Below, in pieces: positions 1 through 59,975 of a stretch of DNA of 59,975 nt. Location: positions 1 to 59,975 of the forward strand of contig JAFWIP010000006.1 in assembly GCA_017514805.1 (NCBI GenBank). The letters are read 5' to 3'. Position 1 is the first letter of the stretch, and every line of letters begins with the position of its first letter. Under the pieces are notes generated by a model. That model was not told the DNA's origin. It saw only the letters and a program-made list of their open reading frames with translations, and made no database searches. The position numbers and the translations under genes were made by a program. Origin of the DNA: Candidatus Saccharimonadota bacterium (lineage in GTDB: Bacteria; Patescibacteriota; Saccharimonadia; Saccharimonadales; Saccharimonadaceae).

Positions 1-47
1 CGAATGACGGGACCAAACCCGTTGCCTTACCACTTGGCGAAGGCCCA
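1..47 (-). tRNA. tRNA-Gln (TTG), 5' part only, cut by window start
   Basis: Read on the minus strand from 47 down, the sequence gives a 7-nt acceptor strand (TGGGCCT), TC, a D arm of the CGCCAAGTGGTAAGGC type, an anticodon arm, and CATTCG, which is the usual tRNA-Gln variable-region context. The anticodon arm is ACGGG / CCCGT (plus positions 7-11 and 18-22) around TTTGGT. TTG (plus 14-16) is the natural anticodon. The loop as read is 6 nt where 7 is normal. The T arm and 3' end lie outside the window. A TAAAAT box on the minus strand just upstream could be its promoter. Confidence 0.72.
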
Positions 48-91
48 ACATGTGAATTATTTTACCATAAAAATACGCTATAATAAAGCCA

Positions 92-544
92 ATGATCGAC
101 ACAGACAAAAAGTACGTACCGCCAGCAAAATATGCGCCAAAGAAATTCGACCCAAACAAAAAGCCCGAAAAAGTCCGCGGTTTTACAATACTAAGCTTCT
201 TCACGCTAATCGCCATTTATATCGCAAAGTACTGCGTCGATTTTCTATTACTGCCAAAAATCATCCCGAACTATAACACACCGCCAATTGCTGTCGCGTT
301 CTGGATTATCGAAACAGTTATTATTACATTCCTATGTATCAAATTCGTCACGGGCTTCGGCTACTTTTATATTCCAGCCTGCCTCGTCTACGCAATTTTT
401 GTCGGGCTATGGCCAAACGGATTATTCGGTTTTGGCGACGTAATTCCAGCAGTCGCAGGCGCCGCAATCGCCTATGCTGCAAGCCGAATTATTGAGCGAA
501 TAGAGATGTGGATATTCATAATTGTCGGTTTCGTAAAAATGTAA
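92..544 (+). CDS. small multi-pass membrane protein, unknown
   Basis: 150 aa. About 28 polar, Lys/Pro-rich residues precede roughly four hydrophobic helices (near residues 29-50, 68-88, 93-112 and 117-135). I do not recognise a family; no catalytic motif is visible. The start is set by the upstream signal: TATAAT at 79-84 lies 7 nt before the ATG with no ribosome site, so the mRNA is probably leaderless. It is divergent from the tRNA-Gln gene and shares its upstream region. The next gene has its own promoter-like box, so this is likely a single-gene unit. Confidence 0.7.
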   Translation: MIDTDKKYVPPAKYAPKKFDPNKKPEKVRGFTILSFFTLIAIYIAKYCVDFLLLPKIIPNYNTPPIAVAFWIIETVIITFLCIKFVTGFGYFYIPACLVYAIFVGLWPNGLFGFGDVIPAVAGAAIAYAASRIIERIEMWIFIIVGFVKM

Positions 545-593
545 CGTGTAGTTGGTGTACAAAAAAGCGCGACCGTGTTAGAATGCAAGAGTT

Positions 594-1376
594 ATGAAAA
601 ATGTTTTACTTTCAACGCATTCCCTCAAGAAAATCTACGGGAAGCGCGACTCAAAATTTGAGGCACTGAAGGGCATTGATCTAGAAATACAGACCGGAGA
701 ATCTGTCGCAATTATCGGTAAATCCGGCTCCGGTAAATCTACGCTCATGCATCTTTTGGCGCTCCTCGACCAGCCTACTGAAGGCACTATCAAACTTAAC
801 GGCAAAGTCACAACCAAGCTCAAGCAACGCAGACTTAATCGCCTCCGTAATAAAGAGTTTGGCTTCGTTTTCCAGAGCTTCTTTATGAACTCAAACGATA
901 CCGTCCTTAACAACGTTATCTTGCCGCTTAAAATCGCCGGCGTACGCCGCAAAGAGCGCCGTCGTCGCGCAATGGAAGCGCTCAAGATCGTCGAGCTCGA
1001 GGATAAGGCAAAGAATAAAGCCAACGACCTTTCTGGCGGCCAAAAACAGCGCGTCTGTATTGCTCGCGCCATCGTTAATAATCCAAAGGTTATCTTCGCC
1101 GACGAGCCTACTGGCAACCTCGATTCCGCAACCGGCGCAAAAATTGAAGAGCTTCTCTTCGGCCTAAATCGCGACAAAGGTATCACATTAATCGTAGTTA
1201 CCCATGATGAAGAATTGGCTGAAAAGTGCGGACGCCAAATTCGTATCGCCGATGGCCAGATCGTCGCAGATGGCAAGGGAATTGCAAAGCACGACCCGAG
1301 CTTCATCGAAGATGCAAACTCCGATGGTATGCGCGACGAAAATCATACTAAAGAAATAGAAGTGGAGGAACAATAA
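594..1376 (+). CDS. ABC transporter ATPase, MacB/LolD-type
   Basis: 260 aa nucleotide-binding subunit that would power the FtsX-like permease encoded next. Walker A GKSGSGKST is at residues 42-50, the Q-loop glutamine near 94, the signature LSGGQ at 146-150, Walker B VIFADE at 166-171 and the H-loop histidine at 204. The EPTGNLD context after Walker B is typical of the MacB/LolD/FtsE group. An acidic tail of about 35 residues follows the domain. Its stop overlaps the permease ATG by one base (TAATG), so the two are translationally coupled. A TAGAAT box at 579-584 sits 9 nt before the start with no strong ribosome site. The substrate cannot be inferred. Confidence 0.93.
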   Translation: MKNVLLSTHSLKKIYGKRDSKFEALKGIDLEIQTGESVAIIGKSGSGKSTLMHLLALLDQPTEGTIKLNGKVTTKLKQRRLNRLRNKEFGFVFQSFFMNSNDTVLNNVILPLKIAGVRRKERRRRAMEALKIVELEDKAKNKANDLSGGQKQRVCIARAIVNNPKVIFADEPTGNLDSATGAKIEELLFGLNRDKGITLIVVTHDEELAEKCGRQIRIADGQIVADGKGIAKHDPSFIEDANSDGMRDENHTKEIEVEEQ

Positions 1377-2680
1377 TGAAAATTCTAGACGTTATCCACG
1401 ATGCAAACGCCAACCTCTGGCGCAGTAAACTTCGTAGCTTCCTAACGATTCTTGCAATTTTCGTTGGTAGCTTCACGATCATCTTAACTTCAGCAATCAA
1501 CGCTGGCGTTAATGATTTCATGGATAAACAAATCGCGAACATGGGCGGCGACGGCTATCTCGAAATGATGCCAACCGAGGCCTATGAAAGTGCTATGAAT
1601 ATGATGGGTAGCAACGGCCCACAAGAGTACACCGAAGACAAAGACAACACTAATGCCTCAACCTACATTAAGGACGAGCAAATCGAAAAAGCCAAGAAAA
1701 TCGATGGCGTCAAAGTTTTTAACGTTTTGCCAAATTCTAGCGCCGATTACATCACGAGCGATAAATCCGACAAGCGTTATCGCATCAACCTTAATCTAGT
1801 TGTCGAGGGCATTACTTTCGATATGTCTCACGGCGTTACTCCGAATACCGACAAAAATGCCGGCTATGAAATCGCAATCAATGAAGATTTAGCAAAGGCT
1901 CTTGGCTATGAGAATGTATCAGAAATCGTCGATAAGACAGTCAAAATCGCCGTTCCAAGCAACCTCAAGTGCTACACCGCAATTAAGCGCAGCGAATGTC
2001 AGACAATCCTCGACGTAAAGGTTTCGGGCACCCAGGCTCCAGGCATTCTATCAATGGGCGGTAGCCGCGCAAACCTCGCACTCTGGAATAAGATCAACGA
2101 GATCAACTATAAAGGTATGCCAGCTGAAACCAATCGCAGCTATCAGGCGACCGCCGATGTTGATCCAGAAAAAATCGACGACGTAAAGAAAGCACTCGAA
2201 GAAATCGGCCTCAAAGCCATGTCTGTCGAAGACGAAGTTGGCATGTTCAAGACCTTCTTCGACGTCATTCTCATTGTCTTTAATATCTTTGGCGGCATCG
2301 CACTTGCAGCAGCTTCCATCGGTATTATTAATACGCTTTTCATGGCCGTCCAGGAACGCACCCGCGAAATCGGTCTCGACAAAGCTCTTGGTATGAGCAA
2401 CGGCAAAGTATTCTTGAGCTTCTCGGCCGAAGCTATTATGCTTGGCTTCTGGGGTTCCGCTCTTGGTATCGCTGTCTCATATATCGTCGGCCAGGTTGCG
2501 AACACTGTCGCAGCTCAAACCTTCACAAAGGATTTTCCAACCTTCAAGTTGGCAATCTTTGAGCCAGTCACGATGATCTCAATCGCTTTGATTATTATGT
2601 TCATCGCCTTCCTCGCCGGTACACTTCCAGCACGCCGTGCCTCGAAGAAGAACCCAATCGACGCTTTGCGCTACGAATAA
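1376..2680 (+). CDS. ABC transporter permease, MacB/FtsX family
   Basis: 434 aa. One N-terminal membrane helix (about residues 20-42) is followed by a long extracytoplasmic domain (about 45-290) and three C-terminal helices (about 300-325, 350-375 and 395-420). This is the MacB_PCD plus FtsX layout. The cytoplasmic loop has the conserved ERTREIGLDKALG region and the tail the family's LPARRASKKNPIDALR motif. It is coupled to the ATPase by a one-base stop/start overlap with GGAGG just upstream. These pairs export peptides or lipids or act mechanically on envelope proteins; which applies here is not visible. An intrinsic terminator follows 14 nt after the stop. Confidence 0.92.
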   Translation: MKILDVIHDANANLWRSKLRSFLTILAIFVGSFTIILTSAINAGVNDFMDKQIANMGGDGYLEMMPTEAYESAMNMMGSNGPQEYTEDKDNTNASTYIKDEQIEKAKKIDGVKVFNVLPNSSADYITSDKSDKRYRINLNLVVEGITFDMSHGVTPNTDKNAGYEIAINEDLAKALGYENVSEIVDKTVKIAVPSNLKCYTAIKRSECQTILDVKVSGTQAPGILSMGGSRANLALWNKINEINYKGMPAETNRSYQATADVDPEKIDDVKKALEEIGLKAMSVEDEVGMFKTFFDVILIVFNIFGGIALAAASIGIINTLFMAVQERTREIGLDKALGMSNGKVFLSFSAEAIMLGFWGSALGIAVSYIVGQVANTVAAQTFTKDFPTFKLAIFEPVTMISIALIIMFIAFLAGTLPARRASKKNPIDALRYE

Positions 2681-2693
2681 TAAAACAATAAAT

Positions 2694-2728
2694 ATACCTC
2701 CTGCCAATATGGTAGGAGGTATTTTTTT
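2694..2728. terminator. intrinsic terminator, probably bidirectional
   Basis: A 12-bp stem, ATACCTCCTGCC / GGTAGGAGGTAT with one G-T pair, lies at 2694-2705 and 2711-2722 with a 5-nt loop and a run of T to 2728. It ends the plus-strand ABC pair. The minus-strand gene ends at 2727, so it may serve that gene as well. Confidence 0.9.
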
Positions 2729-3011
2729 AGCAGCTAAGCCTAAACGGAACAATACTTATCGCGCCAGAATGATATAAGACGGATAAGACGAAGGAAATCA
2801 GAGCAAGTATCACAAGAGTGCATGACTGAAATCTGAATGCCTTAGTTTCTGATAGGTGCAATTTACACTCGACCCCTATGCCCGTTCCCAACCAAATCGC
2901 CGAGAAAACGAACCAAATAATAAAGTAATTCAAGAGCCCTAATAGAAACGCACTAACACCACCAGCAAAGCCGCTAAAATCAAAATAGTTCATTAAATTA
3001 GCTAACATCAT
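2727..3011 (-). CDS. small membrane protein, unknown
   Basis: 94 aa with two or three hydrophobic segments (about residues 15-45 and 63-85) and no recognisable domain. The start is supported by a GGGGGTG ribosome site about 8 nt upstream of two consecutive ATG codons. Its 3' end sits on the shared terminator between it and the MacB-type permease. It is transcribed in the same direction as the ABC-2 cassette upstream, with 80 nt between, so it could be co-transcribed. A conserved small-protein family is possible but cannot be shown by eye. Confidence 0.55.
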   Translation of the reverse strand: MMLANLMNYFDFSGFAGGVSAFLLGLLNYFIIWFVFSAIWLGTGIGVECKLHLSETKAFRFQSCTLVILALISFVLSVLYHSGAISIVPFRLSC

Positions 3012-3093
3012 ATCTGTAACACCCCCTTACATAATATTTATTTATGCCAATCCAACATTTCTATTACATTACAAAAAGTACCAGAAGTCAAGC

Positions 3094-4245
3094 TTAGGCA
3101 ACGCGCTGTTTTTTCTTTGAAACGATGTTTGCAATTACCACAAATGCCACGCTAAAACCAAACACAATAATCATATTTAAGACAATCGGCCAAATCGTCT
3201 CAAAGTCATAATTTTGAATCTCCATAATCTGATTATTTGCATCGATATAGTAATAACTTGGCAAAATATGCGCAAAGCCTAATACTGAGTCCGGCAAATA
3301 TGCCGCCGGAACAAATGCGCCGCAAAGAAAGCTCGAACCCAACGCAACGACATTCATGATGCCATTAATCGCACCGCTGCTAAACACTACGCGACTAATC
3401 AAATAAGCGATTGTAGTAGCGCAAGTCGTAAAGACTAAGGCATTTGCCGCATAAAGCAGGCCATGCATGTTCCAGAGCGTATCGAAGCCTAATACGACGA
3501 ATCCTAACAGGACGTAAAAGGCCCAAGCCGCAACAGCATACAAGCAACAGTTGCGTAGGAGAATCAAATTCATCCGCTTCAGCTCAATCTTGCTCACGAG
3601 GTTACGCTTGCGAATCTCGAGGCGATTAAATGACGACATAATGAGACAGATAATCGTAATTACGCAGGCGAGAATCGTGTAGTTTGCGAAGCTAAAGTAG
3701 CGCGTCGGCTTGGAATATTTCGATGTATCAACAACAGTCTGAATCTCAACCTCCGAGCTCGACTCGAGCGCCTTATCAATCTTCGCCGTCAGGTCGACTT
3801 CGCTAAGATTTATCTTCGAATAAGCTTGTGCGATCGTCAAATAACGATTCACGACCACCTTTGCGAGCTCAGCCGCGTAACCAGCCGAAGAGCGCGTCTT
3901 AATCTCAGGGTTCTTGCCAAGAGCAATGTCTTGGTGAAAATTCTCCGGAATCTCAACCACTAAGGTTACGTTTTCATAGAATAATGCATCCTTTAGGCGA
4001 TCATTATCCTCATAGCCGTCCTCAATCTCGGTATTTTTTTCGAGATACTCAATAAAGCTCTTCGTTACGCCAACTTTCTCGTCGTGATTAAACACTACAA
4101 CTGAAGGCTTCTCAGCTTCATAAGTCGTCGTAGTCGAACCAGAATTAATATTCATCGTCCCGAACATAATCAGGATGACGGTATACGTAATGATCGTCCC
4201 AATATTTTTGAGAGCAATCTTCCAAAATGCCTTAGACACTGTCAT
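3094..4245 (-). CDS. ABC-2 type permease, subunit 2
   Basis: 383 aa. The layout is one N-terminal helix (about 10-30), an extracytoplasmic domain (about 35-185) and five or six C-terminal helices (about 190-375), as in ABC-2 permeases of the YhgE/Pip or DrrB type. The last gene of a three-gene minus-strand cassette, it overlaps the preceding permease by 14 nt, which implies coupling. The pair probably forms a heterodimeric export channel driven by the ATPase at 5395-6333. The tail (SKKKQRVA) is basic, consistent with a cytoplasmic C terminus. Substrate unknown. Confidence 0.88.
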   Translation of the reverse strand: MTVSKAFWKIALKNIGTIITYTVILIMFGTMNINSGSTTTTYEAEKPSVVVFNHDEKVGVTKSFIEYLEKNTEIEDGYEDNDRLKDALFYENVTLVVEIPENFHQDIALGKNPEIKTRSSAGYAAELAKVVVNRYLTIAQAYSKINLSEVDLTAKIDKALESSSEVEIQTVVDTSKYSKPTRYFSFANYTILACVITIICLIMSSFNRLEIRKRNLVSKIELKRMNLILLRNCCLYAVAAWAFYVLLGFVVLGFDTLWNMHGLLYAANALVFTTCATTIAYLISRVVFSSGAINGIMNVVALGSSFLCGAFVPAAYLPDSVLGFAHILPSYYYIDANNQIMEIQNYDFETIWPIVLNMIIVFGFSVAFVVIANIVSKKKQRVA

Positions 4246-5395
4246 AGCGCGTCCTCCTTAAACTACGAATCGAAAGTAGGAAGAATATTGCTGCAATCGC
4301 AAGCAAACTTACTACATTTACGATAAATCGCGACATATCTTCGTAATAAAATAGCGAATAAAAACCATCCGTAATCTGACCAACTGGACTGATCTTATTA
4401 ACGAGTGGCAAAGATTCGTCAAAGTAATTCTTCATGCCACCAAACATGCCAGCGAACAAACAGCCGACCATCGTCACGATCAAAATAATCACGTTTTTTG
4501 CCGCATCATTCGTCTTTAGGATAATAGAAAGGAACATACCCATCATTGTCGCCGTAAGGCTTCCTACGGCCGCGAGAGCGATAATTAGACCAAGGTTCGC
4601 ACCGAACTCTACGCCAAGAATAAAGCGCATAAAGACAATCAGCAGAATTACCGAGAAGAAGAGCATTGTATAACCAGCCAATAAATAGCTTGCGACCAAT
4701 ATGCTCTTACGAGTCGGCGCGACCGCTACACGTTTACCGCGATTCGAAATATTTGGCAAACAGCGATTCATCATATCCGAACTCAACATCGCACCCTGCA
4801 TACAAGCCATCGCAATCAAAGTGTAGAATTCGATCACTATCATATTCATTACGCGCGATTCATCTTTTACGTTTGGCTCAGTTTCGCTCACGATTTTCAC
4901 GGCGTTCTGATATACTGCCGCCACGTCAACTTCTTGACCAACCTGACGCACAATTTCGGTCATCGCAATGTCTTCAATCATTTTTGCGCTCTGTGCAATT
5001 TGTTCAGTCGCCGTCGTCAAAACCGTCTGATTCAAGCCGTTTGTCTTGATTTTTACACGCGGCTCGCCATCGGCCACATAGACATAGCCTTCAATCTCTT
5101 CGTTTTCGAGTAATTCTTCAGCCTTCTCTTTGCTAACATACTGCGTCTTAAATAGCTGATCATCGCCTTCTTCGCTAAGAGATTTAAATGCTTCGCTAAA
5201 TACCTTCTCGTCCTTATAGGCCTGGTCATCTACGACCGCCACATCAAATGCCTCAAAGACATCATAATCATGTAATCTCGCGAATGCCATATTAAACAAA
5301 ATCGCGAGAATAAAAGGGAAAATCAAGGTCCAAAAAACTAAAGCCTTGTTCTTGATTAATGTCTTGAAAGCATATTTGTAATTATGCCAAAACAT
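4232..5395 (-). CDS. ABC-2 type permease, subunit 1
   Basis: 387 aa with the same plan as its neighbour: an N-terminal helix (about 20-40, with the typical FPFILAILFNMAF stretch), an extracytoplasmic domain to about residue 185, then six C-terminal helices. Its start codon overlaps the stop of the ATPase by one base (TAATG). Two non-identical permeases with one ATPase fit drug, lipid or polymer exporters. No substrate-specific feature is visible. Confidence 0.9.
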   Translation of the reverse strand: MFWHNYKYAFKTLIKNKALVFWTLIFPFILAILFNMAFARLHDYDVFEAFDVAVVDDQAYKDEKVFSEAFKSLSEEGDDQLFKTQYVSKEKAEELLENEEIEGYVYVADGEPRVKIKTNGLNQTVLTTATEQIAQSAKMIEDIAMTEIVRQVGQEVDVAAVYQNAVKIVSETEPNVKDESRVMNMIVIEFYTLIAMACMQGAMLSSDMMNRCLPNISNRGKRVAVAPTRKSILVASYLLAGYTMLFFSVILLIVFMRFILGVEFGANLGLIIALAAVGSLTATMMGMFLSIILKTNDAAKNVIILIVTMVGCLFAGMFGGMKNYFDESLPLVNKISPVGQITDGFYSLFYYEDMSRFIVNVVSLLAIAAIFFLLSIRSLRRTRYDSV

Positions 5396-6333
5396 TAGTC
5401 GCGTAGCTCCTTACCAGTTAGCTCTAGGAAGACATCGTTGAGCGTTGGGCGCTCAGCAAAAATCTTGCTATAAGCAATCTTATTCGTCTTAAGATATTCG
5501 ATCATATCGCCAAGGTTGTTCTTACCTTTATTGTAGACGACTTTCAGTACGCCGTTATCGTATTCAACTTCACTAACATTCTTGATTTTCTCAAAGCCAC
5601 CAAGTTGCTTTGGCGAGAGATCTGCTACTTCAATCGTAACTTTCTCCTCAATTTTTGCGAGCGCCTTTAGCTCATCATTTGTACCGCTTGCAATAATCTT
5701 ACCGTGATCGAGAATAATTACGCGGTCACAAAGAATCTCAACCTCTTCCATATAGTGCGTCGTATAAACAATCGTCGCGCCATCGTCGCGAAGCTTTTTA
5801 ATTCCTTCGAGAATATTATTGCGGCTCTGCGGATCAACTGCAACTGTCGGTTCATCGAGGAAGATTAGCTTTGGCTTATGCGCGATGCCGCAAGCAATAT
5901 TCAGACGACGTAGTAAACCGCCCGAAAGCTGCTTTGGATACTGGCTCTTGTTTTCTTCGAGACCAACTAGCTTCAAAGCGTCATTAACATACTGCGCGCG
6001 CGTCGTTTTATCTTCGATATAGAGACCGCAGAAATAATCGATATTGCCATAAACGGTCAGCTCGTCAAAAACTGCGACTTCCTGAAATACTACACCGATT
6101 TTCGCCTTCGTTTCATAAGCGTCTGGCGACATCTCCTCGCCAAAAATCTTAATTTTGCCATCGTCGAATTTCAACAATGCCAAAATACAATTCATCGTAG
6201 TCGTTTTGCCCGAACCATTCGGCCCCAAAAGACCTAAAATCTCGCCTTCTTTGACCTCGAGGCTCAAGTCATCGACCGCTTTATTCGACTTGTAACTCTT
6301 AGTCAAGTGCTTTACTTCAATAACATTTTTCAT
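5395..6333 (-). CDS. ABC-2 transporter ATPase
   Basis: 312 aa. Walker A GPNGSGKT is at 37-44, the signature LSGGL at 136-140, Walker B LIFLDE at 156-161 and the H-loop histidine at 193. A C-terminal domain of about 85 residues is typical of the DrrA/CcmA/NatA type. It is the first gene of the three-gene exporter cassette. On the minus strand TGCTATAAT ends 7 nt before the ATG, with no ribosome site, so translation is probably leaderless. A pair of operator-like palindromes lies farther upstream at 6396-6410 and 6452-6466. Confidence 0.94.
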   Translation of the reverse strand: MKNVIEVKHLTKSYKSNKAVDDLSLEVKEGEILGLLGPNGSGKTTTMNCILALLKFDDGKIKIFGEEMSPDAYETKAKIGVVFQEVAVFDELTVYGNIDYFCGLYIEDKTTRAQYVNDALKLVGLEENKSQYPKQLSGGLLRRLNIACGIAHKPKLIFLDEPTVAVDPQSRNNILEGIKKLRDDGATIVYTTHYMEEVEILCDRVIILDHGKIIASGTNDELKALAKIEEKVTIEVADLSPKQLGGFEKIKNVSEVEYDNGVLKVVYNKGKNNLGDMIEYLKTNKIAYSKIFAERPTLNDVFLELTGKELRD

Positions 6334-6395
6334 CTATTTTATTATAGCAATATTCCGACAGCTCAATGCGTCTTTTTTATGCGCTACGAACCTAG

Positions 6396-6466
6396 TTTCC
6401 AATTTGGAAAATTATTTCCTCAAGAACAAATATCGTCACAGAGAAAACTATTTTCCATTTCGGAAA
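6396..6466. promoter_or_regulatory. two inverted copies of a TTTCC-N5-GGAAA operator-like site
   Basis: TTTCCAATTTGGAAA lies at 6396-6410 and TTTCCATTTCGGAAA at 6452-6466. Their flanks also match when one copy is inverted: both read TAGTTTCC...TGGAAAAT. They sit in the 212-nt divergent region between the ABC-2 cassette and the uracil methylase, about 50 bp from one -10 box and about 70 bp from the other. This looks like binding sites for a dimeric regulator. The rest of the region holds only the two promoters. Confidence 0.55.
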
Positions 6467-6545
6467 CTAATTACATAGCCCGCAAAATACAATTATCACA
6501 ACACGAAGCCATACTAATCGAGCTAAAAACAGGTATAATATTTCT

Positions 6546-7697
6546 ATGCAAGCAAAAATCGACAAGTTAGTCCCAGGCGGACAAGGTATTGCCACATTAG
6601 AAGACGGCAAGAAGGCATTTATTTGGAATGCACTCCCAGGCGAAACGGTCGATTTTGATATCACAAAAGACAAACGCAGCTACTGCGAGGGCATTGCGAC
6701 TACCATCGGTAATCCAAACCCGCATCGCATCGCACCAAAAGATGAATGCTATCTTGCAACTAGTCCTTGGCAAATCTTAGATTATCCTTACGAGCTTGAG
6801 CAAAAGCGCGAGCTTGTAAAAGAATGCTTCATACAGAACCATATCAGTATCGAACCAGAAGCTACTAAGACTGACGGCAAAGATTTTCACTATCGCAACA
6901 AGATGGAGTATGCGCTCTATTGGAATAACGATGACGGCAAGATTTATCCCGCTTTTCATCAACGCGGTTCGCATCGCAAAGTGCCAGTCATGCAAAGCAG
7001 CATCGAACGTCCAGAAATTTGGCGCAAAGCAGAAGAAATCTTTGCTAAGCTCAACGCCGAGCACGCCGAAGCACGTAACTATCAGTCATTATTATTACGC
7101 TGCGACCAGGAGGGAAATACCAGCGGGGATCTCTTCGTTAACCGCCAGCCACATCCAGTCATGAACAACCTTACCGATACATTACTCGGCCACGAATATA
7201 GTTATTCACCAAATGGCTTCTTCCAAATCAATCTCCCAGTCTATGAAATGGTCCTCGCCGAGATTAAACAACACATCACCACTACCAAAGTTCTTGACCT
7301 CTATGCCGGTGTCGGCAGTATCGGACTTTCCGTTGCGCGCGACAAAGAGCTCACGCTCGTCGAGGTAAATGGCGCCGCATTTGGCGAAATGCAGAAGAAC
7401 GCCGAAGGCAGCAAAGCAAACTGTGTTCTTGCCAAATCCGAAGATGTCACTGAATATATTCAACCCGACCAAACTGTTATTCTTGATCCGCCACGCGCCG
7501 GATGCGACGAAAAACTAATCGCCGCGTTGAATGCGACAAAGCCACAATCAATTATCTATCTCTCCTGTAATCCAATTACCCAAGCCCGCGACATCGCTCT
7601 CTTAAAAGATAACTACCGCATTACAAAGCTAACGCCTTACAACTTCTTCCCGCGCACACCGCATATCGAATCGCTCGCTATTCTTGAGCTATTTTAA
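6546..7697 (+). CDS. RlmD/RlmCD/TrmA-type RNA uracil-C5 methyltransferase
   Basis: 383 aa SAM-dependent enzyme that would make m5U in 23S rRNA or tRNA. An N-terminal TRAM-like segment (about 1-55) is followed by a central domain and a C-terminal Rossmann fold with motif I LDLYAGVGSIGLS (about 251-263), DPPRAG near 318 and the catalytic cysteine in YLSCNP near 340. RlmD normally carries four cysteines for a 4Fe-4S cluster; only one cysteine (in DEC) is seen in that region, so the cluster is probably absent. TATAAT at 6534-6539 lies 6 nt before the ATG, with no ribosome site. Which RNA position it methylates cannot be told. Confidence 0.87.
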   Translation: MQAKIDKLVPGGQGIATLEDGKKAFIWNALPGETVDFDITKDKRSYCEGIATTIGNPNPHRIAPKDECYLATSPWQILDYPYELEQKRELVKECFIQNHISIEPEATKTDGKDFHYRNKMEYALYWNNDDGKIYPAFHQRGSHRKVPVMQSSIERPEIWRKAEEIFAKLNAEHAEARNYQSLLLRCDQEGNTSGDLFVNRQPHPVMNNLTDTLLGHEYSYSPNGFFQINLPVYEMVLAEIKQHITTTKVLDLYAGVGSIGLSVARDKELTLVEVNGAAFGEMQKNAEGSKANCVLAKSEDVTEYIQPDQTVILDPPRAGCDEKLIAALNATKPQSIIYLSCNPITQARDIALLKDNYRITKLTPYNFFPRTPHIESLAILELF

Positions 7698-7784
7698 CCG
7701 CCCGCGAAACGATCGAAATCGATTCTAAAAGATGAAATTTCAACTATTTTACCGCAGCAAAGCGGATATGGTAAAATTACACTT

Positions 7785-8573
7785 ATGAATATCGCAATTC
7801 TTGGCGCAGGCGTTTTCGGTAAAGCCCTCGGCAAAATCCTCAAAGACAACGGCCACACGATCAGCTATTACGACCCAAATGTTTATCCTGAAAAGACGCT
7901 CGATATGGCCACTTTTAAAGCGAATACAATCGTCATTGCGATTCCGTCTATTTTTATCCCAGATTTTATCGACAATTATCCGCAAGAGCTCAAAACTATA
8001 CCAACAGTCCTCGCAAGTAAGGGCCTCCTGAACGCTGATTTATTTGATGATTTCCTGCAGTTTTCCGTGATTTCTGGGCCCGCCTTCGCTAGCGAAATAA
8101 TGGAGGGGAAGCCAGCTACTTTTACAGCTTCTAGCCCTTACGCAATGGGTTTATTTAAAAACGATCAGATATCAATCGAGCTATTCGACGATCCACTAGG
8201 CATTATCCTATGCGGTACTCTCAAAAACATCTATGCTATTGGCGCAGGATACCACAGTGATTCAATGAATGATATGGCTACCTTTATCGAACGCGCACAC
8301 AATGAGATTGCTACTTATCTTCATAAACACGGCGCCAACCCTCATACTTCGGACCTCGCTTGCGGTCTAGGCGACCTCATTCTATCCAGTATGAATGGCG
8401 AATCGCGCAACTTTACCTTCGGCAAACGACTCAAGGCTGGCGACAGCATTGGCGATATTTTAAACGAGCTAAAAACCGTCGAAGGTTATAGCGCAGCACA
8501 AATAGTCGATTCAGAAAATTATCCTCTATTACAACAAGTTAAAGACATAATTTCGCAACATTCGCAAGAATAG
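7785..8573 (+). CDS. gpsA: NAD(P)-dependent glycerol-3-phosphate dehydrogenase, short form
   Basis: 262 aa. It would convert dihydroxyacetone phosphate to glycerol-3-phosphate, the backbone for phospholipids. The N-terminal dinucleotide motif GAGVFGKALG is at residues 7-16. The substrate-binding lysine lies in GTLKNIYAIGAG (about 146-157), and the family's GLGDLILS...SRNFTFGKRL block is near 200-222. Usual length is about 330 aa; this copy lacks much of the nucleotide-domain loops and the tail but keeps the key motifs. TAAAAT at 7772-7777 lies 7 nt before the ATG, again with no ribosome site. A glycerol-phosphate supply fits the phosphoglycerol transferase encoded at 27239-28801. Confidence 0.87.
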   Translation: MNIAILGAGVFGKALGKILKDNGHTISYYDPNVYPEKTLDMATFKANTIVIAIPSIFIPDFIDNYPQELKTIPTVLASKGLLNADLFDDFLQFSVISGPAFASEIMEGKPATFTASSPYAMGLFKNDQISIELFDDPLGIILCGTLKNIYAIGAGYHSDSMNDMATFIERAHNEIATYLHKHGANPHTSDLACGLGDLILSSMNGESRNFTFGKRLKAGDSIGDILNELKTVEGYSAAQIVDSENYPLLQQVKDIISQHSQE

Positions 8574-8583
8574 TTTAAAACGC

Positions 8584-8620
8584 TTGACTTTTTTGCCAAA
8601 ATTTGCTATAATAAAAGCAT
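8584..8620 (+). promoter_or_regulatory. promoter of the 8645 surface-protein gene
   Basis: TTGACT (8584-8589), a 17-nt spacer and TATAAT (8607-8612) with an extended TGC just before it. AAGCAT follows two bases later (8615-8620). The same TATAAT-N2-AAGCAT block occurs before two other surface-protein genes, at 17429-17442 and 34121-34134. Confidence 0.8.
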
Positions 8621-8644
8621 AATTATTTACAGGGAGTAGATAAG

Positions 8645-9526
8645 GTGAAAAAGGTAATTTTTGCGCTCCTAGGCGCAGCAGCTATGGCATCTATACCGCT
8701 AAATGTCAAGGCGCTCGATGATTGCGAAATTGTCGTGAATAGCGGCGAAACAAAAACCATCAACTACGACACGAAAGGCTGTCGTGTTACAAATAAAGGC
8801 ACCTTAAACGTTGTTTCCGGTGCAAATATTTCAAAATACACGCAGGATAACCATGCCGCAATCGATAACTATGGCACGCTAAATATCCGCGGCGGAAACA
8901 TTTATGCCGATTACGGCTACGCTGTCACGAACTATTCTGGCAACGTTAGCGTCAGTGGCGGAACAATCCATTCGATTCTTCACCAAGCGATCTGGGCCAA
9001 ATCTGGCACAACTACCAATATCAACGGTGGAACACTCAAGGGCGCAATCGGCGGCGAAGAAGTAGTTTATTCAAAGGGTAACCTAAGTATCTGCGGCGGC
9101 AACTTCAATAGCACCCGTTCAAATCAGGGCAGCGAAGCCGAAACAGCCAGCTGCCCAAAACCAGCCGAAGCCGAAAAAGTCACAATTACCGTAACCGCAT
9201 CTATCAAAGATGCTCCTGCAAAACAAGAAAAAGTCGCAACGACAAATATAAATACTACCCCTGCAAAAACTACCACTCCTAGTGCGGCTAAAACAGCTGA
9301 AAATCAGACTACCGAAGAAGTAAAAGCCGAAGCAAAAACTGAAGTTAAATCCGATAAAAAAGCAGAAGAGAAAAAGACTGACGAAAAAACCGAGCAGCAA
9401 ACCGAAAGCACCGAAGAAGAAACTAAAGACGAAAACAATAATATTTTCGTAATCGCAATCGCTGGCATTATCGCCGTCTTCGGCGCAGCAACTGCCGCAA
9501 TCATTATCAGCCACGTCCGTCATTAA
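8645..9526 (+). CDS. secreted, tail-anchored surface protein
   Basis: 293 aa, GTG start preceded by AGGGAG. A signal peptide (about 1-23, ending near VKALDD) leads into a Gly/Asn-rich region of short beta-strand repeats (about 35-160; repeated GTLN, GGNI, SGGTI turns) that resembles a small right-handed beta-helix. A Lys/Glu/Thr-rich low-complexity stalk follows (about 170-260), then a C-terminal helix (about 264-287) and a short basic tail. This is the build of a wall- or membrane-anchored stalked surface protein. There is no LPXTG motif. Its canonical promoter and real leader contrast with the leaderless metabolic genes around it. Adhesive function is a guess. Confidence 0.75.
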   Translation: MKKVIFALLGAAAMASIPLNVKALDDCEIVVNSGETKTINYDTKGCRVTNKGTLNVVSGANISKYTQDNHAAIDNYGTLNIRGGNIYADYGYAVTNYSGNVSVSGGTIHSILHQAIWAKSGTTTNINGGTLKGAIGGEEVVYSKGNLSICGGNFNSTRSNQGSEAETASCPKPAEAEKVTITVTASIKDAPAKQEKVATTNINTTPAKTTTPSAAKTAENQTTEEVKAEAKTEVKSDKKAEEKKTDEKTEQQTESTEEETKDENNNIFVIAIAGIIAVFGAATAAIIISHVRH

Positions 9527-9543
9527 TCTACTGCGAGTAAAAA

Positions 9544-9574
9544 AATAACTCTCCGGTTTGGAGAGTTATTTTTT
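9544..9574 (+). terminator. intrinsic terminator after the surface-protein gene
   Basis: An 11-bp stem, AATAACTCTCC / GGAGAGTTATT, at 9544-9554 and 9560-9570 with a 5-nt loop and a T run. The -10 box of the next gene (TATAAT, 9576-9581) begins right after it. Confidence 0.93.
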
Positions 9575-9587
9575 GTATAATTAAGAT

Positions 9588-12500
9588 ATGGAATTTGAAG
9601 AAGCCTACAAAAACCTCAATGAACAACAACGCCAGGCAGTCGACCACATCGACGGTCCGCTACTCGTAATTGCCGGCCCAGGCACAGGCAAAACTCAGCT
9701 CTTGTCTGTCCGCGTCGCAAATATTTTAAAGCAAACTGACGCCGCGCCAGAAAACATCCTCTGTCTTACCTTTACCGATGCTGCTGCTTATAATATGCGC
9801 CGCCGTCTCGCAGATTTCATCGGTCCTGAGGCTTACAAAGTTCAAATTCACACTTATCATTCCTTCGGCTCCATCATCTTACAAGAGCATCGCCCAGATC
9901 TCAAAAACAGCATCGATGATCTTGAACGCTTCCAAATCATCCGCGAAATTCAGAGCAAATTAAAAATCACCGATCCGCTCAGAGGCGATTGGTGGACCGA
10001 CCAGATCAAAAGCGCCATTGGTAACCTAAAGGCCGCCGCAATCGATGCCGATGATATCGATAAAATTCTCTACCGCAACACCGAAGATAACGCCAAAATC
10101 ACAAGCGCCGTCGAACTTGACCTAGAAGGAATTAAAAAGAAATATCCAGCCAATATCCCACATTATCAGGGCATACTCGAGGCATTGAAAGATTTCATTG
10201 ACGAATCCGGCAATTATATCACCGACCGCGTTGAGCCAATCGCTAATATCTACTATCGTTCGCTCGGAAATATCTTGCTAAAATACGACGACGAAACGAG
10301 CATTGCAGACGAACTCCGCAACTGGCGTAATAAGTATCTCGAAAAGAACGAACACGATGAATTCGTATTTAGCGACACCGCCGCAAATGCTAGACTCGCT
10401 GATCTCGCATTCATTATGCGTGAATATACTACGCTCATGACTGAACAAGGCCTCTATGATTATGACGATATGATTCTAATGGCGATTGATGAGCTTAAAA
10501 ATAACGACGACAAGCGCTATAACGCTCAGGAACGCTTCCAGTATATCCTCCTCGACGAATACCAGGATACTAATGACGCCCAATCTCAGCTTGTAGCGCA
10601 ACTGACCGATAACCCAAGTAACGAAGGTCGTCCAAATATCATGGCGGTCGGCGACGACGACCAGGCTATCTATGGCTTCCAGGGCGCAAACAGCTCCAAC
10701 TTCTATGATTTTGATGCAAAATATCATCCAGAGCATATTTTACTTAGCAAAAACTATCGCTCAAGCAAAGAAATTCTCGAGCTAGCCCATAACGTTATCG
10801 AGCAAGGCGAAGATCGCTTCTGTACAGCGCCAAATGTAAATATCGATAAAAATATCACCGCCGAAAACCCGCCCGCCGAGACCGCCATTGAGTACCGTGC
10901 TTTCGCAAGTAGCCAAGCCGAATATTCACATGTCGCCCGCCAAATTAAAGTTCTTCTCGATGAAGGCGTGCCAGGCAGCAAAATCTCCATCATCGCGCCA
11001 AAGCACAAACACCTCCTATCCATCCTGCCATATCTTCATGCACTCGACATCCGCATTTCTTACCAGAAACGCGACAACATTCTCGATAATCCAAAGATCG
11101 CAACGCTCATTGAGTTTTGCAAATTCCTTCAAGCAATCTCTGAGCAAAATCTCAAACGCGCTGATCAATATTGCTTCCATCTCTTCTCGCTAGAAGCCTG
11201 GAATATCTCCACTGCCGAAGTCGTCGGCCTTATTGGCGACGCGCACGCGAATCGAGACACAATCATCGAAGAGATGCTCAAAGAAGACCGTCCAGACCAC
11301 ATCAAAGCCGCAATCAGTTGGTGCATCGAGCTTGCCTCAAAAGTAAATATCTACTCGGCAGAGTACATCGTCACGCAAATTGTTACGAAGGTCTTCTCGG
11401 ATACTGATGATTTCGATTTCTACTGCAATCTCAACACCTTGCGCGATAGCATTTTTGCGAAACAAAACAAAATGATGCTTAATGCTTTTATTGCTCGTAT
11501 CGACGCCTATGAAGCAGCCGAACTACAAATCCTCGATCATTCGCCTTATTACGAATCCGATGAAGCCGTCAAAGTTCAAACAATTCACTCCAGTAAGGGT
11601 CTCGAATACGACTACGTCTTTTTGATCGCCGTAGACAACTGGAACTGGTCCGACGCAAAGGGCAACAACGACCGACTTACACTACCACGCAACCTTGAGT
11701 ATGTCCGCCACACCGGCGACTCTGCCGACGAGAAACTTCGCCTCTTCTTTGTTGCAATCACTCGCGCCAAATCCCGTCTTCTCATGAGCTATAGCGCGTC
11801 AGACTTCTCCGGTAGAGAAGTAGATCGCCTCAAATTCCTTGATACCTACGAGCAAGACGATCATATCTATAGCCGCGTGATGCCAGAGAACTTTAACGAA
11901 ATCATTCCAAGCACCAGCGCCGAAATCGAGCCTAAAGCTCTCTCGCCGTCACTCTGGTTCGATAGCTATATTCCAGACGACGAAGTCCGCAAAAACCTCT
12001 ATAAACCAAAGGTTGAGCACTTCCGTCTTTTCCCAACCCAACTCAACGCTTTCTTAGATATTGAATATGCCGGCCCACTTGCATTCCTTCAGTCATATAT
12101 TATTGGCGTACCGGGCGAAAGCACTTTCTTTATGGATTACGGCAATTTTGTCCACGAAATCATGGATGAGATCAATAAAGAAAACATCAGCAATAAAGAA
12201 GCGTACGATCGCTTCATGAAACTTGTGGACGATGCAGCGCTTGCCGATGACGAAAAACGCGACCTCCGCGACCGTGGCGATAATGAAATTATGCGCTTCC
12301 TCGAGGCGCGCGGCGATCAGCTTCGTAATACGAAGGCCGACTCCGAAAAGGGCTTCTTTGGCGAGAACATTATGCTTGGCGATATTCCACTTGGCGGCAA
12401 GATCGACCGCGTTGAAATCGACGAAGAGAAAAAAGAAATTACTGTTGCCGATTTCAAAACTGCTGAGCCAAAGTATAAATGGAACGACAGTGTCAACTCT

Positions 12501-12785
12501 GTTCTAAAATACAAGCTCCAGCTCTACTTCTATAAATTCTTAATCGAAAACAGCAACGAATATAAGAATTATAAAGTCACCAAAGGCCGCATTGATTTCA
12601 TCATGCCGGGCAAGAAGGGCGACATCAGCCCGCTCGAGCTCGAGTTTAACGATGAGGAAGCAGTAAAAATCAAGGAGATTATTAAGGTCGTCTATGCTCA
12701 CATAAAAGCCTTAGATTTCCCGGATACAAGCGACTTTAACGGCTCGATGCTAGACTTTATTCATTCTCTTATTGACAATCAGTAA
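9588..12785 (+). CDS. UvrD/PcrA-type helicase fused to a RecB-like nuclease
   Basis: 1065 aa. The SF1 helicase has the Q motif (LNEQQRQAV, residues 10-18), Walker A GPGTGKTQ (30-37), motif II LLDEYQDT (near 320), a GDDDQAIYGFQGA motif III (near 357), a VQTIHSSKGLEYD motif V region (near 660) and VAITRAKSRL motif VI (near 722). The C-terminal 250 residues carry a PD-(D/E)XK nuclease signature: GKIDRVE...VADFKT near 938-960. This domain order matches AddA/RecB-like repair enzymes or the standalone UvrD-nuclease fusions seen in reduced genomes. It would process double-strand ends or stalled forks. TATAAT at 9576-9581 is 6 nt before the ATG, so it is probably leaderless. Confidence 0.92.
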   Translation: MEFEEAYKNLNEQQRQAVDHIDGPLLVIAGPGTGKTQLLSVRVANILKQTDAAPENILCLTFTDAAAYNMRRRLADFIGPEAYKVQIHTYHSFGSIILQEHRPDLKNSIDDLERFQIIREIQSKLKITDPLRGDWWTDQIKSAIGNLKAAAIDADDIDKILYRNTEDNAKITSAVELDLEGIKKKYPANIPHYQGILEALKDFIDESGNYITDRVEPIANIYYRSLGNILLKYDDETSIADELRNWRNKYLEKNEHDEFVFSDTAANARLADLAFIMREYTTLMTEQGLYDYDDMILMAIDELKNNDDKRYNAQERFQYILLDEYQDTNDAQSQLVAQLTDNPSNEGRPNIMAVGDDDQAIYGFQGANSSNFYDFDAKYHPEHILLSKNYRSSKEILELAHNVIEQGEDRFCTAPNVNIDKNITAENPPAETAIEYRAFASSQAEYSHVARQIKVLLDEGVPGSKISIIAPKHKHLLSILPYLHALDIRISYQKRDNILDNPKIATLIEFCKFLQAISEQNLKRADQYCFHLFSLEAWNISTAEVVGLIGDAHANRDTIIEEMLKEDRPDHIKAAISWCIELASKVNIYSAEYIVTQIVTKVFSDTDDFDFYCNLNTLRDSIFAKQNKMMLNAFIARIDAYEAAELQILDHSPYYESDEAVKVQTIHSSKGLEYDYVFLIAVDNWNWSDAKGNNDRLTLPRNLEYVRHTGDSADEKLRLFFVAITRAKSRLLMSYSASDFSGREVDRLKFLDTYEQDDHIYSRVMPENFNEIIPSTSAEIEPKALSPSLWFDSYIPDDEVRKNLYKPKVEHFRLFPTQLNAFLDIEYAGPLAFLQSYIIGVPGESTFFMDYGNFVHEIMDEINKENISNKEAYDRFMKLVDDAALADDEKRDLRDRGDNEIMRFLEARGDQLRNTKADSEKGFFGENIMLGDIPLGGKIDRVEIDEEKKEITVADFKTAEPKYKWNDSVNSVLKYKLQLYFYKFLIENSNEYKNYKVTKGRIDFIMPGKKGDISPLELEFNDEEAVKIKEIIKVVYAHIKALDFPDTSDFNGSMLDFIHSLIDNQ

Positions 12786-12800
12786 TAATGATAGTATAAT
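12772..12800 (+). promoter_or_regulatory. canonical promoter for the CxxC mini-protein pair
   Basis: TTGACA (12772-12777), 17-nt spacer, TATAAT (12795-12800). The -35 box lies inside the last codons of the helicase gene. The mRNA would have a leader of about 50 nt ending in AAAGGAG. Confidence 0.82.
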
Positions 12801-12859
12801 ATGCCCAGTTAGCATCTATACACTATTTTGTTCTTTTCTAGAAAAGGAGAGCTGAGCTT

Positions 12860-13066
12860 ATGTTTGAATGTATGAAATGTCGTCGAGCAATAAGTGCACC
12901 TGGGCTATGCGAACAATGCGCATACGAAGCAAGCGGCGTCAATATACCTAATGTCGGCAAAAATTTTTGCGTAACTTGCAGCGGCACAGGGCATGTTCCA
13001 TACTACATTAGTATTGACGGAATCTGTCAAGACTGCGGTGGCACTGGCACAGTAGATATTTGGTAA
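12860..13066 (+). CDS. small zinc-binding protein with four CxxC pairs
   Basis: 68 aa. Cysteine pairs are at 4/7, 17/20, 37/40 and 56/59. The last two are CxxCxGTG motifs of the DnaJ cysteine-rich type, a fold that binds two zinc ions and holds unfolded protein or RNA. AAAGGAG upstream supports this ATG. It is followed after 18 nt by a second four-CxxC mini-protein, so the two probably act together. I do not recognise a named family; a zinc chaperone or RNA-associated role is possible. Confidence 0.72.
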   Translation: MFECMKCRRAISAPGLCEQCAYEASGVNIPNVGKNFCVTCSGTGHVPYYISIDGICQDCGGTGTVDIW

Positions 13067-13084
13067 GAAGGGGGGTGAAAATGA

Positions 13085-13306
13085 ATGTTTGGCTTTTCAA
13101 ATTACGGTACTTGCGCAGGTTGTGGAAGCAATGGCGAAATGCTCAACAACAACAATCTCTGCAAGAAATGCGCTGGAACAGGATCGAATAATCCGGCTCC
13201 AACATACGGAATCTGCAAAGTATGCAGACAGCCGAAGTTCGATATTAATGTCGACGGAGTCTGCGCTACATGCAATTCCAACAAACACAAAGGAATCTTC
13301 CAGTAA
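13085..13306 (+). CDS. small zinc-binding protein with four CxxC pairs, second copy
   Basis: 73 aa. Cysteine pairs are at 10/13, 26/29, 44/47 and 60/63, with one CAGTG motif. It is related in plan to the gene just upstream but the residues differ. A GGGGGGTG ribosome site lies about 9 nt upstream of the ATG at 13085. Another ATG at 13081 is in a different frame and too close to that site. The pair shares one promoter (12772-12800) and one terminator (13319-13347), so it is a two-gene operon. Function unknown. Confidence 0.7.
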   Translation: MFGFSNYGTCAGCGSNGEMLNNNNLCKKCAGTGSNNPAPTYGICKVCRQPKFDINVDGVCATCNSNKHKGIFQ

Positions 13307-13318
13307 AATTCCTTAGTC

Positions 13319-13347
13319 GCCGCCACGTTTACGTGACGGCCTTTTTT
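13319..13347 (+). terminator. intrinsic terminator of the CxxC pair
   Basis: Stem GCCGCCACGT / ACGTGACGGC (13319-13328 and 13331-13340, one mismatch) followed by six T. Confidence 0.88.
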
Positions 13348-13459
13348 ATGCTAAAATATTTTCATCAAGCCATGCTTCGGCCCCTGGCTATGATTCATAA
13401 ATTTCCGACGCCAATATTGCGTCAAATCTCTATAAAACGTAATTACGTAAAGGATTTTT

Positions 13460-13738
13460 ATGAATCAATCTACTTATCAAACCCCACTCCATGAAGCAAT
13501 CGATGTCGACGCTACTTTTTCGCGCGAGATTCTTGGACATTGCCGCCCGATTTGTTTTCGCACTAGCTCGGGCAGAGAAGTTCTCATTAGCGAAATCGGT
13601 CTCATTCATCCGCGCTATGACGGGCTGAAGACGACTTTTGCTTTCGACGTGACGGACGGTTCAAGCGATTATCGCATTACGCTTGATAGCGAATCCCTCA
13701 ACTGGTACCTAGAATTTGAGGGAGATCATTATGCTTGA
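13460..13738 (+). CDS. small protein coupled to the Y-family polymerase
   Basis: 92 aa, mostly beta-strand-like with no clear motif. AAAGGA about 6 nt upstream of the ATG supports translation. Its last 8 nt overlap the polymerase gene (ATGCTTGA), and the polymerase ribosome site lies inside it, so the two are coupled. In Firmicutes a small YolD-type protein often precedes a UmuC-like polymerase. The position matches, but I cannot see convincing sequence similarity. The 150 nt before it hold a terminator and no clear promoter. Confidence 0.62.
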   Translation: MNQSTYQTPLHEAIDVDATFSREILGHCRPICFRTSSGREVLISEIGLIHPRYDGLKTTFAFDVTDGSSDYRITLDSESLNWYLEFEGDHYA

Positions 13739-14969
13739 GCGCCGCCCACCAAATGATATCCTCTACGTCGATCTCAATTCCTGCTTTGCCACTATCGAGC
13801 AACAAGCTCGCCCAATGCTTCGCGGTCGTCCCGTCGCCATCACGAATCGCCTCGTTCCTAATTCCTGCATTATTGCTGCAAGTTACGAGGCAAAGGCGCT
13901 CGGCGTCAAAGTCGGCATGCGCAGCCGTGAGGCTTCCGCCATCTGCCCAGATTTAATTTACGCCGAGACCGAACCAGACAAATTCATCTTCGTCCACGAA
14001 AAGCTAAAGAGAATTATGAGCGACTATTCTGCATCCGTCGTCATGAAATCTATTGACGAGGGCGTTATCGACCTCACCGCCGCGCCAGAGCATATTTATA
14101 ATCGCAACCGCTACGAACTCGGCTACGAAATTAAGCAGCGCCTCAAAGACGAGATTGGCTGCTATATGCGCTGCAATGTCGGCATCGCAAGTAATCGTTT
14201 CTTAGCTAAGCTTGCCGGCGAGCTGCATAAACCCGACGGACTCGATGAAATCACCGCCGAGAACCAACGCTCAATTTTTGCCACTCTCAAACTTACCGAT
14301 TTGCCAGGCATCAATGTTCGCATGGAGGCGCGCCTTAATGCGGTTGGAATCTTTACGCCAATTCAATTCCTCGACGCCGACGAAATGACACTCGTCAAGC
14401 TCGTCTGTAAGAGTATCGACGGACATAAATGGTATCGCCGGCTTCGCGGCATCGAGGTTGATTCCGCCACTAGCGATATTAAATCTGTCGGCCGCCAGTT
14501 TGTCCTTGATGGTCGCAATCTCTCTCGAGAAGAGACCGAGGCGCGCCTCGTTCATCTCGCCGAAGATGTCGGCTATCGTCTCCGCAGCAAGAGCCTCTAC
14601 GCGCGCGGCATCTATGTCTGGACTTACGATTTTTCCGACGGCTACAACCATCGCCAACTTATTAGTAAAGAAACCTTTAATACGGATCACGAAATCGCTC
14701 GTCTCGCCAAACAGCTCTATGCTAAATTACCATGCCCAGTCCGCATAATCGGCATCACGCTCTACAAGCTCCAAGCCTCAGCCAATCCACAACTCTGTTT
14801 TGAGCAGGCCATCAAAGCCCGTCACGACGCCATCTGTTCCGCCGAAGACAAAATCAATCTCCGTTTCGGCGCCCGCAAAATTCACTGCGCCGATAGTCTC
14901 GGCACCGAACAAGTCAAATGCAAAATTCCATTCGGCTCTACACGCTATCTCGACCATTCGATTAATTAA
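13731..14969 (+). CDS. Y-family DNA polymerase (UmuC/DinB type)
   Basis: 412 aa translesion polymerase. The catalytic metal ligands are visible: DLNSCFATIE near the N terminus and SIDEGVIDLT near residue 105. Helix-hairpin-helix (LPGINVRMEARL) and little-finger regions follow. A longer reading from a TTG at 13716 is possible, but GAGGGAG at about 13718-13724 is well placed for the ATG at 13731. It is coupled to the 92-aa gene upstream. PolA follows after 15 nt with its own -10 box. No LexA-type box was seen, so DNA-damage control is not shown. Confidence 0.9.
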   Translation: MLERRPPNDILYVDLNSCFATIEQQARPMLRGRPVAITNRLVPNSCIIAASYEAKALGVKVGMRSREASAICPDLIYAETEPDKFIFVHEKLKRIMSDYSASVVMKSIDEGVIDLTAAPEHIYNRNRYELGYEIKQRLKDEIGCYMRCNVGIASNRFLAKLAGELHKPDGLDEITAENQRSIFATLKLTDLPGINVRMEARLNAVGIFTPIQFLDADEMTLVKLVCKSIDGHKWYRRLRGIEVDSATSDIKSVGRQFVLDGRNLSREETEARLVHLAEDVGYRLRSKSLYARGIYVWTYDFSDGYNHRQLISKETFNTDHEIARLAKQLYAKLPCPVRIIGITLYKLQASANPQLCFEQAIKARHDAICSAEDKINLRFGARKIHCADSLGTEQVKCKIPFGSTRYLDHSIN

Positions 14970-14984
14970 ACGTATAATAAAACT

Positions 14985-17405
14985 ATGAAGGATAATCTGA
15001 CAATTATTGATGGCAAAAGTGTATTTTATCGCGGCTACTACGCAATGGGACATCTCGCTTTACCGGACGGTACGCCGACTGGCGGCGTATTCGGCTTCGC
15101 CACAATGCTAATCGAGATTATCGAGAAACTTCAACCAGAGTATATCGCAGTCGCCTGGGACAAGCCCAAGACTAATATTCGTCGCCGCCGCGAAATCTAT
15201 GCCGACTACAAGGCTAACCGCAAGCCAGCACCAGACGACTTTTATGCGCAGATTCCTTTCTTAATGGAGCTACTTGAAGCATTTCATATTCCTCTCTATG
15301 AATTTGACGATTACGAAGCAGACGATATTATTGGTACACTCGCGCGCAGTGCGGATGCTCAGAATGTTCGCGTTGAGATTATCTCTGGCGACCTCGATAT
15401 GCTTCAAATCGTCGATAACGACATTCATATGTATCAGCTCAAACGTGGCTTTTCTGATGTTCAAAAATTCGACATCGCCGCAGTAGAGGCAAAGTATGGC
15501 TTGAAGAAAGCGCAGTTCCTCGACCTTAAAAGCCTTAAAGGCGACTCGTCTGATAACATCCCGGGCGTACCAGGTATCGGAGAGAAGGGCGCAGTCAATC
15601 TTTTGCAAACCTACGGTGACCTTGATAATATCTATGCCCATATTGACGAAATACCAGGCGCTACTGGCCAAAAACTACGCGACGGCAAAGAGCTCGCTTA
15701 TATCAGCAAACAACTTGCCGCTATCCAATTCGATGCGCCAGTAAAGTTCGATCCAGACAAAGCCAAGCTCAACGATTTTAATCCAGACGACGTTTTAGCC
15801 GTACTAAAAAAGTATCAATTCAATTCGCTCATAACAAAATTCAAAAAGATTTTCCCAAACTCCAGCACACCAACCGCTACGCCGGTAAAAGAAGTAAAAG
15901 CCGAAAAACCTGTTGTAAAAACTACAACAAAATATAGTCTACCAGAGCCAAAAAATGTCGAAGTAGATATTCCAGATAATCTTTACATCGGTCGCGATGT
16001 AAAGGCCGATATGCACGCCGATAATAAACTCGCTCAATCAATCATAGGCGGTCAACCATATTGGGACCTAGGTCAAATTGACTTCTTGCTTGATCCACTC
16101 GCGCGCAAAGCCGACCAACTCGAGTTAAACCTTCCGAATAATAAAGAGGATTATATTAAGCAACGTCAGCAACTCGCCGCCATTCCAGAACTCGAAAAAA
16201 TCGCAACAGATTTCGACCTTCCGCTTATTCCGGTCCTCTACAAAATGGAAGACGCCGGAATCAAGATCGATAAATCCCGTTTCGACGCATTGGCGCAAGA
16301 ATTTTCTGCCGAGATACAGTCACTCGAAAAAGAAATCCACGAACTCGCCGGTACTACTTTTAATATCAATTCGCCAATCCAATTGTCCGAGATTTTATTC
16401 GAGAAACTCACTCTACCAACCAAGGGAATTAAGAAGACTACGCGCGGCTACTCAACCGGCGCAAAAGAACTTGATAAGTTACGCGATCTTCATCCAATCA
16501 TTCCTAAACTCGAGCGCTACCGCGAAGTCAGCAAGCTTGTAAGCACATACATTATGCCACTACCAAATCTTGCTGACGAGAGTAATCGCATTCATACTAC
16601 TTTCACGCAGAATGTTACCGCAACCGGTCGTCTATCTAGCGTTAATCCAAATCTCCAAAATATCCCCGTTCGTAGCGACGACGGAAAGCGCATTCGCGAA
16701 TGCTTCGTTGCCGACGAAGGCAAAATTTTCGTCTCTGCCGATTACGCTCAATTTGAGTTACGTCTCGCTGCTGCACTTGCCGGCGACAACAAACTTATTG
16801 CCGATTTCAATGCCGGCCTGGACATTCATACGAAAACTGCAAGTGACGCCTTCCATGTTCCACTCAATGAAGTCACCAAGCAACAACGCCGCGCCGCAAA
16901 AGTAATCAACTTCGGTGTATTGTACGGCATGAGCCCAAAAGGTCTCGCCGATGCCGCCAATATGAGCTTCTACGAAGCAAAGAAGTTTATTGAGAGCTAT
17001 TTCGAACTCCGCGCACCAATCCGCAAATACCTCGACAATACGCTCGAACAGGGTAGGACAAAGGGCTATGTCGAAACCTTATTTGGCCGACGCCGCCCAA
17101 CCCCAGATCTCTCCGCACCAAACTTCCTCGTCCGTACCGCCGCCGAAAGAGCCGCCGCAAACATGCCGATACAGGGCACCGAAGCCGATCTCATGAAACG
17201 AGCAATGATCGCCGTCGACAAAGCATTGCCAGATAACGCTAAGCTTATTCTCCAGATTCACGATTCGCTCATTATTGAGTGCAACAAAGAGGAAGCCGAC
17301 AGTATTGCTAAGCTTCTCCAAGAAAAAATGGAACAAGTTGCACCAGAGCTCCCAGTCAAACTTGCCGTTGATGTAAAAATCGGGCAAGATTGGGGTAATT
17401 TATAG
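14985..17405 (+). CDS. polA: DNA polymerase I
   Basis: 806 aa. A 5'-3' nuclease domain (about 1-290, with the acidic EADDIIGTLA and GDSSDNIPGVPGIG blocks) is joined to an A-family polymerase domain (about 390-806; motif A SADYAQFELRLAA, motif B RRAAKVINFGVLYG, motif C QIHDSLIIE). The region between, where the 3'-5' exonuclease should be, is only about 100 residues and shows none of its acidic motifs, so proofreading is probably lost. It would fill repair gaps and remove Okazaki primers. TATAAT at 14973-14978 lies 6 nt before the ATG, with no ribosome site. Confidence 0.96.
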   Translation: MKDNLTIIDGKSVFYRGYYAMGHLALPDGTPTGGVFGFATMLIEIIEKLQPEYIAVAWDKPKTNIRRRREIYADYKANRKPAPDDFYAQIPFLMELLEAFHIPLYEFDDYEADDIIGTLARSADAQNVRVEIISGDLDMLQIVDNDIHMYQLKRGFSDVQKFDIAAVEAKYGLKKAQFLDLKSLKGDSSDNIPGVPGIGEKGAVNLLQTYGDLDNIYAHIDEIPGATGQKLRDGKELAYISKQLAAIQFDAPVKFDPDKAKLNDFNPDDVLAVLKKYQFNSLITKFKKIFPNSSTPTATPVKEVKAEKPVVKTTTKYSLPEPKNVEVDIPDNLYIGRDVKADMHADNKLAQSIIGGQPYWDLGQIDFLLDPLARKADQLELNLPNNKEDYIKQRQQLAAIPELEKIATDFDLPLIPVLYKMEDAGIKIDKSRFDALAQEFSAEIQSLEKEIHELAGTTFNINSPIQLSEILFEKLTLPTKGIKKTTRGYSTGAKELDKLRDLHPIIPKLERYREVSKLVSTYIMPLPNLADESNRIHTTFTQNVTATGRLSSVNPNLQNIPVRSDDGKRIRECFVADEGKIFVSADYAQFELRLAAALAGDNKLIADFNAGLDIHTKTASDAFHVPLNEVTKQQRRAAKVINFGVLYGMSPKGLADAANMSFYEAKKFIESYFELRAPIRKYLDNTLEQGRTKGYVETLFGRRRPTPDLSAPNFLVRTAAERAAANMPIQGTEADLMKRAMIAVDKALPDNAKLILQIHDSLIIECNKEEADSIAKLLQEKMEQVAPELPVKLAVDVKIGQDWGNL

Positions 17406-17428
17406 ATATTTTCCCATAGCGCTTATGA

Positions 17429-17442
17429 TATAATTTAAGCAT
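17429..17442 (+). promoter_or_regulatory. extended -10 promoter with AAGCAT start block
   Basis: TGATATAAT with the hexamer at 17429-17434, then TT and AAGCAT (17437-17442). No good -35 box is seen. The leader runs about 25 nt to the ATG at 17464 and contains AAGAGGTG. Confidence 0.7.
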
Positions 17443-17463
17443 AAGCTAACAAGAGGTGTTTTT

Positions 17464-19647
17464 ATGGTGAGGAAACAAAAATTTTCCTTTCATCTGCGAA
17501 AGATTAATTTTGTTTCATTAGCGTGTTTGCTAATTATCGGCGCAATCTGTTTTGCGAATATCAGCTATAGTGCTACGGCTGATTTTGAAGAATCCATTCA
17601 GGATAACGAAGCTCTTAATTTTGAAGTAGAGAGTAAAGGCCTAGACGAAACAACAGATAACTCAGACATCGAACAAGAAAAAGCTCCTCTTGTCATAGAG
17701 ACGCCCGTCGAACCAAAAACCACCACTGCTACAGTAGGCTTAGACTTCTCGCTAAAGCGCCTCATCTTAGAAATTACTAATCATGATGCGATTGCAAATT
17801 ATCCACGAGCCAAGAAAATCTTTGGCGGCTTCTATATGATCGATTTTGATAGCGTAGAAGCGACAAAAAAGGCCTACATCGACTTATCTACGGCCGAAGG
17901 CGTCCTCTCCGTAACGCCAGATATAAAAGTTCACTCATTAGCACCAGATACGAACCAAGCGCAAGCATTCGGAAGCAATACTACTAGTTATATCTCTTGG
18001 GGCGCCCAAAAAGTTGGCACCGATCTCTATACGAAATGGAATACTCTCGCTGGCAACAACAATGAAGTAAAAGTGTCAGTCATCGACTCCGGAATTAATA
18101 AAGAACATAACGTTTTTAACGGCAACCGCGTCGTCCTCACGCAATCGACCAAAAACTACATCACCGGCAATGCCTCGCCAGCCGATGACAACGGCCACGG
18201 TACCGCCGTAGCCGGCATTATTGCCGAATCAACACCGGACACAGTTAAAATTTATCCATCAAAAGTTCTCGACAGCGAAGGCTACACTTCCGAATCCACC
18301 GGTCTCACCGATATCTTATTCGCAATCGCAAATGCCGTAGATGAAGATAAAGTTAACATTATTAACCTAAGCCTCGGCGTTGGCGGCAAGAATGGTCAAG
18401 CAGCGCCAAGTTGCAATGAAGTAAACAGCTTCTTTAGAGCCGTAAAAGACGAGGGAGTACTAGTAATTGCCGCCGCAGGGAATGACGGCGCCCGCGACGT
18501 AAGTTTCCCCGCAAACTGCGACGACGTCGTGGCAGTGTCTGCCGTCGATAGCGTTTTCAACTTCGCCAGCAGCTATTCAAACTATGGCCCAGAAATTGAT
18601 TTCGCGATGCCTGGTTCTAATATGAATGTTGCCTGGGTTCTAAAAGAAAACGAAACTTCACCAGCAGGCGTTACGAACAAAAATGTCACGGCATATGGTA
18701 GCGGAACCTCATTTGCCGCGCCATACCTTACAGCTGCAGCCGCTCAAATCAAAACCGAACATCCAGATTATACGCCACAACAAATCGTCACCACGCTCAA
18801 GCAAAACGCAATCGAGTTCAGCGATACAGAACGCTACGGATATGGCGTCGTAAACTTTAAAACAAAGATGTTCAATACTCCTCGAATGCAAGCCACAACC
18901 CGCGCGACCGATTGGACGAAATCAGACACTATGGACATCGTTTTCGTTAGCGCCAACCCAGCAACTAGCTATGCAATTACTACCGGAAACAGCGGCGAAA
19001 AACAATGGCTCTCTTATAGCAGCCCTGTCAAATATGATCAAACAACAATCTATAATATCGACCGAAATGACACTATTACTTTCTGGATTCAAACCGACAC
19101 AAATCATATCGCCTACGCATCGGCCGAAGTAAAATATATCGATAGGCTATCGCCGAACTTTGTCTCAGGTCCAAAAGTATACGATTCCGACACAAACAAC
19201 GTTACCGTTGGCGCAGATATTTTAGATTCACAGAGCGGTCTCAAAAATGCTACGCTTTACTATCGCAAAAAATCATCGAACGATAACTATGCCTCTACAA
19301 GCAAAAGCTTCAATAACGTCAACACGCAAGCTAGCGCACGTTTTGCGCTCAGCGACCTAGAGGACAATACTGAATATGAAGCATATATCACCGCAAAAGA
19401 TAAACTCGACAATGAATCTCGTTCTGCGAATTTTACAATCAAAACTACCGCTGCGACGATTTTGCCAGACGCTTCCAGCAACAATACTCAACCGACAATC
19501 ATCCCAGAAGCCATCAAAACCTCAACAGCTACAAATGTAGAGGCCCCAAGAACAGAAGACGTTGTCTCTGCTAGCGTTAGTGTCTTTGCATTATCTAGCG
19601 CCACCGCAATCGTCATTTATTACTTCGCTGCAAGGAGACGCCGCTAA
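17464..19647 (+). CDS. surface subtilisin-like serine protease (S8), tail-anchored
   Basis: 727 aa. A signal/anchor helix (about 15-37), an acidic linker and a propeptide-like region (about 80-165) precede the S8 domain (about 170-460). The triad is visible: Asp in VSVIDSGIN (near 207), His in NGHGTAVAG (near 243), Ser in GSGTSFAAP (near 415). A fibronectin-like region (about 560-665, ending TIKTT) leads to a Thr/Ser linker, one C-terminal helix (about 698-718) and an Arg tail. It would sit outside the membrane and cut host or own proteins. It overlaps the next gene by one base (TAATG). There is no sortase motif. Confidence 0.92.
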   Translation: MVRKQKFSFHLRKINFVSLACLLIIGAICFANISYSATADFEESIQDNEALNFEVESKGLDETTDNSDIEQEKAPLVIETPVEPKTTTATVGLDFSLKRLILEITNHDAIANYPRAKKIFGGFYMIDFDSVEATKKAYIDLSTAEGVLSVTPDIKVHSLAPDTNQAQAFGSNTTSYISWGAQKVGTDLYTKWNTLAGNNNEVKVSVIDSGINKEHNVFNGNRVVLTQSTKNYITGNASPADDNGHGTAVAGIIAESTPDTVKIYPSKVLDSEGYTSESTGLTDILFAIANAVDEDKVNIINLSLGVGGKNGQAAPSCNEVNSFFRAVKDEGVLVIAAAGNDGARDVSFPANCDDVVAVSAVDSVFNFASSYSNYGPEIDFAMPGSNMNVAWVLKENETSPAGVTNKNVTAYGSGTSFAAPYLTAAAAQIKTEHPDYTPQQIVTTLKQNAIEFSDTERYGYGVVNFKTKMFNTPRMQATTRATDWTKSDTMDIVFVSANPATSYAITTGNSGEKQWLSYSSPVKYDQTTIYNIDRNDTITFWIQTDTNHIAYASAEVKYIDRLSPNFVSGPKVYDSDTNNVTVGADILDSQSGLKNATLYYRKKSSNDNYASTSKSFNNVNTQASARFALSDLEDNTEYEAYITAKDKLDNESRSANFTIKTTAATILPDASSNNTQPTIIPEAIKTSTATNVEAPRTEDVVSASVSVFALSSATAIVIYYFAARRRR

Positions 19648-21509
19648 TGCCATCAATTTTAATTGTCGGAAATATTACGAAAGACGTATATTTACGCCTA
19701 GACAATCGCATAAACAATTTTGAGACTGATCAAAACGGCGTAAAATGGCTCGACATCGCCTTTGATAATACTCGCCACCATTATTATTCACGCGTTAGTA
19801 TTTACGGCGGCGCCAGCATTAGTCTCGAAGTCCTTAGCCGCTTTGGAATTAATGCCAGCATTTCTGGCACTCCTGCAACCTTTCTAGATGGCCAGTTTAT
19901 CGCGAAAGACATCCATACGACCTATCGTTACATTCTTTGCCAAGACGAGAATACTAGTCACCTCGTTCCGAGCGATGAGGTATACACAAGCTGGCAAGTA
20001 CCTGAGAATAATCCAGATTGGATCTACCTAGATAGTTCCGCAGTAATCTCACCAAAACTTGCTACCGAAATCCTAGATTTCCTCAACCTGAGTCGCAACA
20101 CAAAACTTGCGTTATTCGTCGGCAGACATGCCAATCAGAACACAAGTCATATCCAAGCTTTAATTGAACGCGCGAACCTAATAATCAATAGCGTTCCGCT
20201 CGAAAAGACCGTTAATAATAACGTCTATATCGGCAACGATCGAATCGAATACCAAGGACGCCGCGTATTCTGGACTCTCAGTAACAAACGCGATATTCTT
20301 ACGCGTCTATCTGTCCATTTAACGATTGCCGCTTCCGTACTTGGCGCCCTCGCTCTCGGCAAAGAACCCGGCGAAGCACTCTTGCTTGCTCGCGCTAATG
20401 CCGAAAATTCCAAACTCAGCAGCACCCTAAACCTCAGCACCCTCGAAAAGAACATCGCCGATGATTACTATCGCGTCCAAAAGATAAATGAAAAAGGAGA
20501 ATCAATGTCCGAGATAGAGAATACTGCCGCAAAACTAATGACACCGGGTAAAGGTATTTTAGCTGCTGACGAATCCGGCGGGAGCATTCATAAAAAATTT
20601 GAAACTATGGGCATCCCAGACGACGAGCAACATCGCCGCGATTATCGCAATATCTTCTTCACTACGCCAGATCTTGAGAAATACGTTAGTGGCGTTATTC
20701 TATTCGACGAAACCGCCCGCCAAACCGCCGATAACGGCAAACTATTCGTAGATTACCTTCAGGAACGCGGCGTCATTCCTGGCATAAAGGTAGATCAGGG
20801 TCTTGTCAACTTCGAGAATTCAGACGAAAAATATACACAAGGCTTAGACGATCTCCCAACACGCCTTAAAGAATATTACGATATGGGCGCACGCTTCGCA
20901 AAATGGCGCGCCGCCTTCGAAGTAACTGACCATAGCCCAAGCAACCTCGCAATCAGTAAAAACTGCGAAATACTTGCTAATTACGCACACGATTGCCAGA
21001 ACGCAAATATCGTGCCAATCGTTGAGCCAGAGCTCGTTTATGACGGAAATTATTCAATCGAGCAAAATATCGAATATACTGGCAAAATCCTCGATTGCCT
21101 CTTCGATGAGTTAGAAAAGAAACAGATAAATCTTGCCGGCTGTATTCTAAAGGTTAATATGGTCCTCGCAGGAAAGCAGCAAAGCATTCAATCAACTCCA
21201 GCCGAAGTCGGCCGTGCTACTGCACAAGTTCTACGCGAGCATGTTCCGCGCAATCTCGCTGGTGTAGTCTTTCTTTCCGGCGGTCAAAGCGTCACGCAAG
21301 CTACCGAAAACCTCCAGGCCGTTACTAACAACGGACCATTCCCATGGGCCGTTACATTCTCCTATGCACGCGCGCTTCAAGATCCAGCCCTTCAGGCTTG
21401 GCGAGGCGACAATAATAATGCCGATGCCGCCCGCGAAGCTTTCAAGGCACGCTTAATTGCCAATACGGAAGCATTAAAGGTAAAACAAGATGCCTACCAA
21501 ACCGAGTAA
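19647..21509 (+). CDS. fusion: PfkB-like sugar-kinase domain plus class I fructose-bisphosphate aldolase
   Basis: 620 aa. Residues 1-285 resemble a PfkB/ribokinase fold: the ILIVGNITKDVYL start and the GGASISLEVLSRFG cofactor region. The C-terminal catalytic GAGD motif is not evident, so the kinase may be inactive. Residues 287-620 are a complete class I aldolase: GILAADESGGSI near its N terminus, a WRAAF block, the Schiff-base lysine in CILKVNMV and the FLSGGQS phosphate site. It would split fructose-1,6-bisphosphate in glycolysis. AAGGAG (20494-20499) lies 5 nt before an in-frame ATG at 20505, so a separate aldolase may also be made. It overlaps the gene on each side. Confidence 0.88.
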   Translation: MPSILIVGNITKDVYLRLDNRINNFETDQNGVKWLDIAFDNTRHHYYSRVSIYGGASISLEVLSRFGINASISGTPATFLDGQFIAKDIHTTYRYILCQDENTSHLVPSDEVYTSWQVPENNPDWIYLDSSAVISPKLATEILDFLNLSRNTKLALFVGRHANQNTSHIQALIERANLIINSVPLEKTVNNNVYIGNDRIEYQGRRVFWTLSNKRDILTRLSVHLTIAASVLGALALGKEPGEALLLARANAENSKLSSTLNLSTLEKNIADDYYRVQKINEKGESMSEIENTAAKLMTPGKGILAADESGGSIHKKFETMGIPDDEQHRRDYRNIFFTTPDLEKYVSGVILFDETARQTADNGKLFVDYLQERGVIPGIKVDQGLVNFENSDEKYTQGLDDLPTRLKEYYDMGARFAKWRAAFEVTDHSPSNLAISKNCEILANYAHDCQNANIVPIVEPELVYDGNYSIEQNIEYTGKILDCLFDELEKKQINLAGCILKVNMVLAGKQQSIQSTPAEVGRATAQVLREHVPRNLAGVVFLSGGQSVTQATENLQAVTNNGPFPWAVTFSYARALQDPALQAWRGDNNNADAAREAFKARLIANTEALKVKQDAYQTE

Positions 21510-21927
21510 ATACAAAAAGCACGGCAAAGATTATCTAGAAGAAGCCGTTGCAAAATCAACATACCATTACAAGCCGATCACGCGCAAGCGTGCTGCAGTA
21601 GCTGCCCTAATTGGCATCCCATTCGGCTGGTCCGGCATCCATAACTTCATGATGCGCCGCCGCAAACGCGCCGCCCTCCATTTCATTATCAGCACTATTG
21701 CAATTAGCATGTTTTTCTATCCATTAAGCTATGGTATCGCCGTTGTTTATCAGTGCCAACATGGTGGCGAATGTATCGATATGTCTGGCTATGACGACAC
21801 TTTCAATGTACTAATTATCGTCGGCCTAATTTCATTCGCACTAAATATCCTATGGGGAATTATTGAATCAGTAATTATTCTCATTAATATTAACCGCTTT
21901 CCAAAGACTACCGACATCAATTCTTGA
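21490..21927 (+). CDS. TM2-type small membrane protein
   Basis: 145 aa. A basic N terminus (about 1-32) precedes a hydrophobic hairpin containing GIPFGWSGIHNFMMRRRKRAA, the Gly-His-Asn and basic turn typical of TM2 domains. A longer loop with two cysteines and a final helix (about 105-130) follow. It overlaps the end of the aldolase fusion by 20 nt, so it is probably translated from the same mRNA. The gene ends in TGA, one sign that the standard code is used. Function is unknown for most bacterial TM2 proteins. Confidence 0.75.
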   Translation: MPTKPSKYKKHGKDYLEEAVAKSTYHYKPITRKRAAVAALIGIPFGWSGIHNFMMRRRKRAALHFIISTIAISMFFYPLSYGIAVVYQCQHGGECIDMSGYDDTFNVLIIVGLISFALNILWGIIESVIILININRFPKTTDINS

Positions 21928-21952
21928 CAAATAGCCAAAAATAGAGCATAAT
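21924..21952 (+). promoter_or_regulatory. canonical promoter before the 21992 gene
   Basis: TTGACA (21924-21929), 17-nt spacer, CATAAT (21947-21952), followed by AT-rich sequence and an AGGAGGTGG ribosome site. It overlaps the end of the TM2-type gene. Confidence 0.78.
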
Positions 21953-21991
21953 ATATACACTATATTATATCTCTTGTAGGAGGTGGTCCTT

Positions 21992-22444
21992 TTGAAAAAA
22001 TACAGTTTAGAAAGCGGTCGTATTTTTGAATACGATTCAGAGGCTAAGCCAATCGAAGAATTAAGCGAATTCTATGAAGAAATCATGAGACGCAATAACG
22101 GCGACATTAACCCTAATTTCAACGAGTCTCACATTTACATTCATCTACAATGCAATAGTTCTTGTACGAGCGAAGACGTAATAAACGATGCTTCCGACGA
22201 AAAGAAAGAACGAGTACGCAAAATCGTACGCAATTACGTTCATGGCGAGAAAGACTCTGGAATCCCATATATCATTTATCTCAAGCGATCACGGAAGTGT
22301 GAGTCAATCTGCCTGGAATGTATAAAAACAGACGAAACCGCCTATTGGCGAGTGCTTCGAGCAAAACAGATCGAAAGCGCCGACATAGAATACCTCGTCA
22401 GGGTGTTAAAGAATCTCGATATATACGACCTCCAAAAAATCTAA
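21992..22444 (+). CDS. small soluble protein, unknown
   Basis: 150 aa from a TTG start. AGGAGG at 21978-21983 lies 8 nt before this TTG; a GTG at 21983 overlaps the ribosome site and is less likely. The protein is mixed alpha/beta and charged, with five cysteines but no metal-binding spacing that I recognise. It belongs to a set of small genes here with TTGACA-17-TATAAT promoters and strong ribosome sites (12860, 37257-37559, 39896-40150, 40310, 47083). A shared terminator separates it from the convergent rplY gene. Confidence 0.65.
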   Translation: MKKYSLESGRIFEYDSEAKPIEELSEFYEEIMRRNNGDINPNFNESHIYIHLQCNSSCTSEDVINDASDEKKERVRKIVRNYVHGEKDSGIPYIIYLKRSRKCESICLECIKTDETAYWRVLRAKQIESADIEYLVRVLKNLDIYDLQKI

Positions 22445-22449
22445 ACAAG

Positions 22450-22483
22450 AAAAATCCCCGCGGCTTATGTCACGGGGATTTTT
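22450..22483. terminator. bidirectional intrinsic terminator
   Basis: Stem AAAAATCCCCG / CGGGGATTTTT at 22450-22460 and 22473-22483, a 12-nt loop and T runs on both strands. It separates the convergent 21992 gene and rplY. Confidence 0.92.
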
Positions 22484-22490
22484 AGTTGAA

Positions 22491-23177
22491 TTACTCAGCT
22501 TTTTCTTCAGCTGGAGCTTCTGCGCCTTCTGCGGCAGCAGCTGCATCTTCGGCAGCCTTCGCCTCATCAGCAGCCTTGTCGGCTTCAGCTTTCGCTTCAC
22601 GCTCAGCAGCTTCCGTAGCTGGATCATAAACGTTAGCGATTGGAAGTTCTTTGTCGATTTCCTTATCAGCGAATTCGACACCCTTTGGAAGAACGATATC
22701 TGCAACAGTTAGACCATCTTCAGCGGTTGCTAGCTTAGCAGCATCAACCTCAATTGCTTCTGGGAGATCAGCTGGCTTTGCCTTAACATCAATCTCTTCA
22801 AGGACAACAGAGAGTACGAGATGAGCCTTTGATGCATCAGAAGTCTCAAAGTTAACAATCTTGATTGGTGTAGTAGCTTCAACAACTTCGTTCGCGGAGA
22901 TTGCCTGGAACTCAATGTTGCGAATGAAACGCTTAACTGGATCAATATCGACAGACTTAACTAGAACCATCTGAGACTTACCATCAATCGTAAGATCGAT
23001 AGGGGAATGGTAGCCAGCCAAACGGACTGCTTTTTCGGTTTCATTATAGCTAGACTGAGTAAGAATTGGCTCCTTGCCACCAAAAACGACAGACGGAATC
23101 AAGCCTTGCTCACGCAAGCTTTTTACTTTTTTACCTGACACTTCGCGCTTTGCGAGTGCTAATTTTGTATCGCTCAT
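22491..23177 (-). CDS. rplY: 50S ribosomal protein L25, general stress protein Ctc type
   Basis: 228 aa. An L25 5S-rRNA-binding domain (about 1-95; opens with LALAKREVSGKKVKSLREQG and has IPSVVFGG) is followed by a C-terminal TL5/Ctc beta domain (about 98-185) and an Ala/Glu-rich tail of about 40 residues. The two-domain form is the TL5/Ctc version. On the minus strand a TATAAT box lies about 35 nt upstream and AGGAA precedes the ATG, so this mRNA has a leader. Confidence 0.94.
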   Translation of the reverse strand: MSDTKLALAKREVSGKKVKSLREQGLIPSVVFGGKEPILTQSSYNETEKAVRLAGYHSPIDLTIDGKSQMVLVKSVDIDPVKRFIRNIEFQAISANEVVEATTPIKIVNFETSDASKAHLVLSVVLEEIDVKAKPADLPEAIEVDAAKLATAEDGLTVADIVLPKGVEFADKEIDKELPIANVYDPATEAAEREAKAEADKAADEAKAAEDAAAAAEGAEAPAEEKAE

Positions 23178-23264
23178 TAAATTTATTCCTATTTTTAAAA
23201 TCTGTATTATATTTTAAGATAAGCAGAAGAGAAAATCAAGCATAAGCGTGCTAAAATATAGAGT

Positions 23265-24332
23265 ATGGAACTAAATTTCGTAATAGCTCAGCTACTTGCC
23301 GTTATTGGCTGGTTTTTCCTTATCTATAGCTATTACAAAGAAGATATTCACCAGCTGCTCAAAATGCAGATTATAGCTTGTAGCTTCGAAACGCTCAGCT
23401 ATCTCGCATTAGGCGCCTGGTCGGGCATCTTCGCCTGCTTACTAGATCTAATAAAAGCAGTCCTATATTACAAATCAGATAAAAAATCCCTTATTTTCTT
23501 CGCGACCCTCCCATTTTATGTAGTTTTAGCTATCTTTGCCGTCCAAGAAGAAGGCTGGATCGCGCTTCTACCGGCAATTGGCGGCGTCATCGACGGCTTT
23601 GTCCTCACTCGCAGTAAAACAACCGCAACTATTGGCAGCATTATCGCCAGCACGCTCTGGGTCATCTATGACGTAGTTGTTCTTGCTTATGCTGCCGCTG
23701 CTGCCGATATGGTACTAATCACCTCCAATTTCTTCGTCCTTTTCCTCGGGTACAGCCGCATTATGCATATCGAAAAACTGCATGTTATTAAGTGTCAGTA
23801 TCTTACGCGCAACCTCAGCATTAACATCCTTAACCTTGACCGCAAAAATTACCCAGCCCAATATCTCTGGAGCATTAATCAGCAGAGGAATATCTTTAAA
23901 CTCAATCCAGACTCAATCCTCTTAATTCGCAACAAAAAGCGCATCATTGGATACATCAACTATCTTACAATTACCGAAGAGAGCTATAAGCACATTAAGC
24001 GCGCTCAGGTATTCTATCGCGATATATCGCCAGAGAGCATCGTTCCAATGAAGCGCCGCCGCAAAAACTTCCTTCTCATCGAAAGCATCTGTATCGATAA
24101 AAGCTACGATTCTGATAAAATGGTCAGCTTTATCTTGCGCCATTTCCGAACGTTCTTACGTAACCGTCACAAACAAGGCTACAACGTTCACGGCATCGTT
24201 TCTGTCGCCATATCAGACTTCGAAAAAGAGTTTCTAGAAGCCGGCAATTTCGCCCATATAAAAGATTATCGCGACGGAGAAGCGCTCTACGAGCTAGATG
24301 ATATCGCCGTTGCAAAATATATTAAAGGATAG
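23265..24332 (+). CDS. YgjV-like membrane domain fused to a GNAT-like domain
   Basis: 355 aa. Residues 1-165 are five or six short hydrophobic helices with the IGWFFLIYSYYKED start and ITSNFFVLFLGYSRI end of the YgjV (Imp-YgjV) family. Residues 175-355 look like a GNAT-type acyltransferase: beta strands LLIRNKKRIIGYIN, a strand-helix step LLIESICIDKSYDSDKMVSFIL and a Gly near the end. The acceptor is unknown; a membrane-bound acyltransferase acting on lipid or wall precursors would fit. TAAAAT at 23252-23257 is 7 nt before the ATG. The 3' end overlaps uvrA by 11 nt, tail to tail. Confidence 0.72.
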   Translation: MELNFVIAQLLAVIGWFFLIYSYYKEDIHQLLKMQIIACSFETLSYLALGAWSGIFACLLDLIKAVLYYKSDKKSLIFFATLPFYVVLAIFAVQEEGWIALLPAIGGVIDGFVLTRSKTTATIGSIIASTLWVIYDVVVLAYAAAAADMVLITSNFFVLFLGYSRIMHIEKLHVIKCQYLTRNLSINILNLDRKNYPAQYLWSINQQRNIFKLNPDSILLIRNKKRIIGYINYLTITEESYKHIKRAQVFYRDISPESIVPMKRRRKNFLLIESICIDKSYDSDKMVSFILRHFRTFLRNRHKQGYNVHGIVSVAISDFEKEFLEAGNFAHIKDYRDGEALYELDDIAVAKYIKG

Positions 24333-27192
24333 CTTTTAGGTATTTACCGGTATCACTCTTTGAATTGCGAGCGACATCTTCTGGTGTGCCAGTAGCAACA
24401 ACCTTGCCGCCGCCCTGGCCACCTTCTGGACCCATATCAATAATCCAGTCCGCCGACTTAATTACATCCAAATTATGTTCAATCACGATCATCGAATTGC
24501 CGCCATCGACTAAACGTTGTAAAATCGACAACAATCTATTAACGTCGTCCGTATGGAGTCCAGTTGTTGGCTCGTCAAGAATATATAGCGTCTTTCCAGT
24601 CGAGCGACGGCTAAGCTCAGTCGCGAGCTTGATGCGCTGCGCTTCGCCGCCAGAAAAAGTCGTAGCTGGCTGACCAAGCTTAATATAACCTAAACCAACT
24701 TCCTGAAGAGTCTTTAGCTTGTTTGCGATATTCGGAATCGCATCAAAGAATTCGACCGCTTCATCAACCGTCATTTCGAGCACATCAGAGATCGTTTTAT
24801 CCTTAAACTTTACTTCCAACGCCTCGCGATTATAGCGCTTACCATGACAAACGTCACAAGTTACAAATACGTCCGGCAAGAAATGCATCTCAATCTTCAA
24901 AACACCATCACCCTGACACTTTTCGCAACGACCGCCCTTAACATTAAAGGAGAAGCGGCCCGGCTTATAGCCACGCACCTGCGCTTCAGGTTGCTCAGCG
25001 AATAAGTCACGAATATAATTAAATATCCCCGTATATGTCGCAGCGTTTGAGCGAGGAGTGCGTCCAATTGGCGACTGATCAATCACAATAACTTTGTTTA
25101 GGTTTTCAATACCATCAATTCGCTCATGTGCGCCAGCAACCGTCTGTGCGCGATTAAGGCGAGCAGAAAGCTCATTAGCAAGAATTTCGTTTACTAATGT
25201 TGATTTACCCGAACCGGATACGCCAGACACGACCGTAAGTACGCCAAGCGGGAATTTAACATCAATATTCTTTAAGTTATTCTCGCGCGCACCAATAACC
25301 TCGAGCCAACGGTTCGAAATCTTACGACGCTTCTTCGGAACACTAATCTTCTTTTTGCCAGAAATATATTGACCAGTAATCGAAGAAGGAATCTTTGCAA
25401 CTTCCGCTGGAGTGCCCGCAGCGATAACTTTACCGCCATTCACACCTGCGCCCGGACCAATATCTACAAGATAATCAGCCTGCATAATCGTATCATGATC
25501 GTGCTCGACGACAATGACGGTATTCTTTAGATCACGTAGATGTTTTAGGGTAGCAATCAAGCGATCATTGTCGCGTTGATGGAGCCCAATTGAAGGCTCA
25601 TCAAGAACATAAAGCACACCCTGTAAGCCAGAACCAATCTGCGTCGCAAGACGAATACGCTGCGCCTCACCACCAGATAGCGTCGCCGCCGAACGCCCTA
25701 GTTCGAGATAGTTCAAGCCAACATCTTTCATAAAACCAACACGCGCCTTGATTTCTTTTAGAATCGGACCAGCGATTTTTTGCTCATTCTCCGTAAGACC
25801 TAAGTCAGAATTAAGCACTTCAAGCGTCTGCTCAACATCCATCGCGCACATATCCATAATATTTAAATCATGAATCGTAATCGCAAGCACTACTGGCTTA
25901 AGACGCGCGCCATGGCAAGTCTGGCAAATACGTTCACGCATGAAGCGCTCGATATCTTTACGAATAAAATCTGATTCCGTTTCTTTGTAGCGACGTTCTA
26001 GATTTGGAATTACACCCTCATAAACCGCATCGTAATCGTAGCCGCTATTTAGCTTTACGTGATATTTTTCATCACCCGTGCCATAAAGAATCATATGGAT
26101 GTGCTCATCGGAAAGCTCGCGAATTGGCGTACGCACTGAAAAACCATGACGATCACCCACAGCTTGTAGACGCTTCAACCACCACGCATCTTGGTTCACG
26201 CGATTATACGGGCGAATACCGCCTTCGGCGATTGTTAGATTTGGATTAAGTACTAGGCTAGGATCAATCTCCATACGAGTACCGAGACCAGTACAGGTCG
26301 GACACGCACCTTGCGGAGCATTGAAAGAGAAGAGGCGCGGCTCAAGTTCTGGAATTAATTCGTCCGGATGATCTGGACAAGCATAGCGCTGCGAATAGGT
26401 CACAATCTCGGCGTCCTGCGTATTAATATTGTTCTGCCCAATCGCAACAGACTGATCGCGAATGCAAAGAATTTTCATAATACCATCACCTAGCTCTAAT
26501 GCCTGCTCAACAGAGCCAGAAACGCGACTCTCCATATCCGGCGCCATCACGAAACGATCTACAATAATCTCAATGTCATGGCGAAGATTCTTGTCTAGCT
26601 CTGGCCATTCATCGAGCGCATAAATAATGCCATCGACACGTGCGCGCGCAAAACCTTTCGCGAGATATTGTTCGCCAATATGCGAGAATGAGCCTTTTTT
26701 CTGCGTCACGATTGGCGCCAAAACCATCAGCTTGCTCGCCGTCGGCCATTTCATAACCTTGTCAATTACGTCCTGCGTAGTCTGACGAGTAACTTCTTTA
26801 TGACAAATCGGACAATGCGGTACGCCAATACGCGCAAATAATAGACGTAAGTAATCATAAATTTCCGTAACCGTCGCCACTGTAGAGCGAGGATTGCGCG
26901 AAGTAGATTTCTGATCAATCGAAATTGCCGGACTAAGCCCTGTAATCATATCGACATCTGGCTTATCCATTACGCCAAGAAACATACGCGCGTACGAAGA
27001 GAGCGATTCAACATAGCGTCGCTGACCTTCCGCGTAAATCGTATCAAAAGCTAAGCTCGACTTGCCCGAACCGGACAAACCTGTAATCACAACGAGTTTA
27101 TCGCGCGGAATATCAATATCGATATTCCGTAAATTATTCGCACGGGCGCCACGAATTCTAATCATGTCGCCGCCAAAAGCTTGCTCTTCCAT
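24322..27192 (-). CDS. uvrA: excinuclease ABC subunit A
   Basis: 956 aa, full length. Two ABC modules are seen: Walker [10 protein letters not shown] near the N terminus and GVSGSGKST near residue 660, signatures [12 protein letters not shown] and [12 protein letters not shown], and Walker [14 protein letters not shown] and [13 protein letters not shown]. Zinc fingers CPICHKE...CPDH, CQTCHG and CEKCQG...CDVCHG are present. It recognises bulky lesions and loads UvrB (35234-37207). On the minus strand TATAAT lies 7 nt before the ATG, with no ribosome site. uvrA and uvrB are not linked; no uvrC is in the window. Confidence 0.98.
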
Positions 27193-27238
27193 CTGGAAAA
27201 TTATACTAGTTTTATCTTAAAAAATCAATAGCCTAGGC

Positions 27239-28801
27239 CTAAGGATGCTCTTCGAGCAGAGACTTGTCGCCGCCGTCTAGGCGCTTCTTCATCTCATAAT
27301 AACTGTCACCGAGCAAAGTGTTGTTATAGAAAGTTGAGCGTCGCGATAACTCACCATCTAGCTGCTCAAAACCGAGCTCCTCGAGTAAAGTATCACGTCC
27401 AGAGAATAGATTCGTACCAAGCGCCAATCGATCGCCTTTAATTTCTACACCAAGCGCCGCAAGCGTAGTAGGGAACATATCCATCGTCGTAAACATGCGA
27501 TCCTTCTCGCGCACTGGCTGAACGCGCGGATTAATAATCGCATTGTAAACCGTACGCGGATAGCCATCATTATCGTCGTAGAAACTACGTTGCATCGATA
27601 AGTGATCACCTGCAATTATGATCGTAGTATCCTTTGCAAAATCCTGTTTCTGTACCCAATCTACAAATTCCGCAATCATCGAATCAGAACAATAGAAAAC
27701 ATCTGCATATTGCTTATCGAATTTCGACTCACAGCCTTCTTCGACGAAGCCGTCCTGGAAATGTGTATCCGCAGTAAGCATTGTAAGATTAAAAGGCTCA
27801 TCGGACTTGGAAATGGTTTTCAATTTCTCTTTCGCATAATCAAATAGTTTTGCGTCCTCGTACCCCCACCAAGTCATATAATCGTACGGAATCTTACCAG
27901 AATTGCGCGCCTCAATTAAATCCAAAATTTCGTAATCGCCATGCTGCGAGAACATCTCATCACGCCCGCCAAACTTCGCGTCCGATCCCATCAGAATATG
28001 ATTTTGGTAACCATTTTCTTTTAGAATATCACCGAGATTTGTTACGCCACCAAGGAAGGATGAAAAACCAGAATAATTATTGCCATTAATATCTACCTTC
28101 ATATTAATGCCAGAAGTTTGCGCTATCATGCCTGCGACTGTCCAACCCGTACCGTTCACCTGTGTTGCACCGCCTAGCTTCAGCTGATTTGAAAAGTTAA
28201 CATTATCAAGCGCCAAACGCTCGAGTTGCGGAATATACGAAGTTGTCTGGTCGCCGCCATTCGCTTTCGAAGCATTTGTCATCTCAAGCGATTCGACATA
28301 AATATAAATTAAATTTTGCCTCTTCGTCGGGAACTTAATGTCCGCAGTTTTTGGATCGACATAATAATCCTCATAAATCGTCGAATACTGGAACTGGTTC
28401 GTTATATAGCGATAAAAATCAAAGTTCCATAATGCAATAAGAATAGAAAGAATAAATACTGCAATACAGTAAGGCAATTTGCGGCTAGCATAGCTAATCG
28501 GCAATAAGAACTTTTTCTTTTTTATACTAATCTTCAAGAATACCTTTCGGCTCAATTTCTTCGTATACATCGGTACCATGAACAAAGCAAAGAAAAGTAT
28601 CGTACCAATCGTTACTGGCGCAATTCCGCCTTTAATCGAATCCATGCCAGTACCCTCAGCGTTCATGATTGTATATAGTAACTGCTCAAATGAGGCGACA
28701 TCATAACCAAGCTTAATATAAAACGAAAGCGCCAAAATAAATGCACCGACTAGAAGAAGTAGATACTTAAAAAACTTAAGAGCGTTTTTTAACTTTTTCA
28801 T
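27239..28801 (-). CDS. OpgB/MdoB- or LtaS-like phosphoglycerol transferase (sulfatase fold)
   Basis: 520 aa. Four or five N-terminal helices (about 1-130) anchor an external alkaline-phosphatase/sulfatase domain. Motifs resemble OpgB: YVESLE (metal Glu), GTGWTVAGMIAQTSG holding the nucleophile threonine, the NGYQNHILMGSDAKFGG block and AGDHLS with the metal Asp-His. It would move glycerol phosphate from phosphatidylglycerol to a sugar or polymer outside the membrane, giving a teichoic-like surface polymer. The acceptor is unknown. It overlaps the small membrane gene upstream by 26 nt. Confidence 0.85.
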   Translation of the reverse strand: MKKLKNALKFFKYLLLLVGAFILALSFYIKLGYDVASFEQLLYTIMNAEGTGMDSIKGGIAPVTIGTILFFALFMVPMYTKKLSRKVFLKISIKKKKFLLPISYASRKLPYCIAVFILSILIALWNFDFYRYITNQFQYSTIYEDYYVDPKTADIKFPTKRQNLIYIYVESLEMTNASKANGGDQTTSYIPQLERLALDNVNFSNQLKLGGATQVNGTGWTVAGMIAQTSGINMKVDINGNNYSGFSSFLGGVTNLGDILKENGYQNHILMGSDAKFGGRDEMFSQHGDYEILDLIEARNSGKIPYDYMTWWGYEDAKLFDYAKEKLKTISKSDEPFNLTMLTADTHFQDGFVEEGCESKFDKQYADVFYCSDSMIAEFVDWVQKQDFAKDTTIIIAGDHLSMQRSFYDDNDGYPRTVYNAIINPRVQPVREKDRMFTTMDMFPTTLAALGVEIKGDRLALGTNLFSGRDTLLEELGFEQLDGELSRRSTFYNNTLLGDSYYEMKKRLDGGDKSLLEEHP

Positions 28802-29123
28802 TTTTCTTCTTTTCCTTTTTTATGACAATCTCAAGTTTCACATTACCTTTTAGCCAACCAACAACGATGCCAATAGCTGCGTTAATCGCCGTCGCCATTA
28901 GCAAATACTTGATTGCATATGCCGGTGAACTATTTAAATTCTCCGGAGTAGCAAAAGCACCAAATATTTTCTTACTAACCATAGTTGATAAACAATAAGA
29001 TGCCATTACTGCAATTAGATAAAAGAAAAAGCTGTATTTTAAGTCATATTTCTTCTTTGCGCATTTCTCATACAACAAAAAACCAACCACCGCAGGACAA
29101 AAAATACAAACGAATGATTCCAC
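28776..29123 (-). CDS. small membrane protein upstream of the phosphoglycerol transferase
   Basis: 115 aa from a GTG start with CGGAG about 8 nt upstream and a TATAAT farther out. Three hydrophobic segments (about 1-17, 29-50 and 67-90) precede a strongly basic Lys-rich tail. It overlaps the transferase start by 26 nt, so it is translated with it and may be a partner. I do not recognise a family. Confidence 0.62.
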   Translation of the reverse strand: MESFVCIFCPAVVGFLLYEKCAKKKYDLKYSFFFYLIAVMASYCLSTMVSKKIFGAFATPENLNSSPAYAIKYLLMATAINAAIGIVVGWLKGNVKLEIVIKKEKKKNEKVKKRS

Positions 29124-29257
29124 AATAAAACTCCGATTGCTAATATTATAACAGATAATCGCTCATTTGTCATTAGCAACCCCTTATTCCGCCATCGCAC
29201 TTACGCTAATTCATGATATAATTAAATAAATAAAAGCAAGAGCATTAAGGTCAGGAA

Positions 29258-30865
29258 ATGAATAAACACGAATTATCTAGCAGTAGTCAAAACGACGAGA
29301 TTGACGCCAATCTCGATTTAAGTACAGAAGCCCAAGAAGAATCCTGGCTTGCCGAAAAAGACGCCGAATACTTCAAGAAGAATCCGCAAAAAATTGGTAG
29401 AGTCGTCTATCATCTCATTAATTTACGCGGCGAAAATAGTATCGAAGAAAATGCTACTTGGGACAAAGAACAACGCGCCTATGTTGGCGAGGACGGCATG
29501 CCACGCGACTACGCACATTTGACCGGCTTTCTAAAGAAAGAAGAAAATGCAAATCACATCGATACGGTCCTCGAAGAATTCAAGGACCTCAGGTCACTCA
29601 AGATGCAAGAAGGCATCACCAAAGACGCGACTGCCGAGAATGCCGAAACGACTGCCGTAGATTATGCCGACAATACATTCATGAGCGAAGAACGCCTACC
29701 TAGAGAAGCTCGAAACGAAGACCTTTCCTCATTCACTCGCGACGATACAGAAAAACAAGCCGAAGCAAAAACCGAAGAAACAGAGACCGAAGAAGAGAAA
29801 AAAGCAAAAAGAAAAGAACGTTACGATTACTGTATAGCTAATGTAGAGATCCTAAAAGAACTCGGCTACAGCGGCTTTAAAGATATCAAAAAAATGTCCG
29901 ACGACGAATATGCCGCAATGACCGAGAAGGTGGCCGATTTTAAAAAAGATAATCCAGAAAAAGCCAAAGAGCAGGATCGCATTAATAGCATCGTCGCCGT
30001 TCTCGAAGGCTATCGCGAGTCAGAAAAAGCAGCGGAAAAGGCAACAGAAGCAAAAACCGAAGAGAAAACCGAGGCTATCACGACCGAATCCGAAGAAAAG
30101 ACGGCAGAAACTACGCGACAAATTGAACAAAACGAAAATATGCCGAAAACCATCGACGAGCTCATTGATGCAGCAGTCGAAATACAACCTTCTTCAAACC
30201 CAGGGAGCAAAGAGGTAAGTAGCCTAGAGCAAATCCGAGATAAGCTACTCAACGAAAGTAATTCAGTCGTCCAAAATTACAATCACTATCATCATAGCCA
30301 AGCAGATTTTCAGCGCGAGCAAAAATGGCTCCAAAAAGAAGAAGAGAATCTTAAAGAATGTAAGAAGAAATTTGCTTTTCCTTTCACGCTTTCATGGACA
30401 GTTAAACGAAATGAAAAGAAACGACTCGAACGAAGTATCGCATTCAAGAAGAAAGAGCTTGCCAGACTCAGCGATCGCTTAGCGCAAGAACATCAGGCGC
30501 TACCAAAAGCAGAATCTCTATCTCAAGAAGACATTGCGCTCATCGATAAATTCGATGCAATTGACGCCCGTCTAAGGGAAGCGAGAGAACGCGATTATGC
30601 TCTCGAAAAAATGCGCGACAATAAACGCCTCCAGAGCTACATAACGCAACAAGAAAAAATGCTCAAACTAACTATGAAAGAGCGCGGATTAAGCGGTTCA
30701 ACCGATCAGCAAATCAATGCCAAGATTGACGAATGGAAGGCAGAGATTGCTAAAAATAACCAAACAATCAACGCGATTAAAGAAAAATATCCAGGCTACG
30801 ACTACGGCGATTCGCAACCGCAGACAAACGCCCAACAGCAAGCCACCGAACGCAAAGCTGCGTAA
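29258..30865 (+). CDS. large charged coiled-coil protein, unknown
   Basis: 535 aa, very rich in Glu, Lys and Ala. No signal peptide or membrane helix is visible. Residues about 155-290 are low-complexity Glu/Thr/Lys repeats, and about 340-500 form long heptad-like coiled coils. A Cys-poor helical region with DYCIANVEILKELGYSGF lies near 190-207. AAGGTCAGGAA precedes the ATG and an extended TATAAT lies at 29217-29222, followed by AAGCA farther down. A cytoskeletal or scaffold role is conceivable, but nothing shows it. Confidence 0.68.
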   Translation: MNKHELSSSSQNDEIDANLDLSTEAQEESWLAEKDAEYFKKNPQKIGRVVYHLINLRGENSIEENATWDKEQRAYVGEDGMPRDYAHLTGFLKKEENANHIDTVLEEFKDLRSLKMQEGITKDATAENAETTAVDYADNTFMSEERLPREARNEDLSSFTRDDTEKQAEAKTEETETEEEKKAKRKERYDYCIANVEILKELGYSGFKDIKKMSDDEYAAMTEKVADFKKDNPEKAKEQDRINSIVAVLEGYRESEKAAEKATEAKTEEKTEAITTESEEKTAETTRQIEQNENMPKTIDELIDAAVEIQPSSNPGSKEVSSLEQIRDKLLNESNSVVQNYNHYHHSQADFQREQKWLQKEEENLKECKKKFAFPFTLSWTVKRNEKKRLERSIAFKKKELARLSDRLAQEHQALPKAESLSQEDIALIDKFDAIDARLREARERDYALEKMRDNKRLQSYITQQEKMLKLTMKERGLSGSTDQQINAKIDEWKAEIAKNNQTINAIKEKYPGYDYGDSQPQTNAQQQATERKAA

Positions 30866-30883
30866 ATGTTATAAAATAGAGTT

Positions 30884-32224
30884 ATGGACATCCGTAATAA
30901 ATATCCAGAGTTCATATTTGAATCATACAAAGTCGAACGAAATGTTAACGGCATTCATGCTAGTTTCGTTTATAAGCTCGGCGAGCATACTTTTACGCCG
31001 TCTGCAGATATTCCGATTTCCAGCATCCGCAATGATTGGATCAAAGATGATTTTCTAAATGAATTATTCTTTAATTTTGGTATCATCGAAGCCATTAGTT
31101 ATTACAAACTAAGCATGGCACCAAAGTTCATTATCAAGTGCGGCGAGCTTGATGCGAAGCAAAAAGAATTCTTCAAAAAGCTTTTCTATAATGGCCTCGG
31201 CGAATTGATGTATCGCAACAATATCCTCATGAAGTATGAAGATTTTATGACAATCGAAGCGCCCGAGCCTGCCGAGAAAAAACAATTCTATTTTGACGAC
31301 AACTTTAGCGGGAACTTAATTACTGTTGGCGGCGGCAAAGATTCAATCGTTACGCTAGAAGCGCTCAAAGGCATGCGAAACGAAAACTATTGCATGCAGT
31401 TCAATCGCGACATCTATCCAGAAAACCGCGCCGCGCTCGACGATATTCATCTTGCCGGATATGGCCTAGACCGCGTCTGCAATTTTAATTTATCTATCGA
31501 TAAACATATGCTCGAGTTAAATGACAAGGGTTTCTATAATGGCCACGTTCCGTTTTCGGGTATTCTCGCTTTCGCATGCACGATCATTGCTTATCTCAAC
31601 AATATTAAATACGTTATCGTTAGCAACGAAGCCTCCGCTAATGAGGGCAATATCGCCGGCACTACAATCAATCATCAATATTCAAAGAGTTATGAATTCG
31701 AAAAAGATTTCGAGCAATATCAAAACGAATATCTCTGTAGTAAAATTCATTATTTTAGCCTATTGCGTTGCTTGAACGAATTTCAGATCGTACAAAAATT
31801 CGTAAAATTCCCAAGCTATCTCAAAGTCTTCCGTAGCTGTAATGCCGGCGTAAGAACGAATAGTTGGTGTAGCAATTGCGCGAAATGTCTCTACGTTTAC
31901 ATCATGCTTGCACCGTTCTTCAACACAGAACGCCTAGTCGAAATATTCGGGCGCGATTTGTTAGACGACGAGTCATTAGGCCAAATCTTTTACGGATTAA
32001 TCAATCCAGACGCAACAAAGCCATTTGAATGCGTTGGCACGCGCGAAGAAATCAATTACGCCATTCAGCTCACTATTAATAACTACGGAAAAGAGCCACT
32101 GCCAAAACTATTAGACTGGTACAGCAAAAATTACAATTACCAAAACGACAAAGATATTACCGGCTATTTTAATAATGAACACAATATCCCAGAACCGTAT
32201 CTAAAGGCTTTACTAGAACTATGA
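30884..32224 (+). CDS. murL: UDP-MurNAc-L-Ala-L-Glu epimerase
   Basis: 446 aa. It has an ATP-binding PP-loop-like motif GGGKDS (about 148-153) and a late cysteine cluster (CNAGVRTNSWCSNCAKC, about 318-336). Length, PP-loop and the neighbouring murD fit MurL, which epimerises the terminal L-Glu of UDP-MurNAc-L-Ala-L-Glu to D-Glu. With MurL, the adjacent ligase acts as a MurD2 that adds L-Glu, and a glutamate racemase is not needed. TAAAAT at 30872-30877 lies 6 nt before the ATG. The murD ATG overlaps its stop (ATGA). Alternative: another PP-loop enzyme. Confidence 0.83.
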   Translation: MDIRNKYPEFIFESYKVERNVNGIHASFVYKLGEHTFTPSADIPISSIRNDWIKDDFLNELFFNFGIIEAISYYKLSMAPKFIIKCGELDAKQKEFFKKLFYNGLGELMYRNNILMKYEDFMTIEAPEPAEKKQFYFDDNFSGNLITVGGGKDSIVTLEALKGMRNENYCMQFNRDIYPENRAALDDIHLAGYGLDRVCNFNLSIDKHMLELNDKGFYNGHVPFSGILAFACTIIAYLNNIKYVIVSNEASANEGNIAGTTINHQYSKSYEFEKDFEQYQNEYLCSKIHYFSLLRCLNEFQIVQKFVKFPSYLKVFRSCNAGVRTNSWCSNCAKCLYVYIMLAPFFNTERLVEIFGRDLLDDESLGQIFYGLINPDATKPFECVGTREEINYAIQLTINNYGKEPLPKLLDWYSKNYNYQNDKDITGYFNNEHNIPEPYLKALLEL

Positions 32225-33513
32225 AAGAGCAAATACTAGATTATCTCCGCAATAAATCGATCCTTATCCTAGGCTTCGGCAGAGAAGGTCGCAGCTCGCT
32301 AGATTTTATTCGCAAGAATCTTCCGGAAGCGCAAGTCGCAATCGCTGACCAAGCAGAAATCGTTGACGACGTTGTAAAAAATACAACAATAATCACCGGC
32401 AATAATTACCTTGAAGCCTGTAACGATTTTGATGTAATTCTAAAAGCGCCAGGCGTAATCATAAAAGACAAACTAGCGCCAGAAGTCAAAGCAAAAATCA
32501 CAAGCCAAACCGATTTATTTGTGCGTGCATATCGCGATCAAATCATTGGCGTAACCGGCACAAAAGGAAAGAGCACCACAAGCTCACTTATTTACCATGT
32601 ATTACATGAATCTGGCATTAATTCTGCATTGGTCGGCAATATTGGTAAACCATGCTTCGACATTATCGACGATATTACACCCGATATGACAATCGTATTT
32701 GAGCTCTCTGCGCATCAATTGGAATTCATTCAAGCGAGCCCACATATCGCCGTACTACTCAATATTTACGAGGAGCATTTCGACCACTACACTACGCCGG
32801 ACGATTATTACGCAGCAAAGAAAAATATCTTTAAATTCCAAAATGAAAACGATTTGTTAATTTACGGCGATATCTTTCAGCATGCCACCGAGGACAATGT
32901 TAAAAATGCGCGCGCAACAAAAATTAACATTCTCGATACAACCATTATTCCGCGCGAAAAGATTCAAACGAAACTACTTGGCGAACATAACCAGACGAAT
33001 ATCCAAGTCGCTGCCGCCATTGCGCACAAATACGGCGTCAGTGATGAGCAATTCCTTAGAGCTGTCGCAAGTTTTCAACCCTTACCGCACCGCTTAGAAT
33101 ATGTCGGCACCTATCACGATATTAAGTTCTATAACGACTCAATTGCTACCGCACAAGAAGCCGTAATTAATGCAATCAAAACTATTGACGATACGGACAC
33201 GATTATTCTAGGCGGCATGGATCGCGGACTCGATTATCATCCACTTGTAGATTTTATCCGCAATAGCAATATTACGAACGTCATTCTATTGCCAGCGACC
33301 AATAATCGCTTCCAGCAAATCTTCGACGAAGCCGAATATCATCAAAAACTTATTCATGCCAAAGATATGCGCGAAGCCATTAAACAAGCCTACGCACTCA
33401 CAACGCCAGGCAAAAGCTGCCTCCTTTCTCCAGCCGCCGCCAGCTATGGATTCTATAAGAATTTCGAAGAACGCGGCGACGATTATAAATCGCTTATCTC
33501 TATGTTAAAATAA
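32221..33513 (+). CDS. murD: UDP-N-acetylmuramoyl-L-alanine glutamate ligase (MurD, probably MurD2)
   Basis: 430 aa. The N-terminal Rossmann start is ILILGFGREGRSS, the P-loop GVTGTKGKSTTS (about 111-122), the Mur-ligase ELSAHQLEF and NIYEEHFDHY motifs follow, and the C-terminal ligase domain has LGGMDRGLDYHPL. It adds glutamate to UDP-MurNAc-L-Ala in the cytoplasm. A 4-nt overlap with the upstream murL suggests the MurD2 type that uses L-Glu. The substrate choice is inferred from context only. Confidence 0.93.
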   Translation: MKEQILDYLRNKSILILGFGREGRSSLDFIRKNLPEAQVAIADQAEIVDDVVKNTTIITGNNYLEACNDFDVILKAPGVIIKDKLAPEVKAKITSQTDLFVRAYRDQIIGVTGTKGKSTTSSLIYHVLHESGINSALVGNIGKPCFDIIDDITPDMTIVFELSAHQLEFIQASPHIAVLLNIYEEHFDHYTTPDDYYAAKKNIFKFQNENDLLIYGDIFQHATEDNVKNARATKINILDTTIIPREKIQTKLLGEHNQTNIQVAAAIAHKYGVSDEQFLRAVASFQPLPHRLEYVGTYHDIKFYNDSIATAQEAVINAIKTIDDTDTIILGGMDRGLDYHPLVDFIRNSNITNVILLPATNNRFQQIFDEAEYHQKLIHAKDMREAIKQAYALTTPGKSCLLSPAAASYGFYKNFEERGDDYKSLISMLK

Positions 33514-33540
33514 AACCAAAATAACATAAGGATATGTATT

Positions 33541-34038
33541 ATGCATCTAACAGTCGATAATACCTCTCTGGACATCTCAGAAGGATTGATAGCGGGAATC
33601 TTTGGCTTCCTCGCGGGCATTTGGCTACTACTATTAGCCCTAACTATCGTAGCAATAATCGCTATGTGGAAGATTTTCGAAAAGGCTGGGCACGAAGGCT
33701 GGAAAGCTCTCATTCCATTTTATAATATGTATATTTTGACCGAAATTTCCGGTCTTAACGGCTGGCTATTCTTGCTATGCCTCATTCCAGGCATCGGCGC
33801 ATTAATTTGGCTCATCATGGTCGCAATCAACCTTGCCGCTGCGTTCGGCAAAGAAACCGCCTTTGCAATTGGTTTAATTATCCTGCCATTCATCTTTGAG
33901 CTAATCCTCGGATTTGGCGATGCAGAATACCAACTCGGCGACACGGCAAAAGCTACTGCGGGCGCGGATGACACAAAGAAGACTACCGCAAAGAAAACTA
34001 CGGCCAAGAAAAAAGACGACTGGGTCGAAGGGAACTAA
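33541..34038 (+). CDS. DUF5684-like membrane protein with Lys/Ala tail
   Basis: 165 aa. A hydrophobic helix (about 15-42) is followed by the FEKAGHEGWKALIPFYNMYI turn that typifies this family, two further helices (about 70-95 and 98-120), and a Lys/Thr/Ala-rich cytoplasmic tail (TTAKKTTAKKK) of about 35 residues. The tail resembles those of nucleic-acid-binding proteins. AAGG lies about 9 nt before the ATG. Function unknown. An intrinsic terminator follows. Confidence 0.75.
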   Translation: MHLTVDNTSLDISEGLIAGIFGFLAGIWLLLLALTIVAIIAMWKIFEKAGHEGWKALIPFYNMYILTEISGLNGWLFLLCLIPGIGALIWLIMVAINLAAAFGKETAFAIGLIILPFIFELILGFGDAEYQLGDTAKATAGADDTKKTTAKKTTAKKKDDWVEGN

Positions 34039-34048
34039 TCTAATCATT

Positions 34049-34080
34049 GCCGCTAGTCATCAATGGCTAGCGGCTTTTTT
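34049..34080 (+). terminator. intrinsic terminator
   Basis: Stem GCCGCTAG / CTAGCGGC at 34049-34056 and 34067-34074, a 10-nt loop and six T. Confidence 0.92.
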
Positions 34081-34097
34081 GTTAGAGAGGGAGTAGA

Positions 34098-34134
34098 TTG
34101 ACAATTTTAAGCTTTAGCACTATAATTCAAGCAT
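34098..34134 (+). promoter_or_regulatory. promoter of the thioester-adhesin candidate
   Basis: TTGACA (34098-34103), 17-nt spacer, TATAAT (34121-34126), then TC and AAGCAT (34129-34134). This is the best canonical promoter in the window. Confidence 0.85.
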
Positions 34135-34154
34135 AAATAGGTCAAAATAAAAAC

Positions 34155-35219
34155 ATGAAAAAGAAACTTGCCATTTTTATCAGCATATTTATGGCATTTT
34201 CATTCTCGAATACAGTTTTCGCCGAAGACCAAAGCAACGAGGTTTATTGGATAAGAGGATATAATGAGGCGAACAATATCATTCGCGGCAGCGATAGTTA
34301 CATCAGCGACGAATGGTCTTTTTGCTTAGACTATAAGGAGGTGCCATCAAATCTGAATGATGCATATACGCGAATAAAATTGTCCGAATTAACCTCATAC
34401 GATAAGGCACACGGACACGCTAATTATACGCAAATCGACCGAATACGGCTCCTAAAAATCGTCATTCACCGCGAAGATATCATCGAAAAAGCAAAAACTA
34501 TATCCTTCAATACAATGGCGGACTACTACCTCTCAAATTATCTTTCAAACTATCTCTCGACATACCTAAGACGTAAATCAATCGTGGATGCCGCAGAAGA
34601 GCAGGGAATATACATATTAAACAACAGTAGCTACGAAGAATATAGCAATCTCCTAAACACGCATCCAGATATTATGCGCAAAGCATTCAATAATTATGTT
34701 AAAGAAAATATAAGACCCGACAATGCGCCTCAATATCTAATCTGGCTAATCGGACAAAATGAAAAATTTCCAGCCGTCTTAACTGATGATGGAACGACGA
34801 GCAGCAATAAAGATAGCCACTATCACTTCTTAGCCAAAGACATATTTGGTTTTAATCTCGAGGATCCGTTTAATAATCCTGGTTCACTCTATAATAACTA
34901 TTTTCGCATACTTATCGATTACATAGACAATGAACTCCCAAATTATTTTGAACTTGGTTATGACGCCTGGATCTACATGACCGACACTGAAACTAAACAG
35001 AATATTCTTGGCGGCGCATTTCTGGCGCAAACACAAAATCCAGATCCAGAATCAACATCCACGCAACAACCAAATTCGTCGTCAATTGCAGTATCGAAAG
35101 AACAAATGATGCCAGAGAACCCAAAAACCGACGATAAAATCAGTCATCTAATTCCAATTATCACCATCTCATCATTAATCATCGCTATAGCCCTGCCAAA
35201 ACTGTTATCGCGAAGATAG
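34155..35219 (+). CDS. secreted tail-anchored surface protein, putative thioester-domain adhesin
   Basis: 354 aa. A signal peptide (1-23, cut near VFA-ED), one globular domain (about 28-290), a Thr/Ser/Pro linker (about 291-330), a C-terminal helix (about 332-350) and an RR end. The mature part has a single cysteine, Cys57 in WSFCLDY. Far downstream come PQYLIW (Gln193) and YMTDTETKQNILGG (about 274-287). These resemble the Cys, TQxAIW and QNLLG landmarks of thioester (TED) domains, where a Cys-Gln bond captures host amines. This is an inference from spacing and motif shape. The ribosome site is weak (AGGT). Confidence 0.7.
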   Translation: MKKKLAIFISIFMAFSFSNTVFAEDQSNEVYWIRGYNEANNIIRGSDSYISDEWSFCLDYKEVPSNLNDAYTRIKLSELTSYDKAHGHANYTQIDRIRLLKIVIHREDIIEKAKTISFNTMADYYLSNYLSNYLSTYLRRKSIVDAAEEQGIYILNNSSYEEYSNLLNTHPDIMRKAFNNYVKENIRPDNAPQYLIWLIGQNEKFPAVLTDDGTTSSNKDSHYHFLAKDIFGFNLEDPFNNPGSLYNNYFRILIDYIDNELPNYFELGYDAWIYMTDTETKQNILGGAFLAQTQNPDPESTSTQQPNSSSIAVSKEQMMPENPKTDDKISHLIPIITISSLIIAIALPKLLSRR

Positions 35220-35233
35220 AGTATAATAGATAG

Positions 35234-37207
35234 ATGAACTTCAAGCTTTCTAGCAAGTATGAGCCGACCGGCGATCAACCTCAAGCGATTGAGCAGCTTT
35301 ATCGCGGCCTAACACATGGCGAGCGCCACCAAACGCTCCTCGGCGTTACCGGCTCTGGCAAGACCTTCACGATGGCTAATATTATTGCAAAATATAACAA
35401 GCCGACACTTGTGCTCGCACATAACAAAACTCTTGCCGCACAGCTCTATTCAGAATTCCGCGAGTTCTTCCCAGAAAACGAAGTCCATTATTTCGTTAGC
35501 TATTTCGATTACTATCAGCCAGAGGCATATATAGCCAGCACCGACACTTATATCGAAAAAGATAGCGCCATTAACGAAGAAATTGATCGTCTTCGCCATG
35601 GCGCCACCGAGGCACTTCTCACGCGCAAAGACACGCTCATTGTCGCCTCAGTCTCTTGTATTTACGGCATCGGTTCGCCGGACAATTATCGCGCGATGGC
35701 CGTCCGCGTCGCTAAAGGAGAGCAGCGCAATCAGGATTTATTTATTCGCACACTTAATGAGATTCAATACAATCGCAACGATATCGCCTTTGAGCGCGGA
35801 AATTTCCGTGTCCGCGGCGACACAATCGACGTTTTTCCGGCCTCAGGCGATAGGGCATATCGCATCGAATTCGGTTTCGACCAAGTCGAAAATATCAAAG
35901 TCATTGACCCGCTCACTGCCGAGGTTTACGCCGAACCGGATGAAATTGGCATTTTTCCAAATAGTCACTACGCAACGCCAAAAGAATCGCTTGACCGCGC
36001 CATCGCCAAGATCCGCGCCGAATATGAAGATCGCCTCAAATACTTCAACAATCAGAAGAAGTATCTTGAAGCACAACGCCTCTCTCAACGCATTAAATAC
36101 GACCTCGAAATGCTAGAAAGTACCGGTTTCGTGAAGGGAATTGAGAATTATTCACGCCACATCGACGGTCGCGCTCAAGGTCAACCGCCAGCCACTCTGC
36201 TTGACTATTTTCCAGAGGATTTCCTCTGCCTTGTCGACGAGTCGCACATGACTATCCCGCAAATCCGCGGCATGTACAATGGTGACCGCGCCCGCAAGGA
36301 AACGCTCGTCGAATACGGCTTCCGTCTGCCAAGCGCACTAGACAACCGTCCGCTCACTTTCGCCGAGTTCGATCGTCATATCAATAAAATTATTTATGTT
36401 TCTGCTACGCCAGGTGAATATGAGCTCGGCAAGAGCCCAAAGCCAGCCGAGCAAGTTATTCGCCCAACCGGTTTGCTCGACCCAGAAATCGAAGTTCGCG
36501 GCAGCGAAAATCAAATCGACGACCTCGTCGAAGAAATCGACCAACGCATCGCCAAAGGGCAGCGCGTTCTCGTTACAACTCTTACGAAGCGCATGGCAGA
36601 AGATTTATCGGAGCATCTCAAAGATCTTAAAATCAAAACTGCCTATATCCATAGCGATGTCGATACGCTTGAACGTAGCGATATCCTACGCGATCTTCGA
36701 AACGGTACTTACGATGTTCTCGTCGGTATCAACCTCCTTCGCGAAGGTCTCGACCTCCCAGAAGTATCACTCGTCGCCATTCTCGATGCCGATAAAGAAG
36801 GTTTTCTCCGTAGCGAATCGGCTCTTATTCAGACCATTGGTCGCGCCGCTCGTCACGTCGAAGGCAAAGTCATTATGTATGCCGATAATATGACTGGCAG
36901 CATGCAGCACGCCATCGACGAGACCTACCGCCGTCGCGAAATCCAGCAGGCTTATAACAAGAAGCATAATATTACGCCAAAAGGTATCGCAAAAGAAATC
37001 AGCGTCGGTCTCCGTGCAATTATTCCAGAAAAAGAGAAGAGCAATAAAATCGATCTCCGCAAAATCCCACGCGAAGAACTTCCGCAAATCGTCAAAGAAC
37101 TTACTACGCAAATGCAACTTGCGGCCGCTAATCTCGAATTCGAGCGCGCGGCCGAGTTACGCGATCAAATCGACGACATCAAACTTGCTCTTGAGAAAAA
37201 GAAATAA
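35234..37207 (+). CDS. uvrB: excinuclease ABC subunit B
   Basis: 657 aa, full length. Walker [11 protein letters not shown] is near residue 36, the beta-hairpin region YYQPEAYI near 95, DESHMT (motif II) near 335, and the helicase motifs IGRAARH and [15 protein letters not shown] are present. A C-terminal UvrC-interacting UVR motif ([16 protein letters not shown]) ends the protein. It verifies damage with UvrA and recruits UvrC. TATAAT at 35222-35227 lies 6 nt before the ATG, with no ribosome site. Confidence 0.98.
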
Positions 37208-37230
37208 AAAATACCCGCCATAAAGGCGGG
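37205..37230 (-). terminator. intrinsic terminator for the minus-strand 37257-37559 gene
   Basis: Stem CCCGCC / GGCGGG (37214-37219 and 37225-37230). On the minus strand it is followed by TATTTTTT. On the plus strand there is no T run, so uvrB lacks a visible terminator. Confidence 0.75.
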
Positions 37231-37256
37231 CAAGAAGAATTAAATCTTCAATATTT

Positions 37257-37559
37257 CTAATCCATTAAAAAACTATAGCCGTTATCATTTTTTACTACGG
37301 GAGGGTGGTCGTCGTCAGAAAGCTTCGCAAACTTTCGCCCAATAAAAAAGTCATATTTTCCGCTTTCTTCATAGCCGGTGCCTGCTTCTGTAAAATACAA
37401 ACAGCCATCTTCCTTTGCTTGAAGAATATATAATTCGGGCTTATAAGATAACACTATCTTGCCGAATAACTCCCCCGGCACAGTATTATAAAACAACAAT
37501 ACATCCCCTGGATTCAATTCTTCGATTTCTTCCAAACTTAATGTTCTTAATCCCTGCAT
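37257..37559 (-). CDS. small soluble protein, unknown
   Basis: 100 aa. The start at 37559 is chosen because AGAGGTGG lies about 7 nt upstream; an ATG 30 nt earlier has no such site. Mostly beta-strand-like, it has a LNPGDVLLFYNT stretch like small SH3-type or PDZ-like folds, but no firm family. A TTGACG-17-CATAAC promoter is visible on the minus strand. It belongs to the same set of small genes with canonical promoters and strong ribosome sites. Confidence 0.62.
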   Translation of the reverse strand: MQGLRTLSLEEIEELNPGDVLLFYNTVPGELFGKIVLSYKPELYILQAKEDGCLYFTEAGTGYEESGKYDFFIGRKFAKLSDDDHPPVVKNDNGYSFLMD

Positions 37560-37677
37560 AATTCCACCTCTTTCTAAGTATGCAACCAATCAATAGACTA
37601 CATCTAATGTTATGCCATATCTAGCCGTTTTCGTCAATAGTGTTATACTAGAAATATAATAAATAGGAGAGAACGCT

Positions 37678-38226
37678 ATGACTATTCGGGCAAAAGCGAC
37701 AATCGAAGTCGATGGCCAAATCGTGCTCAAACGCTTCTCGCACGACGCCGACCAAGCGAAATACGATGCCATAATTAGGAATCGCGAACATCTCCTTCCG
37801 TGGTTGCCATGGGCGCACTTCTATAAAGAATTCAAAGAAATGCCAGAATTCACCGAATCGCAAATCAAATGCTTCGACGAGGGTACCGCATTTGGTTATG
37901 ATATTTTCTATGAAGGCAAATTCGCCGGATCGGCAGATTATATCCACTTCTCCGAAGCAGACAAAAGTATCGAAATCGGCTACTGGCTCGATAAAGATTA
38001 TACGGGCAAGGGGATCGTAACACGCACTGTCGCAAAGATGGTCGAATACGCCTTTACTGAACTCGGCATGCATCGCGTCGTCATTCAGGCCGCAAGCAAA
38101 AACAAAGCGTCCTGCAGAGTTGCAGAACGCCTTGATTTCGTCCATGAGGGAACACAACGCGAGAGTCAATATCTCGATGGCGAATATTACGATACCGAGA
38201 TCTACTCTAAGCTTGTAAGCGATTAA
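37678..38226 (+). CDS. GNAT acetyltransferase, RimJ/RimL-like
   Basis: 182 aa. The fold order fits RimL-type N-acetyltransferases: VLKRFSHDAD start, HLLPWLPWA, IEIGYWLDKDYTGKGIVT (the acetyl-CoA P-loop, about 100-117), then ELGMHRVVIQAASKNKASCRVAERLDF. It would acetylate an N-terminal amine of a protein or a small molecule. AGGAGAG precedes the ATG and TATAAT lies farther upstream. Its stop overlaps the convergent DUF4097 gene by 4 nt. Confidence 0.88.
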   Translation: MTIRAKATIEVDGQIVLKRFSHDADQAKYDAIIRNREHLLPWLPWAHFYKEFKEMPEFTESQIKCFDEGTAFGYDIFYEGKFAGSADYIHFSEADKSIEIGYWLDKDYTGKGIVTRTVAKMVEYAFTELGMHRVVIQAASKNKASCRVAERLDFVHEGTQRESQYLDGEYYDTEIYSKLVSD

Positions 38227-39026
38227 CGGACAGTAATATTGCCCATGCTATTATCGATTCTGAGAGTTATATCGGACTTTCTATCACCGCCCGAAATATT
38301 TTGATTACCCATGCTGGTTTCCGCCTCAACATTTACGTCGCCAACATTATCAATTTCGACATTGCCCATCGATAGATCAATCTCAGAATCTTTTGTAAGA
38401 TGCAATTCCTTTATCTTTACGTTGCCCATACTATTGTCAATGCGCGCTTCGCCAAGACAATCACCGAGCTCGAAGTTGCCAGCGCTAAGCGAAGCCTTAA
38501 TATTCTTCGCGCCACCAATCTTTACGTCGCCAGCCGAGCTATCAACAACAAAGCTAGCAAGCTCAAATCTATCAATGTCAACATCGCCGTAAGACGTATC
38601 AATCTTCAAGTCGCCAGCATAATCCTTTGGCAAAGCTAGCTCAATTTTGACGCCAACCCAATTAATGCAGAAGAAGCGGCAGTCATCTGAACGATCCTCA
38701 ATTTTCAAACTATCCTTACCGTTATCAACGTAAGCATAGGAATCCTTGTCTGCGTAGAACTTAAGTGAGACTTTGTCGTCTTCGGATTCAGTATTCGTAA
38801 TTTTTAAGCTACCAGACTTAATCTTTATTTCGACATCATCCAGCTCTTCGAAATCGTATTCTTTATCGATTACGAGATTCGAGCTTGTACTAGATTGGCC
38901 GAAATGAAAACCAAATAAGCCGCCTTTACCGGTTAGACCAACAACAAGTAAAGCACTAAGCCCCAAAACAATTAGCGAAAGAAAAACAATTAGAAAGATA
39001 TATAAACCTTTTTTGCCAGTATTCAT
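38223..39026 (-). CDS. DUF4097-type membrane-anchored beta-solenoid protein
   Basis: 267 aa. One N-terminal helix (about 8-32) anchors a region of regular beta repeats (about 55-265) rich in DNSMGNV- and SAGDVKIGG-like turns. This is the LiaG/DUF4097 adhesin-like fold. The start at 39026 is set by GAGGAGGG and by a one-base overlap (TAATG) with the upstream HTH gene. XRE-membrane/DUF4097 pairs are common in Gram-positives and tied to envelope-stress responses; the role here is inferred from that pairing. Confidence 0.82.
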   Translation of the reverse strand: MNTGKKGLYIFLIVFLSLIVLGLSALLVVGLTGKGGLFGFHFGQSSTSSNLVIDKEYDFEELDDVEIKIKSGSLKITNTESEDDKVSLKFYADKDSYAYVDNGKDSLKIEDRSDDCRFFCINWVGVKIELALPKDYAGDLKIDTSYGDVDIDRFELASFVVDSSAGDVKIGGAKNIKASLSAGNFELGDCLGEARIDNSMGNVKIKELHLTKDSEIDLSMGNVEIDNVGDVNVEAETSMGNQNISGGDRKSDITLRIDNSMGNITVR

Positions 39027-39709
39027 TATTCGCAGCCCTCCTCGCAATCAACTGAATTGCCAGTGATTAATAGTATTGCTAGTTTGACGATTTGAGCAAG
39101 CACGGCATAGATAATCCAAATGATCCATGTAATATGCCAGGACATCGTCATAAAGCTAATAATTAAGTACGCAGCCAAAGTCGTGAATCCAAGGACACTA
39201 TTTATCGCCTTGTACACTTCCGCCTCTTTGCTGAGCTTTTTCTGCTTTTTCTTCTTGACGCTCTTATAATTAACTGCCGAGAAAATAATAATTAATGTCG
39301 CAATTGCAAGTAGCAACAAGAAGATGCCAGAAGCGACAACCGGATTCATTTGTAGTACCGGAATCGATACCATGATAAATACGATCGCAATTACGTAGGT
39401 AAATACTCCGGAAAGAATACCGATTAACTTCTTTTTCGCTACGCTCTTTTCTAACAACTCTTCAGCGCGCGCGGCATTTTCCTGTGCTTTTACCTCATCT
39501 GCTTCTTCGCTACCACCATCATGCAATAATTCATCTGGCGTAACATTATATAAATTACAAAGTGGCAATACTTTATCGAGATCTGGACTCGATTGACCGG
39601 TCTCCCACTTCGAAACGGTCTGACGTGTAAGCTCCAATTTTTCCGCAACTTCTTCCTGCGACAAACCGGCAGCCTTACGCAGCTTAATTAACCTTTCGGG
39701 TAATGTCAT
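39026..39709 (-). CDS. membrane-bound XRE-family transcriptional regulator
   Basis: 227 aa. An HTH of XRE type (about 1-62; LRKAAGLSQEEVAEKLELTR and VSKWETGQSSPDLDKV) is followed by a linker and four hydrophobic helices (about 92-112, 115-138, 165-188 and 190-212). It would sense a membrane state and control its own operon. The start is supported by AGGAA about 7 nt upstream. Two 16-bp direct repeats at 39755 and 39792 lie in its promoter region and are candidate operators. Confidence 0.88.
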   Translation of the reverse strand: MTLPERLIKLRKAAGLSQEEVAEKLELTRQTVSKWETGQSSPDLDKVLPLCNLYNVTPDELLHDGGSEEADEVKAQENAARAEELLEKSVAKKKLIGILSGVFTYVIAIVFIMVSIPVLQMNPVVASGIFLLLLAIATLIIIFSAVNYKSVKKKKQKKLSKEAEVYKAINSVLGFTTLAAYLIISFMTMSWHITWIIWIIYAVLAQIVKLAILLITGNSVDCEEGCE

Positions 39710-39754
39710 TATGCGTTCCTTTTTTGTTAATGTATGCTTTCATTTTAGTAAAAA

Positions 39755-39807
39755 GCAACGAAAATTAACACCAACTAGACTTTACATTTCCGCAACAAAA
39801 ATTAACA
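39755..39807. repeat. two 16-bp direct repeats upstream of the XRE gene, likely operators
   Basis: GCAACGAAAATTAACA (39755-39770) and GCAACAAAAATTAACA (39792-39807) differ at one base and start 37 bp apart. They precede a minus-strand TAAAAT box. A further inverted, partial match (TTTTTGTTAATG) lies closer to the gene. Confidence 0.5.
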
Positions 39808-39846
39808 TTTTGGGACTTTTTTAGCAATTTTTTAAGAAAAATGAAA

Positions 39847-39872
39847 ATTCCCGCCGAAAAATCGGCGGGAAT
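39847..39872 (-). terminator. intrinsic terminator for the 39896-40150 gene
   Basis: Stem ATTCCCGCCGA / TCGGCGGGAAT (39847-39857 and 39862-39872) with a 4-nt loop. On the minus strand it is followed by TTTCATTTTT. Confidence 0.82.
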
Positions 39873-39895
39873 CCAATGAAATAGTAACTAGTTTC

Positions 39896-40150
39896 CTAAA
39901 TGCCGTCTGCGAAACGATATGACCCATTCTTATAAACGACAGGATCATGCCTTTCTAAAATCTCGCATTCAACAGGTCTTTTGAAGTATTTCGGCGTGAA
40001 ATCTTTTTCTTCGCCATTCCTCAAACGCACTCTCACGATGCCACTTGAAGAATTCTCGAAAACCACACCAACTCCCCAGTCATAGATCTTTATAACTGTT
40101 CCTGGTTTAAGAAGACTTCGATTTGATTTGCTAATTACTAACTTTGCCAT
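39896..40150 (-). CDS. small beta-rich protein, unknown
   Basis: 84 aa. It has a LKPGTVIKIYDWGVGVVFEN start like small SH3-type barrels, then basic residues (RVRLRNGEEKDF). GGGGGAGGTG upstream gives a very strong ribosome site. A TTTACA-17-TATAAC promoter is visible on the minus strand. It is divergent from the alarmone synthetase at 40310. The fold could bind nucleic acid or another protein; this is a guess. Confidence 0.62.
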   Translation of the reverse strand: MAKLVISKSNRSLLKPGTVIKIYDWGVGVVFENSSSGIVRVRLRNGEEKDFTPKYFKRPVECEILERHDPVVYKNGSYRFADGI

Positions 40151-40223
40151 ATATTCTCACCTCCCCCGTTGGCAATATATCGGTTATAACACATATATTA
40201 CCCGCTGTAAAGCATTAGCACTA

Positions 40224-40252
40224 TTGACTATTATCTCCATCTGTGCTATAAT
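40224..40252 (+). promoter_or_regulatory. canonical promoter of the alarmone synthetase gene
   Basis: TTGACT (40224-40229), 17-nt spacer, TATAAT (40247-40252) with an extended TGC. The leader is about 50 nt and ends in GGGAGGGG. Confidence 0.8.
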
Positions 40253-40309
40253 ATATATTGGCTTTATGCTAATAATCCAAAAAAATCATATCGGGAGGGG
40301 ATATAAAGA

Positions 40310-40981
40310 ATGGAAGAACCTTTAAACGAACCTTTAAACATTATTACAAAGCGTGAATACTACGAGTACACAATGCCTTTCAAAAGAGCATCGGAACTCG
40401 TAGAGCTTGAAGTTAAACATCTCTGCGAAGACTACTATGCAGGCAATAGTATATCTGATTCTGAAATCGACGACGAGGATTTAGAAGATATTTATATGAG
40501 CAATAATCTGAACGGTTTCATTATTACATCAAGAATTAAAAAATACTATTCAACGCTTAGGAAACTCAAGAAGAAAAATTGCCCAGCAACAACCGACGGA
40601 ATCGATAAAAATCTACAAGATATCGCTGGAATACGTATTCTTGCGCCTACATTAACGGACGCATATCGTATCTGCAAAGATATTAAGCGAGAGTTTGAAG
40701 TCATCGGATTTGATGACTATATCGAGAATCCAAAGAAAAGTGGCTACCAAAGTCTTCATCTAATCGTAAGAAAGCAGGTTAAATATAGGAAGGAAAAGAA
40801 GACTTTACCAATAGAGATTCAGATAAGGACCTACGCACAACATAGCTGGTCTTACACTGAGCACAAGACGGTATATAGCAACCCAAATCCTTCGGACGAA
40901 ACGAAGGAAAAACTGCGCGCCAGATCCAAGAGCGTTCTCGAATTCGATCAAGACATTGATGCACTTCTTCATGAAGAGTAA
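40310..40981 (+). CDS. small alarmone synthetase (RelA/SpoT synthetase domain)
   Basis: 223 aa with only a RelA_SpoT synthetase domain: SRIKKYYSTLRKLKKK, DIAGIRIL near 108, NPKKSGYQSLHLIV near 143 and LPIEIQIRTYAQHSWSYTEHK near 165-185. No hydrolase, TGS or ACT domain is present, so it resembles RelP/RelQ enzymes that make (p)ppGpp from ATP and GTP/GDP. In many bacteria these are stress-induced. The promoter is canonical and the ribosome site strong. No full-length Rel is in the window. Confidence 0.9.
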   Translation: MEEPLNEPLNIITKREYYEYTMPFKRASELVELEVKHLCEDYYAGNSISDSEIDDEDLEDIYMSNNLNGFIITSRIKKYYSTLRKLKKKNCPATTDGIDKNLQDIAGIRILAPTLTDAYRICKDIKREFEVIGFDDYIENPKKSGYQSLHLIVRKQVKYRKEKKTLPIEIQIRTYAQHSWSYTEHKTVYSNPNPSDETKEKLRARSKSVLEFDQDIDALLHEE

Positions 40982-41000
40982 TCACGCTATGCACATTTTT

Positions 41001-41030
41001 AAAAGCACCCCGATATACGAGGTGCTTTTT
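41001..41030 (+). terminator. intrinsic terminator after the alarmone synthetase gene
   Basis: Stem AAAAGCACC / GGTGCTTTT at 41001-41009 and 41021-41029, followed by T. The gltX -10 box begins 18 nt later. Confidence 0.88.
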
Positions 41031-41060
41031 ACTTGCGCTAAATATGCTATACTAACAGAT

Positions 41061-42500
41061 ATGAAAACCGTTACTCGTTTTGCGCCGTCGCCAACCGGCT
41101 ATATCCACATTGGCAATTTACGTTCCGCTATTTACCCATACCTTATTGCTAAGCAGGAGCAGGGCACATTCATTTTGCGCATCGAAGATACCGACCGCGC
41201 ACGCTACGTAGAGGGCGCAACCGAGCTCATCGAGGACACTCTCAAATGGATCGGTCTCGACTGGGACGAAGGTCCAGAAAAAGGCGGCGAAAATGGTCCA
41301 TACTTCCAGACTCAGCGTCAAGAAATTTATATTGAATGGGCAAAGAAACTTATCACTGCTGGCCGCGCCTACGCCGACCCAACTCCTAGCGAGCAAATCG
41401 CAAAGTATCGCGAAGAAGCAAGCAAAAACAAGCAAGCCTTCCTATATCGCAATTACCGCCCAGACAATACGCCAGAATGGGAACCGGGCATGCCACTTCG
41501 TTTCAAGGCCGAACCAAAAGAACGCAAATATCACGACGAAGTATTCGGCGACAAAGTCATGCTCCCAGAAACTCAAGACGACATCATTATCATCAAGGCT
41601 GACGGTTTGCCGACTTACAACTTCGCCCATATTGTCGACGATGCCACAATGGGCGTAACGCATATTTTCCGTGGCCAAGAATATTTGCCAAGCATGGGTA
41701 ACTATCTCGCCATTTACGAAGCGCTCGGTCTCGATACACCAAAATTCGTCCATCTTCCACACATTCTCGCACCTAGCGGCAACAAAAAGCTTGGCAAGCG
41801 CGATGGCGCAAAATCCGCCGTCGACTACCGCGCCGACGGCATCTTGCCTGAAGCCATGCTAAACTTCCTCGCTTGCCTCGGTTGGAACGACGGCACCGAA
41901 GATGAACTCTATAGCAAAGAAGATTTAATTAAGAAATTCAGCATTGATCGCATTCAGCATGCCGGCGCACGTTATGACGAGCAAAAACTCATTTGGCTCA
42001 ACGGCCAGTGGATTCGCCGTCTCTTTGCCGAAGACGCAAAGGCACTCTATGAACGCACGAAAGATTTCTGGCCAGAAAATAACGCCGACGACGACTATAA
42101 ATTCAAAATCTTTAGCATCATTTATGACCGCCTTAAAACCCTCGGCGATCTAAAGACTATGACTAGCTACTTCTTCGAAGACCCGACTGTTGATATGTCG
42201 ATGATCGAATCCAACAAGGCGCTCAAGAAACTTTCTGAGCATGAAATCCAAGACATTCTCCGCCAGGCGATCGACAAGCTTCGCAGCATCGAAGATTGGA
42301 CTGCCGATAATCTCCAGAACGCCCTCAACGAGTTACTCGAAAGTACTGGCCACAAACCCGCCGAGCTCTTTGGCCTCATTCGTCTCAGCGTCAGCTTCGC
42401 GCCATTTAGCCCAGCGCTCCACGATACACTCAGCGTTCTCGGTCGCGAACGCAGCCTAGCTCGCCTCAACGCCGTCATTACAGCATACTCAAGAGATTAA
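41061..42500 (+). CDS. gltX: glutamyl-tRNA synthetase
   Basis: 479 aa. The HIGH motif appears as PSPTGYIHIGNLRSA (about 9-23) and KMSKS as KLGKRDG (near 245). It charges tRNA-Glu in the cytoplasm and may also charge tRNA-Gln if an amidotransferase is used; that cannot be told here. An upstream in-frame extension to 40956 is rejected because it runs through the terminator. TGCTATACT (hexamer 41048-41053) lies 7 nt before the ATG, with no ribosome site. Its stop abuts that of the next gene, tail to tail. Confidence 0.97.
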   Translation: MKTVTRFAPSPTGYIHIGNLRSAIYPYLIAKQEQGTFILRIEDTDRARYVEGATELIEDTLKWIGLDWDEGPEKGGENGPYFQTQRQEIYIEWAKKLITAGRAYADPTPSEQIAKYREEASKNKQAFLYRNYRPDNTPEWEPGMPLRFKAEPKERKYHDEVFGDKVMLPETQDDIIIIKADGLPTYNFAHIVDDATMGVTHIFRGQEYLPSMGNYLAIYEALGLDTPKFVHLPHILAPSGNKKLGKRDGAKSAVDYRADGILPEAMLNFLACLGWNDGTEDELYSKEDLIKKFSIDRIQHAGARYDEQKLIWLNGQWIRRLFAEDAKALYERTKDFWPENNADDDYKFKIFSIIYDRLKTLGDLKTMTSYFFEDPTVDMSMIESNKALKKLSEHEIQDILRQAIDKLRSIEDWTADNLQNALNELLESTGHKPAELFGLIRLSVSFAPFSPALHDTLSVLGRERSLARLNAVITAYSRD

Positions 42501-43223
42501 TTACTTATTATCTTCGCTATTTGGCGAGAAAATACCGTTCGAAACATCAACTGGCTTAGCCGAAGTAGTATTCATATCGACCGAGCCAGTTTTTTGCCTT
42601 TTTCGGACTACAAGAAAAATATATAATCCGAGACCAATTATCGCTACCGGAAGCGATAGAATTGCATTCGGGCCCAAAAGAATCCCGCCAATTACAACCC
42701 ACGAATAATACGCAACAAAAGTAGCAAAGCATATTCGCCAAGCAAGCGAAAGCTTCTTCCTCGGCCGTTTAGCAACCGCCGCTTTTTCTTGCCAAGTGCT
42801 AGTCGGAACATTACTAGCTACCACCGGATTATTTAGCATAGTACCATAACCCACACTCGCAGCATTCGTCTTGCTCGCGCGCACAAAAATGACCGCTATT
42901 ACGGCAATGTATGTCACTAACGAAACTATTAAACATGGGTACCAAAAGCCGTTCAAGCTATCCCACATCGAATATTGCGCCGCCGTACAACCGTTGCCAA
43001 GACAGCCCGTCATAATCGGCACAATAGCCATAAAGGCCAAACCCGTACCGGCAACAGCAAAAACCGCACATAAAATCGCGAGCAAAAATGAAGCTAGAAA
43101 ATAATATCCTTTACTACTGAACGATTTTTGTCGCAAAATCGGAATATATCTCAACGGTAAACTATATCCCAAAAATAAGAAGAGTGGACCACCGATTGCT
43201 TCCATCACTAATACTAAGCCCAT
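42501..43223 (-). CDS. multi-pass membrane protein, unknown
   Basis: 240 aa with about five helices (near 5-25, 40-75, 95-115, 160-180 and 185-207), two cysteines in the GCLGNGCTAAQ loop and a polar tail. I do not recognise a family. On the minus strand TGGTAAGAT ends 6 nt before the ATG, so it is probably leaderless. Its stop lies immediately next to that of gltX. It is divergent from the DUF3048 gene, with 36 nt between the two start codons. Confidence 0.7.
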   Translation of the reverse strand: MGLVLVMEAIGGPLFLFLGYSLPLRYIPILRQKSFSSKGYYFLASFLLAILCAVFAVAGTGLAFMAIVPIMTGCLGNGCTAAQYSMWDSLNGFWYPCLIVSLVTYIAVIAVIFVRASKTNAASVGYGTMLNNPVVASNVPTSTWQEKAAVAKRPRKKLSLAWRICFATFVAYYSWVVIGGILLGPNAILSLPVAIIGLGLYIFLVVRKRQKTGSVDMNTTSAKPVDVSNGIFSPNSEDNK

Positions 43224-43259
43224 ACTAATATCTTACCACGCTTATGCTATAATATAATT

Positions 43260-44534
43260 ATGAACGCTAAGCAACGCTACTACGGTAATATTAAGGGCCG
43301 CAGCGAGAAAAAAGGCGACGGCACTATTACTGAGCTCTACCGCAAAAGCGAAGAGCAAAATGATGTCGAAGATTTTCTAAAAGATAATGCCGACATCGAC
43401 GAAGAAAATCCAAAAGAAAAAAAGAGCGCAAAGAAAAAGCGCGAAAAGGCTGAAAGAAAAGCCGAAAAGAGTAAGAAGACTAAAAAGGTCGCAAAGCGAA
43501 TCATTATTATTGTCATTCTATTAGGCGCAATCGGCGCAGGAGTTTGGTATTTTCTCCAGAGTGGCTGGAGTCAAACTATCCTCGGTGACGTTAGCGGAGA
43601 AGATGCCCAGGCCGACGAAATTTACTATTCACGCCTAACTGGTAGAGAAGTTGCAAATAAAGACACCGTAAGTCAAGCCGCAACTTGTATCATGATCGAA
43701 AATAGCCCGGCAGCCCGCCCACAATCAGGCCTAAACGAAGCAGGCATTATCTACGAGGCTATCGCCGAAGGCGGTATTACGCGCTTCATGGCAGTCTTCC
43801 AAGAAGCTAAGCCAAACTACATCGGACCAGTCCGTAGCGTCCGCCTTACTTTTGCGGAACTCGCAAAACCATATCAGTGCTCCATCGCGCACGTCGGCGG
43901 TAGCGACAATGCTCTCAGATTAATTCGCAATAATTCCGCCTTCCGCGATATCGATCAATTCTTCAACGATAAAGCTTATTGGCGCATTCGCGGACGCGTC
44001 GCACCGCACAATGTCTACACACGCTTTAGCATGCTAGACGAGCTAAACTTTAGTAAAGGTTATCGCAATAGCGAATTCAGCGGTTTTGCTCGCGTAAAGG
44101 CCGACACTCTGCCCGAAGAGACTGAAAAGAAAGCAAACAAAATTACAATCGACATGACGAATGGCCTATATAGCCCAGTCTATACTTACAACCCAAATAC
44201 TAATAAGTATCTCCGTTCTTACGTCCAAGGCGGCGCGCACTTCAGCATCAACGAAGACGGTACTAAAATCCAAAACGAACCGGACGTCGTCATTGCCATG
44301 AAAGTTAACTCAGTTTCCCGCACCGGCGAAGCCCAGTATGCTGATTACACGACAACTGGCACCGGCGACGCAGCAATCTTCCAAAACGGCGGAGTCATCG
44401 AAGCGCACTGGGAGCGCAAAGATGCCGACTCCGAACTTCGCTTTATCGACGCAAGTGGCGAAGACATTAAACTTAGTCGTGGGCAAACCTGGATAACCCT
44501 ATATCCAACAAATGGCAAAGTAACTTGGGAATAA
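43260..44534 (+). CDS. DUF3048 (YerB-like) membrane-anchored protein
   Basis: 424 aa. A charged, Lys/Glu-rich cytoplasmic part (1-80) precedes one helix (about 81-101) and an external DUF3048 domain (about 130-420) with the MIENSPAARPQSGLNEAGII start, GPVRSVRLTFAELA, and a C-terminal EAHWERKDADSELRF section. YerB-like proteins are extracytoplasmic with unknown function. The long charged N-terminal tail is unusual for the family. TATAAT at 43248-43253 with TGC before it lies 6 nt before the ATG. Confidence 0.87.
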   Translation: MNAKQRYYGNIKGRSEKKGDGTITELYRKSEEQNDVEDFLKDNADIDEENPKEKKSAKKKREKAERKAEKSKKTKKVAKRIIIIVILLGAIGAGVWYFLQSGWSQTILGDVSGEDAQADEIYYSRLTGREVANKDTVSQAATCIMIENSPAARPQSGLNEAGIIYEAIAEGGITRFMAVFQEAKPNYIGPVRSVRLTFAELAKPYQCSIAHVGGSDNALRLIRNNSAFRDIDQFFNDKAYWRIRGRVAPHNVYTRFSMLDELNFSKGYRNSEFSGFARVKADTLPEETEKKANKITIDMTNGLYSPVYTYNPNTNKYLRSYVQGGAHFSINEDGTKIQNEPDVVIAMKVNSVSRTGEAQYADYTTTGTGDAAIFQNGGVIEAHWERKDADSELRFIDASGEDIKLSRGQTWITLYPTNGKVTWE

Positions 44535-44545
44535 AAGGAGACTAT

Positions 44546-45409
44546 ATGTACCAAGATGATCAAGTACCAAATTTTGAAAAGCTCGGCTATAACGCAGAGA
44601 ATGGCGAAGAAATACAGAACCCTTATTATAATGAAGGCTTCGAAAACCTAACAAATGAGAACGAGGAACAGAATCAAGAATCTGCGACTAAAAATACCGC
44701 CGAGCAAAACCAGGAAGTGCAAAATTCAGAGCCAGAACATAAACAAGAATATGCGCGCACCGAAAACGCCATTGTCGACGAATTAAACGAAGAGCGAGCA
44801 AGAGGCAGCGTCGATATCGACAATGCATTAGAAGAAATTCGAGGCACGAATATCGAAGGCACAATCGAACGTACTGAAATTGAGACTAAAGACGATATTT
44901 CCGAGGCAGAAAGAAATGCGACTGACGCCGCAGACGGAGACAACGAAAAAGACCCTGAGCAGACGCGCGATTTATCTAATGCCGCCGTAACAGAAGTATT
45001 CACTGCCGTCGAGAAACTCGATGACAACATCGATAAAATCAAGCAGGGCGACGAAGAATCCGAAACGATCGTCAATGAAGTCAAAGAGCATGCCGACCAC
45101 GCAGAATCGCTCGCAGAAAAAGTCTACACTTCCGCAAATAATAACATCGAGAATAATCTCGACGAACAAATCGAAAAATCCATCGCCGATCAAGTAATCG
45201 CAAAAGCACAGCAGGCGGTTGAGGACGCAAAGCGAGCTCAAGCCGAATATGAAGCTCAGACCGATGAAGAAAAAGCACTCACTCAGGAAGCAAAAGAGGA
45301 ATCCGAAAAGAGCGGCGAAGATTTTGAAGCCGTTAAAGAACGCCTTAAAGAAGAAAAGAAAGAGGAAGAAGAACAGAACAACGACCGTATTGGCATATTC
45401 GGCCAATAA
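44546..45409 (+). CDS. acidic coiled-coil protein, unknown
   Basis: 287 aa, very Glu/Asn/Ala-rich with no signal or membrane segment. The first 110 residues look disordered, and about 145-275 form coiled coil. The ATG at 44546 is chosen because AAAAGGAG lies about 6 nt upstream. It is 11 nt after the DUF3048 gene, so it is co-transcribed. Similar in composition to the 29258 gene; a scaffold role is possible but not shown. Confidence 0.68.
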   Translation: MYQDDQVPNFEKLGYNAENGEEIQNPYYNEGFENLTNENEEQNQESATKNTAEQNQEVQNSEPEHKQEYARTENAIVDELNEERARGSVDIDNALEEIRGTNIEGTIERTEIETKDDISEAERNATDAADGDNEKDPEQTRDLSNAAVTEVFTAVEKLDDNIDKIKQGDEESETIVNEVKEHADHAESLAEKVYTSANNNIENNLDEQIEKSIADQVIAKAQQAVEDAKRAQAEYEAQTDEEKALTQEAKEESEKSGEDFEAVKERLKEEKKEEEEQNNDRIGIFGQ

Positions 45410-45425
45410 TCAGTAAAATAGAATT

Positions 45426-46940
45426 ATGTATATCAATAATCATATTCTTGTCGGCAAAACTGCCGAAGAAAAAGAACTCTTCATTTTGCCAGAAATGGCC
45501 AACCGTCACGGCCTAATTACTGGCGCTTCCGGCTCTGGTAAAACCATCACTTTAAAAGTCATGGCCGAAAGCTTCTCAGAAGCTGGCGTTCCGGTATTTC
45601 TCGCTGACGTTAAGGGCGATCTTGCTGGCACCGCTTTTGCCGGAGAAATTAGCGAAAAAATCCAGCAACGCCTCGACGGACTTAAACTAGACGGCTTTAA
45701 TCCGCAAGCCTTCCCAGTTCGCTTCTGGGATCTATATGGTGAAAAAGGCCATCATCTCCGCGCGACTATCCAAAGCGTCGGCGCAGACATTCTCTCAATT
45801 ATTCTTGGCCTTTCCGAAGCACAAGAAGGCAACCTCGCCGTTGCTTTTGCTGTTGCAAAAGACGAAGAATTACCGCTAAATACAATTGCAGATCTACGCG
45901 CCGTCCTTGAATTCGTCGCCGAAAATCGCGCCGACTATAATACCAAATACGGCCAAATCACACCGCAAAGCATTGGCGCAATTCAGCGCGCATTATTGCA
46001 ACTTCAAAATCAAGGCGCCGACAAGTTCTTCGGCCAGCCAATGTTGGATATTAATGATTTCTTTCAAATCAAAGATGGCCGCGGCGAAATCAATATTCTC
46101 GATTCCGTCAAGCTATTCAATAGTCCAGACCTTTATGCCGCGTTCCTACTCTGGATCCTCAACGAACTATTTAGCAAATCGCCAGAAGTTGGCGACCAGG
46201 CTAAGCCGAAGCTCGTCTTCTTCTTCGACGAGGCGCATCTATTATTTAATAATATGCCTAGCTACCGTCTAAAACGTATCACGCAAATCGTAAAACTTAT
46301 TCGCTCTCGCGGAATTGGCCTTTATTTCATCTCGCAGGCACCGACCGATATTCCAGACGAAATTCTCGCTCAGCTCGGCAACCGCGTTCAGCATGCGCTT
46401 CGCGCCTATACGCCAGCAGAGCAAAAGACCGTCAAAGCCGCCGCAGACGCCTTCCGTACCAATAGCGCATTCAATACAGAGCAAGCAATCATGGAGCTCG
46501 GCACTGGCGAAGCTCTCATTTCATTCCAAAACGAAAATGGAGCACCAGAAATCGTCGAAAAGGCGACAATCTTACCGCCACAGAGTCGCATGGGCGTAAT
46601 TACCGACGACGAACGCGCGCATATTGTTGCCGCAAGCCCGTACGTCACGAAGTATGATGCCGTATCGCCAAGTCAAATTACAACCGCCACTGGCAAACCA
46701 TTTGATCCAAGCGCGGCCCAAGCCGAAGCACTCGCAAAGTATTCGACCGGCGTAATGAAGAAAGATGAACCAAAATCCGAGCCGAAAGCCGAGAAGCCAA
46801 TCACCAAAACAACCACGAAAACAACTCGCCGCGGCAAATCTACTGTCGAAAAAGCCGGCGAACGCTTCGTTACGAATGCTGCCGGTTCAGTCGGCCGCGG
46901 TTTCGGAGGCTTTCTTAAAAAAATATTCAAAATCAAATAA
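45426..46940 (+). CDS. HerA-like ATPase (DUF853/YjgR family)
   Basis: 504 aa. Walker A GASGSGKT is at residues 33-40. DVKGDLAG is near 60, the Walker B stretch LVFFFDEAHLLF near 268, and ISQAPTDIP plus an LGNRVQHALRA sensor region follow. The tail is Lys/Thr-rich. HerA-type hexameric ATPases move DNA; YjgR itself has no settled role. TAAAAT at 45414-45419 lies 6 nt before the ATG, so it may be transcribed separately from the two genes before it. Confidence 0.92.
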   Translation: MYINNHILVGKTAEEKELFILPEMANRHGLITGASGSGKTITLKVMAESFSEAGVPVFLADVKGDLAGTAFAGEISEKIQQRLDGLKLDGFNPQAFPVRFWDLYGEKGHHLRATIQSVGADILSIILGLSEAQEGNLAVAFAVAKDEELPLNTIADLRAVLEFVAENRADYNTKYGQITPQSIGAIQRALLQLQNQGADKFFGQPMLDINDFFQIKDGRGEINILDSVKLFNSPDLYAAFLLWILNELFSKSPEVGDQAKPKLVFFFDEAHLLFNNMPSYRLKRITQIVKLIRSRGIGLYFISQAPTDIPDEILAQLGNRVQHALRAYTPAEQKTVKAAADAFRTNSAFNTEQAIMELGTGEALISFQNENGAPEIVEKATILPPQSRMGVITDDERAHIVAASPYVTKYDAVSPSQITTATGKPFDPSAAQAEALAKYSTGVMKKDEPKSEPKAEKPITKTTTKTTRRGKSTVEKAGERFVTNAAGSVGRGFGGFLKKIFKIK

Positions 46941-46952
46941 CATTAAATACGT

Positions 46953-46985
46953 ATAGCACTCGACAAAAACCGGGTGCTATTTTTA
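46953..46985 (+). terminator. intrinsic terminator after the HerA-like gene
   Basis: Stem ATAGCACTCG / CGGGTGCTAT (46953-46962 and 46971-46980, one G-T) followed by five T. Confidence 0.92.
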
Positions 46986-47004
46986 TGTCGCAACATGCCC
47001 AAGC

Positions 47005-47033
47005 TTGACAAAAATACATTTTTTTGATATAAT
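47005..47033 (+). promoter_or_regulatory. canonical promoter of the PgeF-like gene
   Basis: TTGACA (47005-47010), 17-nt spacer, TATAAT (47028-47033) followed by AT repeats. The leader is about 43 nt. Confidence 0.85.
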
Positions 47034-47082
47034 ATATATATTCTATGTCTAATTGACACGCAAAGAAGGGTAGGTGATATAT

Positions 47083-47823
47083 GTGTCAAAGATCATTAAC
47101 GAAGAGCATTACACTGTAATGCATACAGAAGAAACAGATATTTCTTTCCAGAAGACTGCTTGGAGCGAGGAGAAACGAGAGCAAAATCTATTAAATGCTT
47201 TCACTCTCTGCAAAGAAGCAGGAATCAAAGCGGAGGCAAATCTTGCAGTCGTAGGATTCAATCAAGACGACCTAAGCTGCAGAGAAGTATTTGGGCCAGA
47301 TCCAAATGTAATCGAGAAAATTCCAGGAAACATTTTGATTACAGAATCAGACGTTTGTCTAATGGCCTGGGCGGCAGACTGTTGCCTAGTAGCACTAGCC
47401 GGCGACGACGGCAAGGTAATCGCCGTACTTCACGCTTCGGTCAAAACCTTTAAAAACGGCGTAATCGACCTTGCGATGGCAGAAATGCGCAAGCGCGGCG
47501 TAAAGGATATCGTCGCATACGTCGGAATCTGTGCTGGAGCATGCTGCTATGAGTATAGCGAAGAAGACGCAAAGGTAGACTTCGCCGATTGGCCAGGATT
47601 TGTCCTATGGTCACCAACACCCGGAAAGGTCAAACTAGACCTACAGGGAGCGGTACGAGCATCGCTCAGAAGGCAAGGCGCAGCCCAGGTATTCAGGATC
47701 TTTCCAGAGCTAGTGAATTCATGCAATATCTGTGCACGTGACGGTGAAAAATATATTTTCCCATCATATCGCAGAGAAAAAGGAAAGAATGGTCAGTACG
47801 GCTTGTTCATCTGTAAGAAGTAA
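47083..47823 (+). CDS. PgeF/YfiH-like laccase-domain protein
   Basis: 246 aa. The multicopper-oxidase-like fold is suggested by AADCCLVALAGDDGKVIAVLHAS (the family's TADC...HAG zinc/copper site), GICAGACCYEYSEE (family GPxIxxCCYEV) and a tail with SYRREKGKNGQYGLF. PgeF removes wrongly placed L-Ser from peptidoglycan precursors; other members act on purine nucleosides. Which applies here is unknown. The GTG at 47083 is chosen because AGGTG lies 6 nt upstream; a GTG at 47074 is too close to the ribosome site and an ATG at 47081 is out of frame. Confidence 0.82.
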   Translation: MSKIINEEHYTVMHTEETDISFQKTAWSEEKREQNLLNAFTLCKEAGIKAEANLAVVGFNQDDLSCREVFGPDPNVIEKIPGNILITESDVCLMAWAADCCLVALAGDDGKVIAVLHASVKTFKNGVIDLAMAEMRKRGVKDIVAYVGICAGACCYEYSEEDAKVDFADWPGFVLWSPTPGKVKLDLQGAVRASLRRQGAAQVFRIFPELVNSCNICARDGEKYIFPSYRREKGKNGQYGLFICKK

Positions 47824-47831
47824 TATAAAAT

Positions 47832-47860
47832 GCGGGAGCTACCATAGTCCCGCGTTTTTT
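47832..47860 (+). terminator. intrinsic terminator after the PgeF-like gene
   Basis: Stem GCGGGA / TCCCGC (47832-47837 and 47848-47853) followed by GTTTTTT. Confidence 0.88.
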
Positions 47861-47941
47861 AGCCCATCAAAACATCACAAAATCAAGACTCCCAATTAAA
47901 CATGACCATGATAAAATAAACACAAGCAAGGGAGTAAAAAA

Positions 47942-50134
47942 GTGGAGTATACTCAGCGTCGTAGGAGTGGACGCTTGCGATTACTTATCGCTGCAGCTAT
48001 AGCCATTGTTTTTGCATTCTCATTTTCTTCTTCATTTTCTAGCTCCGCCGCAACGGCGATATTTAAGATCCAAAACGTCGAACTGTCCGAAATCTCCGCT
48101 ACTTCTGAGGGCTCTATTGAATATTCCGACGGAGAAAATATCACCAGCAACATAAAATTCAATCGGCTAGGCGACTCAGCAAAATTCACTATCACAATTA
48201 AAAATACCGACAGTAACGCCCACACAATCGAGTCCATCACAAACGACAATACGAGCGCCTACATTAGCTACCTGCACGATTCTTATGTAAATACATCAGT
48301 AAAAGCGGGCGAAACTTTCGACTTCATCGTAACCGTAAAATACATTAGCACCATTGCAAATCCAAGCGAAAGCGCTCAAGCCACAAACGTCAAATTCACT
48401 ATCAAATATCAAGACGGCGAACCAGAAACAATCGCAATTAATCCTCAGACCTGGGATAATATTTCGGTAAATATCACCTCGCTAATCGTCTTTTTTGCCG
48501 GCCTTATAATTATCAGCGTCATAGCATTCAAGAAACACCGCAAGGCAAGCAAGATGTTTATTATTGGTGTTATCGCAGTCGCAGCCGTCACGACAACCAC
48601 AACCGCAAAGGCCATAACTATAGAGGCGAACGATTTTACACTCACGACCAACTTCACTCTCAAAGCTGGTCGCATTATTCACTATAACGGCAATTATCCA
48701 GACGGCGGCACCATGGAAGACGATCGCCTAACTGGCACTGGCACACTAAAGCCAAACGCCTATACCGCCATCGGCTACCACTTCGCCGGTTGGTCACTCG
48801 TGCCTGATGGCGAAAAGGTTTATGGCGACGAAGAGCCGATGAGCAATATTTCAGATGGCGACGAGCCACTCACTCTTTATGTTATCTGGGAACAAAATAC
48901 TTACACGATCGTTTTTCATGCCAACTCAGCACAAGCCACCGGAAGTATGGAACCATTTGCGGCCAAATACGACAACTATCGCTTGCGCCTCCCATATAAT
49001 GAATTCGTCTTGAATGAATATCGTTTTACGGGTTGGAAAGTCGACAATCAAGGCAGCCTAATTCAAGATGGCGCTAGCGCCGATCAATTCGAAACCGAAA
49101 ATAATGGCACAGTCAATCTCTACGCACAATGGGAATTAGTCCCAGCGGGAATCGATTATTACAAAAATGGTACCGAAGCAGAAGGCGTTACAGAACGTCA
49201 AGAGAACTTTGGCAGAACTACAGCCCTCCGCACGCCAAACTACCGCCGCAACGGCTACGGTTTTGCAGGCTGGAATACGGAACCGGACGGTACCGGCACG
49301 ATGTATGGTCCGAATGAAACCGTCACGATGCCATCAACTGGCTTAAAACTCTATGCTACTTGGATGCAAGCAGAAGAGAACGTCACGATGCAAACATTCG
49401 ACGATACTGCTGAACCATATGCTTCCTACCCGACTAATAAAGTAATCGCTCTAAAAGACAATCGCGATAATCAAGTCTATACCGTCGCAAAACTACCAGA
49501 CGGCAAGTGGTGGATGACAGAAAATCTCCGCCTAAATCCAGCCGGCATTCAACTTACGGCAGAGAACACCAACAATCCAACCCCAGCAGTACAAAACATT
49601 ACTGGCTCAGGAACAACATGCGCAGAAAATACGACCGCATGCATTAATCAATTTTCATATACAAGCAGTAGCCTAGCTCCATCCGGTAGCCATGGAGCCT
49701 TCGCTTATGGCAACGGCGTATACTATAATGCCTACGCGGCCACCGCCGGTCATGCCGCAGTCGATGCCGAGAATCTTGTAACCGAACAAGTGGCGGGCGA
49801 CATTTGTCCAAAAGGTTGGCATCTCCCAGTCAGCGGAGCAAATGGCGACATTAGAACTCTCGACATTAGTCTCGGCGGCAATGGCTATAATACACTTTAT
49901 GACTTCGAGCATGCTCAAAAGTATTTTAAATTCCCAATTAACTTTATCACTTCCGGCTGGAGAGAAGGAAAAACCGGCGCTTACAAAAACATTGGTACCG
50001 AAGCTGCATATCTAGAAAACGGCACCGACGGCTTCAATCATAGTGTCAGTTTCTTCGTTGACGCAGCCACGAAAATCATAGACGGCACCAACCCTAAATA
50101 CTACACTCATACCGTTCGCTGTATCGCGAACTAA
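47942..50134 (+). CDS. surface protein with InlB-type repeats and a FISUMP domain
   Basis: 730 aa, GTG start with AAGGGAG upstream. A signal/anchor helix (about 12-36), an external beta domain (about 40-170) and two further helices (about 178-198 and 203-222) are followed by three InlB/Listeria-Bacteroides-type repeats (about 235-475; each has a GYxFAGW or YRFTGW core and ends near LYxxW). A FISUMP-type domain (about 495-730) carries KWWMTENLRL, GDICPKGWHLP and a closing HTVRCIAN. The fold order is typical of large surface proteins. There is no C-terminal anchor, so it is held by the N-terminal helices. Confidence 0.83.
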   Translation: MEYTQRRRSGRLRLLIAAAIAIVFAFSFSSSFSSSAATAIFKIQNVELSEISATSEGSIEYSDGENITSNIKFNRLGDSAKFTITIKNTDSNAHTIESITNDNTSAYISYLHDSYVNTSVKAGETFDFIVTVKYISTIANPSESAQATNVKFTIKYQDGEPETIAINPQTWDNISVNITSLIVFFAGLIIISVIAFKKHRKASKMFIIGVIAVAAVTTTTTAKAITIEANDFTLTTNFTLKAGRIIHYNGNYPDGGTMEDDRLTGTGTLKPNAYTAIGYHFAGWSLVPDGEKVYGDEEPMSNISDGDEPLTLYVIWEQNTYTIVFHANSAQATGSMEPFAAKYDNYRLRLPYNEFVLNEYRFTGWKVDNQGSLIQDGASADQFETENNGTVNLYAQWELVPAGIDYYKNGTEAEGVTERQENFGRTTALRTPNYRRNGYGFAGWNTEPDGTGTMYGPNETVTMPSTGLKLYATWMQAEENVTMQTFDDTAEPYASYPTNKVIALKDNRDNQVYTVAKLPDGKWWMTENLRLNPAGIQLTAENTNNPTPAVQNITGSGTTCAENTTACINQFSYTSSSLAPSGSHGAFAYGNGVYYNAYAATAGHAAVDAENLVTEQVAGDICPKGWHLPVSGANGDIRTLDISLGGNGYNTLYDFEHAQKYFKFPINFITSGWREGKTGAYKNIGTEAAYLENGTDGFNHSVSFFVDAATKIIDGTNPKYYTHTVRCIAN

Positions 50135-50142
50135 AAACAAAA

Positions 50143-50162
50143 AATTGCCCAAATAGGCAATT
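50143..50162 (+). terminator. weak intrinsic terminator
   Basis: Stem AATTGCC / GGCAATT (50143-50149 and 50156-50162), followed by CTATATTAT and not a clean T run. Confidence 0.5.
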
Positions 50163-50251
50163 CTATATTATATAAAGCTAATGCCTTCTTTTTTATTGGA
50201 GCTTATGCTAAAATTATATATAAGCATTTCATTTAAAGAGAAAGGTTAATT

Positions 50252-52903
50252 GTGGAGAAAAGTAGGAGTCTTTCTATTGCTGTTAGAGGGCTTTTTGTCT
50301 CCGCATTCCTTTCTACTATCTTCGGTGTAGCAAACGCTAGTGCATATATGATCACTTACAACGCTAATGGTGCACTTTTTGATAACAGACAAGAAACAAA
50401 TATGGTCGAATACGACGACGATCATAATGTAGCCTCTGGTGAATATAAAGAACCGGTTCTTAATAATCCGACCGTTGCTGATTGGTATTGGTCTACTGAC
50501 GAGGAGGGCAAAAACGAACTGAATCTTTCGGATGTTACGTCAGATATTACGGCTTATGCTCAGTATCGAAAAGTTCAATGGAAATTCGGCTATACTGGGG
50601 ACATTCAAAGCTATATTGTTCCGTACGAGAAGAGGATGCTCTATGAAGTATGGGGCGCGCAGGGCGGAGACTACGTTAATGGCGGCAATGCTTATCCGGG
50701 CGGAGCGGGTGGTTACTCGCGCGGTTACCTGACCAGGAATCTTGACGACCAGCTTTATATTGTTAATGGTCAAAAAGGTATAACCGGTATTGGCTATGCA
50801 TATAATGGCGGTGGCCCATCCACTTCCTCAGTCGTCGGTTCTGGCGGCGGCGCGACGCATATTGCGCTAGAGTCCGGTCTTCTCTCTGAATTCAAAGAAA
50901 AGAAGGATAAAATCGTGATGGTCGCAGGTGCGGGCGGTGGTTTAAATAAGCAGACTACGCCGAATCTGCTCGAGAAAGAAGTCGCTAACCAACACTCTGC
51001 TGGCGGAACGGGTGGCGGCGATAACAGCGCCGGCGGTGGCTATTGGGGAAACGATGGTTACGCGAACTACCGCGGACGCGGTGGCGATCAGGAAAATCCA
51101 GGCCCGAAGGCCTTTGGTAATGTAGGCGCCCTTAGAAGGAATTCTGACTTTGGTCTTGGCGGTGGTGCCGAAAATGGCTCTGGTGGAAACGAAGGCGGCG
51201 GCGGTGGTGCCGGCTGGTATGGTGGCTCTGGTGCTGGTTGGGGCATTGGTGGTTCCGGCGGCGGCGGTTCTGGCTATGTTGGCTATTCAGACTTATATCT
51301 TGCAAAAATGTATGGTCTTCGGGTCGCTGAAAGCGATGTTGCTGGTCAGATTACAATCTCGACAACCAACTATTCTGAAGAACCGGTTTCTAGATATGCC
51401 AAGACCGGCGATGGTTTTACGATGGTCTCCATTAATCAGGCACGCATTGTCTTTAAATGGGGCAACCAGGAAGATTTCAAATTACGCTACTGGGGCGATA
51501 CCGTTGATGATTCGGGCATAGATTCGGATATTGATGGCTATACTTTCCTTGGCTGGTTTATTGGTGATAAAGAATATGATTTTTCGACTCCAATCGAAGA
51601 AGATATCGTATTGACTGCGAAGTACAAAATTAATACATATAATATCGATTACGATATTAGCAATGGCGACCTCCCTGAATCGAATCCGGCGACCTATACA
51701 GTCGAATCTGATGATATTACCCTAAACAATCCAACCGCTCCAGAATATTACGAATTCCTCGGTTGGAGTGGCACTAATCTAACTGGCGGCGAAAATCTAA
51801 CGGTAACCATTCCGAAGGGTAGCTTTGGTAATCGTGAGTACGCGGCAAATATTAAACCGATTCAGTATAGCATCGACTATGAATTAAACGGTGGCTCTGG
51901 CAGTTCCAGCTATCCGACTACATATAACTACGAATCCCCAGAGATTGCTCTTACCGACCCAGTAAAAGAAGGCCACATCTTCCTCGGTTGGAGTGGCACC
52001 GACCTTGATGGTGGCAAAAATCTAAATGTAGTAATTCCGGCTCAATCTCATGGCGATAGGGAATATACGGCCAACTGGAGCATTAACCAATATACGGCAA
52101 GTTTTGATGCGAATGCGGGCGAAACTGCAGACCCAGAAAGAATTACAAAGAATTTTGGCGAAGAACTTGGCGCCCTTCCGGCGACCGCACGCTCAGGTTA
52201 CAGATTCCTCGGCTGGTTTACCGAGCAAACTGGCGGCACCAAGATTTCCGATACTACCACCATGCCGGCCGAAAATCACACATACTACGCTCATTGGGAA
52301 ATAATTAACTATACTATCGAATATGACCTTGGCGGCGAAGATATGGACTCTGCGCCAACCAATGACGCATCCAACCCTACAAGCTACACTGTAGAAGACG
52401 CAGATATTACGCTTAAAGCTGCAACTCCAGGCGACACTTGGCATTACTTCGTAGGCTGGGCACTAGATCACGATACGGAAGATGGCCTGACAGACAACTT
52501 CGTAATCGATACTGCTGGAGCAAAGAATATTAAAGTTTACGCAATCTTCCAAGCCAATCCATATACCGTAACTCTCGATCCAGGAAACGGTGACGACGAA
52601 ATCGTAAAGACCGTCCGTGGCGATCAAGAAATCGGCGAACTCCCGACCCCAGAAAGAGCTGGCTACGAGTTCCTCGGCTGGTTCGTTGGCGACAAGCAAA
52701 TCGAAGAACACTTCCATCCACGCAGCGACTCTATCGCGATTGCACGCTGGGCAGAAATCCCAACCGTACCAGATACTGGTGCAAACTCTACGCCAAACAC
52801 TGGCGACGCGATTATGAACCATATCGTTGCCTTCGCCGCGTGTGCATTCGCTCTATTTATCGTAATGGCATTACGTAAGCGCAAAGCTAAGAACGAAGCC
52901 TAG
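50252..52903 (+). CDS. large surface protein: Gly-rich domain plus InlB-type repeats, C-terminal anchor
   Basis: 883 aa, GTG start with AAAGG upstream. A signal peptide (about 1-31) and a short repeat-like region are followed by a glycine-rich domain (about 110-370; runs such as GGGGGAGWYGGSGAGW, as in Gly_rich families). Five or six InlB-type repeats (about 385-835; each with a FLGW core) lead to a PNTGD sequence, a helix (about 855-872) and a basic tail. PNTGD plus helix plus basic tail looks like a degenerate sortase signal, but no sortase is in the window. It lies 117 nt downstream of the FISUMP gene; both share InlB repeats. Confidence 0.84.
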   Translation: MEKSRSLSIAVRGLFVSAFLSTIFGVANASAYMITYNANGALFDNRQETNMVEYDDDHNVASGEYKEPVLNNPTVADWYWSTDEEGKNELNLSDVTSDITAYAQYRKVQWKFGYTGDIQSYIVPYEKRMLYEVWGAQGGDYVNGGNAYPGGAGGYSRGYLTRNLDDQLYIVNGQKGITGIGYAYNGGGPSTSSVVGSGGGATHIALESGLLSEFKEKKDKIVMVAGAGGGLNKQTTPNLLEKEVANQHSAGGTGGGDNSAGGGYWGNDGYANYRGRGGDQENPGPKAFGNVGALRRNSDFGLGGGAENGSGGNEGGGGGAGWYGGSGAGWGIGGSGGGGSGYVGYSDLYLAKMYGLRVAESDVAGQITISTTNYSEEPVSRYAKTGDGFTMVSINQARIVFKWGNQEDFKLRYWGDTVDDSGIDSDIDGYTFLGWFIGDKEYDFSTPIEEDIVLTAKYKINTYNIDYDISNGDLPESNPATYTVESDDITLNNPTAPEYYEFLGWSGTNLTGGENLTVTIPKGSFGNREYAANIKPIQYSIDYELNGGSGSSSYPTTYNYESPEIALTDPVKEGHIFLGWSGTDLDGGKNLNVVIPAQSHGDREYTANWSINQYTASFDANAGETADPERITKNFGEELGALPATARSGYRFLGWFTEQTGGTKISDTTTMPAENHTYYAHWEIINYTIEYDLGGEDMDSAPTNDASNPTSYTVEDADITLKAATPGDTWHYFVGWALDHDTEDGLTDNFVIDTAGAKNIKVYAIFQANPYTVTLDPGNGDDEIVKTVRGDQEIGELPTPERAGYEFLGWFVGDKQIEEHFHPRSDSIAIARWAEIPTVPDTGANSTPNTGDAIMNHIVAFAACAFALFIVMALRKRKAKNEA

Positions 52904-52910
52904 ACTAACA

Positions 52911-52938
52911 AAAAAAACGTCCCTCGCGGGCGTTTTTT
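52911..52938 (+). terminator. intrinsic terminator after the Gly-rich surface gene
   Basis: Stem AAAAAACGTCCC / GGGCGTTTTTT around TCGC, with T run to 52938. It marks the end of the conserved gene block before the accessory element. Confidence 0.88.
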
Positions 52939-52944
52939 AAATAA

Positions 52945-53109
52945 TTCCTGTGGTGGACGTCCGGTGACAATGTTTACACCCAAGACGACCATGAAACCAT
53001 TATAGCATACTCTAATTTTCTCTATGAAAATTTATCTGAAATTAATAAAGAAGCCGAGCGTTGGATTGGTATTTTGTGGAATGATTACCAGGAATGGCTT
53101 TTGAAATAA
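52945..53109 (+). pseudogene. possible C-terminal gene remnant, no start codon
   Basis: An open frame of 54 codons follows a TAA at 52942 and ends at TAA 53107-53109. It reads like real protein (LWWTSGDNVYTQDDH ... WIGILWNDYQEWLLK) but has no ATG, GTG or TTG near its beginning and no ribosome site. It sits exactly at the junction between the surface genes and the accessory element, so it may be the tail of a gene displaced by insertion. Parent gene not recognised. Confidence 0.45.
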
Positions 53110-53160
53110 ACACGGTAGGAGAATTACATATAATATTAACATAGTGTTATAAGACAGAAA

Positions 53161-53215
53161 GCAAGGGTTGGTTGCGGCTCACCACAAAGCAAGCAACCAA
53201 GCCCTTGCGTTTTTT
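53161..53215 (+). terminator. long stem-loop with T run at the left edge of the accessory element
   Basis: GCAAGGGTTGGTTGC (53161-53175) pairs with GCAACCAAGCCCTTGC (53193-53208) with one bulged base, followed by GTTTTTT. On the plus strand it is a strong terminator. On the minus strand it lies just after the stop of the 53214-55385 gene and is followed by TTTCTGTCTT, so it could serve that gene. No convincing plus-strand gene precedes it apart from the remnant. The 310 nt between 52903 and 53214 otherwise hold only that remnant and a TATAAT at 53129-53134. Confidence 0.75.
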
Positions 53216-55385
53216 AATGTTTTTTATGTTTAGAACAATCTGGACATGTAATTGTTGAGCTTCTTACCTTATTGTATACAGATGCCTGCCACTCTCTCCC
53301 ACACTCGGAACATTTCCACCACACTTTTTTATTTGAATAAGCCGAAATATTTTCTGGTTTTAAATTACCATTCTTCTCATAGTTCCACACCTTTACGACA
53401 TTTGGGAAAACAGACAATAAGCTCTTCTTATGGTCTTTTACGACGGTATTGGCTTTGCCGGTTTTTGAATAGCCACATTTTTTGCAGCCATAACCTTGGC
53501 ATCTGCTATAAACCTGTGCTTGCCATTCATACCCGCACTTAGAGCATTTCCACCATGCCTTATAATGTGCGCCTTTCGACAGTTTTTCTGGCAAAATATC
53601 ATTTTTGGAATAATCCCATTCCTTTAATAGCTCCGGGTATTCGTCGACAATGGATTGTTTTTTGGCAGACGTTTGGAATAACTCATAAATCTTGCCTAGG
53701 TCTCTATCGACATTTACGTCAAATTCTTTTTCTCCTACAAGCAATTTTAAGACTTTCAAAATAGGCTGATTAAGGTGTGAATAATCACTACTATTTAATG
53801 CGTCAATGCGAATGTCTGTTGAATAACCGTCAAGTTTTGGCAATTCCGGTTCTCTAATCCTGATTAGTTTTATTCCTAATTCTTTGCACAGCAAATTTTT
53901 AGCTAAATCTTTGGTTGGGTTCTTATGATAATATTGACCGTCATATTCAATTCCAACTTGCATTTTTGGTATAAAAATATCTAATTCTCGACGTTCAATT
54001 TTCTTACTTTCCTCTATTTCTACGCCATACAAACGAAGATAATATGCAAAGGCTTTTTCTGATACTGACGTATGTTTATTCGTATCGCAGATTGGGCAAT
54101 AATGCCCCTTATTCCTGCTAACAATAGTCGCTTGCCATTCATGACCATTCTCACATATCCACCAAACTTTTTTCGGCGAACCAGCAATTATATTTTGCGG
54201 AGTCAACCCTTTATTCTTTTTGTAATTCCATTCCTTTGCCAAAGATGGATTAATGGTAGCTAGGTCATTAAAGCCGGTCAATACTTTTCTATTAGAACAA
54301 TACGGGCAACCCGCCTTGGCTCTATGGCTTGGCGACGCTTGCCATTCGTGACCTTTTTCGCAAATCCACCAAACTTTTTTAGTAGAGCCAAACATAGTAT
54401 CTTGTGGTTTTAAGACGCCATTTCTTTTATAGTTCCATTCTTCCGCTAATTTCGGGTATTTAGTAGCTAAATCATTAAAACCAGACCACAACTTTTGGTT
54501 TGCACAATATGGACAATTAGTTCGCATTCTATTATTTGGTGACGCTTGCCATTCGTGACCATTTTCACATATCCACCAAACTTTCTTATTGGAATTTGCC
54601 GTGATATCGCTTGGTGTCAGCGTCCCATTTTTCTTATAGTTCCACTCCTTGGACACTACGGGATTTACAACCTGTAAATTATTCTCTTCGCTCACTCGTC
54701 TATTAGCACAATATGGGCAACCACGATATCCGTCTTTTGTTCTATTGAGTATGCTTGCTTTCCATTCATGACTATTTTCGCATTTCCACCAGACTACTTG
54801 CGAAGAATGGGCAGTAACGTCATTTGGTGCTAATCCTATATTTTTTTCATAATCCCATTCAACGGCAACCTTTGGGCAAACAGTCACTAAATCATTTACC
54901 CCCTGCCTTAAATAAACCCTTTTACTATTACGAAGCGAACAGCCTTTGCATGTAGTCTTTCCCGAATTTGCAGCTCTTCCACATATCGAAGATTGCCACT
55001 CTTTCCCACACTCGGAACATTTCCACCACACTTTTTTATTTGAATAAGCCGAAATATTTTCTGGTTTTAAATTACCATTCTTCTCATAGTTCCACACCTT
55101 TACGACATTTGGGAAAACAGCAAGCAAGCTTTTGTCGGCACTTTTTATCGTGGCGTTATTATTGCCAACCTTTTGAGCCCCACATTTAGGACAATTGTGT
55201 CCTTTATTTCTAACGCTAATTTGAGTTTGCCATTTGTTTTGGCATTTTTTACAAATCCACCATGCTTTTTTGCTGCTACCCAAAGTTAATTCATTGGGAT
55301 TTAACCCTATCTTTTCATTGGCTTCAAAATCCCATTCAAATATCAACTCTGTTTCAGAAACAACTTTTTTCCCAATATTTTTCAT
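53214..55385 (-). CDS. nuclease-like protein embedded in eight zinc-ribbon repeats
   Basis: 723 aa. Six repeats (about 1-430) precede, and two (about 555-720) follow, a PD-(D/E)XK/Vsr-like domain (about 440-548; SEKAFAYYL, ELDIFIP, GIEYDGQYYHK, KLIRIRE). Each repeat has an EWNYxKN start, a VWWxCxxxHEW or CSECGKEW centre and a CPYC end, as in the 'probable zinc-ribbon' (DUF4379-type) family. It would bind and perhaps cut DNA. The first of two near-identical repeats is duplicated over 127 bp at the other end of the gene. TATAAT on the minus strand is 7 nt before the ATG. A role in mobility or defence is inferred. Confidence 0.8.
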   Translation of the reverse strand: MKNIGKKVVSETELIFEWDFEANEKIGLNPNELTLGSSKKAWWICKKCQNKWQTQISVRNKGHNCPKCGAQKVGNNNATIKSADKSLLAVFPNVVKVWNYEKNGNLKPENISAYSNKKVWWKCSECGKEWQSSICGRAANSGKTTCKGCSLRNSKRVYLRQGVNDLVTVCPKVAVEWDYEKNIGLAPNDVTAHSSQVVWWKCENSHEWKASILNRTKDGYRGCPYCANRRVSEENNLQVVNPVVSKEWNYKKNGTLTPSDITANSNKKVWWICENGHEWQASPNNRMRTNCPYCANQKLWSGFNDLATKYPKLAEEWNYKRNGVLKPQDTMFGSTKKVWWICEKGHEWQASPSHRAKAGCPYCSNRKVLTGFNDLATINPSLAKEWNYKKNKGLTPQNIIAGSPKKVWWICENGHEWQATIVSRNKGHYCPICDTNKHTSVSEKAFAYYLRLYGVEIEESKKIERRELDIFIPKMQVGIEYDGQYYHKNPTKDLAKNLLCKELGIKLIRIREPELPKLDGYSTDIRIDALNSSDYSHLNQPILKVLKLLVGEKEFDVNVDRDLGKIYELFQTSAKKQSIVDEYPELLKEWDYSKNDILPEKLSKGAHYKAWWKCSKCGYEWQAQVYSRCQGYGCKKCGYSKTGKANTVVKDHKKSLLSVFPNVVKVWNYEKNGNLKPENISAYSNKKVWWKCSECGREWQASVYNKVRSSTITCPDCSKHKKH

Positions 55386-55509
55386 ATTTGATATTATAAC
55401 TCTTTATACGAAAAATGTCTATAACAAAAAGATTACCTATTAATTTTGCACATTAATACACTTGGCAAAAAATTGGTTTTCTAGACTTATCAACAGATAA
55501 GATTCATGG

Positions 55510-55515
55510 TATAAT
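55510..55515 (+). promoter_or_regulatory. -10 box 6 nt before the 55522 start
   Basis: TATAAT preceded by ATGG, with the TG-N extended form (TGGTATAAT). The same TGGTATAAT or GGTATAAT box recurs in this element at 57003, 57579 and 57704. Confidence 0.72.
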
Positions 55516-55521
55516 TTAAAT

Positions 55522-56796
55522 ATGAACAATGAAAGACTGTCAGATACGATAACCTATAATTTGTCGGCAATGCGTCGCGCGCACGAAGCCATTGTTGTTG
55601 CTTTAAAAGCCGGCAAATACGACGGCGAAAAGATTGAGTCAAAAGAACTAAATAAATTACCGCAAGTTGATTATCGGATTTGCAGAGCCATTGAAATTGG
55701 CGAATTGTTAGATAAAGTTGTTGGCAATGCACCGTATAGGGCATATGGTGTTCTCGCCACAAGTTACAAATTGCTATGTCTTAATTTGCACCAAAGAATT
55801 AGCGAAATTGACCAGGATAAAAAACCTTCCGAATATCTTTCACCAAAACAGTTGATTCCGCCAAAGGACATTGACATTAAAAGCGTTGAGAAATGTAAAG
55901 TCACATTGGAAAAATGGTTGGCTGATAAGAATCTTAAACGTTATGTAAAACCCTACGAAGAAGATATTGACCGGTTAAACAAATTGGCTAATTATTGCGA
56001 TAATCAATTCAAGAATCAAAAGAATTACCCTGGCGACAAGTTGGTTTTTAGCCCTTTCCCGGATTCTGTATTGTATTACGCGAATCAATTATTCCAAGAT
56101 TGCTTAAACAAAATAATGGAGGCAGACGACGATAAGGCTAGAAAAGCCGTTGAGGTAGATGGAAAACCGGCGGGCAAAATAATGACCAAAACGTGCGGTA
56201 TGGACGACATACTGTGTGACTTTGAAAGAACGTATGGACTACTAACCGAATTGTTAAATGGTGCAATGTATGACAATAAAGAACTGACTAAGAGCCAAAC
56301 CGGTAGGCTGAAAGAAATTGATTCGTATTACCGCCAAATAATAGACGTCAGCAAGAGTTTTGTTGTTTTATTTGATTATCTCAATTTTTATCAAGGTCAT
56401 TTTGGAGAACGACGATATGCACGCACTTGGCTAAAATCCGGTTTAAATGTCGTTTATGACGAATTAACGCGTATTTTCTACCAAACACTAGATAATAAAC
56501 GTTTTAAGAATTGGACGGGTTGTCGTAAATTGAAAACCCCGGACATTGCGCTTGGGAATACTGTTGTTTCGCTCAAAGATATTGCTAGTTGGCTAAACGA
56601 CGAAAAGGCTATGAAAACTCTGCAAGATTATGAATATGATATGGAACAATCGTTAAGCCTTAAAAATATTGAGCAAAGGCTAATTAACGGTCAAAATGAA
56701 GAATACTTTACAATTGTAAAACCATTTCGCGATTCGCTTAATGAATTTATAAACATTACTCATTACAATTGCCAAGAGGCATTAAAAACAGCGTAA
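55522..56796 (+). CDS. unknown mainly helical protein of the accessory element
   Basis: 424 aa with no signal or membrane segment and no motif I recognise. The helical density is high, with scattered cysteines and many Lys/Asp/Tyr residues. TATAAT at 55510-55515 is 6 nt before the ATG and there is no ribosome site, so it is probably leaderless. Its stop is followed by an in-frame, strongly basic 40-codon stretch and a repeat-rich gap. Codon use is more T-rich than in the core genes, consistent with transfer. Confidence 0.68.
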   Translation: MNNERLSDTITYNLSAMRRAHEAIVVALKAGKYDGEKIESKELNKLPQVDYRICRAIEIGELLDKVVGNAPYRAYGVLATSYKLLCLNLHQRISEIDQDKKPSEYLSPKQLIPPKDIDIKSVEKCKVTLEKWLADKNLKRYVKPYEEDIDRLNKLANYCDNQFKNQKNYPGDKLVFSPFPDSVLYYANQLFQDCLNKIMEADDDKARKAVEVDGKPAGKIMTKTCGMDDILCDFERTYGLLTELLNGAMYDNKELTKSQTGRLKEIDSYYRQIIDVSKSFVVLFDYLNFYQGHFGERRYARTWLKSGLNVVYDELTRIFYQTLDNKRFKNWTGCRKLKTPDIALGNTVVSLKDIASWLNDEKAMKTLQDYEYDMEQSLSLKNIEQRLINGQNEEYFTIVKPFRDSLNEFINITHYNCQEALKTA

Positions 56797-56965
56797 AAAA
56801 CAGCGTCAAAACAGCGTCAAAAAAACAACGGAAAAACAACGGCAAACTACGGTTTTTATGAAAAAACGACGAAAAAACGACGACGAACGAGGACGAAGGC
56901 GGCGGCTCTGTAAAAAAGTAACAGCCGAATAACAGCCATAAAACAGCGATAAATTTCTGAATCAT
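56785..56965. repeat. short direct repeats in the gap after the 55522 gene
   Basis: Repeated units are AAAACAGCGTC and variants (near 56787-56818), AAAAACAACGG (twice, near 56823-56844), AAAAAACGACG (near 56862-56885) and AACAGCC/AACAGCG (near 56920-56950). The pattern resembles iterons or a slipped repeat tract. The 398 nt between 56796 and 57194 hold these repeats and then the structured RNA at 57013-57146. Confidence 0.5.
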
Positions 56966-57012
56966 AACCGGCTTATGGATATATTTTTAACCCGTTTCAT
57001 GGTATAATTTTA

Positions 57013-57155
57013 TTGTCTACACAATTTTGAACAAGTCGAAAATCTGTAAGAGCAGATTTATCGAGATTAGAAAACGGCAACTGTCCGAAAAACAATCTCG
57101 ATACGATTTGTTCGGTGTAGACAACCTAGGACGGTTGTCGTTTTTTATCCGACAA
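57013..57155 (+). ncRNA. structured RNA with terminator, possible riboswitch/attenuator or small RNA
   Basis: TGGTATAAT (hexamer 57003-57008) sets the start near 57014. Pairing: P1 57013-57022 with 57115-57124 (10 bp, perfect); P2 57029-57038 with 57104-57113 (10 bp, one G-U); hairpin P3 57040-57046 with 57053-57059 (7 bp); P4 57060-57068 with 57094-57102 (9 bp) with a 25-nt A-rich loop holding CGG/CCG. This is a three-way junction. A terminator follows: GACAACC (57120-57126) / GGTTGTC (57133-57139), G, then six T. P1 and the terminator share 57120-57124, so they exclude each other. TTGTCG (57135-57140) can also pair with CGACAA (57150-57155). The 57194 gene begins 48 nt after the T run. Confidence 0.75.
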
Positions 57156-57193
57156 TCGACAAAAAATACTAATAACCAAGGAGGTATTTTCAA

Positions 57194-57568
57194 ATGGAAG
57201 GCGTATTAGCAATTGTTGTTGGTTGGATTATCGTAGCGGCAATTTTCGGTCTTTTTAAAAGCGGCGGCAAAAACAAGAACCGTGAAAAAAGTGGCAACAT
57301 TTTCACTGGTGATTATGCCGATAAAATAGTCAAAGACGCAGCAAGAAAAAGCAAAGAAGCCGAAATGCGAAAAGATATATTTGCTTCCGAAGAATCCTGG
57401 GAACTTTATAAGAGCGATTTTCGTAAGTTAAACAAATCTCAACAAGAGTATGAAATAAAATATATTACGAAAAAGTTACGCGCAAAGCACGAATATAAAG
57501 AAAAGGAAGATGTGCGCGATAAAATCGACGAGGCAATTCGTGAGCTGGAATTAATATATCGCGCGTAA
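57194..57568 (+). CDS. small protein with N-terminal membrane helix, accessory element
   Basis: 124 aa. One helix (about 3-22) is followed by a basic stretch and a charged helical domain. AAGGAGG about 8 nt upstream supports the ATG. It is placed just downstream of the structured RNA and its terminator, so expression may depend on read-through. No family recognised. Confidence 0.68.
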   Translation: MEGVLAIVVGWIIVAAIFGLFKSGGKNKNREKSGNIFTGDYADKIVKDAARKSKEAEMRKDIFASEESWELYKSDFRKLNKSQQEYEIKYITKKLRAKHEYKEKEDVRDKIDEAIRELELIYRA

Positions 57569-57590
57569 AGCAAGACGGTATAATATGCAT

Positions 57591-57686
57591 CTTGAGGCAT
57601 AGAGGGCGCTTAAAACGCCAAATACGCGGGTTTAATGGCATATTTACGACACAGAAACACGTTATATGAATAGCGTGTATTTTTTT
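57591..57686 (+). ncRNA. second promoter-to-terminator RNA candidate
   Basis: GGTATAAT (hexamer 57579-57584) sets a start near 57591. The tract contains the hairpin GGCG CTTAAAA CGCC (57605-57619) and ends in a terminator: ACACGTTAT (57657-57665) / ATAGCGTGT (57670-57678, one G-T), then A and seven T. It fills the gap between the 57194 and 57733 genes and has no open frame of its own. It could be a small RNA or the leader of the next gene with an early terminator. Confidence 0.6.
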
Positions 57687-57732
57687 ATCTTTTGCCTAAA
57701 TGGTATAATTATATTGAGAAAGGGAGTTTTAA

Positions 57733-58482
57733 TTGACCGAATTTGATAAGTATTTGTATCGTAAGCCAACAAAGAAAGACCGGCTTAACTACATTGTTGG
57801 TTTGTTGAATGGGGGCGAAGCCCTTTTAGTTGATGCCCAAAGCCAATACGAAGAATTTGTTGCATATCGAGAACATTTGGGATATTCATGGTTAGAACGA
57901 CCAAACTACAAAAAGGAATATGATAATCTTATCAATTGGTGTCACGATTGGATAAATAAAATATACAACGAATCACAATCGATTGGTTGCGAATATTTGG
58001 TTCAGTCTCCAAATGTCCCCAATAATATCGACCAACTAGATAAAATAAAGTGCTATACAAAGGCGGTAGAAAATACAGTAGCGAGATTACGCCCTATATT
58101 AGACGAGCTACAAAAACAAGAGCTATTTCCACAAGAAAGAATACCCCAAAAAAATATCACCCTACAACCACGATTTAAAAATAATTATCTATACATTGGC
58201 GAACATAAAATCCGCTTACAGAAAGGCACATTGAATTGGTGTATCCTTAAAGCCGTATTCGATAACAGAACAAGCGAAGATGGAGCAAATGCGACGGATA
58301 TATTCGAGCTGGAAAACCCAAGTGAAGCACAAAGTCGAGAAGCACATGAAAAAGAAAAACACAAATATCTTGCCGCGCGCAAAAGAATAAACGACCGTAT
58401 TACAAAAGAAACCGGCATTAATGACGATTTCATTTTGGTAAATAAGGCAAATTATTCAATTAATAAAGATTTTGGGTTGTAA
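57733..58482 (+). CDS. unknown accessory protein with possible C-terminal winged-helix
   Basis: 249 aa, TTG start with AAGGGAG 6 nt upstream; TATAAT at 57704-57709 gives a leader. The N-terminal 135 residues are helical and charged. The C-terminal part (about 155-245) has strands, helices and a basic patch (KYLAARKRINDRITKETG) that could be a winged helix. A DNA-binding regulator is plausible but not shown. Confidence 0.65.
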   Translation: MTEFDKYLYRKPTKKDRLNYIVGLLNGGEALLVDAQSQYEEFVAYREHLGYSWLERPNYKKEYDNLINWCHDWINKIYNESQSIGCEYLVQSPNVPNNIDQLDKIKCYTKAVENTVARLRPILDELQKQELFPQERIPQKNITLQPRFKNNYLYIGEHKIRLQKGTLNWCILKAVFDNRTSEDGANATDIFELENPSEAQSREAHEKEKHKYLAARKRINDRITKETGINDDFILVNKANYSINKDFGL

Positions 58483-58519
58483 TCTGTAAAAGGTAGACTT
58501 TGGTAGATAGTTTTATCTT

Positions 58520-58533
58520 TTTTGTCGACAAAA
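58520..58533. promoter_or_regulatory. 14-bp perfect palindrome TTTTGTCGACAAAA
   Basis: It lies between the 57733 and 58577 genes. A related interrupted palindrome, ATTGT-CTAC-ACAAT, lies at 57012-57025 on the RNA start. Both could bind the same repressor. A weak stem AGATA/TATCT with T6 lies just before, perhaps ending the 57733 transcript. Confidence 0.45.
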
Positions 58534-58576
58534 GAATATAGACAAACCAATACGCGTGCTTTTGTAGGATTGAATT

Positions 58577-58726
58577 ATGAATAGCAATAATTCGACAAAT
58601 GAATCAGAAAAGAGGGTCGTTATTAACGCTGTTCATACTGACGACAATGAAGCGGCAATAAAACATGACGCTGAATTGCTTGCGGATTTTCTTTATCAGC
58701 TTTTCAAAGAATCAAGAGGCTGTTAA
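58577..58726 (+). CDS. 49-aa protein before the recombinase
   Basis: Acidic N-terminal half and a helical C-terminal half (ELLADFLYQLFKES). TAGGAT lies 6 nt upstream of the ATG. It is set directly before the recombinase region, a position often held by small control or directionality factors. No family recognised. Confidence 0.5.
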   Translation: MNSNNSTNESEKRVVINAVHTDDNEAAIKHDAELLADFLYQLFKESRGC

Positions 58727-58779
58727 GATAGAGAGCGGACAAAATTCATAGATGTAAACGTAATTTAATTTGTGGGTAA

Positions 58780-58829
58780 TGTCGGGGGCTCATACGGTTC
58801 TATGAGCCACGTCCAATGAGTTCCCGACA
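58780..58829 (+). ncRNA. nested stem structure before the serine recombinase
   Basis: Outer stem TGTCGGG / CCCGACA (58780-58786 and 58823-58829) encloses a perfect hairpin GGCTCATA CGGTTC TATGAGCC (58787-58808) and a 14-nt single strand ACGTCCAATGAGTT. It lies 20 nt before the recombinase GTG. It may be a leader element controlling translation, or a DNA-level site. Confidence 0.55.
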
Positions 58830-58849
58830 ATACTCAGAAAGTAGGTTAT

Positions 58850-59975
58850 GTGCCACAATACAAAGCAATTGGGCTGTGTCGGGTGTCAACCAACGAGCAG
58901 TTAAGCAATAATAGTTTAGCACGACAAAACCAAGCCGTTAAAGAAATGGCTGATAGGTTGGGCGTCATTATTCCAAAAGATTATATTTGGAGCGAAAGCA
59001 TGTCGAGCAAACGCGGCAAGAATGTAAATAGAAAGGACTTAAATGAGATATATGATACTTGCAAAAGAGACCGTAGCATAAAATATATTATCGTAGATGA
59101 ACCGGACAGATTTATGCGCTCCCAAAAAGAAGCGAACTATTGGGAAGTTCGTTTTGAAATTGAAGTCGGAGTAAAGGTAGTGTATGCAAAAAATGACGCG
59201 CTGAATGACGATAGCTCTATTGCGACATTCCAAAGGTCGCTTGAATACTATAAGGCTGAAGGTAGCAACGAAGAACGTATGCGCAAGGCGGTTAATGGAC
59301 AAAGGAAAGCATTGGAAGAAGGCCGTTGGCCTTATTTCCCGCCTCGCGGATATAAACACGGCGAGGTGAAATCTATTCCCGATAAAGATGGCGAGAAAGC
59401 GGAACTATTAGCTCGTATTTTAAAAAAGACAGCAGCGGGTCTTTATACCTTAACAGAATCACTAAAAGAATACAACAAACTGGGCCCAACAGTTTACAGT
59501 AATTATAAACCCATAAAAATTGATAAATGGAAAAAGGTAGTAGCAAATCCGTTCTATGCCGGTATTGTTGAAATGAATAAACAAGTAAAATACAGGAACG
59601 AGAATGGCTTGCATAAACCAATTATCACAAAGGAAGAACATCTAAAATTAGTAGAAATTGTTAATAGCAAGAGACGGAATCATAAAGCACCGTCAAAAGA
59701 AGGCAACCCAAAGTATCCATTAAGCAACATGTTCCTTTGCGAAAATTGTGACCATAAACATACAAAATACCACAGGTTCGCCGGTATTACCCAATCAAAC
59801 AACAAGAAAAAACCAAAGATATACCAAAAATATCGTTGTCGAGGTTGTTATAGGTCTTTGCCTAAAGAATATATCAATGAGCAAGTCATGAATCTGTGTG
59901 GACAATTTGATATGTCCGAAAAATCAAGAAAAATTTTATTGGAGGCGCTGGAAACTGCATGGAAACGCGAAGAAG
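58850..59975 (+). CDS. large serine recombinase, 3' end outside window
   Basis: At least 375 aa, open at the window end. An N-terminal resolvase domain (about 1-145) has YKAIGLCRVST with the catalytic serine at 13, and DEPDRF near 80. A recombinase domain follows (about 150-260: RWPYFPPRGYK, NPFYAGIV), then a zinc beta-ribbon (CENC ... CRGC, about 310-345). The GTG at 58850 is the first in-frame start after a stop and has AAAGTAGG upstream. This type integrates phages and mobile elements and excises them with a partner. It marks the surrounding region as mobile. Confidence 0.9.
   Translation, partial: MPQYKAIGLCRVSTNEQLSNNSLARQNQAVKEMADRLGVIIPKDYIWSESMSSKRGKNVNRKDLNEIYDTCKRDRSIKYIIVDEPDRFMRSQKEANYWEVRFEIEVGVKVVYAKNDALNDDSSIATFQRSLEYYKAEGSNEERMRKAVNGQRKALEEGRWPYFPPRGYKHGEVKSIPDKDGEKAELLARILKKTAAGLYTLTESLKEYNKLGPTVYSNYKPIKIDKWKKVVANPFYAGIVEMNKQVKYRNENGLHKPIITKEEHLKLVEIVNSKRRNHKAPSKEGNPKYPLSNMFLCENCDHKHTKYHRFAGITQSNNKKKPKIYQKYRCRGCYRSLPKEYINEQVMNLCGQFDMSEKSRKILLEALETAWKREE

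Follow-up and report, generated by a model that had tools for sequence, protein, structure and literature searches.

Many bacterial riboswitch and attenuator leaders are 5' leaders in which a structured domain lies directly upstream of the regulated gene, and the closing stem of this domain shares bases with an intrinsic terminator, so that mutually exclusive folds are possible. T-box leaders contain a conserved sequence of the AGGG..ACCG type that can pair with the 3' arm of the terminator. In pseudoknot riboswitches of the preQ1, SAM-II and fluoride types, a loop pairs with a downstream strand overlapping the expression platform. Countertranscript-driven attenuation leaders of the pT181/pIP501 type combine a leader hairpin, an intrinsic terminator and competing complementary segments. 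In type III toxin-antitoxin loci (ToxIN), a promoter, a structured RNA and a terminator are followed by a gene. We analyzed a leader-like RNA in a window of 59,975 nucleotides (positions 1 to 59,975, forward strand, of contig JAFWIP010000006.1, assembly GCA_017514805.1) from a Candidatus Saccharimonadota bacterium. The RNA shares with each of these systems the features described above. Compared with riboswitch and attenuator leaders, however, no conserved aptamer core was seen, the competing strand is a hairpin loop inside the domain that takes the terminator's 3' arm and the start of the U-tract, and the downstream genes encode surface proteins and DNA methylases. Compared with T-box leaders, no Rfam T-box match, no stem I and no UGGN tRNA-acceptor motif in the loop concerned were found, and the target genes are unrelated to amino acids. 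Compared with the pseudoknot riboswitches, the loop-strand pairing is 9-17 bp and is itself the conserved core, whereas the stems drift freely. Compared with the pT181/pIP501 type, no antisense transcript is known here and the antisense-like segment is in cis, in the loop. Compared with ToxIN, the RNA is a single non-repeated unit, and the downstream proteins are membrane proteins or methylases, none of which resembles ToxN in the families searched. On these grounds, the T-box and type III toxin-antitoxin readings were rejected.

The preliminary description of this locus had proposed a promoter, a three-way-junction RNA and a terminator, and this observation is confirmed, with all parts at the positions given there. 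An extended -10 box, TGgTATAAT, is located at 57000-57008 (all features of the RNA are on the + strand). P1, which starts at the likely transcription start, is 10 bp (57013-57022/57115-57124), P2 is formed by 57028-57038/57104-57114, P3 (hairpin 57041-57058) by 57041-57047/57052-57058, and P4 (with its apical loop, 57059-57103) by 57059-57068/57094-57103. The intrinsic-terminator-like hairpin (57120-57139) consists of a 5' arm, T5' (57120-57126), and a 3' arm, T3' (57133-57139), and is followed by a six-base U-tract (57141-57146). A Shine-Dalgarno sequence AAGGAGG (57178-57184) precedes the downstream gene (57194-57568, +), which encodes a 124-aa protein with a conserved N-terminal membrane segment and a C-terminus that is variable among relatives. 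The region folds at -59 kcal/mol (z = -7.2), and 0 of 200 dinucleotide shuffles were as stable. P1 and the terminator had been described as unable to form together because they share 57120-57124. The overlap is real but affects only 5 of the 10 P1 pairs, so they compete by strand displacement and are not wholly exclusive (terminator-forced fold, -45.8 kcal/mol; P1-forced fold, -47.3 kcal/mol). The further pairing that would break the terminator, originally placed at 57135-57140 with 57150-57155, is 9 bp in the predicted fold (57132-57140/57150-57158); we call its post-terminator segment D1 (57150-57158).

Upstream of the RNA, the promoter block (56967-57008, +) contains an inverted-repeat-like stretch, GGGT/GGAT-ATATTTTTA-ACCC, and the block is conserved at three related loci, L003, L006 and L007. 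The GG(G/A)TATATTTTTAACCC block just upstream of the -10 box (56967-56999) is nearly identical in four loci although the RNA behind it differs, and looks like an operator. Low-complexity A-run repeats (AAAACAGCG / AAAACGACG) lie at 56790-56910, between the 55522 gene and the promoter, and are also present in L003, L006 and L007. In two genomes (loci L013/L016), a long inverted repeat CTTCAAAGGGTTTTCC..GGAAACCCTTTGAAG lies just upstream of the promoter.

DNA similarity searches detected no other copy of the window element within its genus and no match among phage records, and pattern scans of viral contigs gave no hits, although exact patterns are a weak test for so divergent an RNA. The downstream protein led to L003, a syntenic locus in a Saccharibacteria MAG (82% protein identity), whose leader differs almost wholly in sequence but has the same layout, including the P1/terminator overlap. 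The leader of another relative, used as a DNA query, gave further copies in other gene contexts and in a second genus. First alignments with MAFFT misplaced P4 between subgroups, which was solved by realigning with the model. A covariance model from seven of these copies (R1) found the RNA in 55 of 394 family genomes, and a second model from 62 matches (R2) found it in 103 of 393 genomes of the class (Saccharimonadia), in 35 of 153 genera. In a sample of the whole phylum, all ten genomes with a match were inside the class; by the listed order about 262 sampled genomes lay outside it, and none matched. With full scoring, 15 chosen genomes held 1 to 38 copies. The window copy was used in neither model, and it scores 27.1 bits with R1 and 46.1 bits with R2 (E 2e-7 in 272 kb), although the genome-wide search missed it at its first-pass stage. 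It is a divergent member of the family. The same genome has a second, canonical copy on the minus strand (L104; contig C11, 16776-16941) before a DNA methyltransferase-like gene, in which a second terminator-like hairpin (GACACCGGCAACGGTGTCTTTTC) follows the first, as in loci L077, L080 and L088. No match to the 4227 Rfam families at or above gathering threshold was found for the RNA in the window or in 15 related loci, and loose thresholds gave only chance hits. Literature searches on riboswitches, structured RNAs and small RNAs of Saccharibacteria/TM7, which did not cover subscription papers and preprints, found no description of this element.

Absence of compensatory changes in homologues had been named beforehand as a result that would refute the structure; instead, every P1, P2 and P4 pair of the model changes on both sides. 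In 101 distinct sequences, P1 is 99.4% paired (all 10 pairs covary), P2 93.4% and P4 94.3% (all 8 modelled pairs covary in each). Overall, 95.2% of cells are paired, with 1051 double-sided changes against 283 shuffled, and the covariation score is 0.896 against 0.216 shuffled and at most 0.135 for slid controls. Twenty-seven paralogs inside one genome give 0.904 against 0.205. P3 is variable in the family; compensatory changes in it were read by eye in L003, L006 and L007.

The key pairing was missed in the preliminary description: the best-covarying alternative pairing is not P1 against the terminator but the P4 apical loop with the terminator's 3' arm and the start of the U-tract, and it covaries better than the terminator hairpin. 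A strand of the P4 apical loop, L4 (57070-57086, GAAAACGGCAACTGTCC), is complementary to 57129-57145, that is, the T3' arm and the start of the U-tract. In the window this helix is 17 bp (-27.0 kcal/mol), and 1 of 2000 dinucleotide shuffles was as good. CM-based alignments lean towards the modelled structure, but the L4:T3' helix was not in the model. Nevertheless, 96.5% of its core cells pair in the family, with 68 double-sided changes against 14 shuffled and covariation of 0.365 against 0.184 shuffled and at most 0.107 for slid controls; L4:T3' covariation was also found in the 62-sequence set. The helix continues into the first U-tract base: 92 of 101 sequences are paired there against 62.8 shuffled, and of 20 sequences with a non-U at this position, 19 carry the complementary base before L4. 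In a swap test, L4 binds its own T3' at -15.1 kcal/mol and foreign ones at -11.2 kcal/mol, whereas T5' and D1 are much less specific. The inner pairs of the T5':T3' hairpin are conserved but covary little and its outer pairs are often mismatched, so terminator strength varies and some members may terminate poorly. Nucleotides conserved at 90% or more lie in L4, both terminator arms, the U-tract and two P1 pairs, and none lies in the junction. This is the signature of competing strands, not of a ligand pocket.

A TAnnAT box lies near the element in 96 of 102 members, in 80 of them 7 nt before the first conserved G of P1. The downstream gene is co-oriented in 84 of 91 cases (median distance 65 nt), against 37 of 95 for the upstream gene. 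After the terminator, D1 can pair with T3' in many members, including the window copy, for which its own T3' ranks first of 18 T3' variants. When T3' is available for D1, the predicted accessibility of the start codon rises from 0.43 to 0.52 (p = 0.02; real against shuffled T3', p = 0.0005), and in the window copy from 0.12 to 0.61. The overall gain is small, and these p values assume independent members. The D1 layer is strong in the expanded subfamily and in the window copy, but it is lineage-dependent and several lineages lack an evident D1, so D1 as a universal feature was rejected.

The downstream products include a 75-aa membrane protein (MKDRKTYK...), DUF4352 proteins and DNA methyltransferases of several types. 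In two genomes, G212 and G281, they include dozens of exported FISUMP-type paralogs of ~490-590 aa, with one RNA each. G212 also holds a diversity-generating retroelement (DGR; L181:3600-7584, that is, G212:C3, about 20600-24584), which comprises a reverse transcriptase (388 aa), a 280-aa accessory ORF, a FISUMP target (545 aa) and a template repeat. The template repeat differs from the adjacent target at 23 of 61 adenines and 0 of 176 other positions, and several RNA-led paralogs elsewhere in the genome carry related variable regions. The RNA is not a DGR template RNA, because it heads each gene while the template repeat in G212 is a separate sequence. The window itself encodes (47942-50134) a 730-aa protein with InlB-type repeats and a partial Fib_succ_major (FISUMP) match, the same domain family as the RNA-led paralogs in G212. 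It also encodes (53214-55385, minus strand) a 723-aa protein with eight DUF4379 treble-clef repeats and a weak endonuclease-like match (MTES_1575). Elsewhere in the same genome (C11, 132919-133476), there is a weak reverse-transcriptase match below the family cut-off, in a 333-aa ORF with retron-like similarity.

From these results, we consider with moderate confidence that 57013-57160 is a member of a class-wide family of cis-acting leader RNAs. The comparison establishes the pairings and their conservation, the fixed spacing from a -10 box, the position directly before a co-oriented gene and the distribution; T3' is therefore a hub contested by L4, by T5' and, in many members, by D1. Transcription and regulated readthrough, in contrast, are inferred from sequence alone. 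In this view, when L4 captures T3' the terminator hairpin cannot form and RNA polymerase reads on, whereas when L4 is occupied or slow, T5' wins and transcription would stop at 57141-57146. In readthrough mRNA, pairing of T3' with D1 would help expose the start codon in some lineages. The stems would act mainly as a scaffold that presents L4 and holds T5', and the conserved L4 is the likeliest docking site for the unknown trigger, which may be a protein or an RNA. Duplex energies ignore kinetics and the geometric cost of a pseudoknot, and the sign of the switch is uncertain; antitermination by L4 is only slightly favored over L4 pairing as an OFF or 3'-end-protecting state. The preliminary interpretation is thus partly supported: attenuator-like logic in front of the 57194 gene, a structured RNA and the absence of a known class hold, cis action is favored over a discrete small RNA, and a conventional riboswitch is not supported.

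It is possible, though less likely, that L4:T3' pairing is the OFF state, in which the captured 3' arm and U-tract help termination or, in escapees, leave D1 free to close the start codon, with T3':D1 as the ON state. Such pairing would place an 11-17 bp helix directly upstream of the U-tract, and T3' availability opens the predicted start codon in the G212-type members and the window copy; if D1 closes the start codon while L4 holds T3', the translational layer would oppose antitermination by L4. However, L4 pairing extends with covariation into the U-tract, whose bases are in the RNA-DNA hybrid when termination happens. This favors a state formed after polymerase has cleared them, that is, antitermination or 3'-end capture rather than L4 acting as the terminator stem, and lineages without an evident D1 also argue against the OFF model. 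A primarily stable small RNA, in which L4 caps and protects the U-rich 3' end or acts on other leaders in trans through the shared L4/T3' sequences, is unlikely. The L4 flank is often A-rich opposite the U-tract, although only its first pair covaries, and L4/T3' are nearly uniform within the G212 and G281 copies while the stems differ; a terminated form is also still expected. On the other hand, the tight co-orientation with the downstream gene, the T3':D1 complementarity reaching into the mRNA, and the different T3' sequences of the two copies in the window's own genome, which argue against obligatory cross-talk, do not fit it well.

A small-molecule riboswitch with an aptamer in the P1-P4 junction is also unlikely. 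The junction plus expression-platform layout and the multiple copies per genome are in its favor, but no junction nucleotide is conserved at 90% or more, the gene set is not one metabolic pathway, and no Rfam family matches. A fortuitous stable fold next to a plain terminator, for which only the general frequency of hairpins speaks, is refuted by the covariation, and the fold's z-score also speaks against it. A further possibility, which is speculative and improbable on present evidence, is a lineage-wide switch whose conserved core is only the switch itself, a loop pre-loaded with the complement of the terminator's 3' arm and U-tract. Because L4, T3' and D1 stay nearly identical among dozens of copies in one genome, terminated leaders could set each other's state in trans, giving coordinated or mutually exclusive expression of a DGR-related surface-protein repertoire in an episymbiont.

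In conclusion, we found an RNA family that resembles an attenuator but belongs to no family tested. A loop selected to capture a terminator's 3' arm and U-tract, without a visible aptamer core, is an unusual attenuator design. Saccharibacteria are tiny episymbionts that live attached to other bacteria, and the mechanisms governing their switch between attached and free states have been described as completely unknown in a 2024 review (PMC11665869). This RNA provides a concrete, testable candidate regulator: across the class it sits on genes for membrane and surface proteins and DNA methyltransferases, and in two genomes it heads dozens of surface proteins related to the target of a diversity-generating retroelement.
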